Part shown: piece after piece, positions 1 to 64,000 of the stretch
Numbering within the stretch: position 1 is the stretch's first letter
Layout: each line of letters starts with the position of its first letter
Program-made: the position numbers and the translations under genes
Source: Candidatus Woesearchaeota archaeon
GTDB lineage: Archaea > Nanobdellota > Nanobdellia > Woesearchaeales > UBA10216
Length of the DNA stretch: 64,000 nucleotides
Assembly (NCBI GenBank): GCA_016192905.1
Contig: JACPTG010000001.1
Coordinates: 289,005-353,004 of the forward strand
Direction of reading: 5' to 3'
The notes under the pieces: model-generated
The model's input: the letters and a program-made list of their open reading frames with translations, nothing else
The model's database searches: none
What the model was told of the DNA's origin: nothing

Positions 1-351
1 TCCTAAAAGGGATCCAATAGATTCCACAAAAAAGCCGAACTCGCTCATAGCCCTGTCAATCGTATCAACTCCCCTTGCGCCCAGGTGAAGCAACCTGTAA
101 GCCTGCTCTGAATGGACCTGCCTTAAGTACTGCTCTGCCTCAGGCTCAGTGACGCCAATCTCCTGCATTTCAGCTTCCTTTGCAAGGCCTTTTGCCTGCT
201 CTGCAGGATTATACCAGTCGAAAACCGGAAAAAGGGTCTTAGCCACCCTGCTGGCAGCATGCCCAGCGACCTTTGCAAATGCCCTTGCATGGCCTGGGCT
301 GCCACTTACAATCGCCTCAAGGCCGCCACCCTTAATCGCCGCAAAATCCAT
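1..351 (-). CDS. Hypothetical protein, C-terminus cut by window edge
   Basis: The minus-strand frame is open from the ATG at 351 to base 1, giving 117 residues without a stop; the C-terminus lies outside the window. The visible part is soluble, Ala/Gly-rich near the N-terminus, then acidic and helical, with no signal peptide or Cys motif. The start is the first ATG after an AT-rich stretch (361-410) that can serve as its promoter. I do not recognise the family. The long stop-free frame and conventional codon use support a real gene. Confidence 0.6.
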   Translation of the reverse strand, partial: MDFAAIKGGGLEAIVSGSPGHARAFAKVAGHAASRVAKTLFPVFDWYNPAEQAKGLAKEAEMQEIGVTEPEAEQYLRQVHSEQAYRLLHLGARGVDTIDRAMSEFGFFVESIGSLLG

Positions 352-413
352 AGGATTGCGGGACAATAAACAGTATTTAAACCTTTTGTTTGTAATCACT
401 CCTAAGTGATTAA

Positions 414-2306
414 TTACTCCACCTTGACGTCCACAACATTCTCAACCTGCTTCACCTTCTTGACTGCATCATCCAGCTCCTTATGCTCCTTAATCCCCAG
501 GATAATGTAGAGCTTCTGCCTGATGTTCTTAGTCGTAATTGAGGCCACCTTTACACCTGCCCTTCCAAGGGTGTTGAGCAGGTCCCCAAAAAGACCTGCC
601 CGGTCCACAACCTCAGCCATTATCTGCATTTCCTCCCTTGCAAGAGCCTTCCAGGAAAGGGCTATTTTCCTCGCCTCAGCCAGCTCCTGAATGTTGGGGC
701 AGCTTCTCCTGTGCACTGCAACCTTGCCATCCTTCAGCCTGAGCCCGATAATGCTGTCATTCCGCCTCGGGCTACAGCACCTAGACAACTGAAGCAGGGC
801 AGGCTTTTCATACACTATTGCATCCACAAGCGCCTCAGGCTCAAATGACTGCTGCTCCACCCATGTAATGCCCAGCTTATGCCTAATCTTGCTCCTTGCA
901 TGGTTTGTCTTCACAAACTTAAGCCAGTTTCTTGATGGAAGGGCATTCTTTGCAGTCACTATCTCAACCACATCCCCACTTTTCAGCTCATAATCCAAGG
1001 GGACTATTTCACTGTTAACCTTAGCCCTTATGCAGTGGTCTCCTATGTCCGAATGAACCGCATACGCAAAGTCAACAGGGGTCGCACGCTCTGGCAGCGG
1101 AATCGCGTCGCCCTTTGGAGTTATAGCATAAATCTCGTCCTTGAACAGGTCTATCTTCAGGCTTTCAAGGAATTCAGTTGCGCTGCCTGAGGTCCTTCTC
1201 CACTCAAGGATTTGCTTAAGCCACGCTATCCTGCGCTCAAACCTCTTATCGCGCTCTGTCTCCTTATACCTCCAATGGGCAGCTATCCCCTCCTCTGCAA
1301 GATGATGCATCTTCAAAGTCCTTATCTGGATTTCAACCGGCCTGCCATTTATCAGGACTTCTGTATGCAGCGACTGGTACATGTTTGGCTTAGGCTTTTC
1401 AATGTAATCGTCAAACCTGTTCATCAGCGGAGTCCAGGCTGAATGCACAAGCCCCAGAATCCTGTAACAGTCGTCTGTACCCTCGGTTATTACCCTGATT
1501 GCGGCCAGGTCATGAATCTGCTCAAATGGAATGCCCTTCTTCACCATCTTCCTGTAAATCCCGTAGAAGTTCTTTGCTCTTCCAGTAATGCTTGCCCTGA
1601 TTTCCCTCTGGGCCAGAAGCCTCCCAACCTGCCTAATAATTGCCTTAACCTCCTTTTCCCTCTCCTCCTTGGTCTTGACAACGCGCTTCTTAAGCTCCTG
1701 GTACACATCAGGCTCCAGGAACCTGAGGCACAGGTCCTCCATCTCTGACTTTATCCTGTACATCCCGAGCTTGTAGGCAATCGGCACATAAACGTCGATT
1801 GTCTCCCTTGAAATCTCAACCTGACTCGCCCTTGGATGATACTTCAGGGTGCGCATGTTATGAAGCCTGTCAGCAAGCTTAATCAGGATAACCCTGATAT
1901 CCTTGATTGTGGCGAAGAGCACTTTCCTGATGTTCTCCGCGCGCTCCTCCTCCCTGGCAATGCTAATCCTGCGAATCTTGGTAACGCCGCCCACAAGATA
2001 AGCGATTTCGCTGCCGAATTTTTTCTCAAGCTCGGCCTTTTTTACATTGGTATCCTCAAGAACGTCATGAAGCAGGCCTGCGCAGATGGTTGCTGTGTCA
2101 AGCCTAAGCTTCATCAGCATGTAAGCAACTTCCTTGCAATGCATGAAGTAATCCCTTCCGCAAAGCCGCCTCTGGCCTGCATGGGCCTTCTCCGCGAAAA
2201 GGTAAGCCTGCCTGATAAGGTCAACCTTGGCATTTGGGTTATACCTCGCCGCCTCCTGGAGGAACTCCTCCATGCCCATTGACTCAATCGCATATTCCTT
2301 GGACAT
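414..2306 (-). CDS. RelA/SpoT-family (p)ppGpp synthetase/hydrolase
   Basis: Full-length long RSH protein (630 aa). Domains in order: HD hydrolase (about residues 25-180, with H80-D81 and E84-D85 in LLHDVLEDT); nucleotidyltransferase synthetase (about 230-370, with the NMYQSLHT and EIQIRT..MH blocks and AAHWRYK); TGS (about 390-450); a Cys/His zinc-finger-like segment (RCCSPRR...HRRSCPNI, about 525-555); and a C-terminal ACT domain. In bacteria such proteins make and degrade the alarmone (p)ppGpp with ribosome sensing through TGS/ACT. Both catalytic domains look intact, so bifunctionality is plausible. Long RSH proteins are uncommon in archaea, which suggests acquisition from bacteria. Confidence 0.93.
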   Translation of the reverse strand: MSKEYAIESMGMEEFLQEAARYNPNAKVDLIRQAYLFAEKAHAGQRRLCGRDYFMHCKEVAYMLMKLRLDTATICAGLLHDVLEDTNVKKAELEKKFGSEIAYLVGGVTKIRRISIAREEERAENIRKVLFATIKDIRVILIKLADRLHNMRTLKYHPRASQVEISRETIDVYVPIAYKLGMYRIKSEMEDLCLRFLEPDVYQELKKRVVKTKEEREKEVKAIIRQVGRLLAQREIRASITGRAKNFYGIYRKMVKKGIPFEQIHDLAAIRVITEGTDDCYRILGLVHSAWTPLMNRFDDYIEKPKPNMYQSLHTEVLINGRPVEIQIRTLKMHHLAEEGIAAHWRYKETERDKRFERRIAWLKQILEWRRTSGSATEFLESLKIDLFKDEIYAITPKGDAIPLPERATPVDFAYAVHSDIGDHCIRAKVNSEIVPLDYELKSGDVVEIVTAKNALPSRNWLKFVKTNHARSKIRHKLGITWVEQQSFEPEALVDAIVYEKPALLQLSRCCSPRRNDSIIGLRLKDGKVAVHRRSCPNIQELAEARKIALSWKALAREEMQIMAEVVDRAGLFGDLLNTLGRAGVKVASITTKNIRQKLYIILGIKEHKELDDAVKKVKQVENVVDVKVE

Positions 2307-2370
2307 AAGCCTGTGTTATGAAGCTGCTGATTTAAACATTGCTGTTAAGGCTTGTGAAAAAGCCCGTATT

Positions 2371-2475
2371 TTAGCTAACAAATAGCAGGCTGTGGCTACC
2401 CAAGAATCATCAGCCCCTTTGGGACTCGCGACGTGTACTTCAGGCTTCGAGCACTGGCCTTGAAATTTTAACGCC
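2371..2475 (-). repeat. Dispersed intergenic repeat, copy A
   Basis: About 105 bp between the RSH gene and the methyltransferase. Read on the minus strand it starts with GCGTTAA (holding the stop codon of the methyltransferase gene), then TACACGTCGC, a CCC..GGG mini-hairpin, and ends AGCCACAGCCTGCT followed by GTTAG. Shared blocks occur at 6975, 14194, 15610 and 18200 in the same orientation. Confidence 0.65.
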
Positions 2476-3343
2476 CTTTCCTCCCAATGAGAATCCCGTT
2501 GTACCACTCCCTTGGATTCGCGGGATTTGGATGTATCTGGGTTAATTCAAATCCTTTAAGTCCTTTGTATATGGCCGAAACCTTTCCTGAGTTTGCAAAG
2601 CCCGGATTGCCAAGATCATCCACAGTGTTTCTCATCATGTAAAACAGCGTTGAGCGCTCTGCCCCAAATGAAGACTTATCCATAAGGTCCCTAAGCTCTC
2701 CAAACCTGAACATCTTTGTGTAGAATACGTATTCCCCAACTACTGCTCCATAGTGCTGCATTTGTCCTGTATCTCTCCTAACCCTTCCTGGCCTGTCCTG
2801 GTTCTGCGTGTCCTGCATTTGCATCTCTGCAAAGAACATGCCGCCAGGCTCAAGGGCATGGTATGCTTGCTCCACTGTATTTTGTCGTATCTGCCTTCCG
2901 TTTACAGGATCCATTAGGTATCCAAAATCACCCGTAAGCCACACTATCGCATCCAGGCTTCCTGGCTTGAAAGGCAGCGGCTGGGTCATGTCATGCTGTA
3001 CTCCGCGAATCCGGTTCATGGCTGCCACTTTCAGCATTCCGGAAATTATGTCAGTTCCAACAAGATAGAGCTCTCTTCCAGTCAGGTCAGCAACTCTCCT
3101 GAGTCTTTCCCCGCCGCCCACGCCTATGTTTGCAATGCGCTTGTAATTGTCAGCCTTTATTCTTTCCGCCAGCATGCCATCAACAGTCCCCTCCATGAGC
3201 CGCGCAAACGTCTCTGCGCGCAGATACCCATCATAGTATGGGCCTATTGCAGTAGATGAGCTGCTCACAGTGTCCCTCCAGTCAGCTGGCAAATCAGCTT
3301 CGCGAATGGTTCTCCTTTCCCAATCTATGGTTTGTATTGGCAT
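2468..3343 (-). CDS. Class I SAM-dependent methyltransferase-like protein
   Basis: About 291 aa from the ATG at 3343 (MPIQTIDWERR). A Rossmann glycine motif (IANIGVGGG) is followed by an acidic strand end (LVGTDI) and a motif-IV-like LDAIVWLTGDFGYL, the usual class I methyltransferase order, then a GGMFFAEMQ strand. The substrate is unknown. The frame stays open up to 3499, but that would overlap the TFB promoter; a TATA-like TTATAAAT about 25 bases upstream of 3343 favours the shorter, leaderless start. Its stop codon lies inside a dispersed repeat. Confidence 0.75.
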   Translation of the reverse strand: MPIQTIDWERRTIREADLPADWRDTVSSSSTAIGPYYDGYLRAETFARLMEGTVDGMLAERIKADNYKRIANIGVGGGERLRRVADLTGRELYLVGTDIISGMLKVAAMNRIRGVQHDMTQPLPFKPGSLDAIVWLTGDFGYLMDPVNGRQIRQNTVEQAYHALEPGGMFFAEMQMQDTQNQDRPGRVRRDTGQMQHYGAVVGEYVFYTKMFRFGELRDLMDKSSFGAERSTLFYMMRNTVDDLGNPGFANSGKVSAIYKGLKGFELTQIHPNPANPREWYNGILIGRKGR

Positions 3344-3459
3344 GGAAAAAGCAACAGCAGGTTCATATTTATAATTATCTATAAGTACCCCTCCCCAGTG
3401 CGTAATGGCGCAGGAAACATTCTTCTGGCCCTTCTTTGAGTCGAAAACTACAGAAACCT

Positions 3460-3469
3460 TTAAATATAA
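3460..3469 (+). promoter_or_regulatory. TATA box of the TFB gene
   Basis: TTTAAATATA preceded by a purine-rich BRE-like GAAACC. Transcription would begin near 3490-3495, leaving a short leader with a GGGGTGG Shine-Dalgarno-like stretch before the GTG start at 3517. Confidence 0.6.
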
Positions 3470-3516
3470 GTTCCTCACTCTGTTTATAAAAGTTATCATG
3501 TTAGGGGTGGGTTACA

Positions 3517-4440
3517 GTGCCAGACTACGTCAAAAAGTGTCCTGAGTGCGGCGGAATAAACCTTTCCTGGAACAAGGAAAAGGGCGAAGTCAGCTGCAAG
3601 GACTGCGGCCTGGTAGTTGAAGACAGGATGGTGGACTTCGGCCAGGAATGGCGGGAGTTTGACTCTGAATCAGGCGACAAGAGAAGGCGCTCAGGCGCGC
3701 CCATGACATATACGCAATACGACCAGGGCCTTGGAACAGAGGTCGGGAGAAAGGCAGACCTCAGCAGGCTTGGCGGAAAGACAAGGAACAAGTTCTTCAG
3801 GCTTAGAAAGTGGCAATATAGGATTAGCACTGCGATTGAAAGGAACCTTAAGCTTGCCTTGGGCGAGCTGAAGAGGGTTGCCTCTTATCTGAAGCTTCCC
3901 CGTTCTGTTGAGGAGGAGTCTGCGCGGGTTTATACATTAGCTGTCCAGAGGGGGCTGGTAAGGGGCAGGTCCATGGAATCTGTCGTTGCAGGTGCATTAT
4001 ATGCTGCATGCAGAAGGCATGAAGTGCCTCGCACACTGGATGAGCTTGCCGAGGCTTCAGGAATTGAGAAGAAGGAAATAGGAAGGACCTACAGGTTTGT
4101 AACAAGGGAGCTTGGAATCAGCATTTTACCCAGCAACCCAGCTGACTACATTCCACGGTTTGCATCTGCACTTAAGCTTACGGCAGAAACACAGTCAAGG
4201 TCCATAGAGATTCTTGAGCAGGCGCAGAAGGCAGAGCTTACTTCTGGACGGGGGCCGACTGGAATTGCCGCGGCAGCCCTGTACGTCAGCGCCCTGATTC
4301 ATGGCGAGAAGAGGACTCAGCGTGAAGTTGCTGATGTTGCTGGCGTGACTGAGGTTACTATAAGAAACAGGTACAAGGAACTTCTTGACAAGCTCAAGCT
4401 TGAGCGCGAGATAAAGAAGACCAAGAAGAAGAGGGAGTAG
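3517..4440 (+). CDS. tfb: Transcription initiation factor IIB (TFB)
   Basis: 307 aa. An N-terminal zinc ribbon uses C8, C11, C27 and C30, followed by the B-finger/linker (FGQEWREFDSE) and two cyclin-like repeats (about 105-200 and 205-300), including RSMESVVAGALYAACR and GRGPTGIAAAALYVSAL. TFB binds TBP-TATA and recruits archaeal RNA polymerase. The start is GTG at 3517; the ATG at 3498 is out of frame. The gene is followed by a convergent membrane-protein gene. Confidence 0.97.
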   Translation: MPDYVKKCPECGGINLSWNKEKGEVSCKDCGLVVEDRMVDFGQEWREFDSESGDKRRRSGAPMTYTQYDQGLGTEVGRKADLSRLGGKTRNKFFRLRKWQYRISTAIERNLKLALGELKRVASYLKLPRSVEEESARVYTLAVQRGLVRGRSMESVVAGALYAACRRHEVPRTLDELAEASGIEKKEIGRTYRFVTRELGISILPSNPADYIPRFASALKLTAETQSRSIEILEQAQKAELTSGRGPTGIAAAALYVSALIHGEKRTQREVADVAGVTEVTIRNRYKELLDKLKLEREIKKTKKKRE

Positions 4441-4462
4441 GCGTCAAGGCAAATCATCCAAA

Positions 4463-4852
4463 CTATAAATGGTCATAAACATAACTCCACAACAGGTTCT
4501 CGGCAAAAATTGCAGCCCCAAGGTAAAGGTTGAATAAAGGGGCGGAAAGGACTGGTGAAAGGCTGGCCAGCTTAAAGCCCATTTCCATTCCGTACATCTG
4601 CTGAAGAAGGAATATGCAGGCTGCGATTGTAAATGCGTTTGAAGCTGTTGCCAGGACATGCCAGAAAGGGCTCTCATGACTGCCCCAGTGCCTGATTACA
4701 TCAAAAACCGCCACTGCAATCATTATGAAAAGGAAATACCTGAACAAGGCCAGAAGCTTAGGGTCTTTCACACTGAATGCTGCAATTGCAACCAGCAACA
4801 GGCCAAACAGCTTGCCAAGGTAGCTATCCCACTTGTCAATAAGGTGCTGCAT
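4463..4852 (-). CDS. Small integral membrane protein
   Basis: About 129 aa from the ATG at 4852 (MQHLIDKWDSYLGK). It has about four hydrophobic segments (GLLLVAIAAFSV, YFLFIMIAVAVFDV, AFTIAACIFLLQQM, LYLGAAIFAENLLWSYV) with short charged loops. The family is not recognised. The frame extends upstream to 5023 but would then overlap the divergent wHTH-nucleotidyltransferase gene; a TATA-like element near 4918-4927 supports a start close to 4852. Confidence 0.65.
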   Translation of the reverse strand: MQHLIDKWDSYLGKLFGLLLVAIAAFSVKDPKLLALFRYFLFIMIAVAVFDVIRHWGSHESPFWHVLATASNAFTIAACIFLLQQMYGMEMGFKLASLSPVLSAPLFNLYLGAAIFAENLLWSYVYDHL

Positions 4853-4954
4853 CAATTTGGCACTCCAGATGAAAGGCTGAATAAAAAAGTTTCCAAACAA
4901 AAGGTATTCGGTTATAGGTAGATTTAAATACCAATTGCCATTTTTATCTATCAG

Positions 4955-5470
4955 ATGATAGGAAAATCTAGCATTGACGCTGTAATGGCTGTGATTTTTC
5001 AAAGCCCCACAACCGAATTCCACCTAAGGCAGCTGGAAAAGGTTACCGGGCTCTCCATGCCCACAATAATATCGGCCACGGACAAGCTTGCAAGGATGGG
5101 CCTAATAACCAAGGAAAAAGGAAAGATAATGACCCTGGTCAAGGCGAATGCCGAAAACCGGGATTTTATCAGATACAAGCGCCTATACAATATAAGGGCC
5201 CTGTATGAGTCAGGCATTGTGGACTGGCTTGACAAGGCATATAACCACCCACAGGCCATCGTATTATTCGGCAGCTTTTCAAGAGGGGAGGATATAGAAA
5301 AGTCTGATATAGACCTGGCGGTAAAAACTACAAGAAAGCAAAGGCCGGATACAGCCAAGTATGAAAAAATGCTGGGGAAAAGGGTAAGTATCCATGAAGT
5401 TGACGAACGCATAAGCGAAGAGTTTAAAGCCAGCCTGCACAATGGGATTGTGCTCGAGGGTTCATGGTAA
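4955..5470 (+). CDS. Winged-helix/MNT nucleotidyltransferase, antitoxin of a HEPN/MNT pair
   Basis: 171 aa. An N-terminal winged helix (about 1-65, FHLRQLEKVTGLSMPTI) precedes a minimal nucleotidyltransferase domain with GSFSRGEDIEKSDIDLAV, the GSxxRG..SDxDL signature. In characterised HEPN/MNT systems the MNT protein adenylylates the HEPN toxin; the winged helix may add autoregulation. It overlaps the HEPN gene by 7 bp, and a TATA-like TTTAAATA lies near 4922. Confidence 0.85.
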   Translation: MIGKSSIDAVMAVIFQSPTTEFHLRQLEKVTGLSMPTIISATDKLARMGLITKEKGKIMTLVKANAENRDFIRYKRLYNIRALYESGIVDWLDKAYNHPQAIVLFGSFSRGEDIEKSDIDLAVKTTRKQRPDTAKYEKMLGKRVSIHEVDERISEEFKASLHNGIVLEGSW

Positions 5471-5880
5471 GGGAATTCAGGTTCTACCTGACAAAGGGAG
5501 ATGTCAGGAAACAAAAACCTGACAGAAACCTGGCTTTGGCTGTCTTAAGGGATTCCATGGAACGCCTTGCCCTTTGCAGGTCCATATCTGACAAAGCCAA
5601 GCATAAGTATGTGCTGGAAAACGCCTACGATGCCATGAGAGAAGCCGCTGACTCCCTTTTGTACCTGGACGGCTATAAGTCATATTCCCATGAGGCATCC
5701 ATTTCCTATCTGATGGGCAAAGGATTTTCTGAGAGTGATATTCTTGAACTTGACAGATTCCGCAAAATCAGAAACGGCATAAAATACTACGGAGGCGATT
5801 GTGATGAGCCAGACGCAAAATCCGCAATGAAGCTCTCAGAAAGAATCATAGAAAGGATAAGCAAATTGCTGGCCAATTAG
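5464..5880 (+). CDS. HEPN-domain protein, likely toxin of the MNT pair
   Basis: 138 aa, all-helical. The segment ending RFRKIRNGIKYYGGDC fits the HEPN terminal helix with an RN-x(n)-Y/H signature; here Tyr-Tyr occupies the place of the usual catalytic His, as in many MNT-linked HEPN proteins. The start overlaps the preceding MNT gene, so the two are co-translated. The expected role is an RNA-targeting toxin restrained by the MNT partner; the exact RNase residue pattern is uncertain. Confidence 0.8.
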   Translation: MVREFRFYLTKGDVRKQKPDRNLALAVLRDSMERLALCRSISDKAKHKYVLENAYDAMREAADSLLYLDGYKSYSHEASISYLMGKGFSESDILELDRFRKIRNGIKYYGGDCDEPDAKSAMKLSERIIERISKLLAN

Positions 5881-5883
5881 TTC

Positions 5884-6177
5884 TCAGAATTTGAAAAGGA
5901 ACTCCTCCAAAGGAACCCCTCCCCCTTCCACCCTGACACCCTCCTTTCGCAGAAGCCTCCGCTTAGCCCTCAAGCCCTTCGCAAATCCGGTCAGGCTGCC
6001 ATCGCTGCCCACCACTCTATGGCAGGGGACTTCAGGAGCATGCGGGTTTCTGTTAAGTGCGTTGCCAACTGCGCGGTAAGCCCTTGTTCCAAGCCTTTCT
6101 GCTATTAACTTGTAGGTTGTAACTTTACCCTTCGGAATCCTTCTGCATAAGGCGTAAACTTTTTCTGAAAATCGCAT
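5884..6177 (-). CDS. ogt: Methylated-DNA-[protein]-cysteine S-methyltransferase-type protein
   Basis: 97 aa covering only the DNA-binding/active-site domain of O6-alkylguanine-DNA alkyltransferases. The PCHRVV motif with acceptor C52 is intact, as are the winged-helix part (GKVTTYKLIAERLG) and the Arg-finger region (AYRAVGNALNRNP). The N-terminal domain of full-length Ogt/Ada is absent. With its Cys present it should be a transferase, not an alkyltransferase-like protein. It is convergent with the HEPN gene, 3 bp apart. Confidence 0.9.
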   Translation of the reverse strand: MRFSEKVYALCRRIPKGKVTTYKLIAERLGTRAYRAVGNALNRNPHAPEVPCHRVVGSDGSLTGFAKGLRAKRRLLRKEGVRVEGGGVPLEEFLFKF

Positions 6178-6282
6178 ATTTTCGCAATATTTCCGGGGGA
6201 TTTATCTGTTTTTCCACACCTTCGGAAACCTTCCGGATTTTTAGGGTATAGGTTTATTAATCGCCATGAATCACCTTAAAAC

Positions 6283-6408
6283 ATGCTAACAAGCGATGAC
6301 CCGCTGATTGACTTCCTGAACAAAGCGTTGTATGTTTCGATAATCATTTTTGCCATAGCAACCTATGCGCTTTTCTTCCATATGCTCAGGCTTTATGGAG
6401 GCGGCTGA
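6283..6408 (+). CDS. Single-pass membrane mini-protein
   Basis: 41 aa (MLTSDDPLIDFLNKAL...) with one hydrophobic helix (VSIIIFAIATYALFF) and a short tail. A TATA-like GGTATAGG lies near 6246. The next gene begins 2 bp downstream, so the two are probably one operon and may form a membrane complex. The family is not recognised. Confidence 0.6.
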   Translation: MLTSDDPLIDFLNKALYVSIIIFAIATYALFFHMLRLYGGG

Positions 6409-6410
6409 AA

Positions 6411-6887
6411 ATGAATTTCTCCAGAGTGCCATACTACATTGAGGTCGCCTATAAGTTTGCAATGATTGTATGGTTACTCTTTGTATCCTACCAGCTATTC
6501 AGGATAGTATTTGGAGGAAGCTGGATCATGGACCTTGGTGTTGGCGCGGTTTTTGCAGCGTTAATCGGGGTCATTGTCGGACTTGTAACTGAACTGGGCA
6601 AAATAAGGCAGGAAATCGGCAGCGTAAGGCATGAACTAGGGAAAGAAATTGGCGGCGTAAGGCAAGAAATGGCAAAAGAAATGGGAGGCCTAAGACAAGA
6701 AATGGCAAAAGAAATGGGCGGAATTAGGCAAGAGCTGGGAGAAGGAATAGGCAGCATAAGACAAGAGATGGGCAATTTGCGGGCAGATTTCTACAAGGCG
6801 CTTTCAGAGCAGTCCAAGGAACTGCACGGGGAGCTCACAGCCATTGACAAGAGAGTAGCAAGAATAGAGCACAAGCTTGGGGCTTAA
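6411..6887 (+). CDS. Membrane-anchored coiled-coil protein with 11-residue repeats
   Basis: 158 aa. Two hydrophobic segments (about 12-28 and 37-58) are followed by a long coiled coil built from near-identical 11-residue units of the type (I/V/L)RQE(M/L)(A/G)KE(M/I)GG (about 63-125) and a C-terminal helix. Units are also alike at DNA level (6600-6780), so the array can expand or contract. The 11-residue period suggests a right-handed or straightened coil. The function is unknown; the preceding mini-protein is a likely partner. Confidence 0.7.
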   Translation: MNFSRVPYYIEVAYKFAMIVWLLFVSYQLFRIVFGGSWIMDLGVGAVFAALIGVIVGLVTELGKIRQEIGSVRHELGKEIGGVRQEMAKEMGGLRQEMAKEMGGIRQELGEGIGSIRQEMGNLRADFYKALSEQSKELHGELTAIDKRVARIEHKLGA

Positions 6888-6964
6888 TGGCCAGATGGGT
6901 GAAGTCATAACAAAGCGGAAGATACGCAACAATTTAAGCATCGGGATTTTGGCTTGATTACTTT

Positions 6965-7270
6965 TTAACTACATTGACTAATAAGTGGTGGGCTGTGGCT
7001 GCCTTGGATTCCCAAGCCCCTTACGGGAGTTTGCGACGTGTACGGTCTGGCTTCGTGCGCCGCCTTTGCAATGTCAACGCTCTTCTCTGAATACGCGTCA
7101 CTTTTTGACAAAGCGCAGTTTGAAGAATGGCTGAAGTAACCTATTTCGGCTTCTGTCACCGGCTTTTCGTTGTACAGGCCAGCTGACCTCGTGGTATACG
7201 GAGCCTTAAAGAGCATTTCCGCAGTCTTGCTGCGGTTCCTGTTCTGGTTGCAGATGAAAAGAACATTCAT
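6965..7270 (-). pseudogene. Truncated low-molecular-weight phosphatase-like gene fused to repeat B
   Basis: The first 45 or so residues (MNVLFICNQNRNRSKTAEML..., then TRSAGLYNEKPVTEAEI) match small archaeal tyrosine-phosphatase-like proteins with a CX5R P-loop. The expected continuation after VTEAEI (a WADVI-type strand) is missing; the frame instead runs through unrelated sequence and into the dispersed repeat at 6975-7080. I read it as a remnant of a gene of about 110 codons broken at or near the repeat. Confidence 0.55.
6975..7080 (-). repeat. Dispersed intergenic repeat, copy B
   Basis: Same element as copy A: minus-strand GCGTTGACATT, CGAAGCCAGACCGTACACGT, then TCCCGTAAGGGGCTTGGG and AGCCACAGCCCACC. 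The central CCC-CTTA-CGGG hairpin is retained although the bases differ from copy A. Confidence 0.65.
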
Positions 7271-7393
7271 GGGTGATTTAAGGGGACAGAAGTTTATAAA
7301 GATTTTGAGCTATAATGTTTATCGGTTTCGGGATAACAAAGCGCCACAGGCAGGTGACAATATTTATATATCAATCATTACTACCTGCAAGTA

Positions 7394-8230
7394 ATGTCTG
7401 TATTGCCTAATTCAAGGGAGCCATTTGGAAGGTTGATTAGCAACATTGATGGCAGCTCTCCTGGCCTGGCTGAGATTGTGGCCATTCATAGCCTGCCTGG
7501 CTCGCCGCCTCATGATGACCACGGTGTTCCCTGGCAATCCTACGTTTCCAGGGTTTATTCGGTTGCAAGGCAGGCTGAACGCCAGTTTGACTTTCCAATC
7601 GATATACCTTCAATGGGCACTCTTAAGAGTCCTGACCTGCATTACTCGCTTGTTGCAATAATGGCACCCTCCAAAGAACACGCACACGGCATCAGGATGG
7701 TTGGCTACTTGGGCATTGAGCATATAGGGCTTGACAATGGCTCCTTCCTTGTATGGAACCCCGGGCCTGTTTTTGACCCCAGAAACAGGACCCTCCTTTT
7801 GGAAGTATCACCCCATTCTTTTTATGACGCGTTGATTTTCTCAGCGCAGAGAATACTGTCACCCATAGCTGGAGAAGACCCACTTATAGTCAGTGACGGA
7901 AGATGCAGCCTGACACCATACTCCTTTTCAAAATACGGGTTTTCACCCTTGCTTACAGACCTAAAAGTCCCTAGCCTAAGAAATCCATTTGACCAGATAG
8001 ACAACCGTTATGAGCAGGTTACTCTGTATGTGAAGCCAGGAGACAGGTATAGCCATGAGGCTGCTCCAATCTCCCTGGTTGAGGCTTTTGTGCTGAAATA
8101 CCTTGATTTAGTCCAGGGCGTGAATGCCCAGACTATAATCCACCCTTATTTTGCGCAGGCCGCCAGGCTGGCAAGACAGCAGGTCAGGAAATTGGCATCT
8201 CCAAAGAGAAGGGGCCGGGCAGCCATGTGA
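7394..8230 (+). CDS. Hypothetical protein
   Basis: 278 aa, soluble, no signal peptide. The middle contains mixed strands (MVGYLGIEHIGL, SFLVWNPGPVFDPRNRTLLLEV) and the C-terminus is strongly basic (RLARQQVRKLASPKRRGRAAM), which could bind nucleic acid. An AATATTTATATA promoter at about 7358-7369 sits 25-30 bases before the ATG, indicating a leaderless message. The 3' end overlaps the convergent methyltransferase-kinase gene by 47 bp. I do not recognise the family. Confidence 0.7.
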   Translation: MSVLPNSREPFGRLISNIDGSSPGLAEIVAIHSLPGSPPHDDHGVPWQSYVSRVYSVARQAERQFDFPIDIPSMGTLKSPDLHYSLVAIMAPSKEHAHGIRMVGYLGIEHIGLDNGSFLVWNPGPVFDPRNRTLLLEVSPHSFYDALIFSAQRILSPIAGEDPLIVSDGRCSLTPYSFSKYGFSPLLTDLKVPSLRNPFDQIDNRYEQVTLYVKPGDRYSHEAAPISLVEAFVLKYLDLVQGVNAQTIIHPYFAQAARLARQQVRKLASPKRRGRAAM

Positions 8231-9365
8231 AAACAGGCAGTTTCCCCTTTTCCCTGTATTCCCGCGCAGCCTCCCTGGCCACATCAGGGGCAATCATGAT
8301 TCCTTTATCCTGAAGCAGCGAGTGCATTCTTGTGGATGCAATAAACTGCAGGAACTGGGTTACATTCTTTGGCTTTCTCGCCTTTTTACACCTTTCAAAA
8401 TCTATCATCACGGGCTTGGTTCCATCCACAAGAATGTGCTTGACAGGGTGATGCATTTCCTGCTTGTTCACACCCAAGGCGTCCATGACCAGGCACTGCT
8501 GGAGAATCCTGCGCAGGACTGCCAGGACAGCATCCTTGCTGGCTGTTTCAATGTATTTCAGAATTGGAATGCCATCCACATAATCATACGCCATAATGTC
8601 CTTTTTGGCCCATAGCAGCCTTGGGCCTATATGCATTTTGTTGAGCCTTTTCAGCCATTTTGCCTCGTTGGCGATAAATCCCCTGGCCGCAGTATCATTT
8701 CTGGCCGCCTTGACTGCAATCTTCCTCCTGCCCCGGCTTCCGGTAAATACAACTGACCTATGGCCCCTCGCCAGCAGCCTTACGTCCTTTATTCCCTTTG
8801 ACTCAAGCTGCCTGAGCAGGCTGGACTTGAAAATCCTGTACACATACAACCGCTCGAAAAAAAGCGGAGTTGATGAAACGATGTCATACTCATAACAGCA
8901 TTCCGCTATTGCCTGCTCAACTTTATGCTTTCCGGTTAAAGTGCTGAACAGCAGCAGGATGCTGCCGGAGGCGCTCAGGTAGTCATTGCTCGCGCAAAGA
9001 AACCTCTGAATGGTCTCATGGCCTTTCCTGCCGCCGTAAATGGCCGCGTCTGTGATTCCCCTGTCCTGCGGCAGGTATGGGGGGTTGAATATTATTGTGT
9101 CGTATTTCTGCCTTGGGACTTTGCTGAAAAGGTCGCTACAGATGAATTTTATCCTTACCTTCTCTTTTTCAGCGGCATTTGAAGCCTCCTTTAGTGCCTT
9201 GCGGCTTATATCGGCGGCTGTTGCGCTGCGGACCTGCCCCTTCCTGGCTGCGGCCATCGCAAGGAGCCCGCTGCCTGTGCCTATGTCAAGAACATTGCCC
9301 TTTGCGAATTCATTTACAGCCGCGAGCATAAGATAGCTGTCCTCCCGCGGCTGGTAGACTTCCAT
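8184..9365 (-). CDS. Fusion of HemK2/Mtq2-type methyltransferase and COG2112-type kinase
   Basis: 393 aa. Residues 1-185 form a class I methyltransferase with VLDIGTGSGLL and the NPPY motif (94-97) typical of glutamine-N5 methyltransferases of the HemK2/Mtq2 branch, which in archaea and eukaryotes modify the GGQ of release factor aRF1/eRF1. Residues 190-393 resemble archaeal predicted Ser/Thr kinases (COG2112), with a VKA lysine (K219), HPVKHILVDG in place of a standard HRD loop, and an IDFE metal-binding segment (D322). The substrate of either half is inferred; the aRF1 gene is in this window at 44.5-47.1 kb. Confidence 0.82.
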   Translation of the reverse strand: MEVYQPREDSYLMLAAVNEFAKGNVLDIGTGSGLLAMAAARKGQVRSATAADISRKALKEASNAAEKEKVRIKFICSDLFSKVPRQKYDTIIFNPPYLPQDRGITDAAIYGGRKGHETIQRFLCASNDYLSASGSILLLFSTLTGKHKVEQAIAECCYEYDIVSSTPLFFERLYVYRIFKSSLLRQLESKGIKDVRLLARGHRSVVFTGSRGRRKIAVKAARNDTAARGFIANEAKWLKRLNKMHIGPRLLWAKKDIMAYDYVDGIPILKYIETASKDAVLAVLRRILQQCLVMDALGVNKQEMHHPVKHILVDGTKPVMIDFERCKKARKPKNVTQFLQFIASTRMHSLLQDKGIMIAPDVAREAAREYREKGKLPVFTWLPGPFSLEMPIS

Positions 9366-9417
9366 ATTAATACGGGCTTCCGGGAAAAGTTTAAATAGCT
9401 TTACTAATGTGAATCCC

Positions 9418-9582
9418 TCAGCCAGGCAGCTTCACAGCCTTGGCTGTAATCTCAAGGTTGCAGCTGTTATTAGCCCTGCACCACGCCTCGCACTTATCAG
9501 CGAGACCTTTGCTTTCGTAGGCGAAACTGCACTCACTGCACGTATAGTAAGCCCTGCCATTTACCGTCTTTTTAGATACCAT
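9418..9582 (-). CDS. Cys-rich mini-protein at the end of the copper operon
   Basis: 54 aa starting MVSKKTVNGRAYYTCSECSF. It holds CxxC (residues 15-18) and further Cys spaced CEAWC...C, consistent with a small metal-binding protein. The ATG at 9582 is only 5 bp after the copA stop, so it is the last gene of the operon. It may act as a soluble copper/zinc carrier or a zinc-ribbon regulator; this is inference from Cys content and context. Confidence 0.7.
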   Translation of the reverse strand: MVSKKTVNGRAYYTCSECSFAYESKGLADKCEAWCRANNSCNLEITAKAVKLPG

Positions 9583-9587
9583 TTTTG

Positions 9588-12020
9588 TCACCCCATCTTA
9601 AAGCTCCTCATCAGCAGGGTATTGCCGACAACGCTGACTGAGCTGAAGGCCATCGCAGCGCCGGCTATCACAGGGTTAAGGAGGAATCCTGTGAACGGGA
9701 AAAGAAGCCCTGCCGCTATCGGGATGCCCGCGGTGTTATAGGCGAACGCCCAGAAGAGGTTCTGCCTTATCTTGCGCAGCGTGTAGGCGCTGAGCTTCAT
9801 CGCCTTTGGAATGTCCAACGGGTCGCTCTTCACCAGGATTATGTCGCCTGTCTCAATGGCCACGTCTGTCCCTGAGCCGATAGCTATGCCCACATCTGCG
9901 GCAGCCAGGGCGGGGGCGTCGTTAATCCCGTCGCCGACCATCGCCACCTTTCCCTTTTCCCTAAGCTTCCTGATTTCCTTTTCCTTGTCCTCAGGAAGCA
10001 CCTCTGCGAGCACGCTGCCTATCCCTAGCTGCCTTGCAACTGCCTCAGCAGTCCTCCTGTTATCGCCCGTAATCATTATCACTTCCTTTCCCATTTTCCG
10101 AAGCTCTGCAACCGCCTGCTTCGACGTTTCCCTGGCAGTGTCAGCTACTGCTATCAATCCCAGCAGTCCTTTGCCTGAAGCCACAATCATCACTGTTTTG
10201 CCCTCTCCCTCCAACTTAGCAACTGCCTGGCTGGCCACCGCAATGTTAACATTCATCTGCTCCATCAGCTTCCTGTTGCCCAACAAAACCTTTTTCCCTG
10301 CGACGGTGGCCGCTATGCCTTTCCCCGGATGCGCCCTGAAGTTGGCGGCCTCAGTTAGCCTTAGTTTTCTTCCCTTTGCAGCACTCACTATTGCCTCTGC
10401 CAGCGGATGCTCTGATTTCTTTTCAGCCGCTGCAGCTGCGGCAAGAAGCTCATTTTCGCTGCCGACCATGGCAATTATATCTGTCACCTCTGGCTTGCCC
10501 TTGGTCAGCGTGCCTGTCTTGTCGAAAACGATTATATCCACCCTGTTAGCCTGCTGAAGCGCCTCCGCATTCTTGAATAGTATGCCATGCTGCGCCCCCA
10601 AACCTGTGCCCACCATTATTGCCGTCGGCGTGGCAAGCCCCATAGCGCATGGGCATGCAATTATCAGGACTGCAATGAACACAGACAGGCTGAACGCCAC
10701 GCCGTACCCGAGCAACAGCCATGCTGCGGCTGAGATTATGGCAATGGCTGCAACAGCAGGCACGAAATAAGCGGAAATAATGTCCGCGAGTTTCTGGATT
10801 GGGGCCTTACTGCCCTGCGCCTCCTCCACGAGCCTTATAATCTGGGCCAGCAGGGTATCCTTTCCAACCTTTGTGGCCCTGAAAATGAAGCTCCCTGTCT
10901 TGTTTATCGTCCCGCCTATAACCCTGCTGCCTTTTGATTTCTCCACAGGCATGCTTTCACCAGTCACCATTGACTCGTCAACAGAAGAATGCCCCTCGAC
11001 GATAACCCCGTCCACAGCAACCTTCTGGCCTGGCTTTACAATCACGAGGTCGCCCTCAGCCACTTCCTCCACAGATATTTCAAGCTCCTTCCCGCCTCTT
11101 TTTACCAACGCGGTTTTTGGCTGCAGCCCCAGCAGCTTCTTAATCGCCTCAGAAGTCCTGCCCTTTGCAACAGCCTCAAGATACTTCCCAAGCAGTATGA
11201 ACATCAGGAGCAGGCCTGCAATCTCAAAGTAAAGGCCATGCACGCCTGCCCTCCCTGTAAGCATCAAGTGCATAACCACCAGGCTGTAAATATACGCCGC
11301 GCCAGTGCCAACAGCTATCAGAGTATCCATATTCGCAGTCCTTCCCCATACAACCGCGCGAATGCCCCTCACGAAGAAATCCCTGCTAATAATCATAATC
11401 GGGGTTGCAAGAAGGAACTGGATTACAGCCGATTCCCGCTCGCCAATGGGCATAGGAAGACCTACTGTATGGGCCATGGCGAGGTATGCAAGCGGCAACG
11501 CAAGGGCGAGGCTCGCAAGGAATTTAACCTTCAGCTCACTTATCTCCCTCTCCCTCTCAGCCTTCTCACGGTCAACACTCTCCTCAGCGTATTCCTCAGG
11601 CTGATATCCGGCATTTATGACTGCCTTCTTAATTGCCTCAATTCCAATTACTGCAGGGTCATATTTGACTGTGGCCTTCATCGCAGCATAGCTTGTCCCA
11701 GCAGAGCTTACTCCTTTCAGCCTGCTCACGGCGTTCTTCACAATCATTGCACAATGCTCTGAATCCATTCCTCTTACCTTGAGGATTACAGCCTTTTCTG
11801 CGCCATTGTCGGCGGGCTCAGCCTTATACCCTGCCTTTTCCACTGCCTTCACAAGCTCATCCTTTCCTGCTGCCCTCTCATCGTACTCTACAAGCGCCTT
11901 TTCGCTGGCAAAATTGACATTTGCACCTGTTACTCCCGCTGTTCCCCTCAGCGACTTCTCTATCGTCGCCGCGCAGCTTGCGCAGTGCATCCCCCTGATT
12001 TTCAGCAACGCCTTCGCCAT
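9588..12020 (-). CDS. copA: Copper-exporting P1B-type ATPase
   Basis: 810 aa. Two N-terminal heavy-metal-associated domains: the first has a normal CASC (13-16), the second has SEHC (87-90), so it lost the first Cys. The transmembrane core carries the TGES actuator motif (353-356), CPC (456-458) and the phosphorylated D500 in [15 protein letters not shown] and [10 protein letters not shown] follow. CPC plus the HMA domain indicate Cu(I) export driven by ATP. It lies in an operon with small membrane, lipoprotein and Cys-rich genes, under a likely PadR-TRASH regulator. Confidence 0.95.
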
Positions 12021-12021
12021 A

Positions 12022-12594
12022 TTACCAGACCTCGTATTTTTTTCCTAAAAGCACCCTTATACCACCATACAGGTTGTAGAGGAGCGAAAAAATTGCATAA
12101 AGGTAAGGGACATCAACGCGAAGCAGCCTGACTTTTACTGTGCCAAGGCCTGCGCTGGCAAGATCCCTGCCAAGCCGCTTCATCAGCACAGACCGGTCAA
12201 GCCCCCTTTTAGGATTCAAGCCTGAAATTTTCACACCTGCCAGCACGGCTGAAAGATGCACTCCGATAATTTCATATCCCAGCAGCCTATACGTGGTTGG
12301 CTTAACGTATTCTTCAGATGCCTTCAACTCCATGCCTTTGGCAAGCTGGGCTGTGAAGGCCTCCTGGCTGAAATTGCCGAACAGGATAATCGTGATGGGC
12401 ACACAGTTTTCCCTTCTTGCCTCGGTCCACCTGAAGCCAGCCTTCTGCTTCCGGACAATCCTAAACCCATTTATTGCGGCTGCAAGGACAGAGCCAAGAG
12501 CCCTGTATTCTATGCCCTGCCTGTTGAAAACCCTGGTTATGGCCTTTAGGGTATTTGCTACACAGGCTGAGTTGTACATTTCTGGAACGCTCAT
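12022..12594 (-). CDS. Hypothetical protein in the copper operon
   Basis: 190 aa, 1 bp upstream of copA and overlapping the preceding gene by 4 bp, so translationally coupled. A segment [17 protein letters not shown] is faintly like the start of a nucleotidyltransferase fold, but no clear acidic triad follows. A hydrophobic C-terminal helix ([15 protein letters not shown]) could attach it to the membrane. I do not recognise the family. Its position suggests a part in copper handling. Confidence 0.65.
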
Positions 12595-12866
12595 CTGCCC
12601 AGCCTGCCATATGCAAAGGCATGCACTGCGCCAAGCAGGTATCCTCCAGCCAGCGTTATCACTGCGCCAGCAATTGCCTGAGCTACAGTAACACCTGATG
12701 TCATCAGCCTGCTGACGTCAAATGCATGGAACAGGCTGCTGGCAATGAACTGCATGGCTGCCGGCGGCAAAACAAGCACTGCAAAAAGGCACACCGCATA
12801 CAGCGCGCCAAGGGTCGCCGCAAGGCTCATGCCAGCCCTGTGCACGTCCATATTCATAGCTTTCAT
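12591..12866 (-). CDS. Two-helix membrane protein, DUF5676-like
   Basis: 91 aa with two hydrophobic segments (LAATLGALYAVCLFAVLVLP and ITLAGGYLLGAVHAFAY) joined by an amphipathic stretch. Size and layout resemble the DUF5676 proteins often found beside CopA-type ATPases; the assignment is from memory of the pattern. It overlaps the next gene by 4 bp. Confidence 0.65.
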   Translation of the reverse strand: MKAMNMDVHRAGMSLAATLGALYAVCLFAVLVLPPAAMQFIASSLFHAFDVSRLMTSGVTVAQAIAGAVITLAGGYLLGAVHAFAYGRLGR

Positions 12867-12880
12867 CTTTACACCTCCGC

Positions 12881-13309
12881 CTATTGCAAGGCCCAGCTGT
12901 AAATCCTCCTGTCTTCCTTCGGAATACCTGATATCATAATTGTGAACTCCTTACTATTTCCGAGGTTAAACCTCATTATCCCTGAAGCATGGTGGCCTGA
13001 AAGCTGAGGCGCTGATTCAGGAAAAATTTCCTTGCCCCCTGCAACAAGCCTTACAGCCCGCCCCAGGTCATACTGGCTCAGGTCAACCGAATGCGTATTC
13101 GCGGCAACATCAACCTCAAGCAGGCCGTTAACAAGCTGCTTTGGAGTAAGCTCTATGAGCACGTCGCCATCGCCTGTGCTCCCAGTTGACTTTGCCTCCA
13201 GACCTGCAGGTGAAACTGCTGGCGTTTCCTGCCTGGGAGGCTCGGTCGCAGCGCACCCTGCAATGAAAAGCAGGCTGAACAACAGCAACGCAGCAGCAGC
13301 CTTAAGCAT
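12881..13309 (-). CDS. Secreted lipoprotein of the copper operon
   Basis: 142 aa. A signal peptide ends in a lipobox-like FIAGCAA, so the mature protein would be lipid-anchored at the Cys outside the membrane. The rest looks beta-rich (LIELTPKQLVNGLLEVDVAANTH, SGIMRFNLGNSKEFTIMISG) like a cupredoxin-type or CopC-like fold, with several His and Met residues that could bind copper. The fold is inference. It overlaps the upstream gene by 8 bp. Confidence 0.7.
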   Translation of the reverse strand: MLKAAAALLLFSLLFIAGCAATEPPRQETPAVSPAGLEAKSTGSTGDGDVLIELTPKQLVNGLLEVDVAANTHSVDLSQYDLGRAVRLVAGGKEIFPESAPQLSGHHASGIMRFNLGNSKEFTIMISGIPKEDRRIYSWALQ

Positions 13310-13712
13310 GACATTTCCTCCTGCTTATCCTTTCCCTGATGAACAGCGCCACGCCTCCAAGGGCAACTGCCCCGCCCATAATCCACCAAAGCGGCTGAAG
13401 AGACTGGACCTGCTGAAACGGGACCCCTGCAATAATCAGCCCGGAATTAAGGATAAGAAGATTCGGCGAAATGCACCTGTGACGGGCACACATGTAAGCG
13501 GTCACTCCCAGCAGCGCCACAGCAGCCAGCCACGCAGGCACAGCTATGGTCGTAAGGAACAGCAGGGGCATGCCTGTCACGGTAATCCCGATTATCCCCA
13601 GCAGCGCTATAAGGCCCAGGCACACATTATGGCAAACCTGCCACGAGCCGAGTATGCTGGCCGCGCCTGAGGCAGCTCCTGCCGCAGTGGCAGTCTTTTC
13701 ACCGTTTTTCAT
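13302..13712 (-). CDS. Four-helix membrane protein with Cys pairs, first gene of the copper operon
   Basis: 136 aa with four hydrophobic segments. Two Cys pairs, CHNVC near the first helix and CARHRC after the third, resemble the metal-relaying pairs of MerC/MerT-type transporters, so metal movement across the membrane is plausible. It is the promoter-proximal gene, starting just below a TATA-like TATATC and the 20-bp palindrome shared with the divergent regulator. Confidence 0.7.
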   Translation of the reverse strand: MKNGEKTATAAGAASGAASILGSWQVCHNVCLGLIALLGIIGITVTGMPLLFLTTIAVPAWLAAVALLGVTAYMCARHRCISPNLLILNSGLIIAGVPFQQVQSLQPLWWIMGGAVALGGVALFIRERISRRKCHA

Positions 13713-13732
13713 ATATCTAAAATAGGATATAT

Positions 13733-13752
13733 CGAAATATTTAAATATTTCG
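13733..13752. promoter_or_regulatory. Perfect 20-bp palindrome, probable copper-operon operator
   Basis: CGAAATATTTAAATATTTCG reads the same on both strands. It overlaps the TATA region of the PadR-TRASH gene (ATG 18 bp further on) and lies about 20 bp above the divergent operon start at 13712, so one dimer could control both transcripts. Confidence 0.7.
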
Positions 13753-13769
13753 GTTTACGCCAGGTTTAC

Positions 13770-14180
13770 ATGCAGATCAACAGCCTGGTAAAGTTCTACT
13801 CCCTGCTTCTCATTGGAGAGGAACCGAAGCACGGATATGAACTCATGAAAGAGCTCCAGGCAAAGCTGGACCGGGGGATAAGCCCGTCGCAGGTCTACCC
13901 ATTCCTCGCACAGCTTGCGAAGAAGGGGCTGATTTCTGTTGAGTCAACAGGGGTGCGCGACAGGAAGACATACAGGCTTACAAAAACCGGGAAGCGCTTT
14001 GTGACCGAATTCCTCGGCAGCCTGGAAGACCTTATCTCAGCATCGGTCAAAAGCAGCCTGACAGCCTGCGCACACTGCGGATGCAAGGTGTTTGGGAAAG
14101 CCAAATCAAGGCTTGTTGGAGGAAAACAGCTAAGCTTCTGCTGCACTGCATGCGCAAAGTCCTTCAAACACAAAGTTTAG
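13770..14180 (+). CDS. PadR-type winged-helix regulator fused to a TRASH-like metal-binding domain
   Basis: 136 aa. Residues 5-85 form a PadR-like winged helix (HGYELMKEL, SPSQVYPFLAQLAKKGLI, then a RKTYRLTKTG wing). Residues 98-134 form a Cys-rich domain with C100, C103, C105, C124, C125 and C128 spaced as in TRASH/YHS-like metal sensors. TRASH domains sense copper in other archaeal regulators such as CopT-type proteins. The gene is divergent from the CopA operon across a perfect palindrome, so it is probably a copper-responsive autoregulated repressor or activator. The PadR-TRASH architecture itself is unusual. Confidence 0.85.
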   Translation: MQINSLVKFYSLLLIGEEPKHGYELMKELQAKLDRGISPSQVYPFLAQLAKKGLISVESTGVRDRKTYRLTKTGKRFVTEFLGSLEDLISASVKSSLTACAHCGCKVFGKAKSRLVGGKQLSFCCTACAKSFKHKV

Positions 14181-14193
14181 ACCTTAACCAGTA

Positions 14194-14285
14194 TTAACTA
14201 ACAGCAGGCTGTGGCTTCCCTGACTCAGCAGCCCCTAACGGGCTATGGGAAAACTGTACCCCATTGGACATCAAGGCTTTTAACA
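14194..14285 (-). repeat. Dispersed intergenic repeat, copy C
   Basis: Minus strand: GTGTTAAAAGCCTTGATGTCC, GTACAGTTTT, then GCCCGTTAGGGGC and AGCCACAGCCTGCTGTTAGT. It keeps the central hairpin and terminal blocks but differs from A and B in the middle, resembling copy E. It directly follows the stop of the AbiEii-like gene. Confidence 0.6.
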
Positions 14286-14290
14286 CTCAG

Positions 14291-14971
14291 TTATTTCAAG
14301 CTCAAAACTGCTTTCTTATATCTCTCAAATGCCACAGGGTCAACATAGCCAAATACGCCTTGAAGGTCATTCTTGAATTGAGCGGAAGTTATTTTGGCCT
14401 CAATCTTGTGAAATGCCTTTCCAAAATCAAGCCTTTTTGAAATTTCTTCCTTAATCCACTCCTTGTCATTCGCGGTTGGCATCAGCATGAAAACATCCCT
14501 GATGTCAGGGAGCCTTGCGCAAATAAGCTTCATAACAATCAGTGCGTCTATTCTGATGATGCGTAATTTCAATGATTCGGCTATTGTTTTTCCTCTTAGC
14601 TGTCTGATTCCCGAATTATCAAAAACCCATTTGGAACTAAAGCTGCAACCTGTTTGCCTGTCAAATACTTCTCCAATCAAGATATCCACACTTACCTTGA
14701 AATCCTTATCGATCTGCTTTTCATACCTCGCGAATTTACCCTCATAAGAAAGGCTTTTATCCAATTTGACTTCACTATAGCCTGATTTTTCAAGCTCTAA
14801 GCTGATTTTCCTGGAAACAGTATAATCCCCAACAACAATATCACAATCCACTGAGAAACGAGGCAGCGCGTAAGCATTTACTGCATAGCCGCCAATCACT
14901 GCAAATTGGCAAGCCTTAATCTTTTTAAGCGCTTCAAATATCTCCTTTTCCCTAAGCTGCAGCTGGCCCAT
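14291..14971 (-). CDS. AbiEii-type nucleotidyltransferase (toxin-like)
   Basis: 226 aa. The N-terminus has IGGYAVNAYALPRFSVDCDIVV, the GG(Y/F)A...R.S.D.D pattern of AbiEii/DUF1814-type nucleotidyltransferases, followed by a helical domain. Such proteins are toxins of type IV AbiE systems and of related pairs. The start overlaps the upstream AbiEi-like gene by 20 bp. Substrate unknown; bacterial AbiEii homologues modify tRNA. Confidence 0.8.
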   Translation of the reverse strand: MGQLQLREKEIFEALKKIKACQFAVIGGYAVNAYALPRFSVDCDIVVGDYTVSRKISLELEKSGYSEVKLDKSLSYEGKFARYEKQIDKDFKVSVDILIGEVFDRQTGCSFSSKWVFDNSGIRQLRGKTIAESLKLRIIRIDALIVMKLICARLPDIRDVFMLMPTANDKEWIKEEISKRLDFGKAFHKIEAKITSAQFKNDLQGVFGYVDPVAFERYKKAVLSLK

Positions 14972-15554
14972 ATTTATCCTTCATATAGTTGTAAGCATAG
15001 GAATACATTTCATTATTTCTGGCGGTTTTTATTGTTTCTTTCAATGGCTCAACCTTTATTGTCCCTTTTTTTTCAGAATGTAACCTGCTTACAGGGATCA
15101 ATATGATAAATTCCCCTACTGTTGACCCCTGTCTAATATAATTCGGAATATCCCGCTTATTAAAGAATTCCTTCCAATACCTTATGTCCTCCCTTAATAT
15201 CTTGATAAAGTAGGGGGACCTCTCGATTCCCCTCTGGATATACGAATAATCTGACCAGATTTCAACGGCGGACAAGTTAGTGAATGCATAAGGCCTGGAT
15301 GCTTCTTTCATTAACTCAGGTACTTTAAACTCCAATAAGCCTTTCATGACCTTGACAGGATCCACGCATTTGTAGCTGTTCCTCCGTTCCTTCACAATCC
15401 ATCCGGATTTCAACAACAATGCAAAGGTCTTCTTCCTCATTGATTGCCCAACTATCCAATCCAATTCAGACTGCATAAAAGGTTCTCTTGACCCATGCCT
15501 TGAATAGAACAAGGCATAAGCTCTCAAGCAATATTGGGGGATTTCGCTTACCAT
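14952..15554 (-). CDS. AbiEi-like winged-helix antitoxin
   Basis: 200 aa. An N-terminal winged-helix part (ALLLKSGWIVKERRNSYKCVDP) precedes an alpha/beta domain (PYAFTNLSAVEIWSDY, FIILIPVSRL) as in AbiEi-type transcriptional antitoxins. Position upstream of and overlapping the nucleotidyltransferase gene fits an AbiE-type module. A perfect inverted repeat at 15567-15585 between its TATA box and start codon suggests autorepression. Confidence 0.72.
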   Translation of the reverse strand: MVSEIPQYCLRAYALFYSRHGSREPFMQSELDWIVGQSMRKKTFALLLKSGWIVKERRNSYKCVDPVKVMKGLLEFKVPELMKEASRPYAFTNLSAVEIWSDYSYIQRGIERSPYFIKILREDIRYWKEFFNKRDIPNYIRQGSTVGEFIILIPVSRLHSEKKGTIKVEPLKETIKTARNNEMYSYAYNYMKDKYGPAAA

Positions 15555-15566
15555 TATTAAAACCTT

Positions 15567-15585
15567 AGTTACCTATTAGGTAACT
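15567..15585. promoter_or_regulatory. Inverted repeat operator of the AbiE-type pair
   Basis: AGTTACCTA-T-TAGGTAACT has perfect 9-bp arms around one base. It lies between the minus-strand TATA box (ATTTATATAT, 15591-15600) and the start at 15554, so binding there would block initiation. Confidence 0.65.
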
Positions 15586-15609
15586 GACTTATATATAAAT
15601 GTTTCGTAA

Positions 15610-15690
15610 GGTGGCTCAAACAGGCACTAGAAACAAGACGCCCCTACCGGGGTATAATAAAACGGTACCACGATGGGCATCAACGCTTTT
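15610..15690 (-). repeat. Dispersed intergenic repeat, copy E
   Basis: Minus strand GCGTTGATGCCCATCGTGGT, then a strong CCCC-GGTA-GGGG hairpin and a final GAGCCACC. Closest to copy C. It lies upstream of the RpoP-like small gene. Confidence 0.5.
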
Positions 15691-15794
15691 TCTCGAATGC
15701 GTGCCGGATTAGGACAATGTGGTATAAAGCTTATAAACTCTTCGCCCCCACCCGTACCCACAACGGGCGTGGCACACACGTAGAGGTGTGACAA

Positions 15795-15965
15795 ATGTAT
15801 TACTGCAAGAACTGTGACAAGAAGGTTGAAGATCAGTACAGACTGTCCTGCTCCAGGTGCCCATACTGCAAGAAATTCATGTGCAGGGCTGCGCCTGAAG
15901 GTATTGTTTTAGCCAAAAGCCAGCAATATTTTGACTTTAAACCCTCTATTCGTTACAGGCTCTGA
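15795..15965 (+). CDS. Small zinc-ribbon protein, possible RNA polymerase subunit P remnant
   Basis: 56 aa starting MYYCKNCDKKVEDQYRLSCS. CxxC (residues 4-7) and a later CPYC with following Cys, then AAPEGIVLAKSQ, recall archaeal RpoP/Rpb12, which is about 45-60 aa. The last dozen residues do not fit the family and the following 50 bases read like a stray protein fragment (FRKMLKEKDENVGKQAL), so the 3' part may have been altered when the AT-rich dprA island joined here. It could instead be another zinc-ribbon protein. Confidence 0.45.
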   Translation: MYYCKNCDKKVEDQYRLSCSRCPYCKKFMCRAAPEGIVLAKSQQYFDFKPSIRYRL

Positions 15966-16034
15966 ATTCAGGAAAATGCTCAAAGAGAAGGATGAAAATG
16001 TTGGGAAGCAGGCATTAAAAGACCTCATGATTTT

Positions 16035-16970
16035 TTATACAAACGGGGCAATTTTTGATGGCAATTTTTCTTCCTTTTTCAACTTTAAAAGACTTGTAAA
16101 TATATCGTCACAATTTCTTATCTCTATCCCTTTCCATTCGTTGATTACTTGCGAAATACCTTCATTAGGTTTCAAGTTTAAAGACATTTCAGGGCAGAAA
16201 ATAGGAATTTTCTGTTCAAAAGCCATTTTAGTTTGAACCATTGCCCCCCCTCTTTCTCCACTTGCAACCATGACCAAAGCATTTGATATCCCCGAAGTAA
16301 TCCTATTCCTCTGGACTAAAGCAATATTTGAACCTGGAAAGTTAGGAAGGTGTTCAGATATTAGTAAACCTTTTTTCCCTATTTCTGTAAACAATTCCAA
16401 ATGTTTTTCTGGAAACATTTTAAAAAATCCTGAACCAAGGATGCAAATTGTCTTACCTTTAGCATCTAGAGCTCCTATATGAGCTGAATAATCAACACCG
16501 ACTGCACCTCCACTGACCACAGTAAAATCTAATTTTACCAAATCCTGTGCCAGACCATATGCCCATTTTTTGGAGTGCTCATCAGCTTTTCTGCTGCCTA
16601 CAATCGCAACTTTTTTCTTGTAAAGCAGGCCTGTATCTCCTTTTAGGAAAAGGGTCAAAGGGGGGTAAGGAATTACTTTAAGAAACGAAGGGTATTCGGG
16701 ATCAATAATTGGCAAAATCTTAATATTGTTTTCTCCGCATTCATCAATGGCTTTCAAAAAATTTTCATCTGAGGCATTCTTCAGGTTATGAAAATCTGAA
16801 AGCATTGGTTCAGAAAAGCATCTTGTTGCTAACAGTTCATTATCACTCATTGAGAAAATTTCATCAACGTTTTTTACAAGGCTGAATAATCTTAAGATTT
16901 TAACGGGACCTAACTTAGGAACTCTGGTCAGTTTAAACCACCTGACCTTTTGCTCTGTGGTCAATATCAT
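16035..16970 (-). CDS. dprA: DprA/Smf-family DNA-processing protein
   Basis: 311 aa. An N-terminal helical part is followed by the DprA Rossmann fold: VAIVGSRKADEHSKKW, VSGGAVGVDYSAHIGAL, ILGSGFFKMFPEKH and VQRNRITSGISNALVMVASGERGGAMVQT. In naturally competent bacteria DprA loads RecA on incoming single strands; related Rossmann proteins also occur in defence loci. The gene is clearly more AT-rich than its neighbours, suggesting recent acquisition. It overlaps the upstream phosphoribosyltransferase gene by 4 bp, so the two act together. Confidence 0.9.
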   Translation of the reverse strand: MILTTEQKVRWFKLTRVPKLGPVKILRLFSLVKNVDEIFSMSDNELLATRCFSEPMLSDFHNLKNASDENFLKAIDECGENNIKILPIIDPEYPSFLKVIPYPPLTLFLKGDTGLLYKKKVAIVGSRKADEHSKKWAYGLAQDLVKLDFTVVSGGAVGVDYSAHIGALDAKGKTICILGSGFFKMFPEKHLELFTEIGKKGLLISEHLPNFPGSNIALVQRNRITSGISNALVMVASGERGGAMVQTKMAFEQKIPIFCPEMSLNLKPNEGISQVINEWKGIEIRNCDDIFTSLLKLKKEEKLPSKIAPFV

Positions 16971-17596
16971 GGAGCCCTCACAATTGGCGGGTTTGAAGTA
17001 TTTGTTCCAAGAGCAAATGCAGTTACAGCTTTAGCCCCGCCCTTAAATAACACTTCTGCACATTCCAATACAGAAATCCCAGATGTTCTGATATCATCAA
17101 CAAGCAAAATAGATTTGCCTTGTGGTATCGTTGGATGGCATATGAATTTTCCATGTAAGGCCTTATACCTTTCTTCTCTTCCCCTATCAGTGCTTATGGG
17201 TCCACGAATTCTCTGAAACAACATCCCTGGTTTAGGCTTGCCAAGCTGGGCTGAAATTATGTTTGCAACGCCGATCATAGTTGGATAATACCAATTATGG
17301 CTGTTGGGAATCGGTGTGATCCAATCAATTTTTGAAAGCATCATTTCCACCTTAAAATTATTGATGCAAGATTCAACATAAGGCTTGAAAAAATCAGACT
17401 CGTCTCTGCTCTTTTCTTTGGCGTAAAGAATCCTCTTTGAATATTCATCCCATTGATGATAATGCTGTTTGAAATAATGCCTGGGAGAAACGCCCTGAAC
17501 TTCCAATCCGGGGTAAAAATCATCCTGGATAATGGAGCGGATACAGCCTCTCTCTGTCCTTTCTTCAGGTCTTTTTGGACTGGATGGAATAATCAT
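16967..17596 (-). CDS. ComF-like phosphoribosyltransferase
   Basis: 209 aa. The PRPP-binding loop ILLVDDIRTSGISVLECAEVL is close to the ComF/amidophosphoribosyltransferase type; the N-terminal part (IDWITPIPNSHNWYYPTMIGVANIIS) matches the ComF core. The long non-ComF N-terminus lacks the usual zinc finger. It is coupled to dprA by a 4-bp overlap and shares its AT-rich composition. The pair recalls DprA-PRTase associations discussed for prokaryotic conflict systems as well as competence; which applies here is open. Confidence 0.8.
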   Translation of the reverse strand: MIIPSSPKRPEERTERGCIRSIIQDDFYPGLEVQGVSPRHYFKQHYHQWDEYSKRILYAKEKSRDESDFFKPYVESCINNFKVEMMLSKIDWITPIPNSHNWYYPTMIGVANIISAQLGKPKPGMLFQRIRGPISTDRGREERYKALHGKFICHPTIPQGKSILLVDDIRTSGISVLECAEVLFKGGAKAVTAFALGTNTSNPPIVRAP

Positions 17597-17626
17597 AGTT
17601 GCCCCCCTTTAATTCAGATATAAGGG

Positions 17627-17644
17627 AACCTAATATATTAGGTT
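17627..17644. promoter_or_regulatory. Perfect 18-bp palindrome upstream of the PRTase-dprA pair
   Basis: AACCTAATATATTAGGTT lies 31 bp before the PRTase start and contains its TATA-like centre, so a bound protein would block transcription. A T-run on the plus side could alternatively make it a hairpin terminator. The ACCTA...TAGGT arms resemble the AbiE operator at 15567. Confidence 0.5.
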
Positions 17645-17716
17645 TTTTACAAGTATATAAAGCTTCCACCCATCTGTCCAGTGTCCAGTGCTCATGGAGT
17701 TGTCCAGTGGAAGACA

Positions 17717-18176
17717 ATGGATATCTTCAAGATAAAGCTATTCCTGAAGAAAGGAGAAAACAGCCTTCTTGTTGCAAAGCATATCAAGGATTTCAAACCT
17801 TCCCATGGAGAGCCTGAGAAGCTATACTGGGACTATTGGACAATAACAATCTCATGCTATTCAATGCTATACTGCGCAAAAGCACTTATCCTGACAAAAG
17901 GCTACGAAACGCATGACCCTGATGCAGCCCAGGTTGCTTTAGGCTACCTTTGCGTTCCCGGCCACATAGAAAAGGAAGACTTGGAAATCCTTAACCAATC
18001 TTGAAGATGAATATGTCAAATATTTTGAGGATGCCAAACGGGAAAGCCATATAGCGAGGTATTCAGCAATCAAGACATACACTGAAAGAAGGCTTAATGA
18101 GATATTTGAGAATGCTAGGAAGTTTGTGGGGAAGGTGGCGGTTATATCAATGGAGAATAAACGAAAAGTAGGATAA
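17717..18176 (+). pseudogene. Frameshifted HEPN-like gene
   Basis: The first frame from the ATG at 17717 (MDIFKIKLFLKKGENSLL) reads through the HEPN-like helix YWTITISCYSMLYCAKALILTKGYETHDPDA and stops at 18002-18004. A second frame continues from about 18002 (LEDEYVKYFEDAKRESHIARYS...) to the TAA at 18176 with a sensible C-terminal helix pair, so a single indel near 18000 splits one gene of about 150 codons. No adjacent MNT partner is visible. Confidence 0.65.
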
Positions 18177-18621
18177 CTTAGAGAAAAATGCCACCACTAC
18201 TAACATAATGTCAATGCTCCTACCGGGATTATGTAACGTGTATGGCTTCGTGCACTGTCTTTGGGATGTTCACTGCCTTGGCAAGCACTTTACAGTCTTA
18301 TGAGTAAAATTTAAAACGCCATGCCAATTCCATACGCTATAAGGAAATCCGGGCAGTGAGAGCGCTTTACTGGGGCGAAAGGGATTACCTATGGGCAGCG
18401 GATTGGCGGCGCCCTCAACACGAAAAGCCATGAAAAAGGAGGACCTTGCGGACTACCTGAAAATGTTGGATTCCGCCACATGCTACGGGTCTGACCTCGC
18501 CAGCAAACCCGCATACAAGGCAGCAGCCTAATAGTTGGTGGTTGGTTACAGGTAGTTTCCCGTGCAGACCCAAAGAAAGCCAGCATAAAATATATAAAGG
18601 CCCCATATCAAAGCCGGACTG
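18177..18621. other. Intergenic stretch with repeat D and a doubtful mini-ORF
   Basis: About 445 bp without a convincing gene. It holds dispersed repeat copy D (18200-18280), a 33-codon plus-strand ORF at 18430-18531 (MKKEDLADYLKMLDS...) that may be a gene remnant, and the AATATATAAAG promoter (about 18588-18598) of the following surface-protein gene. Confidence 0.5.
18200..18280 (-). repeat. Dispersed intergenic repeat, copy D
   Basis: Shares with A and B the plus-strand blocks CTCCTACCGGGATT, AACGTGTA and GGCTTCGTGCACTG. The AGCCACAGCC end is missing, so this copy is partial. Confidence 0.5.
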
Positions 18622-20139
18622 ATGAAAAAGGCGTGCCTGGCTATTCTTCTATCAATGGTTCTCGCTGCGGCAATCGCAAGCGGCGGAATAAGCATAGACA
18701 GCATCAACAAGAAGCAGCTCAACCTCGGAGACAAGCTGGCAGTATCATACAACCTGACTTCCGAAAAGGATGTCGAGGCCCTATTCAAGCTGAGCCTGAA
18801 ATGCACCAGCTTCGACTTAGATTACTACACCATACCGGTAATGGTAAAGGCAGGCTCAAACAAGAGCGTGGTAGCTGCGCCGCTCACCATCAACTCGCAA
18901 ATGATGGGCCAGTGCAGCGTCAATGCAGTGCTCCAGGCCACTGACAAGACAAGCATTGAAGAGCTTGAATCAGACAAATTTGATGTCACCAACAACATAA
19001 TCGTAAAGCTTGCAGTGCCCAGCGGGAAAGCCTACTATCCAGGGGAAAGGGTAACCATCGCCGGGGAAGTGACTGAAAGCTTCAGCCCTGCAAGAATGGT
19101 GACAATAGTCCTTGAACGCCAGACCGTAACAATGGCGATAAACTCAGAATACTTCAACCAGACAATGGAGCTTCCAAAGACAATCAAGTCAGGCCTGCAC
19201 AAAATACAGGCTGAGGTAAACGACACCCACGGCAACCGCGGCTTCGCAGAGGAAGCAATTGAAATAGCCCAGGTTCCGACAAGCATACTGATAGACATCA
19301 GCAAGGACAGGGCAAGCCCTGGCGATGAAGTGAAGATTTACACGATAATCCTCGACCAGGCGAACGACAGCATGGCAGGGACTGTATCTGTCAAGCTCAC
19401 AAGCCAGGACAAGAAAGAACTCCTCAGCATGGAAGTGGACAGCCACGAGCTGTTCAAATACAAATTTGACGAGTACGCTGCTCCAGGGGTGTACACCCTC
19501 AGGGCTGCCAGCCAGGGCCTCAAGAACGAGAAGAAGATAATAATAACCACCGTGGAAGAGGCCACAGCCAGCTTTGACGGCCAAAGGATAATAACGGTTA
19601 AGAACACAGGAAACGTGCCCTACGAAAGGCAATTTGAAACAAGGCTTACATCAGAAGCAGGCGAAATTCCAATAGGCAAAAACCTCAATCTCCAGCCAGG
19701 CCAGGAAACAAAAGTGGACCTCTTCCAGGAAGCGCCAGCCGGAACCTACAAGGTAAGCTTCACATCAGCCGGGCAGAGAATGGAATACCCGGGCATAACA
19801 ACAAGGGACGAGCGAAACCTCGGCAAGAAAACCATGGACGGGCTGGGAGGAATAACAGGAGCTGTATTCGGAACAGGCTCAACCAAAGGAATAATCTTCA
19901 GGAAGCCAATACTGGCCTTATTCACAGTGCTCGCAATAGTGGTCCTGGTGGTGATAGTCTTCCAAAGCGAGCAGAACAGGAGAAAAGAGCTGCTGAAGAA
20001 AAAGCAGGAAGAGGCAGCAATGCAGAACAAGCTGCAGGAAGAGATACAAACTGTGGCAAAGGAAGACAGCCTCAGCCTTGACAGGGAAAAACACCAGAAA
20101 TTCGTCCAGAACATGCTAAAGGAGAAGGAGTTCAAGTAA
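18622..20139 (+). CDS. Membrane-anchored secreted beta-sandwich protein
   Basis: 505 aa. A signal peptide (MKKACLAILLSMVLAAAIASG) is followed by about 400 residues of extracytoplasmic Ig-like/CARDB-type beta domains (LGDKLAVSYNLTSEKDVEAL, YYPGERVTIAGEVTESF, ASPGDEVKIYTIILDQ), one transmembrane helix (ILALFTVLAIVVLVVIVF, about 434-452) and a charged cytoplasmic coiled coil (QNRRKELLKKKQEEAA). The layout is a type I surface protein seen in many archaeal envelopes. The function is unknown. A TATA box lies about 25-30 bp upstream. Confidence 0.8.
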   Translation: MKKACLAILLSMVLAAAIASGGISIDSINKKQLNLGDKLAVSYNLTSEKDVEALFKLSLKCTSFDLDYYTIPVMVKAGSNKSVVAAPLTINSQMMGQCSVNAVLQATDKTSIEELESDKFDVTNNIIVKLAVPSGKAYYPGERVTIAGEVTESFSPARMVTIVLERQTVTMAINSEYFNQTMELPKTIKSGLHKIQAEVNDTHGNRGFAEEAIEIAQVPTSILIDISKDRASPGDEVKIYTIILDQANDSMAGTVSVKLTSQDKKELLSMEVDSHELFKYKFDEYAAPGVYTLRAASQGLKNEKKIIITTVEEATASFDGQRIITVKNTGNVPYERQFETRLTSEAGEIPIGKNLNLQPGQETKVDLFQEAPAGTYKVSFTSAGQRMEYPGITTRDERNLGKKTMDGLGGITGAVFGTGSTKGIIFRKPILALFTVLAIVVLVVIVFQSEQNRRKELLKKKQEEAAMQNKLQEEIQTVAKEDSLSLDREKHQKFVQNMLKEKEFK

Positions 20140-20182
20140 GAATCCTACAATTTAATAAACCCCCTGCAAATCCCCCCATTCC

Positions 20183-22771
20183 ATGATTAGCGTCAAGGAA
20201 AAGCCTGACACAGCGGAAGCAATAGACAGGATACTGACAGAGACTGTCAAAAAATGGTTCTACTCAAGGTTCCCAAGCTACAGCCTGCCGCAACTATACG
20301 GGGTGCTGGAGATACACAGCAGGAACAACATACTGATATCAGCGCCAACAGGGGCAACAAAGACGCTTACAGGATTCCTGTCCATACTGAACGAGCTGGT
20401 GGACTCAGCTGAGAAGGGCATACTAAAGGACAAGACATACGCAATCTACGTATCGCCGCTAAAAGCCCTTAACATGGACATTGAAGTAAACCTGAAAGAG
20501 CCGCTGGAGCAGATGGAGAAAATAGCTGGCCGAAGCCTCGGAATAAGGGTCGCCGTAAGGACAGGAGACACAACTGCCTCTGAAAAGTCAAAAATGCTCA
20601 AAAAGCCGCCGCACATACTGATAACCACGCCTGAAAGCCTGGCCATAGTCCTCAGCTCATACAAATTCATAGAACACCTGCGCGAAGTGGAATGGGTGAT
20701 AATAGACGAGGTGCACGCCCTGGCGGAGAACAAAAGGGGAACCCACCTTGCGCTGAGCCTTGAAAGGCTGCAGGCCATCAGCCCGGCAATGTGCAGAATC
20801 GGCTTAAGCGCCACCATAGCCCCAATAGAAGAGGTTGCGCAATTCCTTGCCGGGCTTGAAGGCGGAAAGCCAAGAGGCTGCATGATTGTTGAAGCAGAGT
20901 TCCTTAAGAAAATGGACCTCAAGGTGCTGAGCCCTGTGCCTGACCTGATAGACACAGAACACCAAAAGATGCACGGGGCCATGTACGAGCTGATAGACAG
21001 CCTCATACAATCGCACAGAAGCACGCTGATATTCACAAACACAAGGTCAGCAACAGAAAGGGTGATACACCACCTCAAGGAAAAATACCCGAAAAACTAC
21101 CTGACAGAGGAGCAGACAATAGGCGCGCACCACGGCTCGCTATCCAAGGAGCACAGGCATAAGCTGGAAGAAAGCCTCAGGCAGGGAAAACTGAAAGCAG
21201 CGGTCAGCAGCACCTCGCTGGAACTCGGCATAGACATAGGCTACATAGACCTCGTAATACTCCTCGGAAGCCCCAAATCAGTGGCAAGGGCCATCCAGAG
21301 GATAGGCAGAAGCGGGCACAAGATGCACGAAACGGCAAAAGGCAGGATAATAGTCCTTGACAGGGACGACCTGGTTGAATGCTCTGTGCTGCTCAAGTCC
21401 GCAACAGAGAAGAAAATAGACAGGATACACATCCCGGCAAACTGCCTTGACGTGCTGGCACAGCAGATATACGGCATAGCGATAAGCGGCAAAACAGGGG
21501 ATAAAGAGCTTTACGAACTGCTGAAAAAGGCATACCCATACAGGAACCTGCAATACAAGGACTACAAAGACGTCCTTGACTACCTAAGCGGAAAATACAT
21601 CTCGCTTGAAGACAGGAGCATATACGCAAAAATATGGCACGACGAGCAGACAGGAATGATAGGAAGAAAGGGAAGGATGAGCAGGGTAATATACATGACA
21701 AACATAGGGACAATACCAGACGAAAGCTATGTCACTGTCAAGATTGGAGAACAGCCTATCGGAAAAATCGACGAAGGGTTCCTTGAGAAGCTAAAGAGGG
21801 GAGACGTGTTTGTGCTGGGCGGGGAAAAATATGAATTCCTTTTCAGCAGGGGAATGGTTGCAAACGTCAAAAGCGCAGTATCCAAAGCACCCACAATCCC
21901 AAGCTGGTTCTCAGAAATGCTGCCACTCAGCTACGACCTGGCACTGGAAATTGGAAGGTTCAGAAGGCTCATGGAGGAAAAATTCCTGCACAACAGAAGC
22001 AAGGAAGAGATAATGGAATTCGTGCACGAAAGCCTCTACGTTGACGAAAACGCGGCAAACTCAATTTATGAGTATTTCAGAGAGCAATTCCTATACGCGG
22101 CCATACCCCACGACAGGAAGATAGTGATAGAGACATATGCTGACAGGCACGGAAGCCACGCAGTATTCCACACGCTATTTGGAAGGAGAGTCAACGACTG
22201 CCTAAGCCGCGCAGTGGCCTTCGCCATAGGAAGGACCCAGCACAAGGACGTTGAAATAGCCATAAACGACAACGGATTCTGCCTGACCTACGGAAAAGGC
22301 GTAAACGTCCTGGGAGCATTCAGCCTGCTCAGGCCGGACAAGCTGGACATGGTCATGAATACAGCGCTTGACAAGACAGAAGTCCTCAGAAGAAGGTTCA
22401 GGCACTGCGCAGGCAGGGCGCTTATGATACTCAGGGAATACATGGGAAGGCGAAAAATGGTTGGAAGGCAGCAGACCAGCTCAATGATACTAATGAGCGC
22501 GGTAAAAAGGATATCAAACGACTTCCCAATCCTAAAGGAGGCAAGGAGGGAAGTGCTAGAGGACCTCATGGACATAGAAAACACCAGGCAGGTACTCCAG
22601 ATGATACAGGAAGGCAGAATAAAGATAAAGCACATAAACACAGCCATGCCAAGCCCCTTCGCATTCTCCATAGCACTCCAGGGCTACACAGACATCATGA
22701 AGATAGAAGACAGGGCAGAGTTCCTCAAAAGAATGCACCAGGCCGTACTGGCCAGGATTGCCAAAAGCTAA
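20183..22771 (+). CDS. lhr: Lhr-type superfamily 2 DNA helicase
   Basis: 862 aa. Motif I SAPTGATKT (53-61), DEVH (175-178), SAT (209-211), the IVa-V region SSTSLELGID and motif VI QRIGRSGH (372-379) define a DEAD/H helicase; the sequence after 380 matches the winged-helix and Lhr-core domains. Lhr proteins translocate 3'-5' on DNA and act in repair and recombination. A COG1407 phosphoesterase, often a neighbour of Lhr in archaea, lies 2.4 kb downstream. Motif I has Ala-Thr where GSGKT is usual, a known variation in this family. Confidence 0.93.
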   Translation: MISVKEKPDTAEAIDRILTETVKKWFYSRFPSYSLPQLYGVLEIHSRNNILISAPTGATKTLTGFLSILNELVDSAEKGILKDKTYAIYVSPLKALNMDIEVNLKEPLEQMEKIAGRSLGIRVAVRTGDTTASEKSKMLKKPPHILITTPESLAIVLSSYKFIEHLREVEWVIIDEVHALAENKRGTHLALSLERLQAISPAMCRIGLSATIAPIEEVAQFLAGLEGGKPRGCMIVEAEFLKKMDLKVLSPVPDLIDTEHQKMHGAMYELIDSLIQSHRSTLIFTNTRSATERVIHHLKEKYPKNYLTEEQTIGAHHGSLSKEHRHKLEESLRQGKLKAAVSSTSLELGIDIGYIDLVILLGSPKSVARAIQRIGRSGHKMHETAKGRIIVLDRDDLVECSVLLKSATEKKIDRIHIPANCLDVLAQQIYGIAISGKTGDKELYELLKKAYPYRNLQYKDYKDVLDYLSGKYISLEDRSIYAKIWHDEQTGMIGRKGRMSRVIYMTNIGTIPDESYVTVKIGEQPIGKIDEGFLEKLKRGDVFVLGGEKYEFLFSRGMVANVKSAVSKAPTIPSWFSEMLPLSYDLALEIGRFRRLMEEKFLHNRSKEEIMEFVHESLYVDENAANSIYEYFREQFLYAAIPHDRKIVIETYADRHGSHAVFHTLFGRRVNDCLSRAVAFAIGRTQHKDVEIAINDNGFCLTYGKGVNVLGAFSLLRPDKLDMVMNTALDKTEVLRRRFRHCAGRALMILREYMGRRKMVGRQQTSSMILMSAVKRISNDFPILKEARREVLEDLMDIENTRQVLQMIQEGRIKIKHINTAMPSPFAFSIALQGYTDIMKIEDRAEFLKRMHQAVLARIAKS

Positions 22772-22810
22772 AACTTTAAAAAGCAGACTCACCCAATAAA
22801 CTTGACAGCG

Positions 22811-23095
22811 ATGGCAGGCAAAGCCAGAAAAGCCAGGAAGTCTGCAAAAAGGGTGTCCAAACCTAAGAAAAGTATTCACAAGAGGCCAAATAAGGCGACA
22901 AGAGTGGCAAAGGCAAAAAGGACACCGCGGCAGGGCGGATATGAAACAGCAGGAATATATGAAGAGACAACCATAACATGCCCTGGCTGCGGCCGGGCAA
23001 ACAAGGTAATCAAGCTGGCCGGGCTAAACACAGAAGGCATGATATGCCAGCGCTGCGCAAAAGGGGAAATTGAAATAGAAGAGATGGAGTTCTAG
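22811..23095 (+). CDS. Basic-tailed zinc-ribbon protein
   Basis: 94 aa from the ATG at 22811 (MAGKARKARKSAKRVSK). The N-terminal 45 residues are almost all Lys/Arg/Ala/Thr/Pro and disordered, like a histone tail; the C-terminus has a CPGCG...CQRC zinc ribbon. This suggests nucleic-acid binding. It follows lhr closely and its stop codon abuts the stop of the convergent VapC gene. An in-frame TTG at 22802 is less likely. Confidence 0.7.
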   Translation: MAGKARKARKSAKRVSKPKKSIHKRPNKATRVAKAKRTPRQGGYETAGIYEETTITCPGCGRANKVIKLAGLNTEGMICQRCAKGEIEIEEMEF

Positions 23096-23449
23096 CTACT
23101 TAACAAATTCAACATGTGGAATATCCTTAAACGCAGAGTCCCCAGTAAGGAATATGCTACCTGTCTTCAGCGCAGCCATGTATCCAATTGCATCTGCGTA
23201 TGATATATCCCTTTTCCTGTTTCTGTGCCTGAATTCAGCTGCCTCAACCAGCCATCCATCATCAACCTCCACCCTGTATTTAAAGAAAAATCCGAGCTTT
23301 TCCCTGTCAACACCCGCCTTAACCAAGTAGTAAGCGAACTCAAGCAGATTGAAGACAGAAGTACAGCATTCCCCATCAAGATATTTCGCATAGGCAGAAT
23401 TGCCGTTAGCGATTTCCACCAGTGCGTATGAGTCTAGAAAGCTTTTCAT
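23096..23449 (-). CDS. vapC: PIN-domain toxin, VapC type
   Basis: 117 aa. PIN RNase fold with acidic residues D6, E37, D86 and D104 in the expected places (FLDSYALVEI, NLLEFAYYL, ISYADAIGY, FLTGDSAF). VapC toxins cut tRNA or rRNA. It overlaps the upstream AbrB-type antitoxin gene by 44 bp. Confidence 0.88.
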   Translation of the reverse strand: MKSFLDSYALVEIANGNSAYAKYLDGECCTSVFNLLEFAYYLVKAGVDREKLGFFFKYRVEVDDGWLVEAAEFRHRNRKRDISYADAIGYMAALKTGSIFLTGDSAFKDIPHVEFVK

Positions 23450-23666
23450 CCCGACGCTTATCCTCTTCCCTTATCTCATCCTTCATTTTCTGCGCATCGA
23501 TTTCACGCCCCTTCAAGATGCCAAAAAGGGCCTTCAGCGTCATGGCTGGCCTGATGTCAACAGAAACCTCATCCCCTTCCCTCAGGTTCTGGCTCCTGAT
23601 TAACTTACTAGGTATAACTATCCCCAGCGAGCTGCCCCAGTTCCTGAGCTTTGCCCTTGCAATCAT
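23406..23666 (-). CDS. vapB: AbrB-family antitoxin, VapB type
   Basis: 86 aa from the ATG at 23666 (MIARAKLRNWGSSLGIVIPS). The N-terminal SpoVT/AbrB swapped-hairpin fold (WGSSLGIVIPSKLIRSQNLREGDEV) binds DNA, and the charged helical tail should wrap VapC. An upstream in-frame ATG at 23684 lies inside the operator, so 23666, about 25 bp from a TATA-like TAAATATTA, is the better, leaderless start. Confidence 0.87.
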   Translation of the reverse strand: MIARAKLRNWGSSLGIVIPSKLIRSQNLREGDEVSVDIRPAMTLKALFGILKGREIDAQKMKDEIREEDKRRDEKLSRLIRTGGNR

Positions 23667-23672
23667 AGTTAG

Positions 23673-23691
23673 ATTAGATGTCATATCTAAT
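23673..23691. promoter_or_regulatory. Inverted-repeat operator of vapBC
   Basis: ATTAGAT-GTCAT-ATCTAAT: perfect 7-bp arms, 5-bp spacer, between TATA box and vapB start. The position fits autorepression by the VapBC complex. Confidence 0.6.
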
Positions 23692-23720
23692 ATTTAATGG
23701 TTTTGGAACTCAAAATTAAC

Positions 23721-24608
23721 CTAAGGCCTGGCCTGGGCTACCATGCGCTCAATCATTGGAGGCGTCACCAGCTTAACCGCCAAGCTTGCCTGGTACAAAA
23801 CGCGGCCTTGCTGCGCCATGACCAAAGAAAAATCAGCATTCCAGCCCCTCAGGCTGGGCACTACAGAATAATCAAACTTCCCAGGAACCGGATTCCAGAT
23901 TCCACCAGGCATGGCAAAATCCAGGCCCAGATAAACAGGACTCCGACCTGCTGTGGAAATCCTGCATGCCACCTCCTCCTGCTCCGGAGTTTCAGGATTG
24001 TCAATGGCCCTGTAAAGGGCGCTGGAGGCCATGGCGACTGAAAAAAGAAAGCCTCTGATACCCTCCCTGCCTTTTTCAGCCATTGGAGAAATCAGGTCAG
24101 CAAACCTTTCAAACCTATCACCGTCAAACACAATATGCTGCGCCAGTGAAAGGCCGCCTGGAACTTGGGCATCCTTAAAATAAAAACCTGACTGTACGGT
24201 CTTTCCCAAGGCGTCCAACAGCTTCCCATCCCTGAGGAAGCAGGCAAGCAGCTCCAGGGATTGCGCATCCGGAGCCAGCCTGTGAGCAGCAACAATCCTG
24301 TCGCAGGGGGATGTAACTTCAGTGAAATAAGCTGCCAGGGCATTATATCCCCCTTCAAGCACCCAGCCTCCTGCCGGATAAGCCGCATAACAAAGGTTAA
24401 GCATCCCCGGAATAATCGGATTGCTGCCCCTGTGAATCTGGTTGGGGTCGCCTGTCACATCACAAAACTCTGCAATTTCAGCAGGCGAAAACTGATGGCC
24501 TATATGCCCAGCCGCAAGCAAATCAGCCAAATTATCCCCAGGCACCAGAATGCCATCCGAATCCCCAACCGCCGGAATGCCAGCCAAACTGCCCAGACCC
24601 TCAGCCAT
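23721..24608 (-). CDS. MaoC-like hotdog-domain protein
   Basis: 295 aa from the ATG at 24608 (MAEGLGSLAG). The segment FSPAEIAEFCDVTGDPNQIHRG followed by IIPGMLN is the hydratase/MaoC signature with catalytic Asp/His, as in (R)-enoyl-CoA hydratases. The rest probably forms a second hotdog-like half without the motif. The substrate is unknown; no other fatty-acid genes are nearby. A TATA-like TTTATATTT about 25-30 bp upstream supports the start. Confidence 0.7.
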   Translation of the reverse strand: MAEGLGSLAGIPAVGDSDGILVPGDNLADLLAAGHIGHQFSPAEIAEFCDVTGDPNQIHRGSNPIIPGMLNLCYAAYPAGGWVLEGGYNALAAYFTEVTSPCDRIVAAHRLAPDAQSLELLACFLRDGKLLDALGKTVQSGFYFKDAQVPGGLSLAQHIVFDGDRFERFADLISPMAEKGREGIRGFLFSVAMASSALYRAIDNPETPEQEEVACRISTAGRSPVYLGLDFAMPGGIWNPVPGKFDYSVVPSLRGWNADFSLVMAQQGRVLYQASLAVKLVTPPMIERMVAQARP

Positions 24609-24683
24609 GGCAAGCCGGGCAAGAAGGGCAAAATATAAAGTTTTGCCATTAAATATAAATACAAGAACCACTTTCAAATAGTA

Positions 24684-25079
24684 ATGGTACAAATACCGAC
24701 AGCAGCGAAGCTAATCGGATTGGCGGCAATTGCAGCAACGGCAGTCGCCTGCGAGTGACCAGCAAGCAGCGCATATGAGCCAATGCAGTTATCACAAGTT
24801 GAAAACTGCAGGGGACGCGTAGTTACGCAGGGAAACCCAACACGTGTAAGGGACAAAACCTTTGTCTTAACTGAGGGGAATACCTCAGTATATGTAACTT
24901 GGGATGTAGGGTTCAGATGGGGACCGCCGAACTATCAGGAACATCCTGCCAGAGCCGCCCTGGAAGAAAGCAGAGTGAAGGGAGAACAAGTCAATGTCTT
25001 TGGAGTATGCAGAAAAGACAATGGAATTGATGCGGAGCTGCTGGAACACAACGGCGTTCTTTACACACCAAAGCTGTAA
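24684..25079 (+). pseudogene. Lipoprotein gene with an in-frame TGA just after the lipobox
   Basis: From the ATG at 24684 the frame reads a signal peptide, MVQIPTAAKLIGLAAIA then ATAVACE, and a TGA at 24756-24758. The same frame continues without a gap (PASSAYEPMQLSQVENCRG...) to 25079, giving an OB-fold-like beta domain with two Cys. The mature lipoprotein Cys would be four codons before the end of the first part. Either the gene is nonsense-mutated, the base is an assembly error, UGA is read through, or the downstream ATG at 24783 makes a cytoplasmic 98-residue form. Confidence 0.65.
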
Positions 25080-25143
25080 TTGCGGCAACACCATAGGCCA
25101 GGCAAGGAAACAATAAAAACACAAGCTAATTCTGACTTCCCTA

Positions 25144-25860
25144 ATGAACATAACAAAAGGAATCCGAATCATAGACCTCGCCCTTTACCTGGAGAAGCAT
25201 AACGCACTGGTCATAGGCGACGTGCACCTCGGATATGAGGAAGCCATGAACAGGCAAGGAGTGCTTCTGCCAAGGTTCCAGTTCAGGGATACAATGGCCA
25301 GGCTGGAAGGCATATTTTCAAAGCTGGAAGGCAGGCTTTCTGAAGTGATAATAAACGGAGACCTGAAGCATGAATTTGGCGGGATATCAGAACAGGAATG
25401 GAGAGAAATACTAAAACTGATTGACTACCTGCTTGAGAAGGCAGGGAAAGTGGTGCTGGTAAAAGGGAACCACGACGTAATACTTGGGCCCATCGCCAGG
25501 AAAAGGAACATAGAGCTCAAGGAATACCATTTTGCTGATGGGGCTTACATTTCCCACGGCCACGTCATACCCTCAGATGAGGACTTCAGGAAAGCAAAGC
25601 TGCTGATAATCGGCGATGAGCATCCTGCGGTCACAATCCGAAGCGGAGCCAGGGCAGAGCTATACAAATGCTTCCTCAAAGGGAAATGGAAGGATAAGGA
25701 ACTTGTAGTGATGCCCTCGTTCAACCAGGTAACCATAGGAAGCGACATACTTAAGGAGAAGTTCCTCAGCCCATTCCTTGAGAGAATAGGCGATTTTGAA
25801 GTGTATGTTGCTGGAGACGAGATTTACCCTTTTGGCAAGGCAAAGGATATTGCCCGCTAA
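25144..25860 (+). CDS. Calcineurin-like metallophosphoesterase (COG1407 type)
   Basis: 238 aa. Metal-binding motifs GDVHLGYEE, INGDLKHEF, KGNHD and SHGHV appear in the normal order of metallophosphoesterases, matching the archaeal ICC-like COG1407 group. These are often near Lhr helicase genes, as here, hinting at a nucleic-acid repair or processing role. Its stop codon overlaps the convergent CBS-domain gene by 4 bp. Confidence 0.88.
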   Translation: MNITKGIRIIDLALYLEKHNALVIGDVHLGYEEAMNRQGVLLPRFQFRDTMARLEGIFSKLEGRLSEVIINGDLKHEFGGISEQEWREILKLIDYLLEKAGKVVLVKGNHDVILGPIARKRNIELKEYHFADGAYISHGHVIPSDEDFRKAKLLIIGDEHPAVTIRSGARAELYKCFLKGKWKDKELVVMPSFNQVTIGSDILKEKFLSPFLERIGDFEVYVAGDEIYPFGKAKDIAR

Positions 25861-26408
25861 GGCTGTTTCGCCATTAAAATGTCAGACTTGGTTACAACTC
25901 CCTCGAACCTTGCCCCATCAGCCACAAGAACAATAGGCGAGTACCTCAGCAAATCAATAAGCGCCCTGACAGGCGTCTTCCCTGAAACTATCGGAGGCGA
26001 GTCCTGCATGACCCCTGAGATGCGAGTGCGGGAAATGTCCTTTCCCTCAGCAAGCAATTCAAGAAGGTCTGACTCGGAAACAAGGCCAACAAGCGCTCCA
26101 TGGTCAATGACCGGGAGCTGGGAAATTCCATGAGCCCTCATCCTGCCAACAGCCGAGGAAACAGAATCGCCGGAAGAGCAGCTGATTATACGCCTCGCCA
26201 TGACATCAGATGCCAGGCCCTCCTTCCCCCTGGCCAGGCCTTCAGTAACTGAGAAAATCCTCCTCACATTGGAATAAGTAGGGTCAATACGGCCTGACTC
26301 AACCTTTGCAATGAGCGACTGCGAAACACCCGCAAGCTTCGCCAGGCCAGACTGGGTGAGGCCATGAATCCGCCTGACCTTCTTTATCTCAGACAAATCG
26401 GGAAGCAT
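25857..26408 (-). CDS. XRE-type HTH regulator with tandem CBS domains
   Basis: 183 aa from the ATG at 26408 (MLPDLSEIKKVRRIHG). An N-terminal Cro/C1 helix-turn-helix (LTQSGLAKLAGVSQSLIAKVESG) is followed by two CBS domains (from about 70, with HGISQLPVIDHGALVGLVSESDLL and the matching second half). CBS pairs bind adenine nucleotides or SAM, so this is probably a ligand-sensing repressor; similar proteins are widespread in archaea. A TATAAAAAGG-type box at 26432-26440 supports the shorter start. Confidence 0.88.
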   Translation of the reverse strand: MLPDLSEIKKVRRIHGLTQSGLAKLAGVSQSLIAKVESGRIDPTYSNVRRIFSVTEGLARGKEGLASDVMARRIISCSSGDSVSSAVGRMRAHGISQLPVIDHGALVGLVSESDLLELLAEGKDISRTRISGVMQDSPPIVSGKTPVRALIDLLRYSPIVLVADGARFEGVVTKSDILMAKQP

Positions 26409-26786
26409 AAAACAGGCGGGAAAGGAACCGGTATAAAAAGGTTTGCGGAATATTGCAATCATGGATTATTCCTTGAAGAATTTTCAGAAAGTTGGTAAGA
26501 TTTATTGTAGCGGGCTAAATCATTGATGGTTTGTCGTTAGTTGTTGGCGGTAGTGGCTATTCTTAGCAGTAGGCTGGCTCTGCGTGTACAGGACACCTCG
26601 TTTGCGGCAAAAGGTATAGAGAATTGCGCTGATTAGTTGATACATATGCGCAATTCTAATCTCGTAAATTGCATGCGAACTTTGCACTAATTACCGCAAT
26701 TTACGATAAACCGTACAAAAGTTCAGGAAGCATGACAGTAAACCTTGCAAAGCGAACCGTACACGTGGCCAATCCACAGATTATCA
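26409..26786. other. Intergenic stretch with a double-hairpin element
   Basis: About 380 bp without a gene. It contains the promoter of the CBS regulator, G/T-rich sequence around 26525-26590 with slight likeness to the dispersed repeat, the 94-bp double-hairpin element (26615-26708), and then sequence leading to the 3' end of the next minus-strand gene. Confidence 0.55.
26615..26708. mobile_element. 94-bp double-hairpin element, copy 1
   Basis: Two perfect 10-bp stems: AGAATTGCGC (26620-26629) with GCGCAATTCT (26648-26657), and CGTAAATTGC (26663-26672) with GCAATTTACG (26696-26705). All four arms contain AATTGC or its complement. A second copy at 37090 differs at about 7 of 94 positions. 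It carries no ORF, so it would be a non-autonomous MITE-like element. Confidence 0.7.
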
Positions 26787-27503
26787 TTACCTGCCATACC
26801 TTACCCTGCTTGAATTTGACTGGCCTGAGCTATAAGCCGCCTTTTGATGGCCTGATGAAGCTGAATAGCCCTGCTGGCCCTGTCCGCCCAAAGCACCATA
26901 GACGCCTGCGGCCGCAGCCTCCTGGCCCGGAATGCCCTTCTGCACAATATTGCCGTCATCCTGCTTTGAAAAGCCGCAGCCGCAATCACTGCAGACAGCG
27001 TCAGAGCCGCCATGTCCATAAACTGAGGAAACAGACTTGTCAGACTGAGCGCCCATATAACCGCCGAAAGAAGCCTCTTCAGCTTCCTTGCCTGTGTACC
27101 CCCCGAATCCGGGCTTATTGTCCTTGGATGCCTGATAGCCCATGAACTTCTTGTCAGCCTCCTTCTTAATCATTGATATCTCCTCAGATTCCTCAGACTC
27201 CTTCTGAGCCTTCTTTTCAGGACTTGAGGAAAAAAGGCCCTCCACTCCAGACTTGGGCTCCTGGCTAAACCTGAACTTCATCCAGTCATCAGCGGCAATC
27301 CCTGCCAGGCCCTCATGCTTCACAGGCTCAAGATTGGTAAATACAAGCGTGGCATTCGCATGCTTCTCCATATGACTCCTGACAGCCTCGGACTCCATAA
27401 ACTCCCGCCTCCTGGCCAGAATGGCGGCCTCATCAGTAAGCAAATCAGACAACTCGCGGTTGATTTCCTCATCCAGAAGCTTAATCCTGTCTCTCCTGAG
27501 CAT
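26787..27503 (-). CDS. Hypothetical protein with Gly/Tyr/Ser-rich tail
   Basis: 238 aa from the ATG at 27503 (MLRRDRIKLLDEEINREL). The N-terminal 90 residues are charged and helical (DEEINRELSDLLTDEAAIL, HMEKHANATLVFTNLEP). The rest is low-complexity: repeated GGY units, one CSDCGC knuckle (about residue 170) and a Ser/Gln/Gly tail. It is probably an intrinsically disordered or scaffold protein. The start is set by TATTTAAAT about 25 bp upstream. Confidence 0.65.
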   Translation of the reverse strand: MLRRDRIKLLDEEINRELSDLLTDEAAILARRREFMESEAVRSHMEKHANATLVFTNLEPVKHEGLAGIAADDWMKFRFSQEPKSGVEGLFSSSPEKKAQKESEESEEISMIKKEADKKFMGYQASKDNKPGFGGYTGKEAEEASFGGYMGAQSDKSVSSVYGHGGSDAVCSDCGCGFSKQDDGNIVQKGIPGQEAAAAGVYGALGGQGQQGYSASSGHQKAAYSSGQSNSSRVRYGR

Positions 27504-27592
27504 ATATGGATTTGAAAGAAACAGGCAATTTAAATAGGTTCTGCCAATGCTTAAGCAAAAACTATAAATAATCAGCCAAAAGGGGTTAACAC

Positions 27593-28561
27593 ATGCCAAA
27601 AGATGCAAAAAAGGACACAATAATAATCGGGGCAGGCTGCTCAGGGCTTGCGGCGGCGGTCTACTGCGGCAGGTTCCTGATGAAGACGCTCGTCCTGGGA
27701 GAAATAGTGGGCGGCGTGATAATCACAACAGACGTGGTTGAGAATTACCCAGGATTCATCAAACTGACAGGGCTTGAGCTGGCAAAAAAGCTTGAACTCC
27801 ATGCCAAAGAATACAAGAGCGTGGAGATAAAAGAGGAGAAAGTAAACAAAGTAGAAAAATACGGGAACCTATTCAAAGTGACAAGCGAAGAAGGGGAATA
27901 CCTCGCCAAGACAATAATAATCGCCTCAGGCACAGAATACAGGAAGCTCAACGTGCCAGGGGAGAAAGAGCTTGCGAACAAAGGCGTGCACTACTGCGCG
28001 CTTTGCGACGGGGCAATATATCCTGAAAAGACTGTTGCAGTGATAGGAGGCTCGGATTCTGCTGCAAAAGAAGCACTGGTGCTGACACAATGGGCCAGCA
28101 AGGTCTACATGATATACAGGGGAGACAAAATAAGGCCTGAGCCGGTCAACTATGAGAGGGTAATCGCGAACAGGAAGATAGAGATAATATACAACACAAA
28201 CGTGCTGAAGATAAACGGCAGCAACAAAGTTGAAAGCCTGACCCTGGACAAGGCATACAAGGGCAGCAAAGAATTCAGGCTGGATGCGGCATTCATCGCC
28301 ATAGGCCACATACCCCTAACCGGCTTCGCAAAGGAATTGGGAGTAAAGACAGACGCGAAAGGCGAGATAATCATAGACAGACAGGCCAGGACCAATATTC
28401 CCGGCGTATTTGCCGCTGGCGACGTGGTTGACACTGCCTTCAAACAGGCAATAACAGGGGCAGCAGAGGGCGTGCTGGCTTCATACGCCGCATACCAGCA
28501 TATCACTGAGAATGAAGCTATACTGCCGACCGGGGATGTGCACGACAAGAAACCGAGTTAG
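27593..28561 (+). CDS. trxB: Thioredoxin reductase
   Basis: 322 aa. FAD-binding IIGAGCSGLAAAVYC, redox-active CALC (about 135-138), the NAD(P)H-binding VAVIGGSDSAAKEA and the second FAD motif GVFAAGDVVD in the canonical order. It passes electrons from NAD(P)H to a thioredoxin-like protein. The first FAD motif has Cys where Pro or Ala is usual. It abuts a convergent gene with a 4-bp stop overlap. Confidence 0.95.
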   Translation: MPKDAKKDTIIIGAGCSGLAAAVYCGRFLMKTLVLGEIVGGVIITTDVVENYPGFIKLTGLELAKKLELHAKEYKSVEIKEEKVNKVEKYGNLFKVTSEEGEYLAKTIIIASGTEYRKLNVPGEKELANKGVHYCALCDGAIYPEKTVAVIGGSDSAAKEALVLTQWASKVYMIYRGDKIRPEPVNYERVIANRKIEIIYNTNVLKINGSNKVESLTLDKAYKGSKEFRLDAAFIAIGHIPLTGFAKELGVKTDAKGEIIIDRQARTNIPGVFAAGDVVDTAFKQAITGAAEGVLASYAAYQHITENEAILPTGDVHDKKPS

Positions 28562-28923
28562 GCAACCCGCTGATCTATGAACTCCTTATGTTCTGTATCG
28601 ATCACTATCTGCCGACCCAAGTGTGGATCCTCATATAGCCTATCCACATAAGCCGCAATAAAGCTGCCCGGCCCGAAGGTAACACCACGAAAACCAAACC
28701 CGAGCCTGTTTAAAACGTCCATCACCCTACCCAGTTCCTCAGGTGCACAGCCAACCACGACTTCATCAATGCCCGCCACCTTTCTCCCGTCCGGGTCAAC
28801 GTCGCTAATAGTTAAAGCAACCGGTAGCCGATAGTTCTTAAACCACCTTCCCTTGACAGGAAAATGTCCGGACACAACATTCGCAACCATATCAGAAACA
28901 TAACCATCCATACTGACACCCAA
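28558..28923 (-). CDS. Hypothetical protein
   Basis: 121 aa, soluble, alpha/beta (VALTISDVDPDGRKVAGIDEVVVG, ELGRVMDVLNRLGFGFRGVTFGPGSF). Small gene with normal codon use, ending inside the last codon of trxB. A second ATG at 28911 (MDGYVSD) is also possible. Family not recognised. Confidence 0.6.
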   Translation of the reverse strand: MGVSMDGYVSDMVANVVSGHFPVKGRWFKNYRLPVALTISDVDPDGRKVAGIDEVVVGCAPEELGRVMDVLNRLGFGFRGVTFGPGSFIAAYVDRLYEDPHLGRQIVIDTEHKEFIDQRVA

Positions 28924-29053
28924 ATGAGTTGGGCAGAGGTGGCATTAATATTTTTCCATTATACTGTATATACCCGCTATATAAAATCCATTCCAGGCAG
29001 CCGGCAGGCCCATTTCAACAAGCTTTAAATAAGGCGCAGTGGGAAGAAGAAGC

Positions 29054-30040
29054 ATGCACGATGCGGTCACGGTAGGAGGCGCGGCATACGACCTATTCAT
29101 CAACACAGACAGGAAAAGCACAGAGTTTCTCAAGGCGAGGCATCCTGGCGAAAAAACAGAGCACATAGCCTACCCCACAGGGGCCAAGGTGCTGATTGAA
29201 AGCGCAGCGTTCGACGTAGGGGGAGGGGCAACGAACACTGCAACATGCCTCTCCAGGCTTGGCCTGAAGACCGGAAGCATCTTCAACGTAGGAAACGACC
29301 TGTACGGTGAAAAGATACTTGAATGCATGAGAAAAGAAAAGGTAGACTTCCTTGGAAAAGTGACAAATGAAAAAACAGACTTCTCAATAATACTGGACAG
29401 CAAGGGCCATGACAGGACCATACTGGCCTACAAGGGCGCAAGCTGCTCTCTAAAGCTGAACCAGATAAAAAAAGAGCCTTCCAAATGGCTCTACATTTCC
29501 ACTCTAACAGGGGACTCATATGAAACCGCTGTAAGGCTTGCAGCAGGATACAGGAAAAAGGGCACAAAGATAGCCTTCAACCCAAGCACATACCTTGCAA
29601 AGAAAGGGCACAAGTACCTCGGCAGGCTGATACACAACATTGATATGCTGGTGCTCAATAAGGAAGAGGCCATGCTGCTGACAGAAGAGAAAGGCATTCC
29701 CAGAATGCTGCACACGCTGGAAGGTTGGGGGCCTGATACGACCATAATCACCGATGGCCCAAAGGGCGCATATGCCTGCTGCGGCGGGACAGTATACAAG
29801 GCCCACCCTCACCGGAACGCCAGAATAGTTGAAGCCACAGGAGCAGGAGACGCCTTCGCGTCCTCAGCCGTGGCAGGAATGATAACAAAAGAAGACCTCA
29901 TGTTTGCATTGCAGCTTGGAATCTGCAACGCGGAATCAGTAATAAGCCACTTCGGAGCCCACAACAAGCTCCTCACATGGAAAGAGGCTATCCGCAGCAT
30001 AAGGCAGAACCCTGCCAAAATCACAAAAATAAAGAGGTAG
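29054..30040 (+). CDS. PfkB-family carbohydrate kinase
   Basis: 328 aa from the ATG at 29054 (MHDAVTVGGAAYDLF). The ribokinase fold shows the N-terminal GGGATNTATCLSRLG signature and the C-terminal catalytic EATGAGDAFASS with the base Asp. The sugar or nucleoside substrate cannot be read from sequence. A CTTTAAATAA box about 27 bp upstream indicates a leaderless transcript; the in-frame GTG at 29039 is less likely. It is followed 4 bp later by ppsA, so both probably serve central carbon metabolism. Confidence 0.88.
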   Translation: MHDAVTVGGAAYDLFINTDRKSTEFLKARHPGEKTEHIAYPTGAKVLIESAAFDVGGGATNTATCLSRLGLKTGSIFNVGNDLYGEKILECMRKEKVDFLGKVTNEKTDFSIILDSKGHDRTILAYKGASCSLKLNQIKKEPSKWLYISTLTGDSYETAVRLAAGYRKKGTKIAFNPSTYLAKKGHKYLGRLIHNIDMLVLNKEEAMLLTEEKGIPRMLHTLEGWGPDTTIITDGPKGAYACCGGTVYKAHPHRNARIVEATGAGDAFASSAVAGMITKEDLMFALQLGICNAESVISHFGAHNKLLTWKEAIRSIRQNPAKITKIKR

Positions 30041-30044
30041 GAAC

Positions 30045-32459
30045 ATGGACAAGCAAAAAGAGCCAATACTCTGGTTTGACAGCATAGAGATAAAGGACGT
30101 GCCGCTCGTCGGAGGGAAGAATGCGTCCCTGGGAGAAATGTACCAAAATCTTACAAAAGCCGGCGTCAACATACCAAACGGATTTGCCATAACCGCAGCC
30201 GCCTACCGGGAATTCGTTGACAAGGCAGGGATAGAGGCGGGCATGAGAAAGCTGCTGCGCGGACTGGACACAAAAGACCTTGAAGACCTGGCAGACCGCG
30301 GCCACAAGGCAAGGAACCTAATAAGAAAATCAGAATTCCCGGAAGGGATAAAACAGGCAATACTCCAGGCATACGAAAAGCTCTGCGGCGAATACGGAGA
30401 GCACACTGACGTTGCGGTCAGGAGCTCCGCAACCGCGGAAGACCTGCCCTCCGCAAGTTTTGCAGGCCAACAGGAAACATACCTGAACATCCGCGGGGAA
30501 GCGGCACTTCTTGAAGCAGTAAGGAACTGCTTCGCATCCCTCTTCACAAACAGGGCAATAGTGTACAGGACAGAGAAGAAGTTCGACCACTTTTCCATAG
30601 CGCTTTCAGTCGGAGTCCAGAAAATGGCCAGGTCAGACAAGGCCTGCTCAGGAGTAATGTTCACACTGGACACAGAAACAGGATTCAAGGACGTGATACT
30701 GATAAATGCCGCATACGGGCTCGGCGAAATGGTAGTCCAGGGAGCCGTGAACCCGGACGAATACTATGTCCACAAGCCCACGCTAAAGCAGGGATTCAAG
30801 CCCATACTCCAGAGAACAGTCGGCGAGAAAAAAGTCAAGATGGTATACTCGCACGAGGGAAACAAGCCAACAAAGATAATATCAGTCCCGAAGGACGACA
30901 GGCAAAACCTGGTGCTAACAGACGGGGAAGTCCTGACCCTCGCAAAATGGGGGGCCATAATTGAGGACTACTACACGCAGAAGCTGCAAAGGTACTGCCC
31001 AATGGACATAGAATGGGCGAAGGACGGCGTCCTGAACAAGCTGTTCATAGTCCAGGCAAGGCCGGAAACAATACACAGCCAGGAAGACCGCACAATAGTT
31101 GAACAGTATGTCATGAACCAGAAAGGCGCAAAAAGGCTTGCGCAGGGCAGCGCAGTCGGCGAAAAGATAGGAGCTGGCAAAGCCCGCGTGATAAAGGACA
31201 CCCACAACATGAAGGAATTCAAGCCAGGGGAAGTCCTGATAACAGACATAACAGACCCTGACTGGGTGCCGATAATGAAGATAGCCTCTGCAATAGTAAC
31301 CAACCGCGGCGGAAGAAGCAGCCACGCAGCAATAGTAAGCAGGGAACTCGGCCTGCCAGCAGTGGTGGGAACCATAAACGCAACAGGGACAATAAAGACA
31401 GGAAGCGACGTGACTGTAAGCTGCGCAGAAGGCGAAACAGGCTACGTGTACGAAGGAATACTAAAGTACAACATAGAGAAAATAGACCTGAAAAAGCTGC
31501 CGTCCACCAAGACAAAAATGATGATAAACATAGGCTCGCCGCAGGAAGCCTTCAACTTCAGCCACCTGCCAGCAGAAGGAGTGGGGCTTGCAAGAGAGGA
31601 ATTCATAGTAAACAACTACATAAAAATACACCCCCTCGCCCTAATAAACTACAAGAAAACAAAAGACCACCATGCAAAGGCACAGATAGACCAGCTGACG
31701 CTCGGCTACAAGGACAAGGAGCAGTACTACATAGACAAGCTGGCAGAAGGCATAGCGACCATAGCAGCAGCGTTCTACCCAAAAGACGTGATAGTAAGAC
31801 TTGCCGACTTCAAGACAAATGAATACGCAAACCTGATAGGCGGGCACGAGTACGAGCCAAAAGAGGAAAACCCCATGCTGGGATGGAGGGGGGCGTCAAG
31901 ATACTACAGCGAAAACTACAAGCCAGCCTTTGCGCTTGAATGCGCGGCCTTCCTGAAAGTCAGGGAGGAAATGGGCCTGAAAAACGTAAAGATAATGGTG
32001 CCCATGTGCAGGACAGTCGAGGAGGGGAAGAAAGTGATAAAGGAAATGGAGCAGAACGGCCTGAAACAGGGCAAGGACGGGCTTGAAATATACGTGATGT
32101 GCGAAGTGCCATCAAACGTGATACTCGCCGAGGAATTCTGCAAGGTATTCGACGGATTCAGCATAGGCTCCAACGACCTGACACAACTGACCCTCGGAGT
32201 TGACAGGGACTCTGAACTGGTGGCACACATATTTGACGAAAGGAACGAGGCTGTAAAGAGAATGGTGGCTGCGGCGATAAAGACAGCCAAAGCAAACAAG
32301 AAGAAGATAGGGATATGCGGGCAAGCCCCTTCGGACTATCCGGAGTTTGCCGAATTCCTAGTCGAATGCGGAATAGACTCCCTGTCGCTGAACCCAGACG
32401 CGCTGATAAAGACGATACTGCTTGTTGACAAAAAGGAAAGGCAGATGGCAAAGAAGTGA
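30045..32459 (+). CDS. ppsA: Phosphoenolpyruvate synthase
   Basis: 804 aa, normal length for the family. N-terminal ATP-binding domain (LVGGKNASLGEMYQNL; SSATAEDLPSASFAGQQET), the swivelling phosphohistidine domain with GGRSSHAAIVSRELG (His about 427), and the C-terminal PEP/pyruvate TIM barrel ending with GICGQAPSD (catalytic Cys about 759). It makes PEP from pyruvate and ATP for gluconeogenesis, or works in the reverse direction. It is in an operon with the PfkB kinase. Confidence 0.96.
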   Translation: MDKQKEPILWFDSIEIKDVPLVGGKNASLGEMYQNLTKAGVNIPNGFAITAAAYREFVDKAGIEAGMRKLLRGLDTKDLEDLADRGHKARNLIRKSEFPEGIKQAILQAYEKLCGEYGEHTDVAVRSSATAEDLPSASFAGQQETYLNIRGEAALLEAVRNCFASLFTNRAIVYRTEKKFDHFSIALSVGVQKMARSDKACSGVMFTLDTETGFKDVILINAAYGLGEMVVQGAVNPDEYYVHKPTLKQGFKPILQRTVGEKKVKMVYSHEGNKPTKIISVPKDDRQNLVLTDGEVLTLAKWGAIIEDYYTQKLQRYCPMDIEWAKDGVLNKLFIVQARPETIHSQEDRTIVEQYVMNQKGAKRLAQGSAVGEKIGAGKARVIKDTHNMKEFKPGEVLITDITDPDWVPIMKIASAIVTNRGGRSSHAAIVSRELGLPAVVGTINATGTIKTGSDVTVSCAEGETGYVYEGILKYNIEKIDLKKLPSTKTKMMINIGSPQEAFNFSHLPAEGVGLAREEFIVNNYIKIHPLALINYKKTKDHHAKAQIDQLTLGYKDKEQYYIDKLAEGIATIAAAFYPKDVIVRLADFKTNEYANLIGGHEYEPKEENPMLGWRGASRYYSENYKPAFALECAAFLKVREEMGLKNVKIMVPMCRTVEEGKKVIKEMEQNGLKQGKDGLEIYVMCEVPSNVILAEEFCKVFDGFSIGSNDLTQLTLGVDRDSELVAHIFDERNEAVKRMVAAAIKTAKANKKKIGICGQAPSDYPEFAEFLVECGIDSLSLNPDALIKTILLVDKKERQMAKK

Positions 32460-32489
32460 CGATGCATAAATTTTATATGTAACCTCTCC

Positions 32490-32555
32490 TTTAACAGAAT
32501 TCTTGGTCTTCGTGAGGGACTTGCTCTATCCGGTTGAGCCACACGGATATTTGGA
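32490..32555 (-). other. Possible tRNA 5'-half remnant
   Basis: On the minus strand GTGTGGCTCAACCGGATA then GAGCA has the layout of a tRNA D-arm (GCTC/GAGC stem with an A..GG loop), followed by CTCACGA in an anticodon-loop-like place. The anticodon stem pairs poorly and no T-arm follows. It could be a degenerate tRNA fragment or a chance match. Confidence 0.25.
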
Positions 32556-32643
32556 ACTCTTGGGCTGGTTTGCATGGGGCCAAAAATCTGCATGTGCACA
32601 ACCAACCGAAATATTTAAATAGTATGTGCCCATACACCATTAT

Positions 32644-33582
32644 ATGGCTTACATAGAAACAATAAGGCGGAACAATAAAGAGTATCACTACCTTACAAAA
32701 AATGTAAGACTCGGCTTAAACAAATGGAAAAAAATCAGAATATTCCTAGGGGATAAAAAACCGGCAGTAAAAGAACTTAAAAAACGTGCCAAAGAAATAG
32801 AAGACAAGGCAAAACCCTTCTTAAAGGCATCAAATTATGTACATCTTTCAGGGCATGACGCGGAAACATTACAGGATTTAAAGGAGAGTTACGATGCATG
32901 GCTGAAGCATACCCCGAAAAATGCAAAGGAAAAACTAAATGAGGATTTTGTAATACGTTTTACTTATCATTCCAATGCAATCGAAGGCAATAGGCTGACT
33001 TTAAGGCAGACTGCCCTTATTTTGAAGGACAAAGTAATCCCAACAGGCGTACGGGCGGAGGATTACAATGAGGCAATAAACGGAAAAGAATGCCTAGATT
33101 ATATCAAAAATTACAGGGGAGACTTAAATACAAAATTTCTTGAGAAAATCAACGGGATTCTTACAAAAAATACAAGCGTAGTCTATGGCGGCAGAATACG
33201 ATTTTTTGATGTACAGATACAAGGCTCAACACATGTTCCTCCACATTACACAGAAGTCAAAAAACATATGCTTAACTTCCTTAAATGGCATGGCGCAAAC
33301 AAAAATAAGCTGCATCCCTTTGAATTGGCCACCCTAGTCCATGCGAAATTAACATGGATACACCCATTTGAAGATGGAAATGGAAGAACTGCGAGAGCGG
33401 TTATGAACTTTATCCTGATGAAAAAAGGCTTCCCTATGTTTTTTATCCCATTCGAGAAAAGGGAAAAATACTACAACTCATTAGATATTGCTGATAAAGG
33501 CGATTACAAAGAGTACATTTCAAGGATCCTGCAGTTGATTATTGGCCAAATAAGGAGTTACGGGCACAACAAAAAAGAATAA
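32644..33582 (+). CDS. Fic-domain protein (probable AMP-transferase)
   Basis: 312 aa from the ATG at 32644 (MAYIETIRRNNKEY). The Fic motif HPFEDGNGRTAR (His about 240) is complete, and an inhibitory-helix motif SNAIEGNR (about 110-117) lies N-terminal, placing it in the self-inhibited class II. It should transfer AMP, or another phosphate group, to target proteins. The N-terminal 90 residues are basic. A TATTTAAATAG box about 27 bp upstream fits a leaderless start. Lower GC than its neighbours suggests transfer. Confidence 0.9.
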   Translation: MAYIETIRRNNKEYHYLTKNVRLGLNKWKKIRIFLGDKKPAVKELKKRAKEIEDKAKPFLKASNYVHLSGHDAETLQDLKESYDAWLKHTPKNAKEKLNEDFVIRFTYHSNAIEGNRLTLRQTALILKDKVIPTGVRAEDYNEAINGKECLDYIKNYRGDLNTKFLEKINGILTKNTSVVYGGRIRFFDVQIQGSTHVPPHYTEVKKHMLNFLKWHGANKNKLHPFELATLVHAKLTWIHPFEDGNGRTARAVMNFILMKKGFPMFFIPFEKREKYYNSLDIADKGDYKEYISRILQLIIGQIRSYGHNKKE

Positions 33583-33608
33583 AACGCCGGATTGTGCACA
33601 TACAGCGA

Positions 33609-34127
33609 TTAAGCCTTCCATTCGGTGCGGTGCATGTATGCCTTTGCACCCACCAAGCCATCGTACGCAAGCACAACAATCCCAGCCTCATGCATTATCC
33701 TCACAGCATCCGCAAGCTCCTTCCTCCAGTTCCTGTCAGTCCTTTCAACCATCTGCCTGTGGATAACGAGCTTCCTGACGCCTGAAGTGATTATTGCATT
33801 TGCACAAGGGATGCATGGAAGCCACGGCATGACCATGACAAGGCCCTTAACAGCTATTCCATGTCGCGCAGCATTGTAGATGACAGCCCTCTCCGCGTGA
33901 TTCGGATAGATGTGCTTATTCGCCCCTTGATAACGCTGCGGCAGATTTTTCACGCCAAGCGGAAGGATATTAAGACCCCGGCAAACCACCCTGCCATCCC
34001 TTACGAGCAAGGCAGCATTATGAGTGGAGGGGTGATTGCTGCGCCGGGCATAAATGTAGCATTGGCGGAGAAGGGCTACATATTTTTGGTCCGAAGTTAT
34101 CCTGATGCCAAGCCTGCTGATGTCCAT
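33609..34127 (-). CDS. dCMP/cytidine deaminase-family protein
   Basis: 172 aa. Zinc-binding HAE (77-79) and PCIPC (C105, C108) form the deaminase active site. Overall length and the substrate-side NHAERAVIYNA resemble deoxycytidylate deaminases; an RNA or other base deaminase is also possible. It is a single gene, convergent with fic. Confidence 0.82.
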   Translation of the reverse strand: MDISRLGIRITSDQKYVALLRQCYIYARRSNHPSTHNAALLVRDGRVVCRGLNILPLGVKNLPQRYQGANKHIYPNHAERAVIYNAARHGIAVKGLVMVMPWLPCIPCANAIITSGVRKLVIHRQMVERTDRNWRKELADAVRIMHEAGIVVLAYDGLVGAKAYMHRTEWKA

Positions 34128-34167
34128 TATTGACCGTAACCCTAACCGGCTGCATATAAAAAATTAT

Positions 34168-34467
34168 TCACTTACCAGAATATTTCGCCCTGAGCGCGTA
34201 GCATGAGACAATGAACATCGAGGTATCAGTTGCAAGGCCTACATAACCGCCCAACTCAACATACAACCACGGGTCGCGGCCTGACGCCGCAGCATATCCT
34301 ATGCCAGCACCTACCAAGGCGCCCCTGACCAGCGGCGTTAAAACAATTCGCAGAGCCTCGCTGCGAGGCACAACTTCACCTGTTACGAGCACATTCCTGA
34401 GGACTGCAAGGTCATAGCCGGGCATGCAGGCCCTGCCCAACTGTCTTGCCAAATCTTCCAAGCCCAT
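34168..34467 (-). CDS. Hypothetical small protein with hydrophobic segments
   Basis: 99 aa. Two glycine-rich hydrophobic segments (VRGALVGAGIGYAAASG and LGGYVGLATDTSMFIVSCYAL) suggest a membrane hairpin. Family not recognised; no clear operon partner. Confidence 0.55.
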   Translation of the reverse strand: MGLEDLARQLGRACMPGYDLAVLRNVLVTGEVVPRSEALRIVLTPLVRGALVGAGIGYAAASGRDPWLYVELGGYVGLATDTSMFIVSCYALRAKYSGK

Positions 34468-34501
34468 AAGCGTGGTGTTGCCAATTCTAATAAAAAGTTA
34501 A

Positions 34502-35218
34502 TCACAAATCCAGCCTCCTCTGAGAGCTGTCGTACTTCTCCATGTACCTTGGAGGGCTGATGCTCCTGAACTCATATCCAAACTGGGCGAGAAGCTCTGC
34601 TGCCGAAGGCGAGATTCTTGGAGCGGCAATGACGCCCCTTACTGATGAAACGCCCTTGGTCTGCTTCACCTTTTCAGCGTACCTTCTGAGCTGCTCAACA
34701 GCCTTATGGTCAGCGGCGTAGCGCTTGCACTCCACAACCACAAGAACATTGTTGCGGTCATAGCCGAATACGTCTATGAAGCCGAAACGTGTGTGCTCCT
34801 CCATGCTCAGCGGAGTAAAGCCTGCCTCAATCAGGGAAGGGTTGTTGTAAATCATTACAGACATGTCCTTCTCAGAGCCAACAAGCTGCAGCTTCTGCGA
34901 ATCCTGCATTTCCTGCGAATGGAAAAAATGCAGCCTGCTGATGATAATGGTCATGCACTCCTTCTCATTCCTGCAGTCAAGAACCAGCCTCTGGCCATCC
35001 TCCGCAACCTTGATAGAGGTGTTATCCCTCATATAGTTAATCGGAACGCCGCCGCACGGCTGATGGATAAGGAGTGTTTTGTCTGATTTGATTATTATGA
35101 TACGGTCACCTTCTCCTAGAAAGCTCTCCGCCCTGCCGCTGTATGATACAGTGCAGCACGCTGACATGACAATTACCTTGTTCGAGCCCAGAGCCTGCCT
35201 GACTGCAGACGCGTCCAT
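34502..35218 (-). CDS. nucS: Endonuclease NucS/EndoMS
   Basis: 238 aa from the ATG at 35218 (MDASAVRQALGSNKV). The N-terminal DNA-binding domain has CTVSYSGRAESFLGEGDRIIIIKSD, and the C-terminal RecB-like nuclease has FGFIDVFGYDRNNVLVVVECKR with the D...ExK site. NucS cuts mismatched double-stranded DNA in archaea and actinobacteria, in mutation avoidance. The frame extends to 35260, but the inner ATG matches the family N-terminus better. Confidence 0.93.
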   Translation of the reverse strand: MDASAVRQALGSNKVIVMSACCTVSYSGRAESFLGEGDRIIIIKSDKTLLIHQPCGGVPINYMRDNTSIKVAEDGQRLVLDCRNEKECMTIIISRLHFFHSQEMQDSQKLQLVGSEKDMSVMIYNNPSLIEAGFTPLSMEEHTRFGFIDVFGYDRNNVLVVVECKRYAADHKAVEQLRRYAEKVKQTKGVSSVRGVIAAPRISPSAAELLAQFGYEFRSISPPRYMEKYDSSQRRLDL

Positions 35219-35292
35219 GGCCAGGGAAACCCGGAGGGCGCTTATAACAATTTTGCGCAAAGAATTATAAATATGAAGAAGCCTCCCAAGGC

Positions 35293-35571
35293 GTGGAATT
35301 TTACATGTTAACAGACGTGGTTAAGGCTCCTGACCTAAGCACAATATTCAACGCAATATCACGCCATACCATTTATCTTATGCCCAGACAGGATGCCCTG
35401 ATTGTTATGATGGGTTGGCGAGATGCCTCGGAGGGCTGGAGATACATTGGAACCCCAGCGCCGGTCGGGACCATAGCCCGACACCAAAACGCAATCACTG
35501 GCGACTTTGACCCCTTCGAATCAGACCACTGGGGCCTGTGGCAGCGTGTAAAGCACGAGGCGCTCAACTAA
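35293..35571 (+). CDS. Hypothetical protein
   Basis: 92 aa from a GTG at 35293, or 88 aa from the ATG at 35305. A TTATAAATA box centred near 35269 fits leaderless transcription from about 35293. Trp-rich small alpha/beta protein (MMGWRDASEGWRYIG, DHWGLWQRVKHE); family not recognised. It ends in a 4-bp overlap with convergent pcm. Confidence 0.55.
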   Translation: MEFYMLTDVVKAPDLSTIFNAISRHTIYLMPRQDALIVMMGWRDASEGWRYIGTPAPVGTIARHQNAITGDFDPFESDHWGLWQRVKHEALN

Positions 35572-36218
35572 GGCCCATAGCCATGCCCACCGGTCAAGGG
35601 CACGAACATAAAGTCACCGAGAGTCTCATAACTGAGTTTTCCATCACACTTCCTTACTCTGGTGAGGACCTGGCCAAAAGAAGGGCCGACAGGCGCCACA
35701 AGAATGCCGCCATCCTTAAGCTCCTCAATTAATGGACTGGGAATTTCCCTGCACGCAGCGGAAACAACTATCCTATCATAAGGCGCAGCAGGCCCGTAGC
35801 CCCTGCTTCCATCCCAGTTAATGACCTCCACATTGCTTATTCCAGCGCGCCTAAGATTAGCAGCTGCAAATGCCGCGAGCTCAGGGATGATTTCAGTCGC
35901 ATAAACCCTGCCCTTCTTTCCAACAATCTGCGCGATAACCGCAGCCTGGTAGCCCGAGCCTGCGCCGACCTCAAGGACCTTCATGCCCTTACCGAGCTCA
36001 AGGGCCTGGGTTATAATCATGACAGTTGTAGGCTGAGAAATGGTCTGCCCTGCCGGGATTGGAAGAGGATAATCGCCGTAAGCCTGGCCACGGTAATTGT
36101 CAGGAACAAAAAACTCTCTTGGCACTGACTGAAAGGCCCTGATTACGGCCTTCCCGGTTACAAGGCCTGAAGACTTCCAATAGTCAAGGATGTGCCTCTT
36201 CTGCGATTCGTAATACAT
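35568..36218 (-). CDS. pcm: Protein-L-isoaspartate O-methyltransferase
   Basis: 216 aa, standard length. The PIMT-specific block PIPAGQTISQPTTVMIITQAL is followed by SAM motif I (VLEVGAGSGYQAAV) and motif IV/post-motifs (DRIVVSAACREIPSPLIEELKDGGILVAPVG). It repairs isoaspartyl residues in aged proteins using S-adenosylmethionine. Confidence 0.95.
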   Translation of the reverse strand: MYYESQKRHILDYWKSSGLVTGKAVIRAFQSVPREFFVPDNYRGQAYGDYPLPIPAGQTISQPTTVMIITQALELGKGMKVLEVGAGSGYQAAVIAQIVGKKGRVYATEIIPELAAFAAANLRRAGISNVEVINWDGSRGYGPAAPYDRIVVSAACREIPSPLIEELKDGGILVAPVGPSFGQVLTRVRKCDGKLSYETLGDFMFVPLTGGHGYGP

Positions 36219-36344
36219 GGAAATAGAATAACGAAAAACCTTATTAATTTTGGCATTAAACTACTGCACGTTTAGGCCCGGTATTTGAGTCTGCGGGCAA
36301 CCAACCGAAAAGCTCATATATGTACTGTATCTAAAAAGCCACAT

Positions 36345-36920
36345 ATGTATCTAAAAAGAAACAATGAATTGGGGATTCTGGGGTTGTACCTTGGAAACTA
36401 CGCCAGGCAGCTCTATCTCAGAGAAATAAGCAGGCTGGCCGGGATTCCCCTCAAAAATACCCAAAATGCCGCACACGGCCTTGAAAAGAGCGCCATCTTA
36501 AAAAGCAGCCGCAAAGGAAAGAACAAGTATTTCAGCCTTAACCTAGACAACATTCAAACAAGGCTGTATTTACTTCAGTCAGAAATTTACAAGACACTCC
36601 TGTTCTTGGAGAAATATCCACGGCTGAAGACTTTCCTTAAGGATGTGCCCAAGGTTACAATTGTTGCCTTTGGCAGTTTTGCCAGATTCGCCGCAGGCAA
36701 AGACTCTGATTTAGACCTGCTAATAGTATCAGGAGCTGATGAGAAACTGCCATTTCACCTGGCACCCTATAAAATTCATGAAATCAGAATGCCTGAAAAG
36801 TCTTTTATCAGAGCTGTGGAAAAGCAGGAAACCCTAATCAAAGAAATAGAGGAAAATCACGTCATACTGAACAATCATTCATTATATGTGAATATGATGT
36901 GGGAACAATATGGAAAATAA
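36345..36920 (+). CDS. Winged-helix/MNT nucleotidyltransferase, second HEPN/MNT pair
   Basis: 191 aa from the ATG at 36345 (MYLKRNNELGILGLYLGN). A winged helix (YLREISRLAGIPLKNTQNAAHGL) precedes a nucleotidyltransferase core with FGSFARFAAGKDSDLDLLIV, where Phe replaces Gly after the Arg of the GSxxRG motif. It pairs with the HEPN gene overlapping its 3' end by 11 bp. A duplicated ACATATGTATCTAAAAAG-like unit lies at the start region. Confidence 0.8.
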   Translation: MYLKRNNELGILGLYLGNYARQLYLREISRLAGIPLKNTQNAAHGLEKSAILKSSRKGKNKYFSLNLDNIQTRLYLLQSEIYKTLLFLEKYPRLKTFLKDVPKVTIVAFGSFARFAAGKDSDLDLLIVSGADEKLPFHLAPYKIHEIRMPEKSFIRAVEKQETLIKEIEENHVILNNHSLYVNMMWEQYGK

Positions 36921-37490
36921 GAAACTCGGGTGGTGCTTTCGGCTGAAAGACGGCCTACGATTTATGGAGCCCAATGAAAGGCTTGCAAAATCGTACCTCG
37001 AAGAAGCCAAGTCATCATTGGAGAGGGCTGAGAAGAATTTCAAGGATGGAGACCTATTATGGGCCACTGTCGTAATTTATTACGCAGAATATAGAGAATT
37101 GCGCTGATTAGTGGATGGATATGCGCAATTCTAATCTCGTAAATTGCATGCAAATTTTGCACCAATTAACGCAATTTACGATATTATTCGCTATATTCCT
37201 TCCTTCAGAGGGCGGGCATCAAATGTGAGAACCATTTTTGCTCCATTCTTGCAACAGAATTCATTTTAGGAGATGACAAAACAGAAATCATTAATCGCCA
37301 TAAGGACAAGAGAATTGACGCGCAATACTACATGAAAACCGACAAAGCAGAAGAGGTCGGCAAGATGCTGCAGGAGGCCAAAGAGTTTGTTTCCATATTT
37401 GATGAGATTGCATCAAAGCTGAATGAAAGGACCATTGCCCTGTACAGGGAAAACCTGGAAAAGGCTGTTGATCGAACCCTGCGGCGCTAA
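36910..37490 (+). pseudogene. HEPN gene interrupted by a 94-bp double-hairpin element
   Basis: The 5' part (MENKKLGWCFRLKDGLRF...LLWATVVIYYAEY) is the start of a HEPN domain and ends at 37089. After the element, the correct frame resumes at about 37184 (YSLYSFLQRAGIKCENHFCS..., ending AVDRTLRR) and reads to the TAA at 37488-37490. Removing the insert restores one HEPN protein of about 160 codons in frame. The intact MNT partner remains. The host frame now stops inside the insert at 37105-37107. Confidence 0.88.
37090..37183. mobile_element. 94-bp double-hairpin element, copy 2, inserted in HEPN gene
   Basis: Same two stems as copy 1 (AGAATTGCGC/GCGCAATTCT and CGTAAATTGC/GCAATTTACG). The reconstructed empty site GCAGAATATTATTCGC keeps the HEPN frame. 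The junctions fit either a 4-bp ATAT target duplication or insertion without duplication, the latter as in IS200/IS605-type transposition whose ends are also hairpins. Confidence 0.8.
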
Positions 37491-38461
37491 TGCCCGGTGC
37501 CCCGCCGGAGAACAACAATCCTCTTCGAAAGCGACTTATGGCTATAATGGAGAAACTCGCATTCTACCTTAAGGCCTGCACGCCTCGCAAGCTGACGGAG
37601 CCTGACATTCTGAGGGAAGGCGAGGACAGCCCTTTTCCGGAGAATTCCTGGAAGAAGCCCAAGAAACCCTGCGTACGAGCCCCCCTTTAACTGAGAATTC
37701 CTCCCATACGGCAGGTCGGAAACAATGTAATCATATTTTCGCCTGACTGCAAAAGCGCTGTCGGCGAAGAGCCGATACCCCTTAACTCCATAATGGTCCA
37801 GGTTGGCCTTGCACTTATCAAGCTCACGGCCGCTTATATCATACCCAACAACGCCGAAACCCATAAGCCCTGCCTCAATAAGGATGCCGCCAGTGCCGCA
37901 GAACGGGTCGCAGACAGAGCCTTTAGAACCTCCTGACAGGTTAACCATCACCCTGGCAAGCACCGGATGCATGGATGACGGGCTGAACCCAGGCCTGAGA
38001 GCTGGCCTGCGGGCCTCAAAGTCATTGTGAACCTCTGATAGGAGCAGGCAGCAGAAAGCCTGATTCCGGGTAATGAAGATTTCAACCAACGAGTCAGGAT
38101 TCTCAAGATTAACCACAGGACGCCTCAGCCTGCGCCACACAAACCCCGCAAGCTCCTTCTCTGAGTATTTCAAGGCTCTGGCTGAATGGTTCCTAAGCCT
38201 GACAGCAAAGCTTTTCCCGCAAACCCTCTGCCACGGATATTTTTTCATACTTTGAGCGATACCTGACGGCCGGCAACTGAACAGCAGCCTGAAAACCCGC
38301 CTTGTCAGCGCAAGCCTCCATGATTTTGCCAGGAAACCCGAGACGAATCTGCCTGTCATGAGCCTGCCAGCAAGGCCATAATTTTTCAGCCCTGCAACAG
38401 ACGCGGCTTCAGCGGCAGCCAGCTTCAGATTCTCCGAGGAAAGCAGCAGCAGGAGCCTCAT
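37487..38461 (-). CDS. tRNA guanine-N2 methyltransferase-type protein (Trm11/Trm-G10 branch)
   Basis: 324 aa from the ATG at 38461. The N-terminal half is a degenerate THUMP-type RNA-binding region; the C-terminal half is a Rossmann methyltransferase with VCDPFCGTGGILIEAGLMG and the SDLPYG catalytic motif. This combination makes m2G or m2,2G at tRNA position 10 in archaea. Its 3' end overlaps the HEPN remnant by 4 bp. Confidence 0.85.
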   Translation of the reverse strand: MRLLLLLSSENLKLAAAEAASVAGLKNYGLAGRLMTGRFVSGFLAKSWRLALTRRVFRLLFSCRPSGIAQSMKKYPWQRVCGKSFAVRLRNHSARALKYSEKELAGFVWRRLRRPVVNLENPDSLVEIFITRNQAFCCLLLSEVHNDFEARRPALRPGFSPSSMHPVLARVMVNLSGGSKGSVCDPFCGTGGILIEAGLMGFGVVGYDISGRELDKCKANLDHYGVKGYRLFADSAFAVRRKYDYIVSDLPYGRNSQLKGGSYAGFLGLLPGILRKRAVLAFPQNVRLRQLARRAGLKVECEFLHYSHKSLSKRIVVLRRGTGH

Positions 38462-38594
38462 AGCCAACCACGGGAAATGCCGGGATATAAGCGTTTGCAT
38501 CCCTACATGAATTTGCGCAGAATGTTATACCCAAGTTAAGGATGCCCTGCTTTTGTTTATTTCTAACTAACGAAACAAAAAAACAGGGAAGGAA

Positions 38595-38741
38595 TCAGGC
38601 CTTCCCGAGAATCCTGAACATCTTTGTCCCGCACTTCGGACAAACACCCTTCATGGCCTTCATCTTATTCTTCATAACAGTCTCCTTGGCATCCTTCATT
38701 TCCATGTTTTTCTTGCACTTCATGCACCTGGCTTCAACCAT
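38595..38741 (-). CDS. DUF5679 zinc-ribbon mini-protein
   Basis: 48 aa starting MVEARCMKCKKNMEMKDAKE and ending GVCPKCGTKMFRILGKA. Two CxxC knuckles form a small zinc ribbon; the sequence matches my memory of DUF5679, a mini-protein common in uncultivated archaea and some bacteria. A GGTGG ribosome binding site lies 5-9 bases before the ATG. Function unknown. Confidence 0.85.
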   Translation of the reverse strand: MVEARCMKCKKNMEMKDAKETVMKNKMKAMKGVCPKCGTKMFRILGKA

Positions 38742-38874
38742 ACTTCCACCTCAAAACTTTTTCAACCTTAAAATGCAAATCAAAATTAGCCCATCGTATA
38801 TATAAATGTTTGGGTGAATTTGTCAGAATTGCCAAAAGAAAACATATTTAACCACCACCCCTGCCCGCAAATCC

Positions 38875-39174
38875 ATGGGAAGGAAGCCGGGCAGCAGGAT
38901 AAGGCAGAATATCGTCGAGATACTATACCAGATAAAACAGGGCTACGGGTATGAAATATACAAGATATACAGGAAGGCCTTCCCAAAGGCAAGCATGCGC
39001 TCAATCTACTACCACCTGAGGAAGGGCACGCAGACCAAGGAGTTCAAGGTCCAGGCTGTAGAGAAATCCAGAGGCGAATACAGCTGGGGAGGCGAGGCTG
39101 AAAAAACAATATACGCGCTGGGCGAGAACGCGGCTCCAAGAGGCGATGAAAAGCTGAGCGGGATAATCAAATGA
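38875..39174 (+). CDS. PadR-like winged-helix protein
   Basis: 99 aa. Winged helix with IVEILYQIKQGYGYEIYKIYRKAFPKASMRSIYYHLRKG, the recognition helix placed as in PadR, and a short wing (EYSWGGEAEKTIYALG). It lacks a ligand or dimerisation domain of normal size. A TATA-like ATATTTAACC lies about 25-30 bp upstream. The target is unknown. Confidence 0.78.
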   Translation: MGRKPGSRIRQNIVEILYQIKQGYGYEIYKIYRKAFPKASMRSIYYHLRKGTQTKEFKVQAVEKSRGEYSWGGEAEKTIYALGENAAPRGDEKLSGIIK

Positions 39175-39781
39175 TTGCCCGAATATCGGCGATTGTTGAA
39201 ATAATGTGATCAGGCCCTGCCTGCCTCAGCAAAGCCTCGGAATTATAACCTGAAAGGACAGCTGCGGTGAGAACCCCTGCGTGCCTTCCAGCCTCAATAT
39301 CATGGACTGTGTCACCCACAAAAAGCGTCTCCGCTGGCCTGAAGCCAAGCTTCCTCAACATGGGAATGATGACCTCCCGCTTGTCATAGGCGCCTGCAAA
39401 AATCCCTGCGAAATAATCCCTGCCTGGAAAGTATGAGGCCACCTCGCGATGCAGGAACCTCTCCGGATGGCTTGAAAGAACAGCCATGCCAAAACCCCTT
39501 GCCTGCAGGTAATCCAGTGTTTCCAAAACGCCGGGAAAAGGCCTTGGAAAGCCACGCTTCTCCCAGACCTTATGGAATTTGCTGTCCCACTCCTCCTTGG
39601 TAATGTTCAGAAACCTGTTGACCTGAATCATGTAGGGCAGCGTATAATGCGAAAGGAACTCCTGCCGTTCCACCCTCGGGATGCCATGCTCCTCAAAAAT
39701 CTCCATGGTCACCTCATACAGTATGCCGAAGTCATCGCTAATAGTGCCGCTCCAGTCGAAAATGACGTTCCTTGCAGCCAT
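39167..39781 (-). CDS. HAD-superfamily hydrolase
   Basis: 204 aa from the ATG at 39781 (MAARNVIFDWSGTISDD). The nucleophile motif is DWSGT, with Trp in place of the second Asp of DxDGT, so the acid/base Asp may differ from classic phosphatases. Motif II (VLSSHPERF) and motif IV (FVGDTVHDIEAG) are present, with a phosphoglycolate-phosphatase-like cap. It lies directly downstream of the S2P protease gene; they share a short junction. Confidence 0.85.
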   Translation of the reverse strand: MAARNVIFDWSGTISDDFGILYEVTMEIFEEHGIPRVERQEFLSHYTLPYMIQVNRFLNITKEEWDSKFHKVWEKRGFPRPFPGVLETLDYLQARGFGMAVLSSHPERFLHREVASYFPGRDYFAGIFAGAYDKREVIIPMLRKLGFRPAETLFVGDTVHDIEAGRHAGVLTAAVLSGYNSEALLRQAGPDHIISTIADIRAII

Positions 39782-39782
39782 G

Positions 39783-40952
39783 TCACGCACCGAAAAACAT
39801 CCTGAAGGTCTCCCTGAATATTGGCGTCATAAGCAGGAAAATGAAGATGAGGAAAACAACCGAGAGCCTAGCCCATATGACCTTCCCCAGCTCCTCGCCG
39901 AAGAAATGGCTCAAAGGCAAGGCAACCATCCTTCCGCCGTCAATCGGGCCGATGGGAAGAAGATTAGCGGTGCCAATGCCCAGGCTGAGGATGAAAACAA
40001 GCTGAAGAAGCTCAAAAAGCGACATGAAAGCCCTGAACCCAAAAGAGCCATCCTCGGAAAAACGGTTGTTAATGCCCAAAACGCCCATGTAAGGCTTAGA
40101 CCTGCTGGCCGGATTCTCAGCCAAGGCAAACGTCACTGAACTTGCGGCGTTGGCGACTGTCAACTGGTCACCTGGCTTTAATGCCGAAAGAACCCTAACC
40201 AGGTCATTGGTATCCTGCACTTCCACCCCATTGAATGAACTATAGACAACGCCCTGCTCCAAACCAGAGGACTCGGCAGGGCTGCCAGGGGAGAAATCAT
40301 CGAATGAAACACCCGCCGGCGTGTAATATGACAGCAAGGCAGGGGCCAGGGCAAAGTTAACCAGTGCGAAGCAGAGCGCGGCCAGGAGGAAATTGAAGAA
40401 AGGCCCTGCAGCGAATATAGAATACTTCACAATATCCCTCTTTTTCGCCAGCACCTTCTCATCAGGCTCAACAAAGGCGCCGAAAAACGGCCCAAGGACA
40501 AAAGGCCCAGTGCTCTTTATAGGAACCCTATGCGCCCTCGCCACAACGCCGTGGCCGAACTCATGAACAACAGCAACAAGGAAAATGCCTATGATGCCAA
40601 ACCAGAAAGGAATGAAAAAGGAAGTTCCAGGAATCTTCACCCCGGGAATTACCGGGCTGATCTGCGCAGGAGCGTCAGGAACGAAAATAAGCGCGTAAAG
40701 CCCATAGAAAATAAAGCCAACCACAACCGCCATGCCAAGGAAGCCGAAGATTATCCCTGTGTAACCCAACGACTTCACAAACCTTGGAAACCTCAAGGCG
40801 ATGGCATCCATAAGCCCGATGCCCAGCCTGGACTTGTACATGGCAAACACGCCCATATGAATCTCAAGCCTCTTCCTGTTAAGGAAAACCAACAGAAAGA
40901 CTGCCAAGTAGAAGAGAATAATCCACTTGTAAGCGAGAAGCGACTCAAGCAT
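39783..40952 (-). CDS. Site-2-type intramembrane metalloprotease with PDZ domain
   Basis: 389 aa. Several membrane segments with the zinc motif HEFGH (130-134) inside a helix, an internal PDZ-like domain (SPAESSGLEQGVVYSSFNGVEVQD) and the second site NLLPIGPIDGGRM. S2P proteases cut transmembrane regulators in the bilayer. It is in a ribosomal/translation operon with L40e and aIF5A, perhaps only for co-expression. Confidence 0.92.
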   Translation of the reverse strand: MLESLLAYKWIILFYLAVFLLVFLNRKRLEIHMGVFAMYKSRLGIGLMDAIALRFPRFVKSLGYTGIIFGFLGMAVVVGFIFYGLYALIFVPDAPAQISPVIPGVKIPGTSFFIPFWFGIIGIFLVAVVHEFGHGVVARAHRVPIKSTGPFVLGPFFGAFVEPDEKVLAKKRDIVKYSIFAAGPFFNFLLAALCFALVNFALAPALLSYYTPAGVSFDDFSPGSPAESSGLEQGVVYSSFNGVEVQDTNDLVRVLSALKPGDQLTVANAASSVTFALAENPASRSKPYMGVLGINNRFSEDGSFGFRAFMSLFELLQLVFILSLGIGTANLLPIGPIDGGRMVALPLSHFFGEELGKVIWARLSVVFLIFIFLLMTPIFRETFRMFFGA

Positions 40953-40958
40953 CAGAAG

Positions 40959-41120
40959 CTACTTTCTCCTCACCGGCCTCAGGGCCTTGGCGCCGCACTT
41001 CCTGCAGCTAACCTTTCCCTGCACAACCTTAAGATTCGGGGCGCGAAGCTTGGACTTGCACTTCCTGCACACAAAAATATTCCTGAAAAGCCTGGCCTCG
41101 GCCTCTGGAAACTTTACCAT
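40959..41120 (-). CDS. rpl40e: Ribosomal protein L40e
   Basis: 53 aa starting MVKFPEAEARLFRNIFVCRK. Two CxxC pairs (CRKC...CRKC) in a basic zinc-ribbon ending LRPVRRK, matching archaeal L40e, a large-subunit protein. It starts at the base next to the aIF5A stop codon and is followed by the S2P gene 6 bp later. Confidence 0.93.
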   Translation of the reverse strand: MVKFPEAEARLFRNIFVCRKCKSKLRAPNLKVVQGKVSCRKCGAKALRPVRRK

Positions 41121-41519
41121 TTACTCGCCACCCTTAACCTGCTTCATAATCTTGTACTCCATGACATGCCAGTACAGGACAGATGAGCCTGCAACTATAG
41201 AATCCCTCATCTCCTCAGGGACAGCCAGGTCAAACGTCTCATAAGTCTCCATATCCATCACATTAGCCATATTCCCTGCCACTGAAAGCACCTGTGCTGT
41301 CTTCTTGTCAATGATAGGAACCTCAATGTTATCGTGCGCAGGAAGAACAATGACCCTCTTGCGCTCATCAACAATGCCAACGCCCTCAATCCTCATCTTC
41401 GCATGGCCATGCTTGCCAGGCCGTGAAATCTGGATGCTCACAATCCTGCACGGAGCGCCATCCATGTTAAGGTAAGAGCCCTCCTTTAAGGAGTTGGCAC
41501 CCACAGTCTTCGTCGTCAT
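41121..41519 (-). CDS. eif5A: Translation initiation factor 5A
   Basis: 132 aa. N-terminal SH3-like domain with the loop SRPGKHGHAK carrying the modifiable Lys (K36), then an OB domain. aIF5A carries hypusine or deoxyhypusine and helps ribosomes through difficult peptide bonds. First gene of an operon with L40e, S2P and a HAD hydrolase. Confidence 0.97.
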   Translation of the reverse strand: MTTKTVGANSLKEGSYLNMDGAPCRIVSIQISRPGKHGHAKMRIEGVGIVDERKRVIVLPAHDNIEVPIIDKKTAQVLSVAGNMANVMDMETYETFDLAVPEEMRDSIVAGSSVLYWHVMEYKIMKQVKGGE

Positions 41520-41591
41520 CCAACACCAAAGAAAAGGGGCGGCTATTTAAAGGTTGCGGATGAGGTTTTGAAATGGAATTTGCACCCATAA

Positions 41592-42104
41592 TCAAGGAAG
41601 AAGCTTTTCCATTGCCATGCACCTGTAGGTAACCTCAGACCCTATATTGTGGCGAATACAGCCCGGGCTGGCAACCCATCCATTTTTCTCATAAAAAACC
41701 TGAGAAGGCGAACCAAGAAAAGTCTCCAGACGCACAGCCTGAACTCCATGCCTCATTGCGGCATCCTCAAGCCTTTGCAAAATATTTGAGCCCACTCCTC
41801 CCCGCTGGAACTCAGGAGAAACATAAAGCATTCTGACCTGCCACAGCTCCTCTGGAACAATCATCCCTGAGCCAATTAACTCCTCACCCTCCCTGGCGAT
41901 TACTAGGAAGCTACCGCGTGAAAGCTCAACAATTCTCTCAGGCGGCCACCAGGACGCGATAAATTCACGTTCATGGGCTGAATAATTCCCAAGGTCCATT
42001 GCACCTATAGCCGAATGCACAACACCTGATATTGCCTCAGCCAGCTGCGCATCCAATGGACTCCTGTTCCCTGCAATGTTATCAATGGCTTCGTACGTTA
42101 CCAT
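41592..42104 (-). CDS. GNAT-family N-acetyltransferase
   Basis: 170 aa. The acetyl-CoA-binding signature is RMLYVSPEFQRGGVGSNILQRLEDAA, with Arg/Gln-x-x-Gly-x-Gly; the C-terminal VFYEKNGW is also typical. The substrate is unknown. It stands alone, with an AT-rich promoter in the 42110-42180 gap. Confidence 0.87.
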   Translation of the reverse strand: MVTYEAIDNIAGNRSPLDAQLAEAISGVVHSAIGAMDLGNYSAHEREFIASWWPPERIVELSRGSFLVIAREGEELIGSGMIVPEELWQVRMLYVSPEFQRGGVGSNILQRLEDAAMRHGVQAVRLETFLGSPSQVFYEKNGWVASPGCIRHNIGSEVTYRCMAMEKLLP

Positions 42105-42207
42105 AGCCGCAGGCTTTAATGACTGATTTTTAAATTATAGCAGATCGCGCTAATTTGTTGACGTATGGCATGCCAAAATTTTTAAGGCAGCAGAAATTAC
42201 CCAATGG

Positions 42208-42579
42208 ATGACAAGAAAAAGTCTGGAAGAAAAATTGGCTGATGCAGATTTCCTGTCACGCTGGCTGAACGGGGTAACCGAGGAGCTGCCACTGCCTGCG
42301 CCGTCGGTTGAACTTGTAAGAGTTGTGGGCGGCCAAAGCACGAAGCTGTTCAGGGGAGGCCCGCTTCTTGTTGCAGCAAGGCCAGGAAACTTATACACAT
42401 TCAGGCGGACGAAACCTACAAGCCCTGACATCAACACATTTGAATACAGCGCACGAACCAAAGGAAGGTGGGAGCCTTATGCACACCGTACGGCATATGC
42501 GCAAATCAAAGAGGCAGGCGCCGAAGCTTACCTCAGGATAAAAAAGGTAACTACCAGGCAGACAGAGCATAATGTGTAG
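42208..42579 (+). CDS. Hypothetical protein
   Basis: 123 aa, basic, with a central beta segment (SVELVRVVGGQSTKLFRGGPLLVAARPG) and a C-terminal helix (AYAQIKEAGAEAYLRIKKV). A TTTTTAAGG box about 25 bp upstream fits a leaderless start; the overlapping ATG at 42204 gives only a 12-codon frame. Family not recognised. Confidence 0.55.
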   Translation: MTRKSLEEKLADADFLSRWLNGVTEELPLPAPSVELVRVVGGQSTKLFRGGPLLVAARPGNLYTFRRTKPTSPDINTFEYSARTKGRWEPYAHRTAYAQIKEAGAEAYLRIKKVTTRQTEHNV

Positions 42580-42637
42580 GTTCCTTATAGCAATTTTTTG
42601 AAAATACATTTAAATAGACTGCAATCCAGGGACACTT

Positions 42638-43813
42638 ATGGCTGAACTCCTCTCGACTGTAGAGTTCCAGATGAGCCTGCTTCTATTCGTGTCGCTGGCC
42701 GGGTATCTTATTGCATCAAGGATAAACCAGTCAGCGGTGATAGGGGAGATACTGGTTGGCCTGGCAATCGGGCCAAGCATACTCGGGCTGATAACCTACA
42801 CTGACTTTGTAAAAAGCGTCGCGCACCTGGGAGCAGTCATACTCCTTTTCGTAGTGGGGCTGGAGTTCAAGCTGAAGGACATCTTCAACCTGAAATACGG
42901 AATCATAGCCGCTGTCGGCGTTATTGTGCCGTGGATAGGCGGGTATTTCACTGCAAAGCTATTTGGATATGATTTTACCACGGCAGTATTCGTCGGGACC
43001 GCGCTCACCGCCACCAGCATAGCAATAACTGCAAACGTGCTCAAGGAGCTTGGAAAGCTCCAGACAGAAGCAGCAAAGGCAATAATAGGGGCTGCGGTAA
43101 TAGACGACGTACTCAGCCTGCTTGCGCTGAGCGTGGCCCAGCAGCTGGCAGCAGGCTCAATATCCGCGGCTGCAACCGGAATTGTAGTCCTGAAATCACT
43201 GGCCTTCCTGATAGCAGGGGCAATCCTCGGCCAGCTGGTGCTTAACAGGCTGGTGGTACGGATGGACAGGTCTGCAATAGCAAGGAAATACCCTGAATTT
43301 GTGTTCATATTCGCGATGAGCATGGCATTCCTCTACGCAATGGGAGCCGAGCTTATAGGGCTGTCAGCAATAGTCGGGGCATTCATTGCAGGGGTTGCGC
43401 TTGAAGGTGTGGTGCCCCAGCACAGCAAGCCCTTCAAGGAAGGCGCAGAATACCTGCACATCATATTCGCGGCGACCTTCTTTGTATCACTGGGAATACT
43501 CGCAGACTTCAGGGCAGTAACGCCAGCGGTTATCCTATTCCTGGCTGTGCTTACGGTTGTGGCAGTGCTGACAAAGCTGATAGGCTGCTACCTGCCGGCA
43601 AGGATGCAGAAGATGAGCCACGACGACTCGCTTGTGGTAGGATTCGGAATGTCGCCAAGGGGGGAAGTTGCAATGATAGTCGCGCTGCTGGCGCTGAACT
43701 CAGGGCTGATAATGCAGGACATTTATGTCACCATAGTAATGATGAGCGTGCTTACAACGTTACTCACGCCGATAGTGCTCAGGAACTGGCTTTACAGCAG
43801 GGTGCACGTCTAA
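42638..43813 (+). CDS. CPA2-type cation/proton antiporter
   Basis: 391 aa with about 12 hydrophobic segments. The fold is recognisable from AVIGEILVGLAIGPSILGL near the start, TATSIAITANVLKELG and AAVIDDVLSLLALSVA (the DD-type ion site) and a C-terminal GFGMSPRGEVAMIVALLAL. These are the KefB/NapA-like family, exchanging Na+ or K+ for protons. No cytosolic RCK/TrkA domain is present. A TTTAAATAG promoter lies about 25 bp upstream. Confidence 0.92.
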   Translation: MAELLSTVEFQMSLLLFVSLAGYLIASRINQSAVIGEILVGLAIGPSILGLITYTDFVKSVAHLGAVILLFVVGLEFKLKDIFNLKYGIIAAVGVIVPWIGGYFTAKLFGYDFTTAVFVGTALTATSIAITANVLKELGKLQTEAAKAIIGAAVIDDVLSLLALSVAQQLAAGSISAAATGIVVLKSLAFLIAGAILGQLVLNRLVVRMDRSAIARKYPEFVFIFAMSMAFLYAMGAELIGLSAIVGAFIAGVALEGVVPQHSKPFKEGAEYLHIIFAATFFVSLGILADFRAVTPAVILFLAVLTVVAVLTKLIGCYLPARMQKMSHDDSLVVGFGMSPRGEVAMIVALLALNSGLIMQDIYVTIVMMSVLTTLLTPIVLRNWLYSRVHV

Positions 43814-43906
43814 GTTGGTTGTCAGCAGTTAGTGGTTTGTGGTTGGCAGTTAACTCTTTGTAGCAGGCTAACAAGGCCGGAAATTCGTCATTGAAATCTC
43901 AAAACC

Positions 43907-44542
43907 CTAAAACCGCCTGCGCCTCAGGACAGAGTCAATCCGCTTCTCAATCACGCCTGCATCCTTAAAGCTGTGCTCAAGCAGCCTGAACTTTTTTCCA
44001 TGGTGCAAAGCCCTGCCTGAGCTGCCTGAAAACTTCAGCTTCTTGTGCAGAAGCTCATGATACATAAGGTAATCCAGCAGTTCAGGCATCCCCCTGAAAA
44101 GGTCACTCACGCTTACTGTGTCTGTATAATGGTTATAGCTTGCCAGGCGGCGAATGCTGGAATGCCACTCAAAGTTGGGCATGTCAAGAAGCCCGCTGAA
44201 ATACGCCCCGTTAACGCGGTTAAAGCAGGACTCCAGCTCGGCGTCGGTAGAAGTCCTGGGCGAGGCGGACTGGATGCTCCTGGCAAAGTTGTTGTAAAGG
44301 TCAATGTTCAGGGTGCGTCCAGCCTTAAGCTTCAGCAGCCGAATAAGCAAATTCTGGACCAGGCCTAAAGTTATTTCCTCGCTCACATCCCTCCAGCTTG
44401 AACTCAGGCTGAAAACAATCCTTGAGCCGACCTTCCTGACATTGGCATTGAAAGGCTTAAACCTTCCTGAATAAATAATCGCCACAGAATGGCCAAGGCC
44501 GAAGCCATCCAGGAATTCGGCAGCCCTTGACTCCAGGCTCAC
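43907..44542 (-). CDS. SprT-like zinc metalloprotease-family protein
   Basis: 211 aa. HELLH (in LMYHELLHKKLKF) plus a downstream HHGKKFRLLE give the zinc-binding HExxH...H pattern of SprT/WSS1-like small metalloproteases. The start is a GTG overlapping the aRF1 stop by 4 bp (GTGA), so it is translationally coupled to the release factor. Role unknown; relatives degrade DNA-bound or stalled proteins. Confidence 0.78.
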   Translation of the reverse strand: MSLESRAAEFLDGFGLGHSVAIIYSGRFKPFNANVRKVGSRIVFSLSSSWRDVSEEITLGLVQNLLIRLLKLKAGRTLNIDLYNNFARSIQSASPRTSTDAELESCFNRVNGAYFSGLLDMPNFEWHSSIRRLASYNHYTDTVSVSDLFRGMPELLDYLMYHELLHKKLKFSGSSGRALHHGKKFRLLEHSFKDAGVIEKRIDSVLRRRRF

Positions 44543-47052
44543 TGGCCCACCTCATACCTCAGGATTGCGGCAACCATCCCAAAGTCGCGAAGCTGCGCAC
44601 CCTCCCTGGTCTCAGTTGAGATAATCTCAACCTTTGAGCCGAATTTCCCGGCCACATCCTCAAAGCCTGCAATCTTCTCATCAGACAAATCCTCTGACAG
44701 AAGCAAAATGTCAACAACACCGCTTTCAAGCAGCCGCATAACCTCAGCCTCGCCATAGCTCACCATGCCCTGCCTTGTTGAAAGAAGCTCAAAGAACCTC
44801 GTCATAAGCTTTTTCTCATGGACAACCTCCTCGGCAGCAAGGACATCCTGGGACTTGTCAACGAGCTCCTGAAGGCCGAACTCGTCAGTGTAGGACAAAT
44901 CACGGATTGCAATAACCCTGTTCTTCAAATCAGTCGGAAGGAACTGGCCCTCCACAAATTCATGCTTGGTAGTGCCAGGACCGCCAACCAAAAGGCCCTT
45001 CAGCCCAGGCTTTCCAAAAAACTCGTCCTTCACATGCTCACCAAGCCTTGTGAAGAACTCCTTGGCCGCGCCCTCGCGAAGACGCTCGAATCTCTGCGAG
45101 GAGTTGTGGACCAGCAATCCGCAAGCTATAAAATTCTGATTCTTAACTGAAATATCCACCATCCTCACTTTTTCACTCCTGACTGTAATTGAAGCTATTT
45201 TGACAGGAAGCAGAATATTGCTGTTATTTCTGAAAAATCCGCTAACCCTCGTGAAAGCCTGCTTTCTAAAGCCAGCAGCCTCAATTATCTTCCTGACCTC
45301 TGAGCCTGCAGTAATTATCTGGCGGACGCTGCTCTTAATGGTTTTCAGTTGAATTGTATCCTCGACAGCCAAGGATTTCCTCAGGGAAGTAAAGCCAATA
45401 AGTCTTTGGAATTCCTGAAGCGACTGCCTCTCTGAAATTACAACGCTATACCGATGGTTGCTGGAGTAGGGGTTACGCCTGTTGTCATACTCTATGAATG
45501 AGGCAATAATTCCAAACCTGAGCAATGACATCTGGATTTGCTGAACCATGAGCCTGTTGTTCATTCCCAGGGAAACACCTGAATTAGCAGCATAGCCCTC
45601 TGCATCAAACAAACCTTTAAAGAAAGCTGCCAGGACCGAGCCAGGGGACTCGAGAATTTTTGCGGGAATCGAAGATTTAAGCCCCTGATTGGCTTCAGGG
45701 AAAAGTGAAGAGATCAACCTGACCAAAGGCCTTGAACTATACCTTAGCTGATGATAATTCTTATCCTTTCTGAACCTATAACTTGCCCGCATGTTTAGCA
45801 GTGAATCAAATTTAGCCTGCAAATCCCCTGCAACCTGGCCGCTCTGCTCAAAAAAGGTAATCCTGTCCTTTTCAATTGACCCCTCCCCTGAAAGGTAGCC
45901 GAGGAAATGGGCAAAACTTTCATCCAAAAATTCTGGAAGAACATACGATATGCGGCTGAATGGCCTCGTATAGTTTGAAATGAATTCTTCCAGGCTAAAC
46001 CCTAAAGCGTTACATAAACCCGCAAGCTGGTCTCTCCCAATGTTTCTCAAGCCAAGCTCGTATTTTGAAACCGCGGTCTGGGAAACGCCCATTGCCTTTG
46101 CCAGGTCCTTCTGCCTTAGCCGTCTGGCTATCCTTTCTTTCTTAACACAGGCAGAGCCCTCCTGACTGATGATGAATGAGTTGTAAAACCTGGAAGGATG
46201 CAATGCCTGCCTGCTGCCTTCAACACTTATCCTTTCAGGCATAACCAGAAAGTCACCCGCTGACAGCTCCTCTGCCGGCTTTTCCTTAATGCCCTCCGAA
46301 GTTGCAACAAAGAAAACATGCTCCTTGGATGACTCGATCTCAATTCTCGGATACTTGGTAACTATCCGGTAAACTATGCTTTTTTCCGTATCCCACATGT
46401 CAGTTACCGGCGAGTCTTCCACCCGACCATCCCTAACGCTTTTGACACTACCTGGAGCCTTTGATATTGGGAAAATATTTCCTTCAGCGCCCACAATAAG
46501 GGTGCCTGGCAAAAGACATTGCCCACCCGCACGCGTTTTTCCCGGAACATTCGAAGTATATTTTGCAAGCGGAATGATTGACTTGCCCTTAAGGACAGCG
46601 ACAACGCCCTCCCTCCTGTCCATGACAACAAGCCCATACATCTCCCTTGACTCAAGCATGTCCCTCAGCAAGTCAAGCTGGAAAGTCTTGTCGCAGCGGT
46701 AGATTCTTGTCTGCAAGGGAATTGGAGGCTCAATGCTCCACACCCTCAGGTCAATCTGGCCTGGCCTTGCAATATTCCCAGAGAAAACAGCCAGGCCATG
46801 CTCAGGAGTCTGCCTGAAAAGCTTCAGATGCTGAATCATCCGCTCCAAGGCTGAAATGACGTTCTTCCTGGTTGAAGCAGACTTGATGTTTGAAGCAGTG
46901 CCCTGCTCCTGACCAAGATGCTGGATAATCTTGGTAATCTCATAACCCGCAGGAATGTACACTGTAATAAGCTCAGTATGCATGGCGCGGTGGCTATCCA
47001 GCTCCTTGACGAATTTCTTCAGGTCATGCTTCTGCTTTGCAGTCAAAGACAT
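44539..47052 (-). CDS. prf1: Peptide chain release factor aRF1, interrupted by an intein
   Basis: 837 aa precursor. N-extein residues 1-178 hold the codon-recognition TASNIKS and YRCDKTF motifs and end exactly with the catalytic GGQ (176-178). An intein fills 179-650. The C-extein (651-837) starts SSQRFERLREGAAKEFF and contains the C-terminal release-factor domain. After splicing a 365-residue aRF1 remains, slightly short for the family (about 410). aRF1 recognises all three stop codons and hydrolyses peptidyl-tRNA. The gene is coupled to a SprT-like gene and has its own TATA-type promoter near 47070. Confidence 0.95.
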   Translation of the reverse strand: MSLTAKQKHDLKKFVKELDSHRAMHTELITVYIPAGYEITKIIQHLGQEQGTASNIKSASTRKNVISALERMIQHLKLFRQTPEHGLAVFSGNIARPGQIDLRVWSIEPPIPLQTRIYRCDKTFQLDLLRDMLESREMYGLVVMDRREGVVAVLKGKSIIPLAKYTSNVPGKTRAGGQCLLPGTLIVGAEGNIFPISKAPGSVKSVRDGRVEDSPVTDMWDTEKSIVYRIVTKYPRIEIESSKEHVFFVATSEGIKEKPAEELSAGDFLVMPERISVEGSRQALHPSRFYNSFIISQEGSACVKKERIARRLRQKDLAKAMGVSQTAVSKYELGLRNIGRDQLAGLCNALGFSLEEFISNYTRPFSRISYVLPEFLDESFAHFLGYLSGEGSIEKDRITFFEQSGQVAGDLQAKFDSLLNMRASYRFRKDKNYHQLRYSSRPLVRLISSLFPEANQGLKSSIPAKILESPGSVLAAFFKGLFDAEGYAANSGVSLGMNNRLMVQQIQMSLLRFGIIASFIEYDNRRNPYSSNHRYSVVISERQSLQEFQRLIGFTSLRKSLAVEDTIQLKTIKSSVRQIITAGSEVRKIIEAAGFRKQAFTRVSGFFRNNSNILLPVKIASITVRSEKVRMVDISVKNQNFIACGLLVHNSSQRFERLREGAAKEFFTRLGEHVKDEFFGKPGLKGLLVGGPGTTKHEFVEGQFLPTDLKNRVIAIRDLSYTDEFGLQELVDKSQDVLAAEEVVHEKKLMTRFFELLSTRQGMVSYGEAEVMRLLESGVVDILLLSEDLSDEKIAGFEDVAGKFGSKVEIISTETREGAQLRDFGMVAAILRYEVGQ
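45103..46518 (-). other. Intein of aRF1 with LAGLIDADG endonuclease and HTH insert
   Basis: 472-residue intein. It begins CLLPGTLIVG (nucleophile Cys) and ends LLVHN followed by Ser+1, with the block B-type SSKEHVFFVATSEG and late splicing blocks MVDISVKNQNFIACG. The endonuclease shows two DOD-type motifs, LGYLSGEGS and FFKGLFDAEGY. Between splicing and nuclease parts lies an XRE-like helix-turn-helix (RLRQKDLAKAMGVSQTAVSKYELG, intein residues about 133-156, given here as start RLRQKDLA). Key catalytic residues look intact, so it may be active. Confidence 0.93.
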
Positions 47053-47156
47053 GGAATAACAGGTTAAAAGGGGGGTTTATAAAAGTTTTACGAAACCTAT
47101 TAGCAGCAGGCTGACTAGGGCAAAAATGAAATACTCCATGCAACTACCATAGACTT

Positions 47157-47888
47157 ATGAGCCTGGAATCCCTAGTGAGGCGGGCAGCGGGAAAGGCAGC
47201 AGCCGCAATCGCGACAGGGGCAGTCATCGCGGCGCTCGGCTTGACCGGAGCCTGGGCAGCAGCGCAGCAGCCAAAGCCACAAACCATGCCATTCCTCACA
47301 TTCCCGCTTGACAGCAAGACAGAATTCACGCTTATAAACGCTGTTTCCTTCGGCGACGGTGTAATCTACACAGGAGCAAAATGCCCAGGGCAGGGATGCC
47401 CGCCTGAGCAGACATTACGGAACTATGATTACTCGTACAGGGTGAAGGCAGGCTCAAAGGCAAGAGCAATGGCGGACGGGGAAGTGGCCTATGTAATCAG
47501 CCAGCCAAATGCTTCAGTGATATGGATCCTGCATCCAGGGCAGGATATTGTAACGGCATACGCAAAGCTTTCCTCGGTATCAGTCCAACGCCAGGAAAGA
47601 GTGACAAGAGGCCAGACAATCGGGGCAACATCCCAAACATTTGAATTCAGTGCGCAAGCCGTGAACTACGGGCCAAAAGATGCATATGAAAGAAAAGACC
47701 ATAATGACACAGGCTCGCTGTGGCTTAACACCAAAGGAGCCGGCGGCACAAGCCTTCCAAACTGCCCTGTTCACGCTGGAGATGAACACGAGCCAAACGC
47801 CGACTGCATCAGATGGACAAACCCCCGGCAGCCAGGAAGCCCAGAATCTGTTTTGCCGAGACTGCACCTGCCAGGAATCCTGAATTGA
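47157..47888 (+). CDS. Secreted LytM/M23-like protein, probably non-catalytic
   Basis: 243 aa. A signal peptide with a long Ala-rich hydrophobic core (about 15-36) is followed by an M23/LytM-like beta barrel: VKAGSKARAMADGEVAYVI, then HPGQDIVTAYAKLSSVSV and VTRGQTIGAT. The usual zinc ligands (HxxxD and HxH) are not conserved, as FEFSAQ stands where HFE is expected. It may bind rather than cut a polymer. It lies at the far end of the toxin-like operon in the opposite orientation. Confidence 0.7.
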   Translation: MSLESLVRRAAGKAAAAIATGAVIAALGLTGAWAAAQQPKPQTMPFLTFPLDSKTEFTLINAVSFGDGVIYTGAKCPGQGCPPEQTLRNYDYSYRVKAGSKARAMADGEVAYVISQPNASVIWILHPGQDIVTAYAKLSSVSVQRQERVTRGQTIGATSQTFEFSAQAVNYGPKDAYERKDHNDTGSLWLNTKGAGGTSLPNCPVHAGDEHEPNADCIRWTNPRQPGSPESVLPRLHLPGILN

Positions 47889-47908
47889 CAAAGCATTACG
47901 GGAGCAGA

Positions 47909-50900
47909 CTAGGAAGTGCGCCAGGCATAATTGTAAAAAGATGAAGGAGTCAGATAAGTTGAAAAGCCCATGCTGCCAGAAGCAGGAATGGGGTCAGCAT
48001 ACTCCACCTGCCAGGATGGCTCGAAAACCCCGCGGGTGAACGCCTTTCCCCTTATGGATGAGTTGTCAAAGGCCATCTTCACAAGCACAGGCTCTGAACT
48101 GTTATAGGATACCAAGCTGCCATTCAGGAAAGCAGGGTTAAAAGGATATCCTGACTGCCTGCCCAAGGCTAAAGTATCACTGCTGCCCCAGCCAAGCCCC
48201 AAGCAATAACCATAACCCGAGAGATTCATCCTGCCGCAAACAGCGGCCTCGCCAGCAGAAGCCAGAGGGGAAACCTCTGAAACAACAACGCCATCCCTAA
48301 AGGAATAATTCCCAACCGCGATGGGATGGCTGCCAAACCCAAAGCTGTCCACAAAATAGGAACTGCCATCAAAGCCCCACCTGCCATTAACCACACTCAT
48401 TTCCCCAACTGATATGGGTGCGGGGCCTGGCGCCACCTCAAAAAGATAAGAAAGCCTGTTGTTGCCCTCATCAGACTCATTAACCAGATTGCTTGGGTCA
48501 ATAATGAAGGTAAGGTTATGCGTGCCGATGCCTAAACTGGAAGAGTTAAGCAGATACTGTGAATTGCCCCCAGCCAACAAAGCCCTAGCCTGGAGCCCGG
48601 CATGGCCTCCTGCACCAACCAGGCTGCCATCAAGATACCACCTCACGTTGAAACGCCTTGTCGCCGAATGCCCCCTGTTCGCCACAGCGGTGTCAAAGAA
48701 AACACGCTCACCCTGGTAGACGGTGTAATAATACAGCGAGGAGCTGTTGAAGCCTGGCCTGTCAACAGGCAATGTATTAACATGAACCGGGTAAAGGTCA
48801 GCCATGCCTGAAACAGGCGGTTCCACTGCAAAAGCATAGACCAGCTCATTGTTGGAAGAGTTGGCATCAAAACCAGCTGCAACTGCCCTGACTGAATGAT
48901 TCCCAACAGTGGCGTTCCAGGCAAAGCCTGCAACAAGCAGCTCCCTGCCAGGCCACATTCCTGCCACCGCACTGGTGTTGACCAATACAGAGTCAAGATA
49001 CCAGCCTACATTAGAGCCTGAAGACCAGCCGCCTGAATTCCTAATCCTGACTGTGAATTCCACAAAGTCGCCAGCCCTCATAAGAGTAACATTGGCTGGA
49101 AGAAGCTCATGCACTGAAAGGTCAGCGCCGAGGCCGGCAGTGAAGTTAAAGTTATCACTTTCCTGCGCCGAGGAATTCGCGCAGTCCACCGCAATAGAGT
49201 AGTTGCCTGCCTGAGAAGTTGACAGCAAATGGTAATGGGAGTTGCCGCCGGACATGTCAAAAGGAGTCCAAAACCCGGCCGAGCAAACACCTGAGCTGCA
49301 AAAAGAAGGCCTGAGCCTGCACCCAGCCATAGATGCTGTACTGAGGGAAATGAGCGCCCAGGCCGGATTCTCAGTGGACACTGAAATTCCTGTTATCAGC
49401 TTCTCACTGCTGCCTGCGCTGGGAAGGACAACCACACGCAAAGCAACTGAACCTGACAGCAAGCCATCCGAGGCGGTGAAAACAAAATCATGCGCTCCTA
49501 TTCCAGACAGGCTCGTATTCCAGGCAAACCTGCGGCCATCCAAAACCAGCGCAGCGTCATTAGAGGACAAGAACACCTGGTCACCATCAGGATCTGAAGC
49601 ATCAACTGAAAACGAAACAAGCTGCCCGGCCGCAACAGAACCAGGAGCATCAACCGAAATCTGGGGAGGCCTGTTGGAATCAAGGACCGATACCACGACA
49701 ACTGAAGAATCATAAAGGCTTCTGTCGGAAACCCCAACAGGGATTGAATAATTGCCCTTCTGTATGTAAGAAGGCCTCCAATAAAAGAGCCCGTCACTCG
49801 CAAGCGAAGCGCCATAAGGCAGCCCTGAAGAGTTAAAGCTTACAGCATCCCCATCAGCGTCCAATGCAGGCAGATAAACAGAAAGGCCGAAGCCCTCACG
49901 CACAGTGTAATGAAAAGATGAGTTGGCAAAGGCCGGACGCAGGTTCAGGTTCTGCACAGAAACGTTCACAGGGACGGTCAGGTTAACAGAGCCGTCGCTC
50001 ACAAGGAAGTTTATGGCATACTCCCCTGCCTGGCTGAATCCAGGAACCCAGCTAAACCTTGAGCCTGACATTGAGGCTCCAGAAGGAAGCCCTGAAGAGG
50101 AGAACACAACTGCATCACCATCAGGGTCAAATGCTGAAAGCTCAAACTCAAGCGAAGAGTTCTCAGTAACCACCCTGTTCACTGCCGCAACAACAGGAGG
50201 CCGGTTAAGATTCAATACCTCAAGGGAAACCTTCCTGAAAGATGAGCCTGCGCTGTCAGAAACGCCAACCAAAACATCATAGACGCCAGCATCCGCATAT
50301 CCTGTCAGCCATGAAAATGAGCCATTCCCCAAGCTTGCAAACCTTGAGTCATTAATGCTGAAAGTCAGGTTGTCGCCATCAACATCACCTGCAAGCACTG
50401 TAATAACTGCCGGGGCTGCCTCATAAACTGAGCTGCTGTCAGCAGCCAGCAACACAGGCGGAGAGTTCCTCAGCAGCCAGTCCATCGCGCTGGCCGCAAG
50501 ACGCCTGCCAAGATTCTCATCAGAAACCGCGTCCACAGAAAAGCCGAAAAAAACAGCCCTCTGACGGGAAAAGCCCACAGCATCCCTGGCGGCAATCGCA
50601 TAGCCTCCCCTCTCCCAGGAGGCAACAGGCTCTGCTGAAAGAAGTTCAATTATGTCAGGATAAGGGGCACGCTCACCTGAGATCGAAATTGAAGAGGCAT
50701 TCAGGCGGGCTGCAACGGCATGTGATGAAAGAAGAAGCTGCTCTGATGAATTAGCCATCAAATCAGAGCCGAACGCAACACCAGCCACGCCTCCAAGCGC
50801 ATTTGAGCTGTCAAGGGCAGCATCGCTTCCCTCAACAACGATGCCTCCATTGAATCCTGCCAGATAATCAAGATACGATGATGAGCCTCCATAATAGTTG

Positions 50901-53900
50901 CCAAGACTCCAAACAACAGCCCTGAAAGACTCCAAGTAATCCATTGATGGCCAGCCCCTTTCAGAAACGCGCCAAAACTCAGCGCAGTAGCCTTCCCTAA
51001 GCAGGGCGTCAAGGAAAAAGCCAGCGCTGCCCGGACTTGAAGTGGAAAAGAACAACCCTGAATCGTCCTCAACAACCAGCACCCTGGCCCTGTCACACAG
51101 GAAAATAGTCTGATTGAGATTATTATTAGACTCATTGTACTCGGCAACTGAGGAATTAGCCACAACAGCGCTGAACTCATGCACGCCAGGAGAGGAATTT
51201 GCAAGCAACATCAATATACGGGACTCATAAGCAGCCAAGGTCATATAGCCGCGGCCAATCGGCTGCCCGTCAGAGTAAGCAGAAACAACCGAGCCGGCAG
51301 CAGTGCCCCCAAAATTGGAGACTGTAAGATTAATGAAAAGCCTTGAATCTGGCTTGCTGAATGAATAGTCCATACCTGAAAAAACAAGGTCAGGAGAGCG
51401 CGGATAAACTGTAATGTTAAATTCAGCCAGATTGTTGACATAATTCGCCTCAGGCAGCACGAACCTGGGATTGGCAATGACCGACACCCTGTGAACACCC
51501 ACCCCAAGAGGAGCCGAGAAGGGAAAAGAAAAGTTGCCAGGGCCACCTGAAACAATTCCTACGGCAACTTTCGCCCCATCTGCAAGAACCTCAGCCTCAA
51601 AAGGCTCCACAAGCCCGGCAGAGAACATTGAAATGCCGAGGCTCACATTGCCCTCAAATGCGAAAGATGCATTTAAACCGAGCGGATAAACATCCCCTAA
51701 AGGGCGGCTGACAAGCCAGCTTACAGAATTGGCGGCAACCTTCCTCCTTTCTGACTCATTCAAAGCCGCAAGACTGAACGGGATGAAAAGCGACTTCCTA
51801 TAACCATCCTCAAAAGCAACCATAGCAGAGCCGTTATACGCCAGCCCTGACCAACGGGCAAGCTCCACGCTTCCATTGAAAGGCGAGATGGCATCAGGGA
51901 AGCTGTCAACAGACGAGTTGAACGCCAAAATGCCTCCTCCAATAATCGGGTGCGGCCTTGACGGAGCCACAGCCAAGCCTGAAAGCTCAGAGAGGGAAGC
52001 CACAGAAAAACCAAGGTCTGCGGCAAGCTCTGCGTGAAGAACAGAATGCATAAACTCATCATTCCTGCGCCTGAACGCAACATCGCCGCCCTCAACAACA
52101 ACAGCACCCTTCTCTGCATAGAAATCTGAAATTGCCTGCCCAGAAGCGTCGCTGATTCCTGCAAAATCCGAGCCAGAACTCCAGACCAATCCATCAAACC
52201 CTGAAAGATAGCCCTGCGGCGGCAATCCGCTGAGGCCCGTGTCAACAACAGAAAGGCAAACGCCAGGATAATTGCCCTCAAAAGCAGATGAGCCTGCTGC
52301 CTTCAGAAGAACAACCCTGCTGCCCGGGCATGGCGTAACATTCACATCCAGCCGACTGAAAGAATCGCAGTTGCCAAAGCCATCGCAAAAGCGAAGATAA
52401 AGATAATACTTTCCACTGGGCACAAATTCAAAGACAGAAGCACTTACCTGCTTCCTTCCAGAGCCCCTGTCCACAGAAACAGAAGTGTAATTCACAGGAA
52501 TCTGCGGAATGAATGCCTTCGTGCAGAAAACCCCGTCACAGGGAATGCCAGCATAGAGCTCCAACTGCGGATAAACATCAGAATGCTCAAGAAGCTCAGC
52601 AGAAACCGTAATAGGGCTGGACGAATTAACAGAGGACGAGTGGCTGACAGACACGACACGCGGTGGAAGGTCATCAGCAACCGAAACATTAACGGCAACC
52701 AACACATCACCAGCCATGTAATCAGCAAGGACACGCAAGGTATAGTTTCCAGCAGCAACATCAAGAGGCAGGCTGAAGACCAAGGAAGACCGGCCAGATG
52801 GCAGGGAAGCAGAAGGAAGCCTGAACTCCTGCACAGCAACAGAACTGTTCACAAGCTGAACAATGGATGAAACCACAAGCGCTGAAGATGCCGAGTTATC
52901 AAAAACAACGCTGCCTGTAAGATTCTGGCTCAAAAACTGGATAGGTGAAACATTAAGAGAGGCAACAACAAACTCGCCAAGCGGCGAAACAACGTCAAAA
53001 GAGCCAGAATAAAAGCTCTTAAGGCCAGGCGCGCCAATCATCTCAGGGTTATCAATGCTTGAGCCAGCATAATTCCCGCCATAGTCAACAATTACGTCAA
53101 CAAGGTAAGTCCCAACAGAAGCCGTATCCTGATATTCGTAAACATAACTGCTGCCTGACCTTGCGAAAGCAAAAGAAGACTTAACACCCGCCGGCGAAGT
53201 TACCGAGCCAGTAATGTTATTAATTACAACATCATCAGACAATGAAACGTTCAAAAGCTGCCCTGAACCCTGCACAATACGCCGCTGCAATCCCAGAGAA
53301 AACTCCAAATCCTCCCTATAGATAAAAGCCTTCTCCAAGTCAGGCAGCCCGAACCCATACTCAGCGTCCTTGCCAGCCGGGCCAAGGTCAAGGGCAGTCC
53401 TCTCCAGAATCCTCCTTACATCATCCTGACTCAGGGAAGGATTCCGGCCCAAAAGCAAAGCCACAGCGCCGGAAACATGAGGCGTAGCCATGCTCGTCCC
53501 ATCCAAAGCAACATAGCCGCCGCCCAGCGCAGCAGAAGTAACATCAACACCAGGAGCGACAAAATCAGGCTTAACACCCACGCCAGGAACAACACCCCCA
53601 CCTGAAAAACAGGCAACGCTCCTTGAATCGTCAACCGCACCCACAGTGATAACACTGGGCGAGCTGCCAGGCATGGAAACCCCTGTGAAGGAGCCGCAGC
53701 CAGCAGAAGGGCAGCTGGAGCCGCAGTTGCCGGAAGCGACAACAAAGACAACACCCTTCCCAACAGCATCCCGGATTGTGGACTCAAGAGCCTCATCCAT
53801 AGGAGCATTCGCCCCAAGACTCAAACTGATTATGTCGGCACCATTCTCAACAGCCCACACCACGCCAGCAATTATACCAACAGTATCGCCAAAACCATTG

Positions 53901-54628
53901 TCGCCAAGAACCTTGGCGTTGATAATCCGGGCGCCAGGAGCCACGCCTGAATAAGACGAATCCAAGCCTGCCACAATGCCAGCAACATGAGTGCCATGGC
54001 CAAACCTGTCAGAGGCGCTGCCTGAATTAGTGAAGTCCCTCTCAGCAACAACCCTGCCCTTAAGCATGGAATGAGAGCTGTCAACACCGGTATCCAAAAC
54101 CGCCACCTTAACCCCAGAGCCATTGAAGCCTGAATTCCAGAACGCACGCGGCTTAACCAACGGAACACTGCTGTCAAGAACCGCATAATAAGTCCTGACC
54201 GGAAGAACCCTGATTACCCTCTCATCAGCCGCAACATCAGGAAGATTCCTGGCCGGAAGCTCAACAGAAACAAACTCACGCTCACCATCAAGCGAACCAG
54301 CCTTACTGACCACCCTGCCGCCTGAAGCAGCCACAGGCCTGCTGACATCACCCCCTGCCTCCAGCAAAACAACAACCCGGCCGTCAGAGCTGCCCACAGC
54401 CTCACCATGCAAAGCCTCCTTCAGCTGGCCAACGACTTCATCAGAAACCTTGCCTGCATCATCAACAGCCCTCAAATCCTCAAGCAAAAGGCTGCTGCTC
54501 CTGCGCTGAACAGTATCCGGATAATAAGATGCCACAAGAAGAACTATAGCGATGACTAAGGCAACCATGCAGGCACGCCGCAGCGTGCTCACCCGCGAAT
54601 AGCCAAGCAAATTACGAGCGAAGGACAT
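47909..54628 (-). CDS. Giant secreted subtilase with repeated surface domains
   Basis: 2239 aa. A membrane/signal helix (about 20-36), an I9-like propeptide (about 80-150), then an S8 peptidase domain with D179 (VLDTG), H211 (GHGTH), N301 and S379 (GTSMATP). The remaining 1800 residues are predicted beta-sandwich repeats: CARDB-like domains, ThuA/glutamine-amidotransferase-like inserts (VWSSGSDFAGISD, VEGSDAALDS) and cadherin-like units (FDPDGDAVVFSSSGLPSGA, repeated four or more times). No C-terminal anchor is obvious. It is 60 bp downstream of the orphan nuclease-like gene in the same direction. Confidence 0.92.
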   Translation of the reverse strand: MSFARNLLGYSRVSTLRRACMVALVIAIVLLVASYYPDTVQRRSSSLLLEDLRAVDDAGKVSDEVVGQLKEALHGEAVGSSDGRVVVLLEAGGDVSRPVAASGGRVVSKAGSLDGEREFVSVELPARNLPDVAADERVIRVLPVRTYYAVLDSSVPLVKPRAFWNSGFNGSGVKVAVLDTGVDSSHSMLKGRVVAERDFTNSGSASDRFGHGTHVAGIVAGLDSSYSGVAPGARIINAKVLGDNGFGDTVGIIAGVVWAVENGADIISLSLGANAPMDEALESTIRDAVGKGVVFVVASGNCGSSCPSAGCGSFTGVSMPGSSPSVITVGAVDDSRSVACFSGGGVVPGVGVKPDFVAPGVDVTSAALGGGYVALDGTSMATPHVSGAVALLLGRNPSLSQDDVRRILERTALDLGPAGKDAEYGFGLPDLEKAFIYREDLEFSLGLQRRIVQGSGQLLNVSLSDDVVINNITGSVTSPAGVKSSFAFARSGSSYVYEYQDTASVGTYLVDVIVDYGGNYAGSSIDNPEMIGAPGLKSFYSGSFDVVSPLGEFVVASLNVSPIQFLSQNLTGSVVFDNSASSALVVSSIVQLVNSSVAVQEFRLPSASLPSGRSSLVFSLPLDVAAGNYTLRVLADYMAGDVLVAVNVSVADDLPPRVVSVSHSSSVNSSSPITVSAELLEHSDVYPQLELYAGIPCDGVFCTKAFIPQIPVNYTSVSVDRGSGRKQVSASVFEFVPSGKYYLYLRFCDGFGNCDSFSRLDVNVTPCPGSRVVLLKAAGSSAFEGNYPGVCLSVVDTGLSGLPPQGYLSGFDGLVWSSGSDFAGISDASGQAISDFYAEKGAVVVEGGDVAFRRRNDEFMHSVLHAELAADLGFSVASLSELSGLAVAPSRPHPIIGGGILAFNSSVDSFPDAISPFNGSVELARWSGLAYNGSAMVAFEDGYRKSLFIPFSLAALNESERRKVAANSVSWLVSRPLGDVYPLGLNASFAFEGNVSLGISMFSAGLVEPFEAEVLADGAKVAVGIVSGGPGNFSFPFSAPLGVGVHRVSVIANPRFVLPEANYVNNLAEFNITVYPRSPDLVFSGMDYSFSKPDSRLFINLTVSNFGGTAAGSVVSAYSDGQPIGRGYMTLAAYESRILMLLANSSPGVHEFSAVVANSSVAEYNESNNNLNQTIFLCDRARVLVVEDDSGLFFSTSSPGSAGFFLDALLREGYCAEFWRVSERGWPSMDYLESFRAVVWSLGNYYGGSSSYLDYLAGFNGGIVVEGSDAALDSSNALGGVAGVAFGSDLMANSSEQLLLSSHAVAARLNASSISISGERAPYPDIIELLSAEPVASWERGGYAIAARDAVGFSRQRAVFFGFSVDAVSDENLGRRLAASAMDWLLRNSPPVLLAADSSSVYEAAPAVITVLAGDVDGDNLTFSINDSRFASLGNGSFSWLTGYADAGVYDVLVGVSDSAGSSFRKVSLEVLNLNRPPVVAAVNRVVTENSSLEFELSAFDPDGDAVVFSSSGLPSGASMSGSRFSWVPGFSQAGEYAINFLVSDGSVNLTVPVNVSVQNLNLRPAFANSSFHYTVREGFGLSVYLPALDADGDAVSFNSSGLPYGASLASDGLFYWRPSYIQKGNYSIPVGVSDRSLYDSSVVVVSVLDSNRPPQISVDAPGSVAAGQLVSFSVDASDPDGDQVFLSSNDAALVLDGRRFAWNTSLSGIGAHDFVFTASDGLLSGSVALRVVVLPSAGSSEKLITGISVSTENPAWALISLSTASMAGCRLRPSFCSSGVCSAGFWTPFDMSGGNSHYHLLSTSQAGNYSIAVDCANSSAQESDNFNFTAGLGADLSVHELLPANVTLMRAGDFVEFTVRIRNSGGWSSGSNVGWYLDSVLVNTSAVAGMWPGRELLVAGFAWNATVGNHSVRAVAAGFDANSSNNELVYAFAVEPPVSGMADLYPVHVNTLPVDRPGFNSSSLYYYTVYQGERVFFDTAVANRGHSATRRFNVRWYLDGSLVGAGGHAGLQARALLAGGNSQYLLNSSSLGIGTHNLTFIIDPSNLVNESDEGNNRLSYLFEVAPGPAPISVGEMSVVNGRWGFDGSSYFVDSFGFGSHPIAVGNYSFRDGVVVSEVSPLASAGEAAVCGRMNLSGYGYCLGLGWGSSDTLALGRQSGYPFNPAFLNGSLVSYNSSEPVLVKMAFDNSSIRGKAFTRGVFEPSWQVEYADPIPASGSMGFSTYLTPSSFYNYAWRTS

Positions 54629-54688
54629 GCTAATGCGACCTCCACAGTTGCAATTTGCTCAACACCACAATCCCATTCCGACCATACA

Positions 54689-55306
54689 TCATTTTTCCCA
54701 CTCACGCTCCTCAAATATCCTTTTGGCAACCTTATGAATCTCTGGCTCTTCAACAGGCAACTCCATGTAACACGCATACTTAAACCCCGCCCTTTTGATG
54801 TCGGCCAAAAAATTAGGCAGATACTTTGATTTCCTAAATTCGCCCTTTGGAACAACAAAGATGAACTCAGGCTCCTTGCCAGTAACGTCCTTGACTGCAT
54901 TCAAACGCTTAATGATTTTCGCTGTCAGACCCTCCTCCCACCTCAGACCCTGCGACGATAACACCTGCCTATCAGCAAATTCCATATCAAAAATGGCTGC
55001 AGGCTGCGCGCTTACCTCACTGCCGATTGGCTTGTCATTAACATAATAAAAATCGTCAAAGTCGCCTAAATCCTTGAGTAAACCTCCTGACTTTTTGAAC
55101 ACCTGCACGCCTCCTTTCCTGTTGAACCGCAGCAGGTAATTGCCGTTTTCCCTGAAAATCTGCCCATCGCTCCCTGTTGGCCTTTTGAAGCTTGCGCCCT
55201 CCTCAACGAGTTTTTTCTCCACTATGTCGGTAGCGATTCTCGCCGCCCTCTCACCAAGCGCGTCTTTGATGTTCCTGAACTGTTCATCTTCCATATTTTC
55301 GGTCAT
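54689..55306 (-). CDS. Orphan nuclease-like domain protein with altered ExK site
   Basis: 205 aa. It aligns along its whole length with the C-terminal 194 residues of the Cys-rich protein encoded at 57965-61195. It begins NIKDALGERAARIATDIV, keeps FDDFYYVNDKPI, but has EVS (97-99) where the large protein has EVK. If the domain is a PD-(D/E)xK nuclease, the catalytic Lys is lost. DNA of the last third is almost identical (112 of 113 bases between 54801-54913 and 58077-58189), showing recent duplication or gene conversion. Such orphan toxin cassettes are typical of polymorphic-toxin loci. Start overlaps the preceding gene by 4 bp. Confidence 0.85.
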   Translation of the reverse strand: MTENMEDEQFRNIKDALGERAARIATDIVEKKLVEEGASFKRPTGSDGQIFRENGNYLLRFNRKGGVQVFKKSGGLLKDLGDFDDFYYVNDKPIGSEVSAQPAAIFDMEFADRQVLSSQGLRWEEGLTAKIIKRLNAVKDVTGKEPEFIFVVPKGEFRKSKYLPNFLADIKRAGFKYACYMELPVEEPEIHKVAKRIFEEREWEK

Positions 55307-56394
55307 AACTTCCTCACAACCCTAATCTGACTAATATTGCCAACCTCCACAAAATCGCCAACCTCTGCCTTTCTTTTCTGCATGTCAAACGCAAACACAA
55401 ATATGCCACAATAAACTACAACATCATCATACCTAATCGCAGCCGCCAGCTGCCCAAAAAACTTAACCACTCCCCGGGGCGCAGAACCTTCTGAAAAATG
55501 AAAAACCCTTTTTTTCCTAAACAAAGGTACAAACTTCCTAATCCCAGAATTACTAACAAACCACGCCAGAACAGTATCACCCTCACCATACTTTAGCTTT
55601 CCGGATTGAAAATAATAAGGGTCATACACCCTAAAAGGCTCCAAAGAGCCACACCTAACCACCAAGTCAACACCACCTGCTATCCTGATAACCCGCTCAA
55701 TTACGCATTTATTCAGCCACTTTTTCCAAGTTTCATCCGGATAACGACCTAGAATTAGAAAAGGCGCTACCCATGCAAAATCGCCCTTAAGCCCCAACCT
55801 TCTGGTGACCTCAAACTCCACATTCCAACTCCCCCGGTCCGAAGGACTACTCCTGACAAGCCTCACCATAAAACCGCCACCAACAAGCCCCCGAACCTCA
55901 TAAACAATACCCTCAAGCGACCGAAACGACTCAACACCAATAGAAGACACGAGCTCACGGCTAAAAAACATCAAAGGAAAAACAGAAAGCGGACGCAGAA
56001 AATGCGCACCATCATTCTCAAAAAAATCATCAAGAGCCGCCAAACCGAGCCTCGGCCTCAATGACTCAAACAGAACGACCGCATCCCTGACAAAAGCATC
56101 TATTTTCCCCTGACCCGTGAAAAACGGCCAATCAAAAGCCACATAAACGTATAACTTACCCTTAGGAATCCTCGGGTACTTAACGCTGGACTGCACTTCA
56201 ATAACCCCCAGCCCAAAAGGGCTCTTAAAGGATGCTCTACCACCCCTCCCTGAATCATACAACTCCCCAGCAGCATCCACCCCATGAAAACAGCCAGAAC
56301 CATACTTCATTTTAAGCACATCAACCATTTTTCTGATAATGTAAAGAAAATCACGCTTTTTATCAAATTCCAAGTAAAGCTTAAGCACCCTCAT
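55303..56394 (-). CDS. Hypothetical protein of the toxin-like operon
   Basis: 363 aa, soluble, beta-rich and aromatic (FDKKRDFLYIIRKMV, GKLYVYVAFDWPFFTGQGK, DDVVVYCGIFVFAFDMQKR). It overlaps both neighbours by 4 bp, so it is translationally linked to the putative immunity gene upstream and the orphan domain gene downstream. No family recognised. The first 25 residues (LYLEFDKKRDFLY) distantly recall the start of the two paralogous proteins upstream, so it may be a diverged immunity protein. Confidence 0.7.
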   Translation of the reverse strand: MRVLKLYLEFDKKRDFLYIIRKMVDVLKMKYGSGCFHGVDAAGELYDSGRGGRASFKSPFGLGVIEVQSSVKYPRIPKGKLYVYVAFDWPFFTGQGKIDAFVRDAVVLFESLRPRLGLAALDDFFENDGAHFLRPLSVFPLMFFSRELVSSIGVESFRSLEGIVYEVRGLVGGGFMVRLVRSSPSDRGSWNVEFEVTRRLGLKGDFAWVAPFLILGRYPDETWKKWLNKCVIERVIRIAGGVDLVVRCGSLEPFRVYDPYYFQSGKLKYGEGDTVLAWFVSNSGIRKFVPLFRKKRVFHFSEGSAPRGVVKFFGQLAAAIRYDDVVVYCGIFVFAFDMQKRKAEVGDFVEVGNISQIRVVRKL

Positions 56395-57155
56395 ATTTTA
56401 CCCCCTATCTGATAATACTCCGCATACTTCTCAGCCCAGCCACGGCCCAGGTCAACACCCCTCCTCCTCAACTCCTCCCTGACAAAAAAACGGGGGAAGA
56501 CTGCGGGAGGACCCTTCTTCGGCAGGCCAGCATGAGGGTCAATCTTATGAACCCCAACGCCAGCCTCGCCAACAACAACACTAAATGAATACTTCCTCAT
56601 CAGCCTCAACAATTCCTCAACACCCATAACCTTCCTAATCTCAGACAACCTGGACTTTGTATCATCAGAATTTAAGAAGCCCTTCAACGCCAGCAACCCA
56701 TCCATGTTCTCAAGAAAGGGAGGCTCAAGGCAAAAAAGATAAGGGTCAGAACAAAACTCCCCCCTATCAGTCAAAGGCCTCCTGTCCTTCTCAGCCTGAT
56801 CAGCAAAACCATAACGAGCACCCAACCTTTTACACGAAACAAAAAAAAGCCTCATGAACAACATATAAGTGAGGTCTGCCTCAAAGCTCGACAAACCCGC
56901 CCTAAATGACACATAAGACGAGCCTGAACCCTTTGAAACCCCCCTTGAAATTACGCCATCACGATACGACACCGAACTATGAGTCTTAAGATATTCAAGG
57001 TCAAGAAGGGAAAAATTCACAGAAGACCCCGACACCTCCCCTATCCTAATCTTATCACCCAAAAAATCCGGAAGAAACCTTAAGAAATCAGCAGACCTGT
57101 CCCTGCCATCATCAAAAAACAAAATGAAATCAAGATAGCCAAACATGCCCCTCAC
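56391..57155 (-). CDS. Putative immunity protein, paralogue 2
   Basis: 254 aa. Paralogous to the protein encoded at 57165-57968: both have a RPLTD/SPLTD...F(C/Y)SDPYLFC(L/V)EPP block, a K(S)xLxEIRKVxG helix, AGVGV(H/Y)K and a final PRFFVR.E..RRGV.L..GW. It is soluble with no signal peptide, as expected of a cytoplasmic immunity protein. Its position next to a secreted nuclease-like protein is the main evidence for that role. Confidence 0.72.
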   Translation of the reverse strand: MRGMFGYLDFILFFDDGRDRSADFLRFLPDFLGDKIRIGEVSGSSVNFSLLDLEYLKTHSSVSYRDGVISRGVSKGSGSSYVSFRAGLSSFEADLTYMLFMRLFFVSCKRLGARYGFADQAEKDRRPLTDRGEFCSDPYLFCLEPPFLENMDGLLALKGFLNSDDTKSRLSEIRKVMGVEELLRLMRKYSFSVVVGEAGVGVHKIDPHAGLPKKGPPAVFPRFFVREELRRRGVDLGRGWAEKYAEYYQIGGKI

Positions 57156-57164
57156 CTCCCAGGC

Positions 57165-57968
57165 CTACTCCCATGAAAACCCCCTAATCTTGTCCCTTCT
57201 GTGAACGCTGAACAGGACTGCAAACTCCTCAGTCCACCCCCAATCAAGACTGACACCGCGCCTTTTTACCTCTCTCCTCACAAAAAAACGAGGGCAAACT
57301 TCAGGAAGAAGTATGCTCTGGCCAGCCGCCACATCGTCCTTATATACACCCACACCAGCCCTGCTAACGTCCACACGGCCAGCGTGTTCCCTAAGCAAAG
57401 ATACCAACTCCCTCCTGCCCAGCACTTTCCTAATTTCCAGCAACTTCGACTTCGTGCTGGCGGAATCAAAAAAACGGTTCAAGTTACGCCAGCCAAACTT
57501 TCCGTTATTGGAGGGAGGTTCAACACAAAACAAGTAAGGATCTGAGTAAAACTCCATAGTATCCGTCAGAGGACTAATGCCCCATCCCCGTTCATAACCC
57601 GAACCATAACGAGGGCTGAACTTCCTGCAAGCCTCGAAGAAAAGATCAACAAACATTTTGTACACAGGATTATCAAAGGTTTCAGGAATTCCAATCTCTG
57701 CGCTCAATCCTAAGACAGAAATCCCCGGGTTTCTGAGCACGCCAAACCCTATTGAAAACGGGGCGCCCACCTTCTCGCCAGACATTTTTTCGGTATCCAC
57801 CGATAGGCCCACACGTGCTGCACGTGAGTTGTACTTAGCACGCCTATGCCTTTTTCCAATAGTCAGATCATTTCCAAAACGACGGTTAAGGAACTCCATA
57901 AAATCGTCAAACCTGTCAGCGGTTTTATCAAAAACCATTGAAAAATGAAGAGTGGGACGGGACATCAT
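57165..57968 (-). CDS. Putative immunity protein, paralogue 1
   Basis: 267 aa starting MMSRPTLHFSMVFDKTADRF. Same family as the 56391-57155 protein. Its start overlaps the stop of the Cys-rich protein gene by 4 bp, the classical place for an immunity gene directly behind its toxin. No recognised domain; acidic-aromatic surface segments (FYSDPYLFCVEPP) could contact the nuclease domain. Confidence 0.75.
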   Translation of the reverse strand: MMSRPTLHFSMVFDKTADRFDDFMEFLNRRFGNDLTIGKRHRRAKYNSRAARVGLSVDTEKMSGEKVGAPFSIGFGVLRNPGISVLGLSAEIGIPETFDNPVYKMFVDLFFEACRKFSPRYGSGYERGWGISPLTDTMEFYSDPYLFCVEPPSNNGKFGWRNLNRFFDSASTKSKLLEIRKVLGRRELVSLLREHAGRVDVSRAGVGVYKDDVAAGQSILLPEVCPRFFVRREVKRRGVSLDWGWTEEFAVLFSVHRRDKIRGFSWE

Positions 57969-60900
57969 TTCACCGGATTAACTTCCTCAAATATCCTTTT
58001 TGTAACCTTGTCGAATTCGACATTACCCTTAGGCAACTCAATGTATCCCACATTCTTAAAGCCTGCCTTTCGGAGGTCGGCCAAAAAATTAGGCAGATAC
58101 TTTGATTTCCTAAATTCGCCCTTTGGAATAACAAAGATGAACTCAGGCTCCTTGCCAGTAACGTCCTTGACTGCATTCAAACGCTTAATCATTTTTGTTG
58201 TCAAGCCCTCCTCCCATTTTAGACCCTGTGGCGACAACACCCATCTACCAGCAAAATCCTTATCAAAATTGGCCGCGGGCTGAGTTTTCACCTCAATGGC
58301 AATTGGCTTGTCGTTAATAACATAAAAATCGTCAAGGTCGCCAAGGTTATCCAAAGGTGAAAAGGGTTTTTTGCTTATATCAAGCTTTCCCTCCTTATTG
58401 AATATCAGCTTGAAATTGCTGTTTTCCTTATATAACTTCCCGGGAGGACCTGAAGGCCTGAAAAATGATTCCCCCTCCCTAATGAGAACCTCGCCTGTGG
58501 TATCCATGGAAATCCCCCATACCTTTTGTCCAAGCGCACCTTTGATATTTCCCCTGTCTTTTCCGGTTATTCCCAAATCTGGAAACTTTGCCTTGCTGAA
58601 AAAATCGCCTGCAGACTTGTCTGTGGCCGCCGAGACTTCCGGACTCCCAAAAATTTTAGCAATCAGGCCGACTATATTGTCCTGTATCTTCAGGCCTGCG
58701 GCGGTTACCTTGTACCCGAACTCACTGGCTCCATCTGAAAGCTTGATGTATACATCGCTCTCCTTGATGACCTTAAAGCTATAACCCAGATACTTTTCAA
58801 CATATGGAACTGAATAAGCCGCGCCTTTGATGGTAACGAAGACCTTGCCTGTAGCCTTGACAACCCATTCACCAGGTATTACGCTAAGCACCACATCTAC
58901 AAACTCCAGCTTGCACTTCTCAAATGTGTTCCTGCTGATTGCAGCTGATTTCCTCATGCAATTTCCTAGCAGATCTTTGTCCACAGCCATGGTAAGAGGG
59001 ATTCCGACAGCATTGCATGAAACAGCATGCCAAAGCTGGCTTCTTACCGCACTCCACCAGTCATCTGTCTCCTCAACACACTTGGCATAGCCAACATAAG
59101 ACCACGCGGCAAAACCGATAACCACTGCACCGACAAGCACAGCAGCAACTCCGACATCAGGAACATAACTGCTATTATACCTTGATACTGTCGCAAAGCC
59201 AAGACCTGCCCCGGCTGATGAGATGGATGGCACCTCTGGAAGCATGATGTTCACTACAAATTCAGAAAAATTCTCCTGCGTAGAAAGGTCTGCCGAATAC
59301 CTGTGCTCATAAGGCTCAGAGCCTATCTCATCAGAAATATTCAGAGCCAGTCCCAGCTTATGGCTGCCCTGATTAACATTTGAAATGTAGAGATTTCCAA
59401 ACTGATTTGTAAGGCCCTTATAGCTGCCATCCAGGAAAACATATACATTAAAGACAGGATACCCTTCTTCAGATGAAGAGGTGTAAAGGCTCCTGACCTT
59501 TACCAGCAACTCACCCCTGACAACAGTACAACTGCACCCGAAATTCAGATACCTGGAGCCGTCAACATTAACAGTCCTTGCCTCACAAAGCGAAGAATCA
59601 GGACAGGATACCTTAACAGTCCGCTGGCCGTACAAAGCTGAAAAAGAAGCCTTACCCTGACTGCTGGTAGTGGCCTTCAGAGAGCCATCCAGATAGACAT
59701 AGGCTCCAGGGATGGGACTGTTGGCATTGGCCCCTGAACTGTACCGCACATCAACATCAATGCTGCCCGAAGGGGCTGATGAGGAACAGTCCTGCTGGCA
59801 GGAATAATAACTCTCAGAAGAAGCGCAGACGCCATTGCCGCAATACTCAGGCTGGGATGAGACGCAGGCATCATAGCCATCACTAATAGGCGAAGGATAA
59901 GACTCCTGACAGAAAGGATAGGAAGAAGGACAATCAGAGTTGGAGTTGCAGTCACACTCAGAAGAGGAGCCGTCAGGAACGCTGCAAGATTTCTGCTGGT
60001 ACGCTGACGCGTGGCAGTTCTGGTCAGACTCCCACCAGTAAGGAAAGTCAGGCGGGCAGCACCTCACATCACTGCCAGAACAGGTGCCAATGTAAGTCTT
60101 GTCAAGGCAAACCCAATAGTTACCATTGCAGTTATACAACGGCCTGCCATCACAGAGGCCGCTCTCCTTGAAACATTTGTCGTTGCCCGGGCAATAATAA
60201 GGGTAATCAGGCAGGCAGCAGCCAGGCTTGTTGTCAACACACCTTTCACGAACATTCGCATCATTGCACGCCCACCAGCTGCCGCCACAATAAATCGCAG
60301 TATCGCACCTCTCCTGATTCAGCCAGCAGCCATCAGTCCGGGGACAGGGATAAGGATAACTGCTACTGCAACACCAGTGTGTTCCATCACCCTTGCAAAA
60401 GCCAGAATAACCACCACAAGAATCACTGGCATAACACGAACTGCCACACGCGACAGGCTGGTCAGAAGGACACTTCCTGCACTCGCCATCATAATAATAA
60501 GGCTTATCAGAAGGACAACAATATAAATTGCCACTCACACAATTCTCAACATAAGAGGCATCACCGCACGCCAACCAGTTGCCACCACAATAAATCGCAG
60601 TATCACATCTCTCCTGATTCAGCCAGCAATTACCAGTCCTCGGACAGGGATAAGGATAACTGCCACTACAACACCAATATGAGCCATCACCCTTGCAAAA
60701 GCCAGAATAACCACCACAATAACTGCCGGAATAGCAGGAACCCCCACACTCAACCTCCCCGCTCTTGCACTTGTTACACCCACCATTGTAATAATAAGGC
60801 CTATCAGAAGGACAACAATAGAAATTCCCGTTATAACAGTTGCCTATGTAAGAGGCATCATTGCACGCCCACCACTGGCTCCCACAATACAACGCGCTGT

Positions 60901-61195
60901 TACACTGAGTGCTGGACTGCCAGCAATTACCAGTCCTGCTGCAATAATAAGGATACGAAGAAGGACAACAATAATACTTCCCGTTGACACAGCTTCCAAC
61001 ATAAGAGGATGAACAGCTGCTCCAGCAGGAGCCCCCACAATAATTAGGATAAGAGCCAGAGCAGCCCTGCACATAAAAATCCTGCGCCTGAAAAGAAGAG
61101 TTGCCGGAGAAATTCGCCTGCGCATAATCAGGAGAGACTGGCTGGATGTATGCAGAGGAATCGGCTCGCACAGGGGAAAGGAGCAGAAGAATCAC
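57965..61195 (-). CDS. Cys-rich secreted protein with nuclease-like C-terminus, putative polymorphic toxin
   Basis: 1076 aa. A hydrophobic leader (MILLLLSPVRADS) is followed by a Cys-rich region (about 40-470) with repeated CCPS..PYY and CGGYSGFCKGDG units of about 100 aa, then two PEGA/carboxypeptidase-like beta domains (about 490-640), a hydrophobic helix (VAAVLVGAVVIGFAAWSYV, about 690), a linker, and a C-terminal domain (883-1076). That domain has LDDFYVINDKPIAIEVK with D...E968-x-K970, the core of PD-(D/E)xK nucleases (inference). The GTG start gives an unusually short leader without basic residues; the frame stays open about 45 bases upstream but lacks a standard start. Confidence 0.82.
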   Translation of the reverse strand: MILLLLSPVRADSSAYIQPVSPDYAQANFSGNSSFQAQDFYVQGCSGSYPNYCGGSCWSSCSSSYVGSCVNGKYYCCPSSYPYYCSRTGNCWQSSTQCNSALYCGSQWWACNDASYIGNCYNGNFYCCPSDRPYYYNGGCNKCKSGEVECGGSCYSGSYCGGYSGFCKGDGSYWCCSGSYPYPCPRTGNCWLNQERCDTAIYCGGNWLACGDASYVENCVSGNLYCCPSDKPYYYDGECRKCPSDQPVACGSSCYASDSCGGYSGFCKGDGTHWCCSSSYPYPCPRTDGCWLNQERCDTAIYCGGSWWACNDANVRERCVDNKPGCCLPDYPYYCPGNDKCFKESGLCDGRPLYNCNGNYWVCLDKTYIGTCSGSDVRCCPPDFPYWWESDQNCHASAYQQKSCSVPDGSSSECDCNSNSDCPSSYPFCQESYPSPISDGYDACVSSQPEYCGNGVCASSESYYSCQQDCSSSAPSGSIDVDVRYSSGANANSPIPGAYVYLDGSLKATTSSQGKASFSALYGQRTVKVSCPDSSLCEARTVNVDGSRYLNFGCSCTVVRGELLVKVRSLYTSSSEEGYPVFNVYVFLDGSYKGLTNQFGNLYISNVNQGSHKLGLALNISDEIGSEPYEHRYSADLSTQENFSEFVVNIMLPEVPSISSAGAGLGFATVSRYNSSYVPDVGVAAVLVGAVVIGFAAWSYVGYAKCVEETDDWWSAVRSQLWHAVSCNAVGIPLTMAVDKDLLGNCMRKSAAISRNTFEKCKLEFVDVVLSVIPGEWVVKATGKVFVTIKGAAYSVPYVEKYLGYSFKVIKESDVYIKLSDGASEFGYKVTAAGLKIQDNIVGLIAKIFGSPEVSAATDKSAGDFFSKAKFPDLGITGKDRGNIKGALGQKVWGISMDTTGEVLIREGESFFRPSGPPGKLYKENSNFKLIFNKEGKLDISKKPFSPLDNLGDLDDFYVINDKPIAIEVKTQPAANFDKDFAGRWVLSPQGLKWEEGLTTKMIKRLNAVKDVTGKEPEFIFVIPKGEFRKSKYLPNFLADLRKAGFKNVGYIELPKGNVEFDKVTKRIFEEVNPVK
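60241..60840 (-). repeat. Tandem 300-bp repeat within the Cys-rich gene
   Basis: Two consecutive 300-bp units (60241-60540 and 60541-60840) line up without gaps for more than 200 bp, with long identical runs such as the CTCCTGATTCAGCCAGCA and CCCTTGCAAAAGCCAGAATA blocks. Each encodes about 100 aa with ten or more Cys. Confidence 0.8.
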
Positions 61196-61246
61196 TATTA
61201 GAAAAGCAGCTAGCCTCTCAACCCTGCTTCTGCCAGACGTTGAAAA

Positions 61247-61972
61247 TCACCCAAACAAGCCCCTGAAAAACCTCCTTAAACCACTGAACAGAGCTGGCTC
61301 AGACCGCGGAGCAGGAGCCTGCCTGACGGACTGATTTACAGAGCCTGCCGCAGCACTGGCAGCAGCCTGACTGGCAGGGTTCACGGCAGGACTGGCTGGC
61401 AGAACTGATGATTTGTTAACATCTGCCCCTTTGACATTGGCTGCCCATGCACTGCCATTAACCTGTGCAGGCTGAATAGCCTGGTCAGGTGGAACCGCTT
61501 CAGCAGGCACAGCTGCGACTGCAGGAACAGAAACACCAGGCGCAGCAGGCCCCCCTCCTGAACTGGAAGGTAAGGAACCAGAACTGGAAGACCCGCCAGC
61601 AGTAGGAGGCAACGGAGCACCACCGCCAGTATATAGACCTGGAACATAACTCACGTTAGACTCCTGACTTGGCGGTGACTCAGTAATGTTAGACCTTACC
61701 GGAACAGAGGGTGTAACACCTGGACCAGGCCCTAACCCCCCTCCGCCTGCACCAACCTCTCCAAGTTTCCTGCCCGCATCCTGGTCAGAGCCATTAAACT
61801 CAGGTATGGTAAACCTTTTCTCAGGCTGCGGCCAGCCCTTGGCCGGATCGACAGGAACACCCGGATGCCCACTACCACCTTCCCCGCTGTTGGAAGGACT
61901 GTCTGAATACGCAAAAACTGAGAACAACAACGCGAAAATAGCACACCAGACAAGCAGTTTCTTCATAAGCAC
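61247..61972 (-). CDS. Secreted Gly/Pro/Ser/Ala-rich protein, first gene of the toxin-like operon
   Basis: 241 aa. A signal peptide (MLMKKLLVWCAIFALLFSVFA) is followed by low-complexity Pro/Gly/Ser/Ala sequence without Cys, ending in a basic amphipathic helix (LFSGLRRFFRGLFG). It may be a spacer or surface-tethering protein for the large Cys-rich product encoded 52 bp downstream. TATA-like TTTTATATAAAAAT at about 62000-62013 lies 28-30 bp before the start. Confidence 0.7.
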   Translation of the reverse strand: MLMKKLLVWCAIFALLFSVFAYSDSPSNSGEGGSGHPGVPVDPAKGWPQPEKRFTIPEFNGSDQDAGRKLGEVGAGGGGLGPGPGVTPSVPVRSNITESPPSQESNVSYVPGLYTGGGAPLPPTAGGSSSSGSLPSSSGGGPAAPGVSVPAVAAVPAEAVPPDQAIQPAQVNGSAWAANVKGADVNKSSVLPASPAVNPASQAAASAAAGSVNQSVRQAPAPRSEPALFSGLRRFFRGLFG

Positions 61973-61999
61973 CCCCTCCCTTTCTGCCTATTGGAAGCC

Positions 62000-62040
62000 T
62001 TTTATATAAAAATCTTCAGTATAAGGTTTATATAACAACT
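62000..62040. promoter_or_regulatory. Divergent promoter pair
   Basis: TTTTATATAAAAAT (62000-62013) fits the minus-strand toxin-like operon, and GGTTTATATAAC (about 62026-62037) fits the plus-strand Thr/Pro-rich gene. A GGAGG Shine-Dalgarno precedes the latter's ATG. Confidence 0.6.
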
Positions 62041-62088
62041 TTGAAGTAGCACAAAAATTATAATCCAGCAGGCCATGCATGCTGGAGG

Positions 62089-63006
62089 ATGAGCCTGGAT
62101 TCCATATTAAAAGGGGTCAGAATAGGCATGGCAGTAACAGGAGCTGCGGCACTCATAATCTATTCAACTGTCCAAGGGCATATCCAAGGCTACCAGGCAT
62201 CAAGCCAGGAGCTTCCAAACAAGGCATACATAAGCAGCATAATCAACGGCATGGCTTTAAGCATACCAGAACCTACCAGGAGCCCGACTTCCACACCCTC
62301 AGGCACGCCAACAAACAGCCCAACATCAACTCCAACGGCCACTCAAACGCAACATCCAACAGCCACAAACAGCCCTTTTCCCTCATCAACCAGAGCAGCC
62401 ACCATCACAGGCACACCAACACCATACAACACGTTAACTGCAACGGCAGAGGCATTTACCGCTACGGGAACACCAACACCAAACTACACTCTGACAGCCA
62501 CGCAACTGCCAACTGCCACGAACAGCCCTGCACCAACCGGAACACCAACATTGCTGGCCTTAACCCCTGCACCCGCAACAGCCAGCAGCACGCCAACCAC
62601 CATCTACCTGACTATGACACCCACCCCGCAGCCTGCACTTACACTAACTCCGAACCCGACAGCAAGCTACACGCCAGCAAGCACAGCAACAGGCACAGCC
62701 ACATCTACAGTAGCACCAACTCACACACCCACCCCGCAGCCAACAGCAAGCAGCACGCCAGCAAGCACAGCCACAAACACACCAACAACACCGCCCACAG
62801 CAAGCCCTGTGCCCGCCACGGCAACCAGCACGCCCAGCGCCACACCAACAGCAACACACACAACAACAGCCACATCTACGGCAACCCAAACAGCAGCACC
62901 CACACCAACAGCAACAAACACGCCCACCCCACCACCAACCAACACGCCAACAACACCGCCAACAGCAACACCAGAAGCGACACCAACGCCTGAAGAGGAA
63001 GTATAG
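62089..63006 (+). CDS. Thr/Pro-rich surface stalk protein
   Basis: 305 aa. An N-terminal hydrophobic segment (IGMAVTGAAALIIYSTV, about 12-28) acts as signal or anchor, then about 220 residues of TPT/TPTP/ATST repeats rich in Thr and Pro, ending EATPTPEEEV. Such mucin-like regions are usually O-glycosylated and span the archaeal cell wall. The ATG at 62089 follows GGAGG; a second frame, open over the same stretch, is a low-complexity shadow. It is divergent from the toxin-like operon. Confidence 0.75.
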   Translation: MSLDSILKGVRIGMAVTGAAALIIYSTVQGHIQGYQASSQELPNKAYISSIINGMALSIPEPTRSPTSTPSGTPTNSPTSTPTATQTQHPTATNSPFPSSTRAATITGTPTPYNTLTATAEAFTATGTPTPNYTLTATQLPTATNSPAPTGTPTLLALTPAPATASSTPTTIYLTMTPTPQPALTLTPNPTASYTPASTATGTATSTVAPTHTPTPQPTASSTPASTATNTPTTPPTASPVPATATSTPSATPTATHTTTATSTATQTAAPTPTATNTPTPPPTNTPTTPPTATPEATPTPEEEV

Positions 63007-63022
63007 CTGCCTGACACTACCC

Positions 63023-63047
63023 TCTTTCGATTTTAGATTTCAGTTAT
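63023..63047 (+). repeat. 25-bp direct repeat, left copy
   Basis: TCTTTCGATTTTAGATTT followed by CAGTTAT. The right copy at 63438-63462 has one mismatch. The pair brackets the decayed RelBE module, with the relE stop codon inside this copy. Confidence 0.7.
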
Positions 63048-63198
63048 AAGGCGCTGGAGGGGAAAATTGCCAGAATTCTGGAAAAAAATCTGCCGGGATT
63101 CTCCCTGGCAAGATCAACTTTTGAAACAATCCTTAAGGCCACATCCTTTGGAAGCGAAATTTGATAGCTTTTGGATCCCAAATTATTTCAAAAGCCAT
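63044..63198 (-). pseudogene. relE: Frameshifted RelE-family toxin gene
   Basis: From the ATG at 63198 the frame reads MAFEIIWDPKAIKF then shifts and stops after eight more codons. In another frame, without a gap, ISLPKDVALRIVSKVDLARENP continues to a TAA at 63044-63046. The joined sequence matches the N-terminal half of RelE/ParE toxins; a frameshift near 63155 and a missing C-terminus make it non-functional. Confidence 0.75.
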
Positions 63199-63200
63199 CT

Positions 63201-63389
63201 TCAGGAATAACGCTTCATAACATCCCTATGCCTGATAAACTCCGATTCAGGCCGCCTGCGGGAATCCCCGATATCCTTTCTAAGGTCGTCAGCAATCTCA
63301 AAATCCTCAAGAATAAACTCCTTTAGCTCAGCGACCTCCCTACGCAACTCAAGAATATTCCTGTTTAACACGCCTAAACTAACCCCAGC
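63201..63389 (-). CDS. relB: RelB-like antitoxin
   Basis: 62 aa from the ATG at 63389 (MAGVSLGVLNRNILELRREV). A short N-terminal strand and a charged helical body (VAELKEFILEDFEIADDLR) fit small RelB/Phd-like antitoxins. Only 2 bp separate it from the broken relE, so the antitoxin outlives its toxin. Confidence 0.65.
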   Translation of the reverse strand, partial: AGVSLGVLNRNILELRREVAELKEFILEDFEIADDLRKDIGDSRRRPESEFIRHRDVMKRYS

Positions 63390-63437
63390 CATCAGCCTCA
63401 CCTAAACAGCCATCAGGATGACCGCATATATAAACCT

Positions 63438-63462
63438 TCTTTCGATTTTAGATTTTAGTTAT
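63438..63462 (+). repeat. 25-bp direct repeat, right copy
   Basis: TCTTTCGATTTTAGATTT followed by TAGTTAT; upstream border of the RelBE module. It lies just before the TATA region of the next gene. Confidence 0.7.
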
Positions 63463-63522
63463 TCTTAATACTTTCGGTAAAATTCGAAAGATTTATAAAT
63501 AATGGTTGGCGAATGCCGAAAA

Positions 63523-64000
63523 ATGAAGAAAACAGAAACTGTATACAGGGAAATCCTGTACCAGGCAATTGAGAAGGAAAACCGCAGCCTGACACAGGCC
63601 GCGCTGGCCAGGAAGCTCAAAATATCCCTGAGCACAGTAAACCTTGCCATCACTCCGCTGGCCAGGACGGGGGCTGTTACAGTGAAAAAGCGAGGGCTGG
63701 AGATAAGAGAACCCAGAAAAATCCTGTACCACTGGGCTTCTGCAAGAAACCTCGGGAAAGACGTGATATACCAAACGAGAGTAAATGTGCCTGTACTGGA
63801 AATGGAAAAGAACATGCCTGACGATGCCATATACGCGGCGTATTCAGCGTACAAGCTAAAATTCAAGGAGGTGCCTGCAGACTATTCAGAAGTATATGTC
63901 TATGGCGAGGAAAGCATCAAAAGGCTATTCCCCCAGAGCAAAGGCATTCCAAACCTGTTTGTCCTCAGGAAGGATGCTGCAATTGAATCATACGGAAAAG
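63523..64000 (+). CDS. Winged-helix protein, C-terminus cut by window edge
   Basis: 159 codons visible from the ATG at 63523 (MKKTETVYREILYQAIEKEN). An N-terminal winged helix (LTQAALARKLKISLSTVNLAITPLARTGAVTV) leads to an alpha/beta part (EVYVYGEESIKRLFP, IPNLFVLRKD), similar in layout to transcriptional antitoxins that pair with nucleotidyltransferases. A TTTATAAAT box 25-30 bp upstream favours this ATG over the in-frame one at 63502. Confidence 0.7.
   Translation, partial: MKKTETVYREILYQAIEKENRSLTQAALARKLKISLSTVNLAITPLARTGAVTVKKRGLEIREPRKILYHWASARNLGKDVIYQTRVNVPVLEMEKNMPDDAIYAAYSAYKLKFKEVPADYSEVYVYGEESIKRLFPQSKGIPNLFVLRKDAAIESYGK

Follow-up and report, generated by a model that had tools for sequence, protein, structure and literature searches.

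A DprA–phosphoribosyltransferase gene pair behind a palindrome with a recurring core in a Woesearchaeal genome: a likely ShosTA/PsyrTA-like toxin–antitoxin module

The window analysed here, a stretch of 64,000 nucleotides, is part of a 1.43 Mb Woesearchaeal genome in six contigs (G000), and carries two overlapping genes, for a phosphoribosyltransferase (PRTase) and a DprA-like protein, which we consider likely to form a ShosTA/PsyrTA-like toxin–antitoxin module: most likely an abortive infection system in which the PRTase is the toxin and the DprA-like protein the antitoxin, with a palindromic operator and horizontal spread among DPANN archaea. The observations behind this reading are the pairing of the genes, kinship in fold and family, a conserved PRPP-binding motif, a conserved operator core, a patchy distribution and the absence of ComEC. 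The defence systems of DPANN archaea are, to our knowledge, still poorly known, and we know of no clear role so far for DprA in archaea without competence genes. By position in the window, the features are:

14291–14971, minus strand: AbiEii-like nucleotidyltransferase, a weak match under the Pfam cut-off, in the AT-rich block with the pair
14952–15554, minus strand: possible AbiEi-like partner of the preceding gene, with no family match and named from position alone
16035–16970, minus strand: DprA gene, 311 aa, a DprA/ShosA-like SLOG Rossmann protein, putative antitoxin and DNA-binding sensor
16967–16970, minus strand: 4-bp overlap (ATGA) of the PRTase and DprA genes
16967–17596, minus strand: PRTase gene, 209 aa, a ComF/ShosT-like phosphoribosyltransferase, putative toxin
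17627–17644, no strand: perfect 18-bp palindrome AACCTAATATATTAGGTT, putative operator
17654–17661, minus strand: TATA box TTTATATA of the PRTase–DprA operon, assigned from sequence
17675–17690, minus strand: apparent upstream promoter element CACTGGACACTGGACA, with a third CACTGGACA at 17701–17709
17720–18176, plus strand: broken HEPN-like gene diverging from the pair, in two pieces in different frames

The original prediction described the two reading frames, their 4-bp overlap and a composition AT-richer than the surroundings, and all three descriptions are accurate. The PRTase gene comes first and the DprA gene second, the ATGA overlap suggests translational coupling, and the GC content is 0.382 in the pair vs 0.493 in the remaining window (38% vs 49%), a value undercut by one of 625 sliding stretches of the pair's size. 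The AT-rich block, at about 14.2–18.2 kb, is wider than the pair, and also holds the AbiEii-like nucleotidyltransferase with its partner gene and the broken HEPN-like gene, of which the second piece alone matches PF05168 (E 0.014, under the cut-off). AbiE is described as enriched in DPANN archaea in a 2026 survey of archaeal immunity (PMC12988326).

Several other elements lie nearby. Upstream of the gene at 14952–15554 (minus strand), and just past the TATA box of the AbiE-like operon, is the palindrome AGTTACCTAATAGGTAACT (15567–15585), with 9-bp perfect arms, a length reached by 2 of 300 shuffles; the half-site, ACCTA, is similar to the one in the PRTase operator. Between the gene at 13302–13712 (minus strand) and a PadR/TRASH regulator starting at 13770 (plus strand) lies a perfect 20-bp palindrome, CGAAATATTTAAATATTTCG (13733–13752), likely the operator of that regulator. 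A 56-aa zinc-ribbon ORF at 15795–15965 (plus strand) resembles, by eye, subunit P of RNA polymerase, but its Pfam matches are weak zinc-ribbon ones only, and genes for a PIN-domain protein and a MazE-type antitoxin (VapBC-like) are found at 23096–23684 (minus strand).

The DprA-like protein belongs clearly to its family (Pfam PF02481, 183 bits), and ShosA outscores the other defence profiles of PADLOC (3e-56, vs 1.6e-30 for PsyrA). Its sequence matches in the PDB are the S. pneumoniae DprA (3uqz) and an entry named “DprA-like antitoxin protein ShosA” (9vzo). The same kinship appears in the predicted structure (pLDDT 84.7), for which the best folds are DprA 3maj (Z 27.6), DprA 3uqz (Z 26.0) and ShosA 8zva (Z 23.8).

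The PRTase is more distant from its relatives. Its PADLOC matches to PsyrT (3.5e-10) and ShosT (2e-9; 35.7 bits, weak) are nearly tied, and all seven PRTases in our alignment match both profiles; the Pfam Pribosyltran match (20.8 bits) is below the cut-off. A model built from the seven-row alignment (pLDDT 82.2) has as its top fold the H. pylori ComF (7p0h; Z 14.2, 3.2 Å over 166 aligned residues), followed by ShosT (8zvd, Z 12.6, 4.0 Å over 177; 8zvc, Z 12.5; 8zvb, Z 10.3), with other PRTases from Z 9.9 downward. The PRPP-binding motif reads ILLVDDIRTSG, its DD and final G being invariant across the seven aligned rows, and the PRPP loop is altered in two relatives (KVGG in L012, KAEG in L013). 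The prediction of a ComF-like PRTase without a zinc finger holds: comF is the best NCBIfam match (41 bits vs a cut-off of 233.55), and the ComF-type zinc finger is absent because the PRTase sequence contains no CxxC pairs.

Within its 209 residues the window PRTase has the PRTase domain only, with neither a HAD nor a helicase domain. In two of the phage ShosT proteins examined, from a P2-like phage and a Pf-phage, a HAD region lies N-terminal to the PRTase (a HAD match in L086; one under the cut-off in L082), and proteins without HAD, that of phage Mana for example, also fall under the shorter ShosT profile of PADLOC. Any HAD-borne activity would therefore be missing from the window PRTase, and this would include the pyrophosphatase activity that a review credits to ShosT, if it is borne by the HAD region. 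Such a minimal PRTase raises the question of which ShosT activity suffices for toxicity.

In bacteria, a DprA–PRTase pair protects E. coli from T7 and lambda, and the same source names DprA homologues as the antitoxins of shosTA and rqlHI (PMC9122126). The toxic PRTase domain of RqlH is bound and kept in check by RqlI, a DprA-like protein (PMC4670107). According to a 2025 review citing Pu et al. 2025 (PMC12593503), ShosT combines PRTase and pyrophosphatase, disturbs purine metabolism and damages DNA, while ShosA binds DNA and the T7 protein Gp0.7 triggers ShosTA. Because of the analogy with ShosTA and RqlHI, we assign the toxin role to the window PRTase and the antitoxin role to its DprA; toxicity, neutralisation, DNA binding and defence are all carried over from these bacterial relatives. 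The PRTase would bind PRPP and, once released, would disturb nucleotide pools and, through them, the integrity of DNA. It would be restrained by the DprA-like protein, probably through direct contact. The DprA-like protein probably binds DNA as well, and the toxin may then be freed by abnormal DNA or when virus attack shuts down host expression. The operon, with its TATA promoter and the palindrome just downstream, would be repressed by the module's own product or products.

The pairing recurs across the group. Among 59 related genomes, DprA is found in three (G000, G058 and G013), each time with the PRTase directly before it, and is absent from the closest relatives; a fourth genome has a PRTase match alone, and a weak one (8.5e-4). 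A scan of genome_contigs with DprA gave eight loci, six archaeal and two bacterial. In all six archaeal loci, two of which are those of G058 and G013 again, the PRTase directly precedes DprA; in the two bacterial loci (L016, L017), dprA is followed by topA and has no PRTase next to it. Those archaeal relatives of the window DprA that carry a name comprise four Woesearchaeota, one Micrarchaeota and one unplaced archaeon.

Two censuses extend this. Counting as strong a DprA of at least 100 bits, which drops 22 of the 38 genomes matching PF02481 (short Rossmann stretches below 33 bits), 16 of 371 genomes in the phylum have one, and a PRTase is adjacent in 15; the sixteenth (L024) lies at a contig edge, with 138 bases upstream in the stretch. 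The order census (352 genomes) gave 18 strong DprA, eight of them new, with an adjacent PRTase in six of the eight (one, L095, frame-broken). Taken together, 21 of 24 strong DprA genes stand beside a PRTase, the rest being the contig-edge case and two dprA–topA contigs of bacterial type (L090, L091) inside two archaeal MAGs, which are probably contamination. The architectures are PRTase then DprA; DprA then PRTase (L023, L028, L094); a RecQ–PRTase fusion then DprA (L032, L033); a zinc-finger PRTase then DprA (L021); and DprA then a HAD–PRTase fusion, the last in three Woesearchaeal genomes (L030, L096, L097) and in reversed order with respect to the ShosTA of the Pf-phage.

The same pairing occurs in phages and plasmids. 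DprA matches were found in 35 phage and 234 plasmid records. Eight of these records were hand-picked, from which no rate can be derived, and six of the eight have DprA next to a gene for a PRTase or RecQ: a P2-like phage, Burkholderia phage Mana, Gordonia phage Vasanti, a Halopiger plasmid (in the order integrase, ComF protein, DprA), Pseudomonas phage PfAC02a, whose depositor labels the pair ShosT/ShosA, and an E. coli plasmid with DprA and a RecQ-family helicase. The Legionella and Acinetobacter records show chromosome-like contexts with no PRTase by DprA. Searching phages and plasmids with the window PRTase gave weak, partial matches only, and a scan of viral_contigs with the DprA alignment gave 67 candidate stretches, none of them confirmed.

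DprA and ComF are families of competence proteins in bacteria, and the pair could on that ground be a remnant of natural competence, with DprA protecting incoming single-stranded DNA and the ComF-like PRTase aiding uptake, as happens in bacteria that transform. The top fold of the PRTase model and its best NCBIfam match, both ComF, point the same way, the latter at 41 bits far under its cut-off. Against this stand the missing zinc finger, a tree in which the canonical DprA rows group by themselves (99/99), apart from the clade of the window protein, and ComEC, which was found in none of 98 genomes, G000 included, and in 10 of 14 control genomes. A competence remnant is thus highly improbable. 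Co-occurrence with a complete pilus/ComEC uptake system had been named as the finding that would count against the original prediction, and for ComEC the search of the 98 genomes was negative; the remark that no other competence genes are seen extends, for ComEC, to the whole of G000. Of the two roles offered at the time, DNA uptake is not supported, the DprA genes of this group going with PRTases and not with uptake genes. The mobile defence module gains support from the ShosA/ShosT and PsyrA/PsyrT matches, the pairing in phages and plasmids, the patchy distribution (3 of 59) and a GC content unlike that of the flanks in several genomes. With DprA tied to PRTases in this DPANN group, what looked like an “orphan competence gene” becomes a probable component of a toxin–antitoxin defence module, and its annotation as a DNA uptake protein calls for caution.

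In the DprA tree (26 rows), the window protein falls in a DPANN clade of ten PRTase-then-DprA loci (92/84), with an inner group of seven (99/95) and the Micrarchaeota row nested in the clade. The DPANN rows with the opposite gene order (L023, L028) group with phage Mana (92/85). These separate positions suggest that such modules entered the DPANN group at least twice. Horizontal spread among DPANN archaea is likely. The helicase flanking the pair is 82% identical in G007, which has no DprA despite this, and 71% identical in G013; the window DprA is closer to that of G058 (69%) than to that of G013 (51%), which is of the same family, a one-sided comparison because G058 has no full-length copy of the helicase. 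The pair has a lower GC content than its flanks in six of seven loci, by more than 0.10 in four (window, L011, L012, L015), and equals them in L010.

DprA-family proteins act in recombination, and a housekeeping or DNA-repair pair, in which a PRTase of nucleotide salvage is linked with a DprA-like mediator of recombination and does not act as a toxin, would suit that activity as well as the PRPP motif kept in the window PRTase. We regard this as unlikely, given the presence in only three of 59 relatives and not the closest ones, the AT-rich composition against the flanks, and the divergence of the PRTase, which is far faster than that of DprA (32% vs 70% identity between the window and L013) and therefore odd for a housekeeping pair. 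An exchange of partners between the window and L013 was considered as well and is unsupported: the PRTase tree does not contradict a group of window, L010 and L013 (support 49/28).

A selfish addiction module, that is, a true toxin–antitoxin pair that stabilises its own DNA with no part in virus defence, would explain the shared AT-rich block with the AbiE-like operon and the broken HEPN gene, and the integrase adjoining the Halopiger plasmid pair. The window holds no tRNA genes, the block is flanked by no direct repeats of at least 13 bp, and no integrase is among its identified genes; moreover, the tested bacterial DprA–PRTase system protects against phage (PMC9122126). We find pure addiction doubtful. 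The exact empty site or insertion point was not found in eight stretches from relatives, in which the left flank is unshared; in five of the eight the right-flank genes at 18622 and 20183 stand together, free of the island.

The defence module that we favour would be held silent from its own promoter. Reading 5′ to 3′, CACTGGACACTGGACA, the TATA box, the palindrome and the ATG of the PRTase follow one another. The palindrome, anticipated upstream of the pair, is indeed perfect over 18 bp, and shuffling the 120 bp upstream of the pair 300 times never gave an equal arm. Its core, CTAATATATTAG, recurs upstream of the PRTase with no mismatch in the window, L010, L011 and L013 and with one in L012, a match quality in these five Woesearchaeal loci reached by 0–2 of 2000 shuffles; L014 is marginal (two mismatches, 72 of 2000), and L015 is at chance level (three mismatches, 658 of 2000). 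L010, L011 and L012 each have a second copy 19 bp away, and L014 has a weaker second copy. As the five core-bearing loci share 50–70% identity in DprA and 23–45% in PRTase, we infer that the core would hardly persist without selection.

The core recurs past the TATA box before the PRTase in five loci, and the operon is therefore probably autoregulated; the place of the palindrome, just past the TATA promoter, fits repression by one or more products of the module itself. G000 holds no second copy of the palindrome within three mismatches, as would be expected if the module encodes the regulator. On the other side, no recognised DNA-binding domain with the specificity that the palindrome calls for is seen in DprA or in the PRTase. 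As a genome-wide marker the exact 14-mer fails, being present in five of 371 genomes vs six for the backward control, with the three hits outside G000 and G058 all away from DprA, so the case for an operator rests on position. The operator-like 14-mer of G385 (L059, around 1421–1640) lies inside what, by eye, resembles an intron-bearing tRNA gene. Our literature searches, aimed at other aspects, returned no earlier report of a conserved operator in DprA–PRTase pairs, and the recurrence of the core across DPANN PRTase loci is new here.

More tentatively, the DprA–PRTase complex could itself be the sequence-specific repressor of its operon, sitting on CTAATATATTAG past the TATA box and letting go when DprA is drawn to viral single-stranded DNA or when the PRTase responds to a shift in the pool of PRPP or purines; antitoxin, sensor and repressor would then be joined in one complex. 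This possibility, if true, would give the DprA family a new role and define an operator-controlled DPANN branch of ShosTA; in any case, the conserved operator offers a direct handle for testing how the module stays silent.

The upstream element CACTGGACACTGGACA is tandem with a 7-bp period and occurs in 15 exact copies in G000 and is present in 28 of the 59 relatives, with none for the backward control. A TATA-like box follows 13 of 14 tandem arrays in G000 at +13 to +18 (shuffle mean 0.24, maximum 3), a range chosen, together with two added TATA spellings, after seeing the data, the first range of +18 to +30 having given 0 of 14. Single or tandem, CACTGGACA also precedes the PRTase in L010, L011, L012 and L018. 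CACTGGACACTGGACA looks like a Woesearchaeal promoter upstream element, on which one literature search found nothing.

Among known systems, the competence proteins DprA and ComF share the folds of the window pair, which differs in having no dprA–topA context, no ComF zinc finger and no ComEC in the host. The Halopiger xanaduensis plasmid pair (NC_015658) is likewise archaeal and has the same order, a PRTase (ComF family protein) then DprA, with 38% identity in DprA; unlike the window pair, it adjoins an integrase on a haloarchaeal plasmid, its PRTase is only 22% identical and its DprA lies outside the DPANN clade. PsyrTA/RqlHI, a RecQ–PRTase with a DprA-like protein, shares both protein types, the PRTase end of the PsyrT profile matching the window PRTase, which has no RecQ helicase, although the class has RecQ–PRTase forms elsewhere (L032, L033). 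Closest is ShosTA from the P2-like phage hotspot of E. coli (PDB 8zva–8zvd): a two-gene DprA/PRTase operon, with a DprA of the ShosA type in fold and sequence and a PRTase fold with a PRPP motif. It differs in gene order (DprA first in the P2-like phage, PRTase first in the window) and in the PRTase, which has 424 aa in the P2-like phage vs 209 aa without HAD in the window, with a weak sequence match; the window type, furthermore, has a palindromic operator conserved among Woesearchaea. A word search finds no mention of ShosTA or PsyrTA in the main text of the 2026 archaeal immunity survey (PMC12988326), nor of Shos or Psyr in that of an aquifer defensome paper; ShosTA is listed among the systems more frequent in Asgard archaea (PMC11291487). 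ShosTA has thus already been reported in archaea, and the window pair is probably a DPANN clade variant of it, with a PRTase that lacks the HAD region of the phage ShosT.
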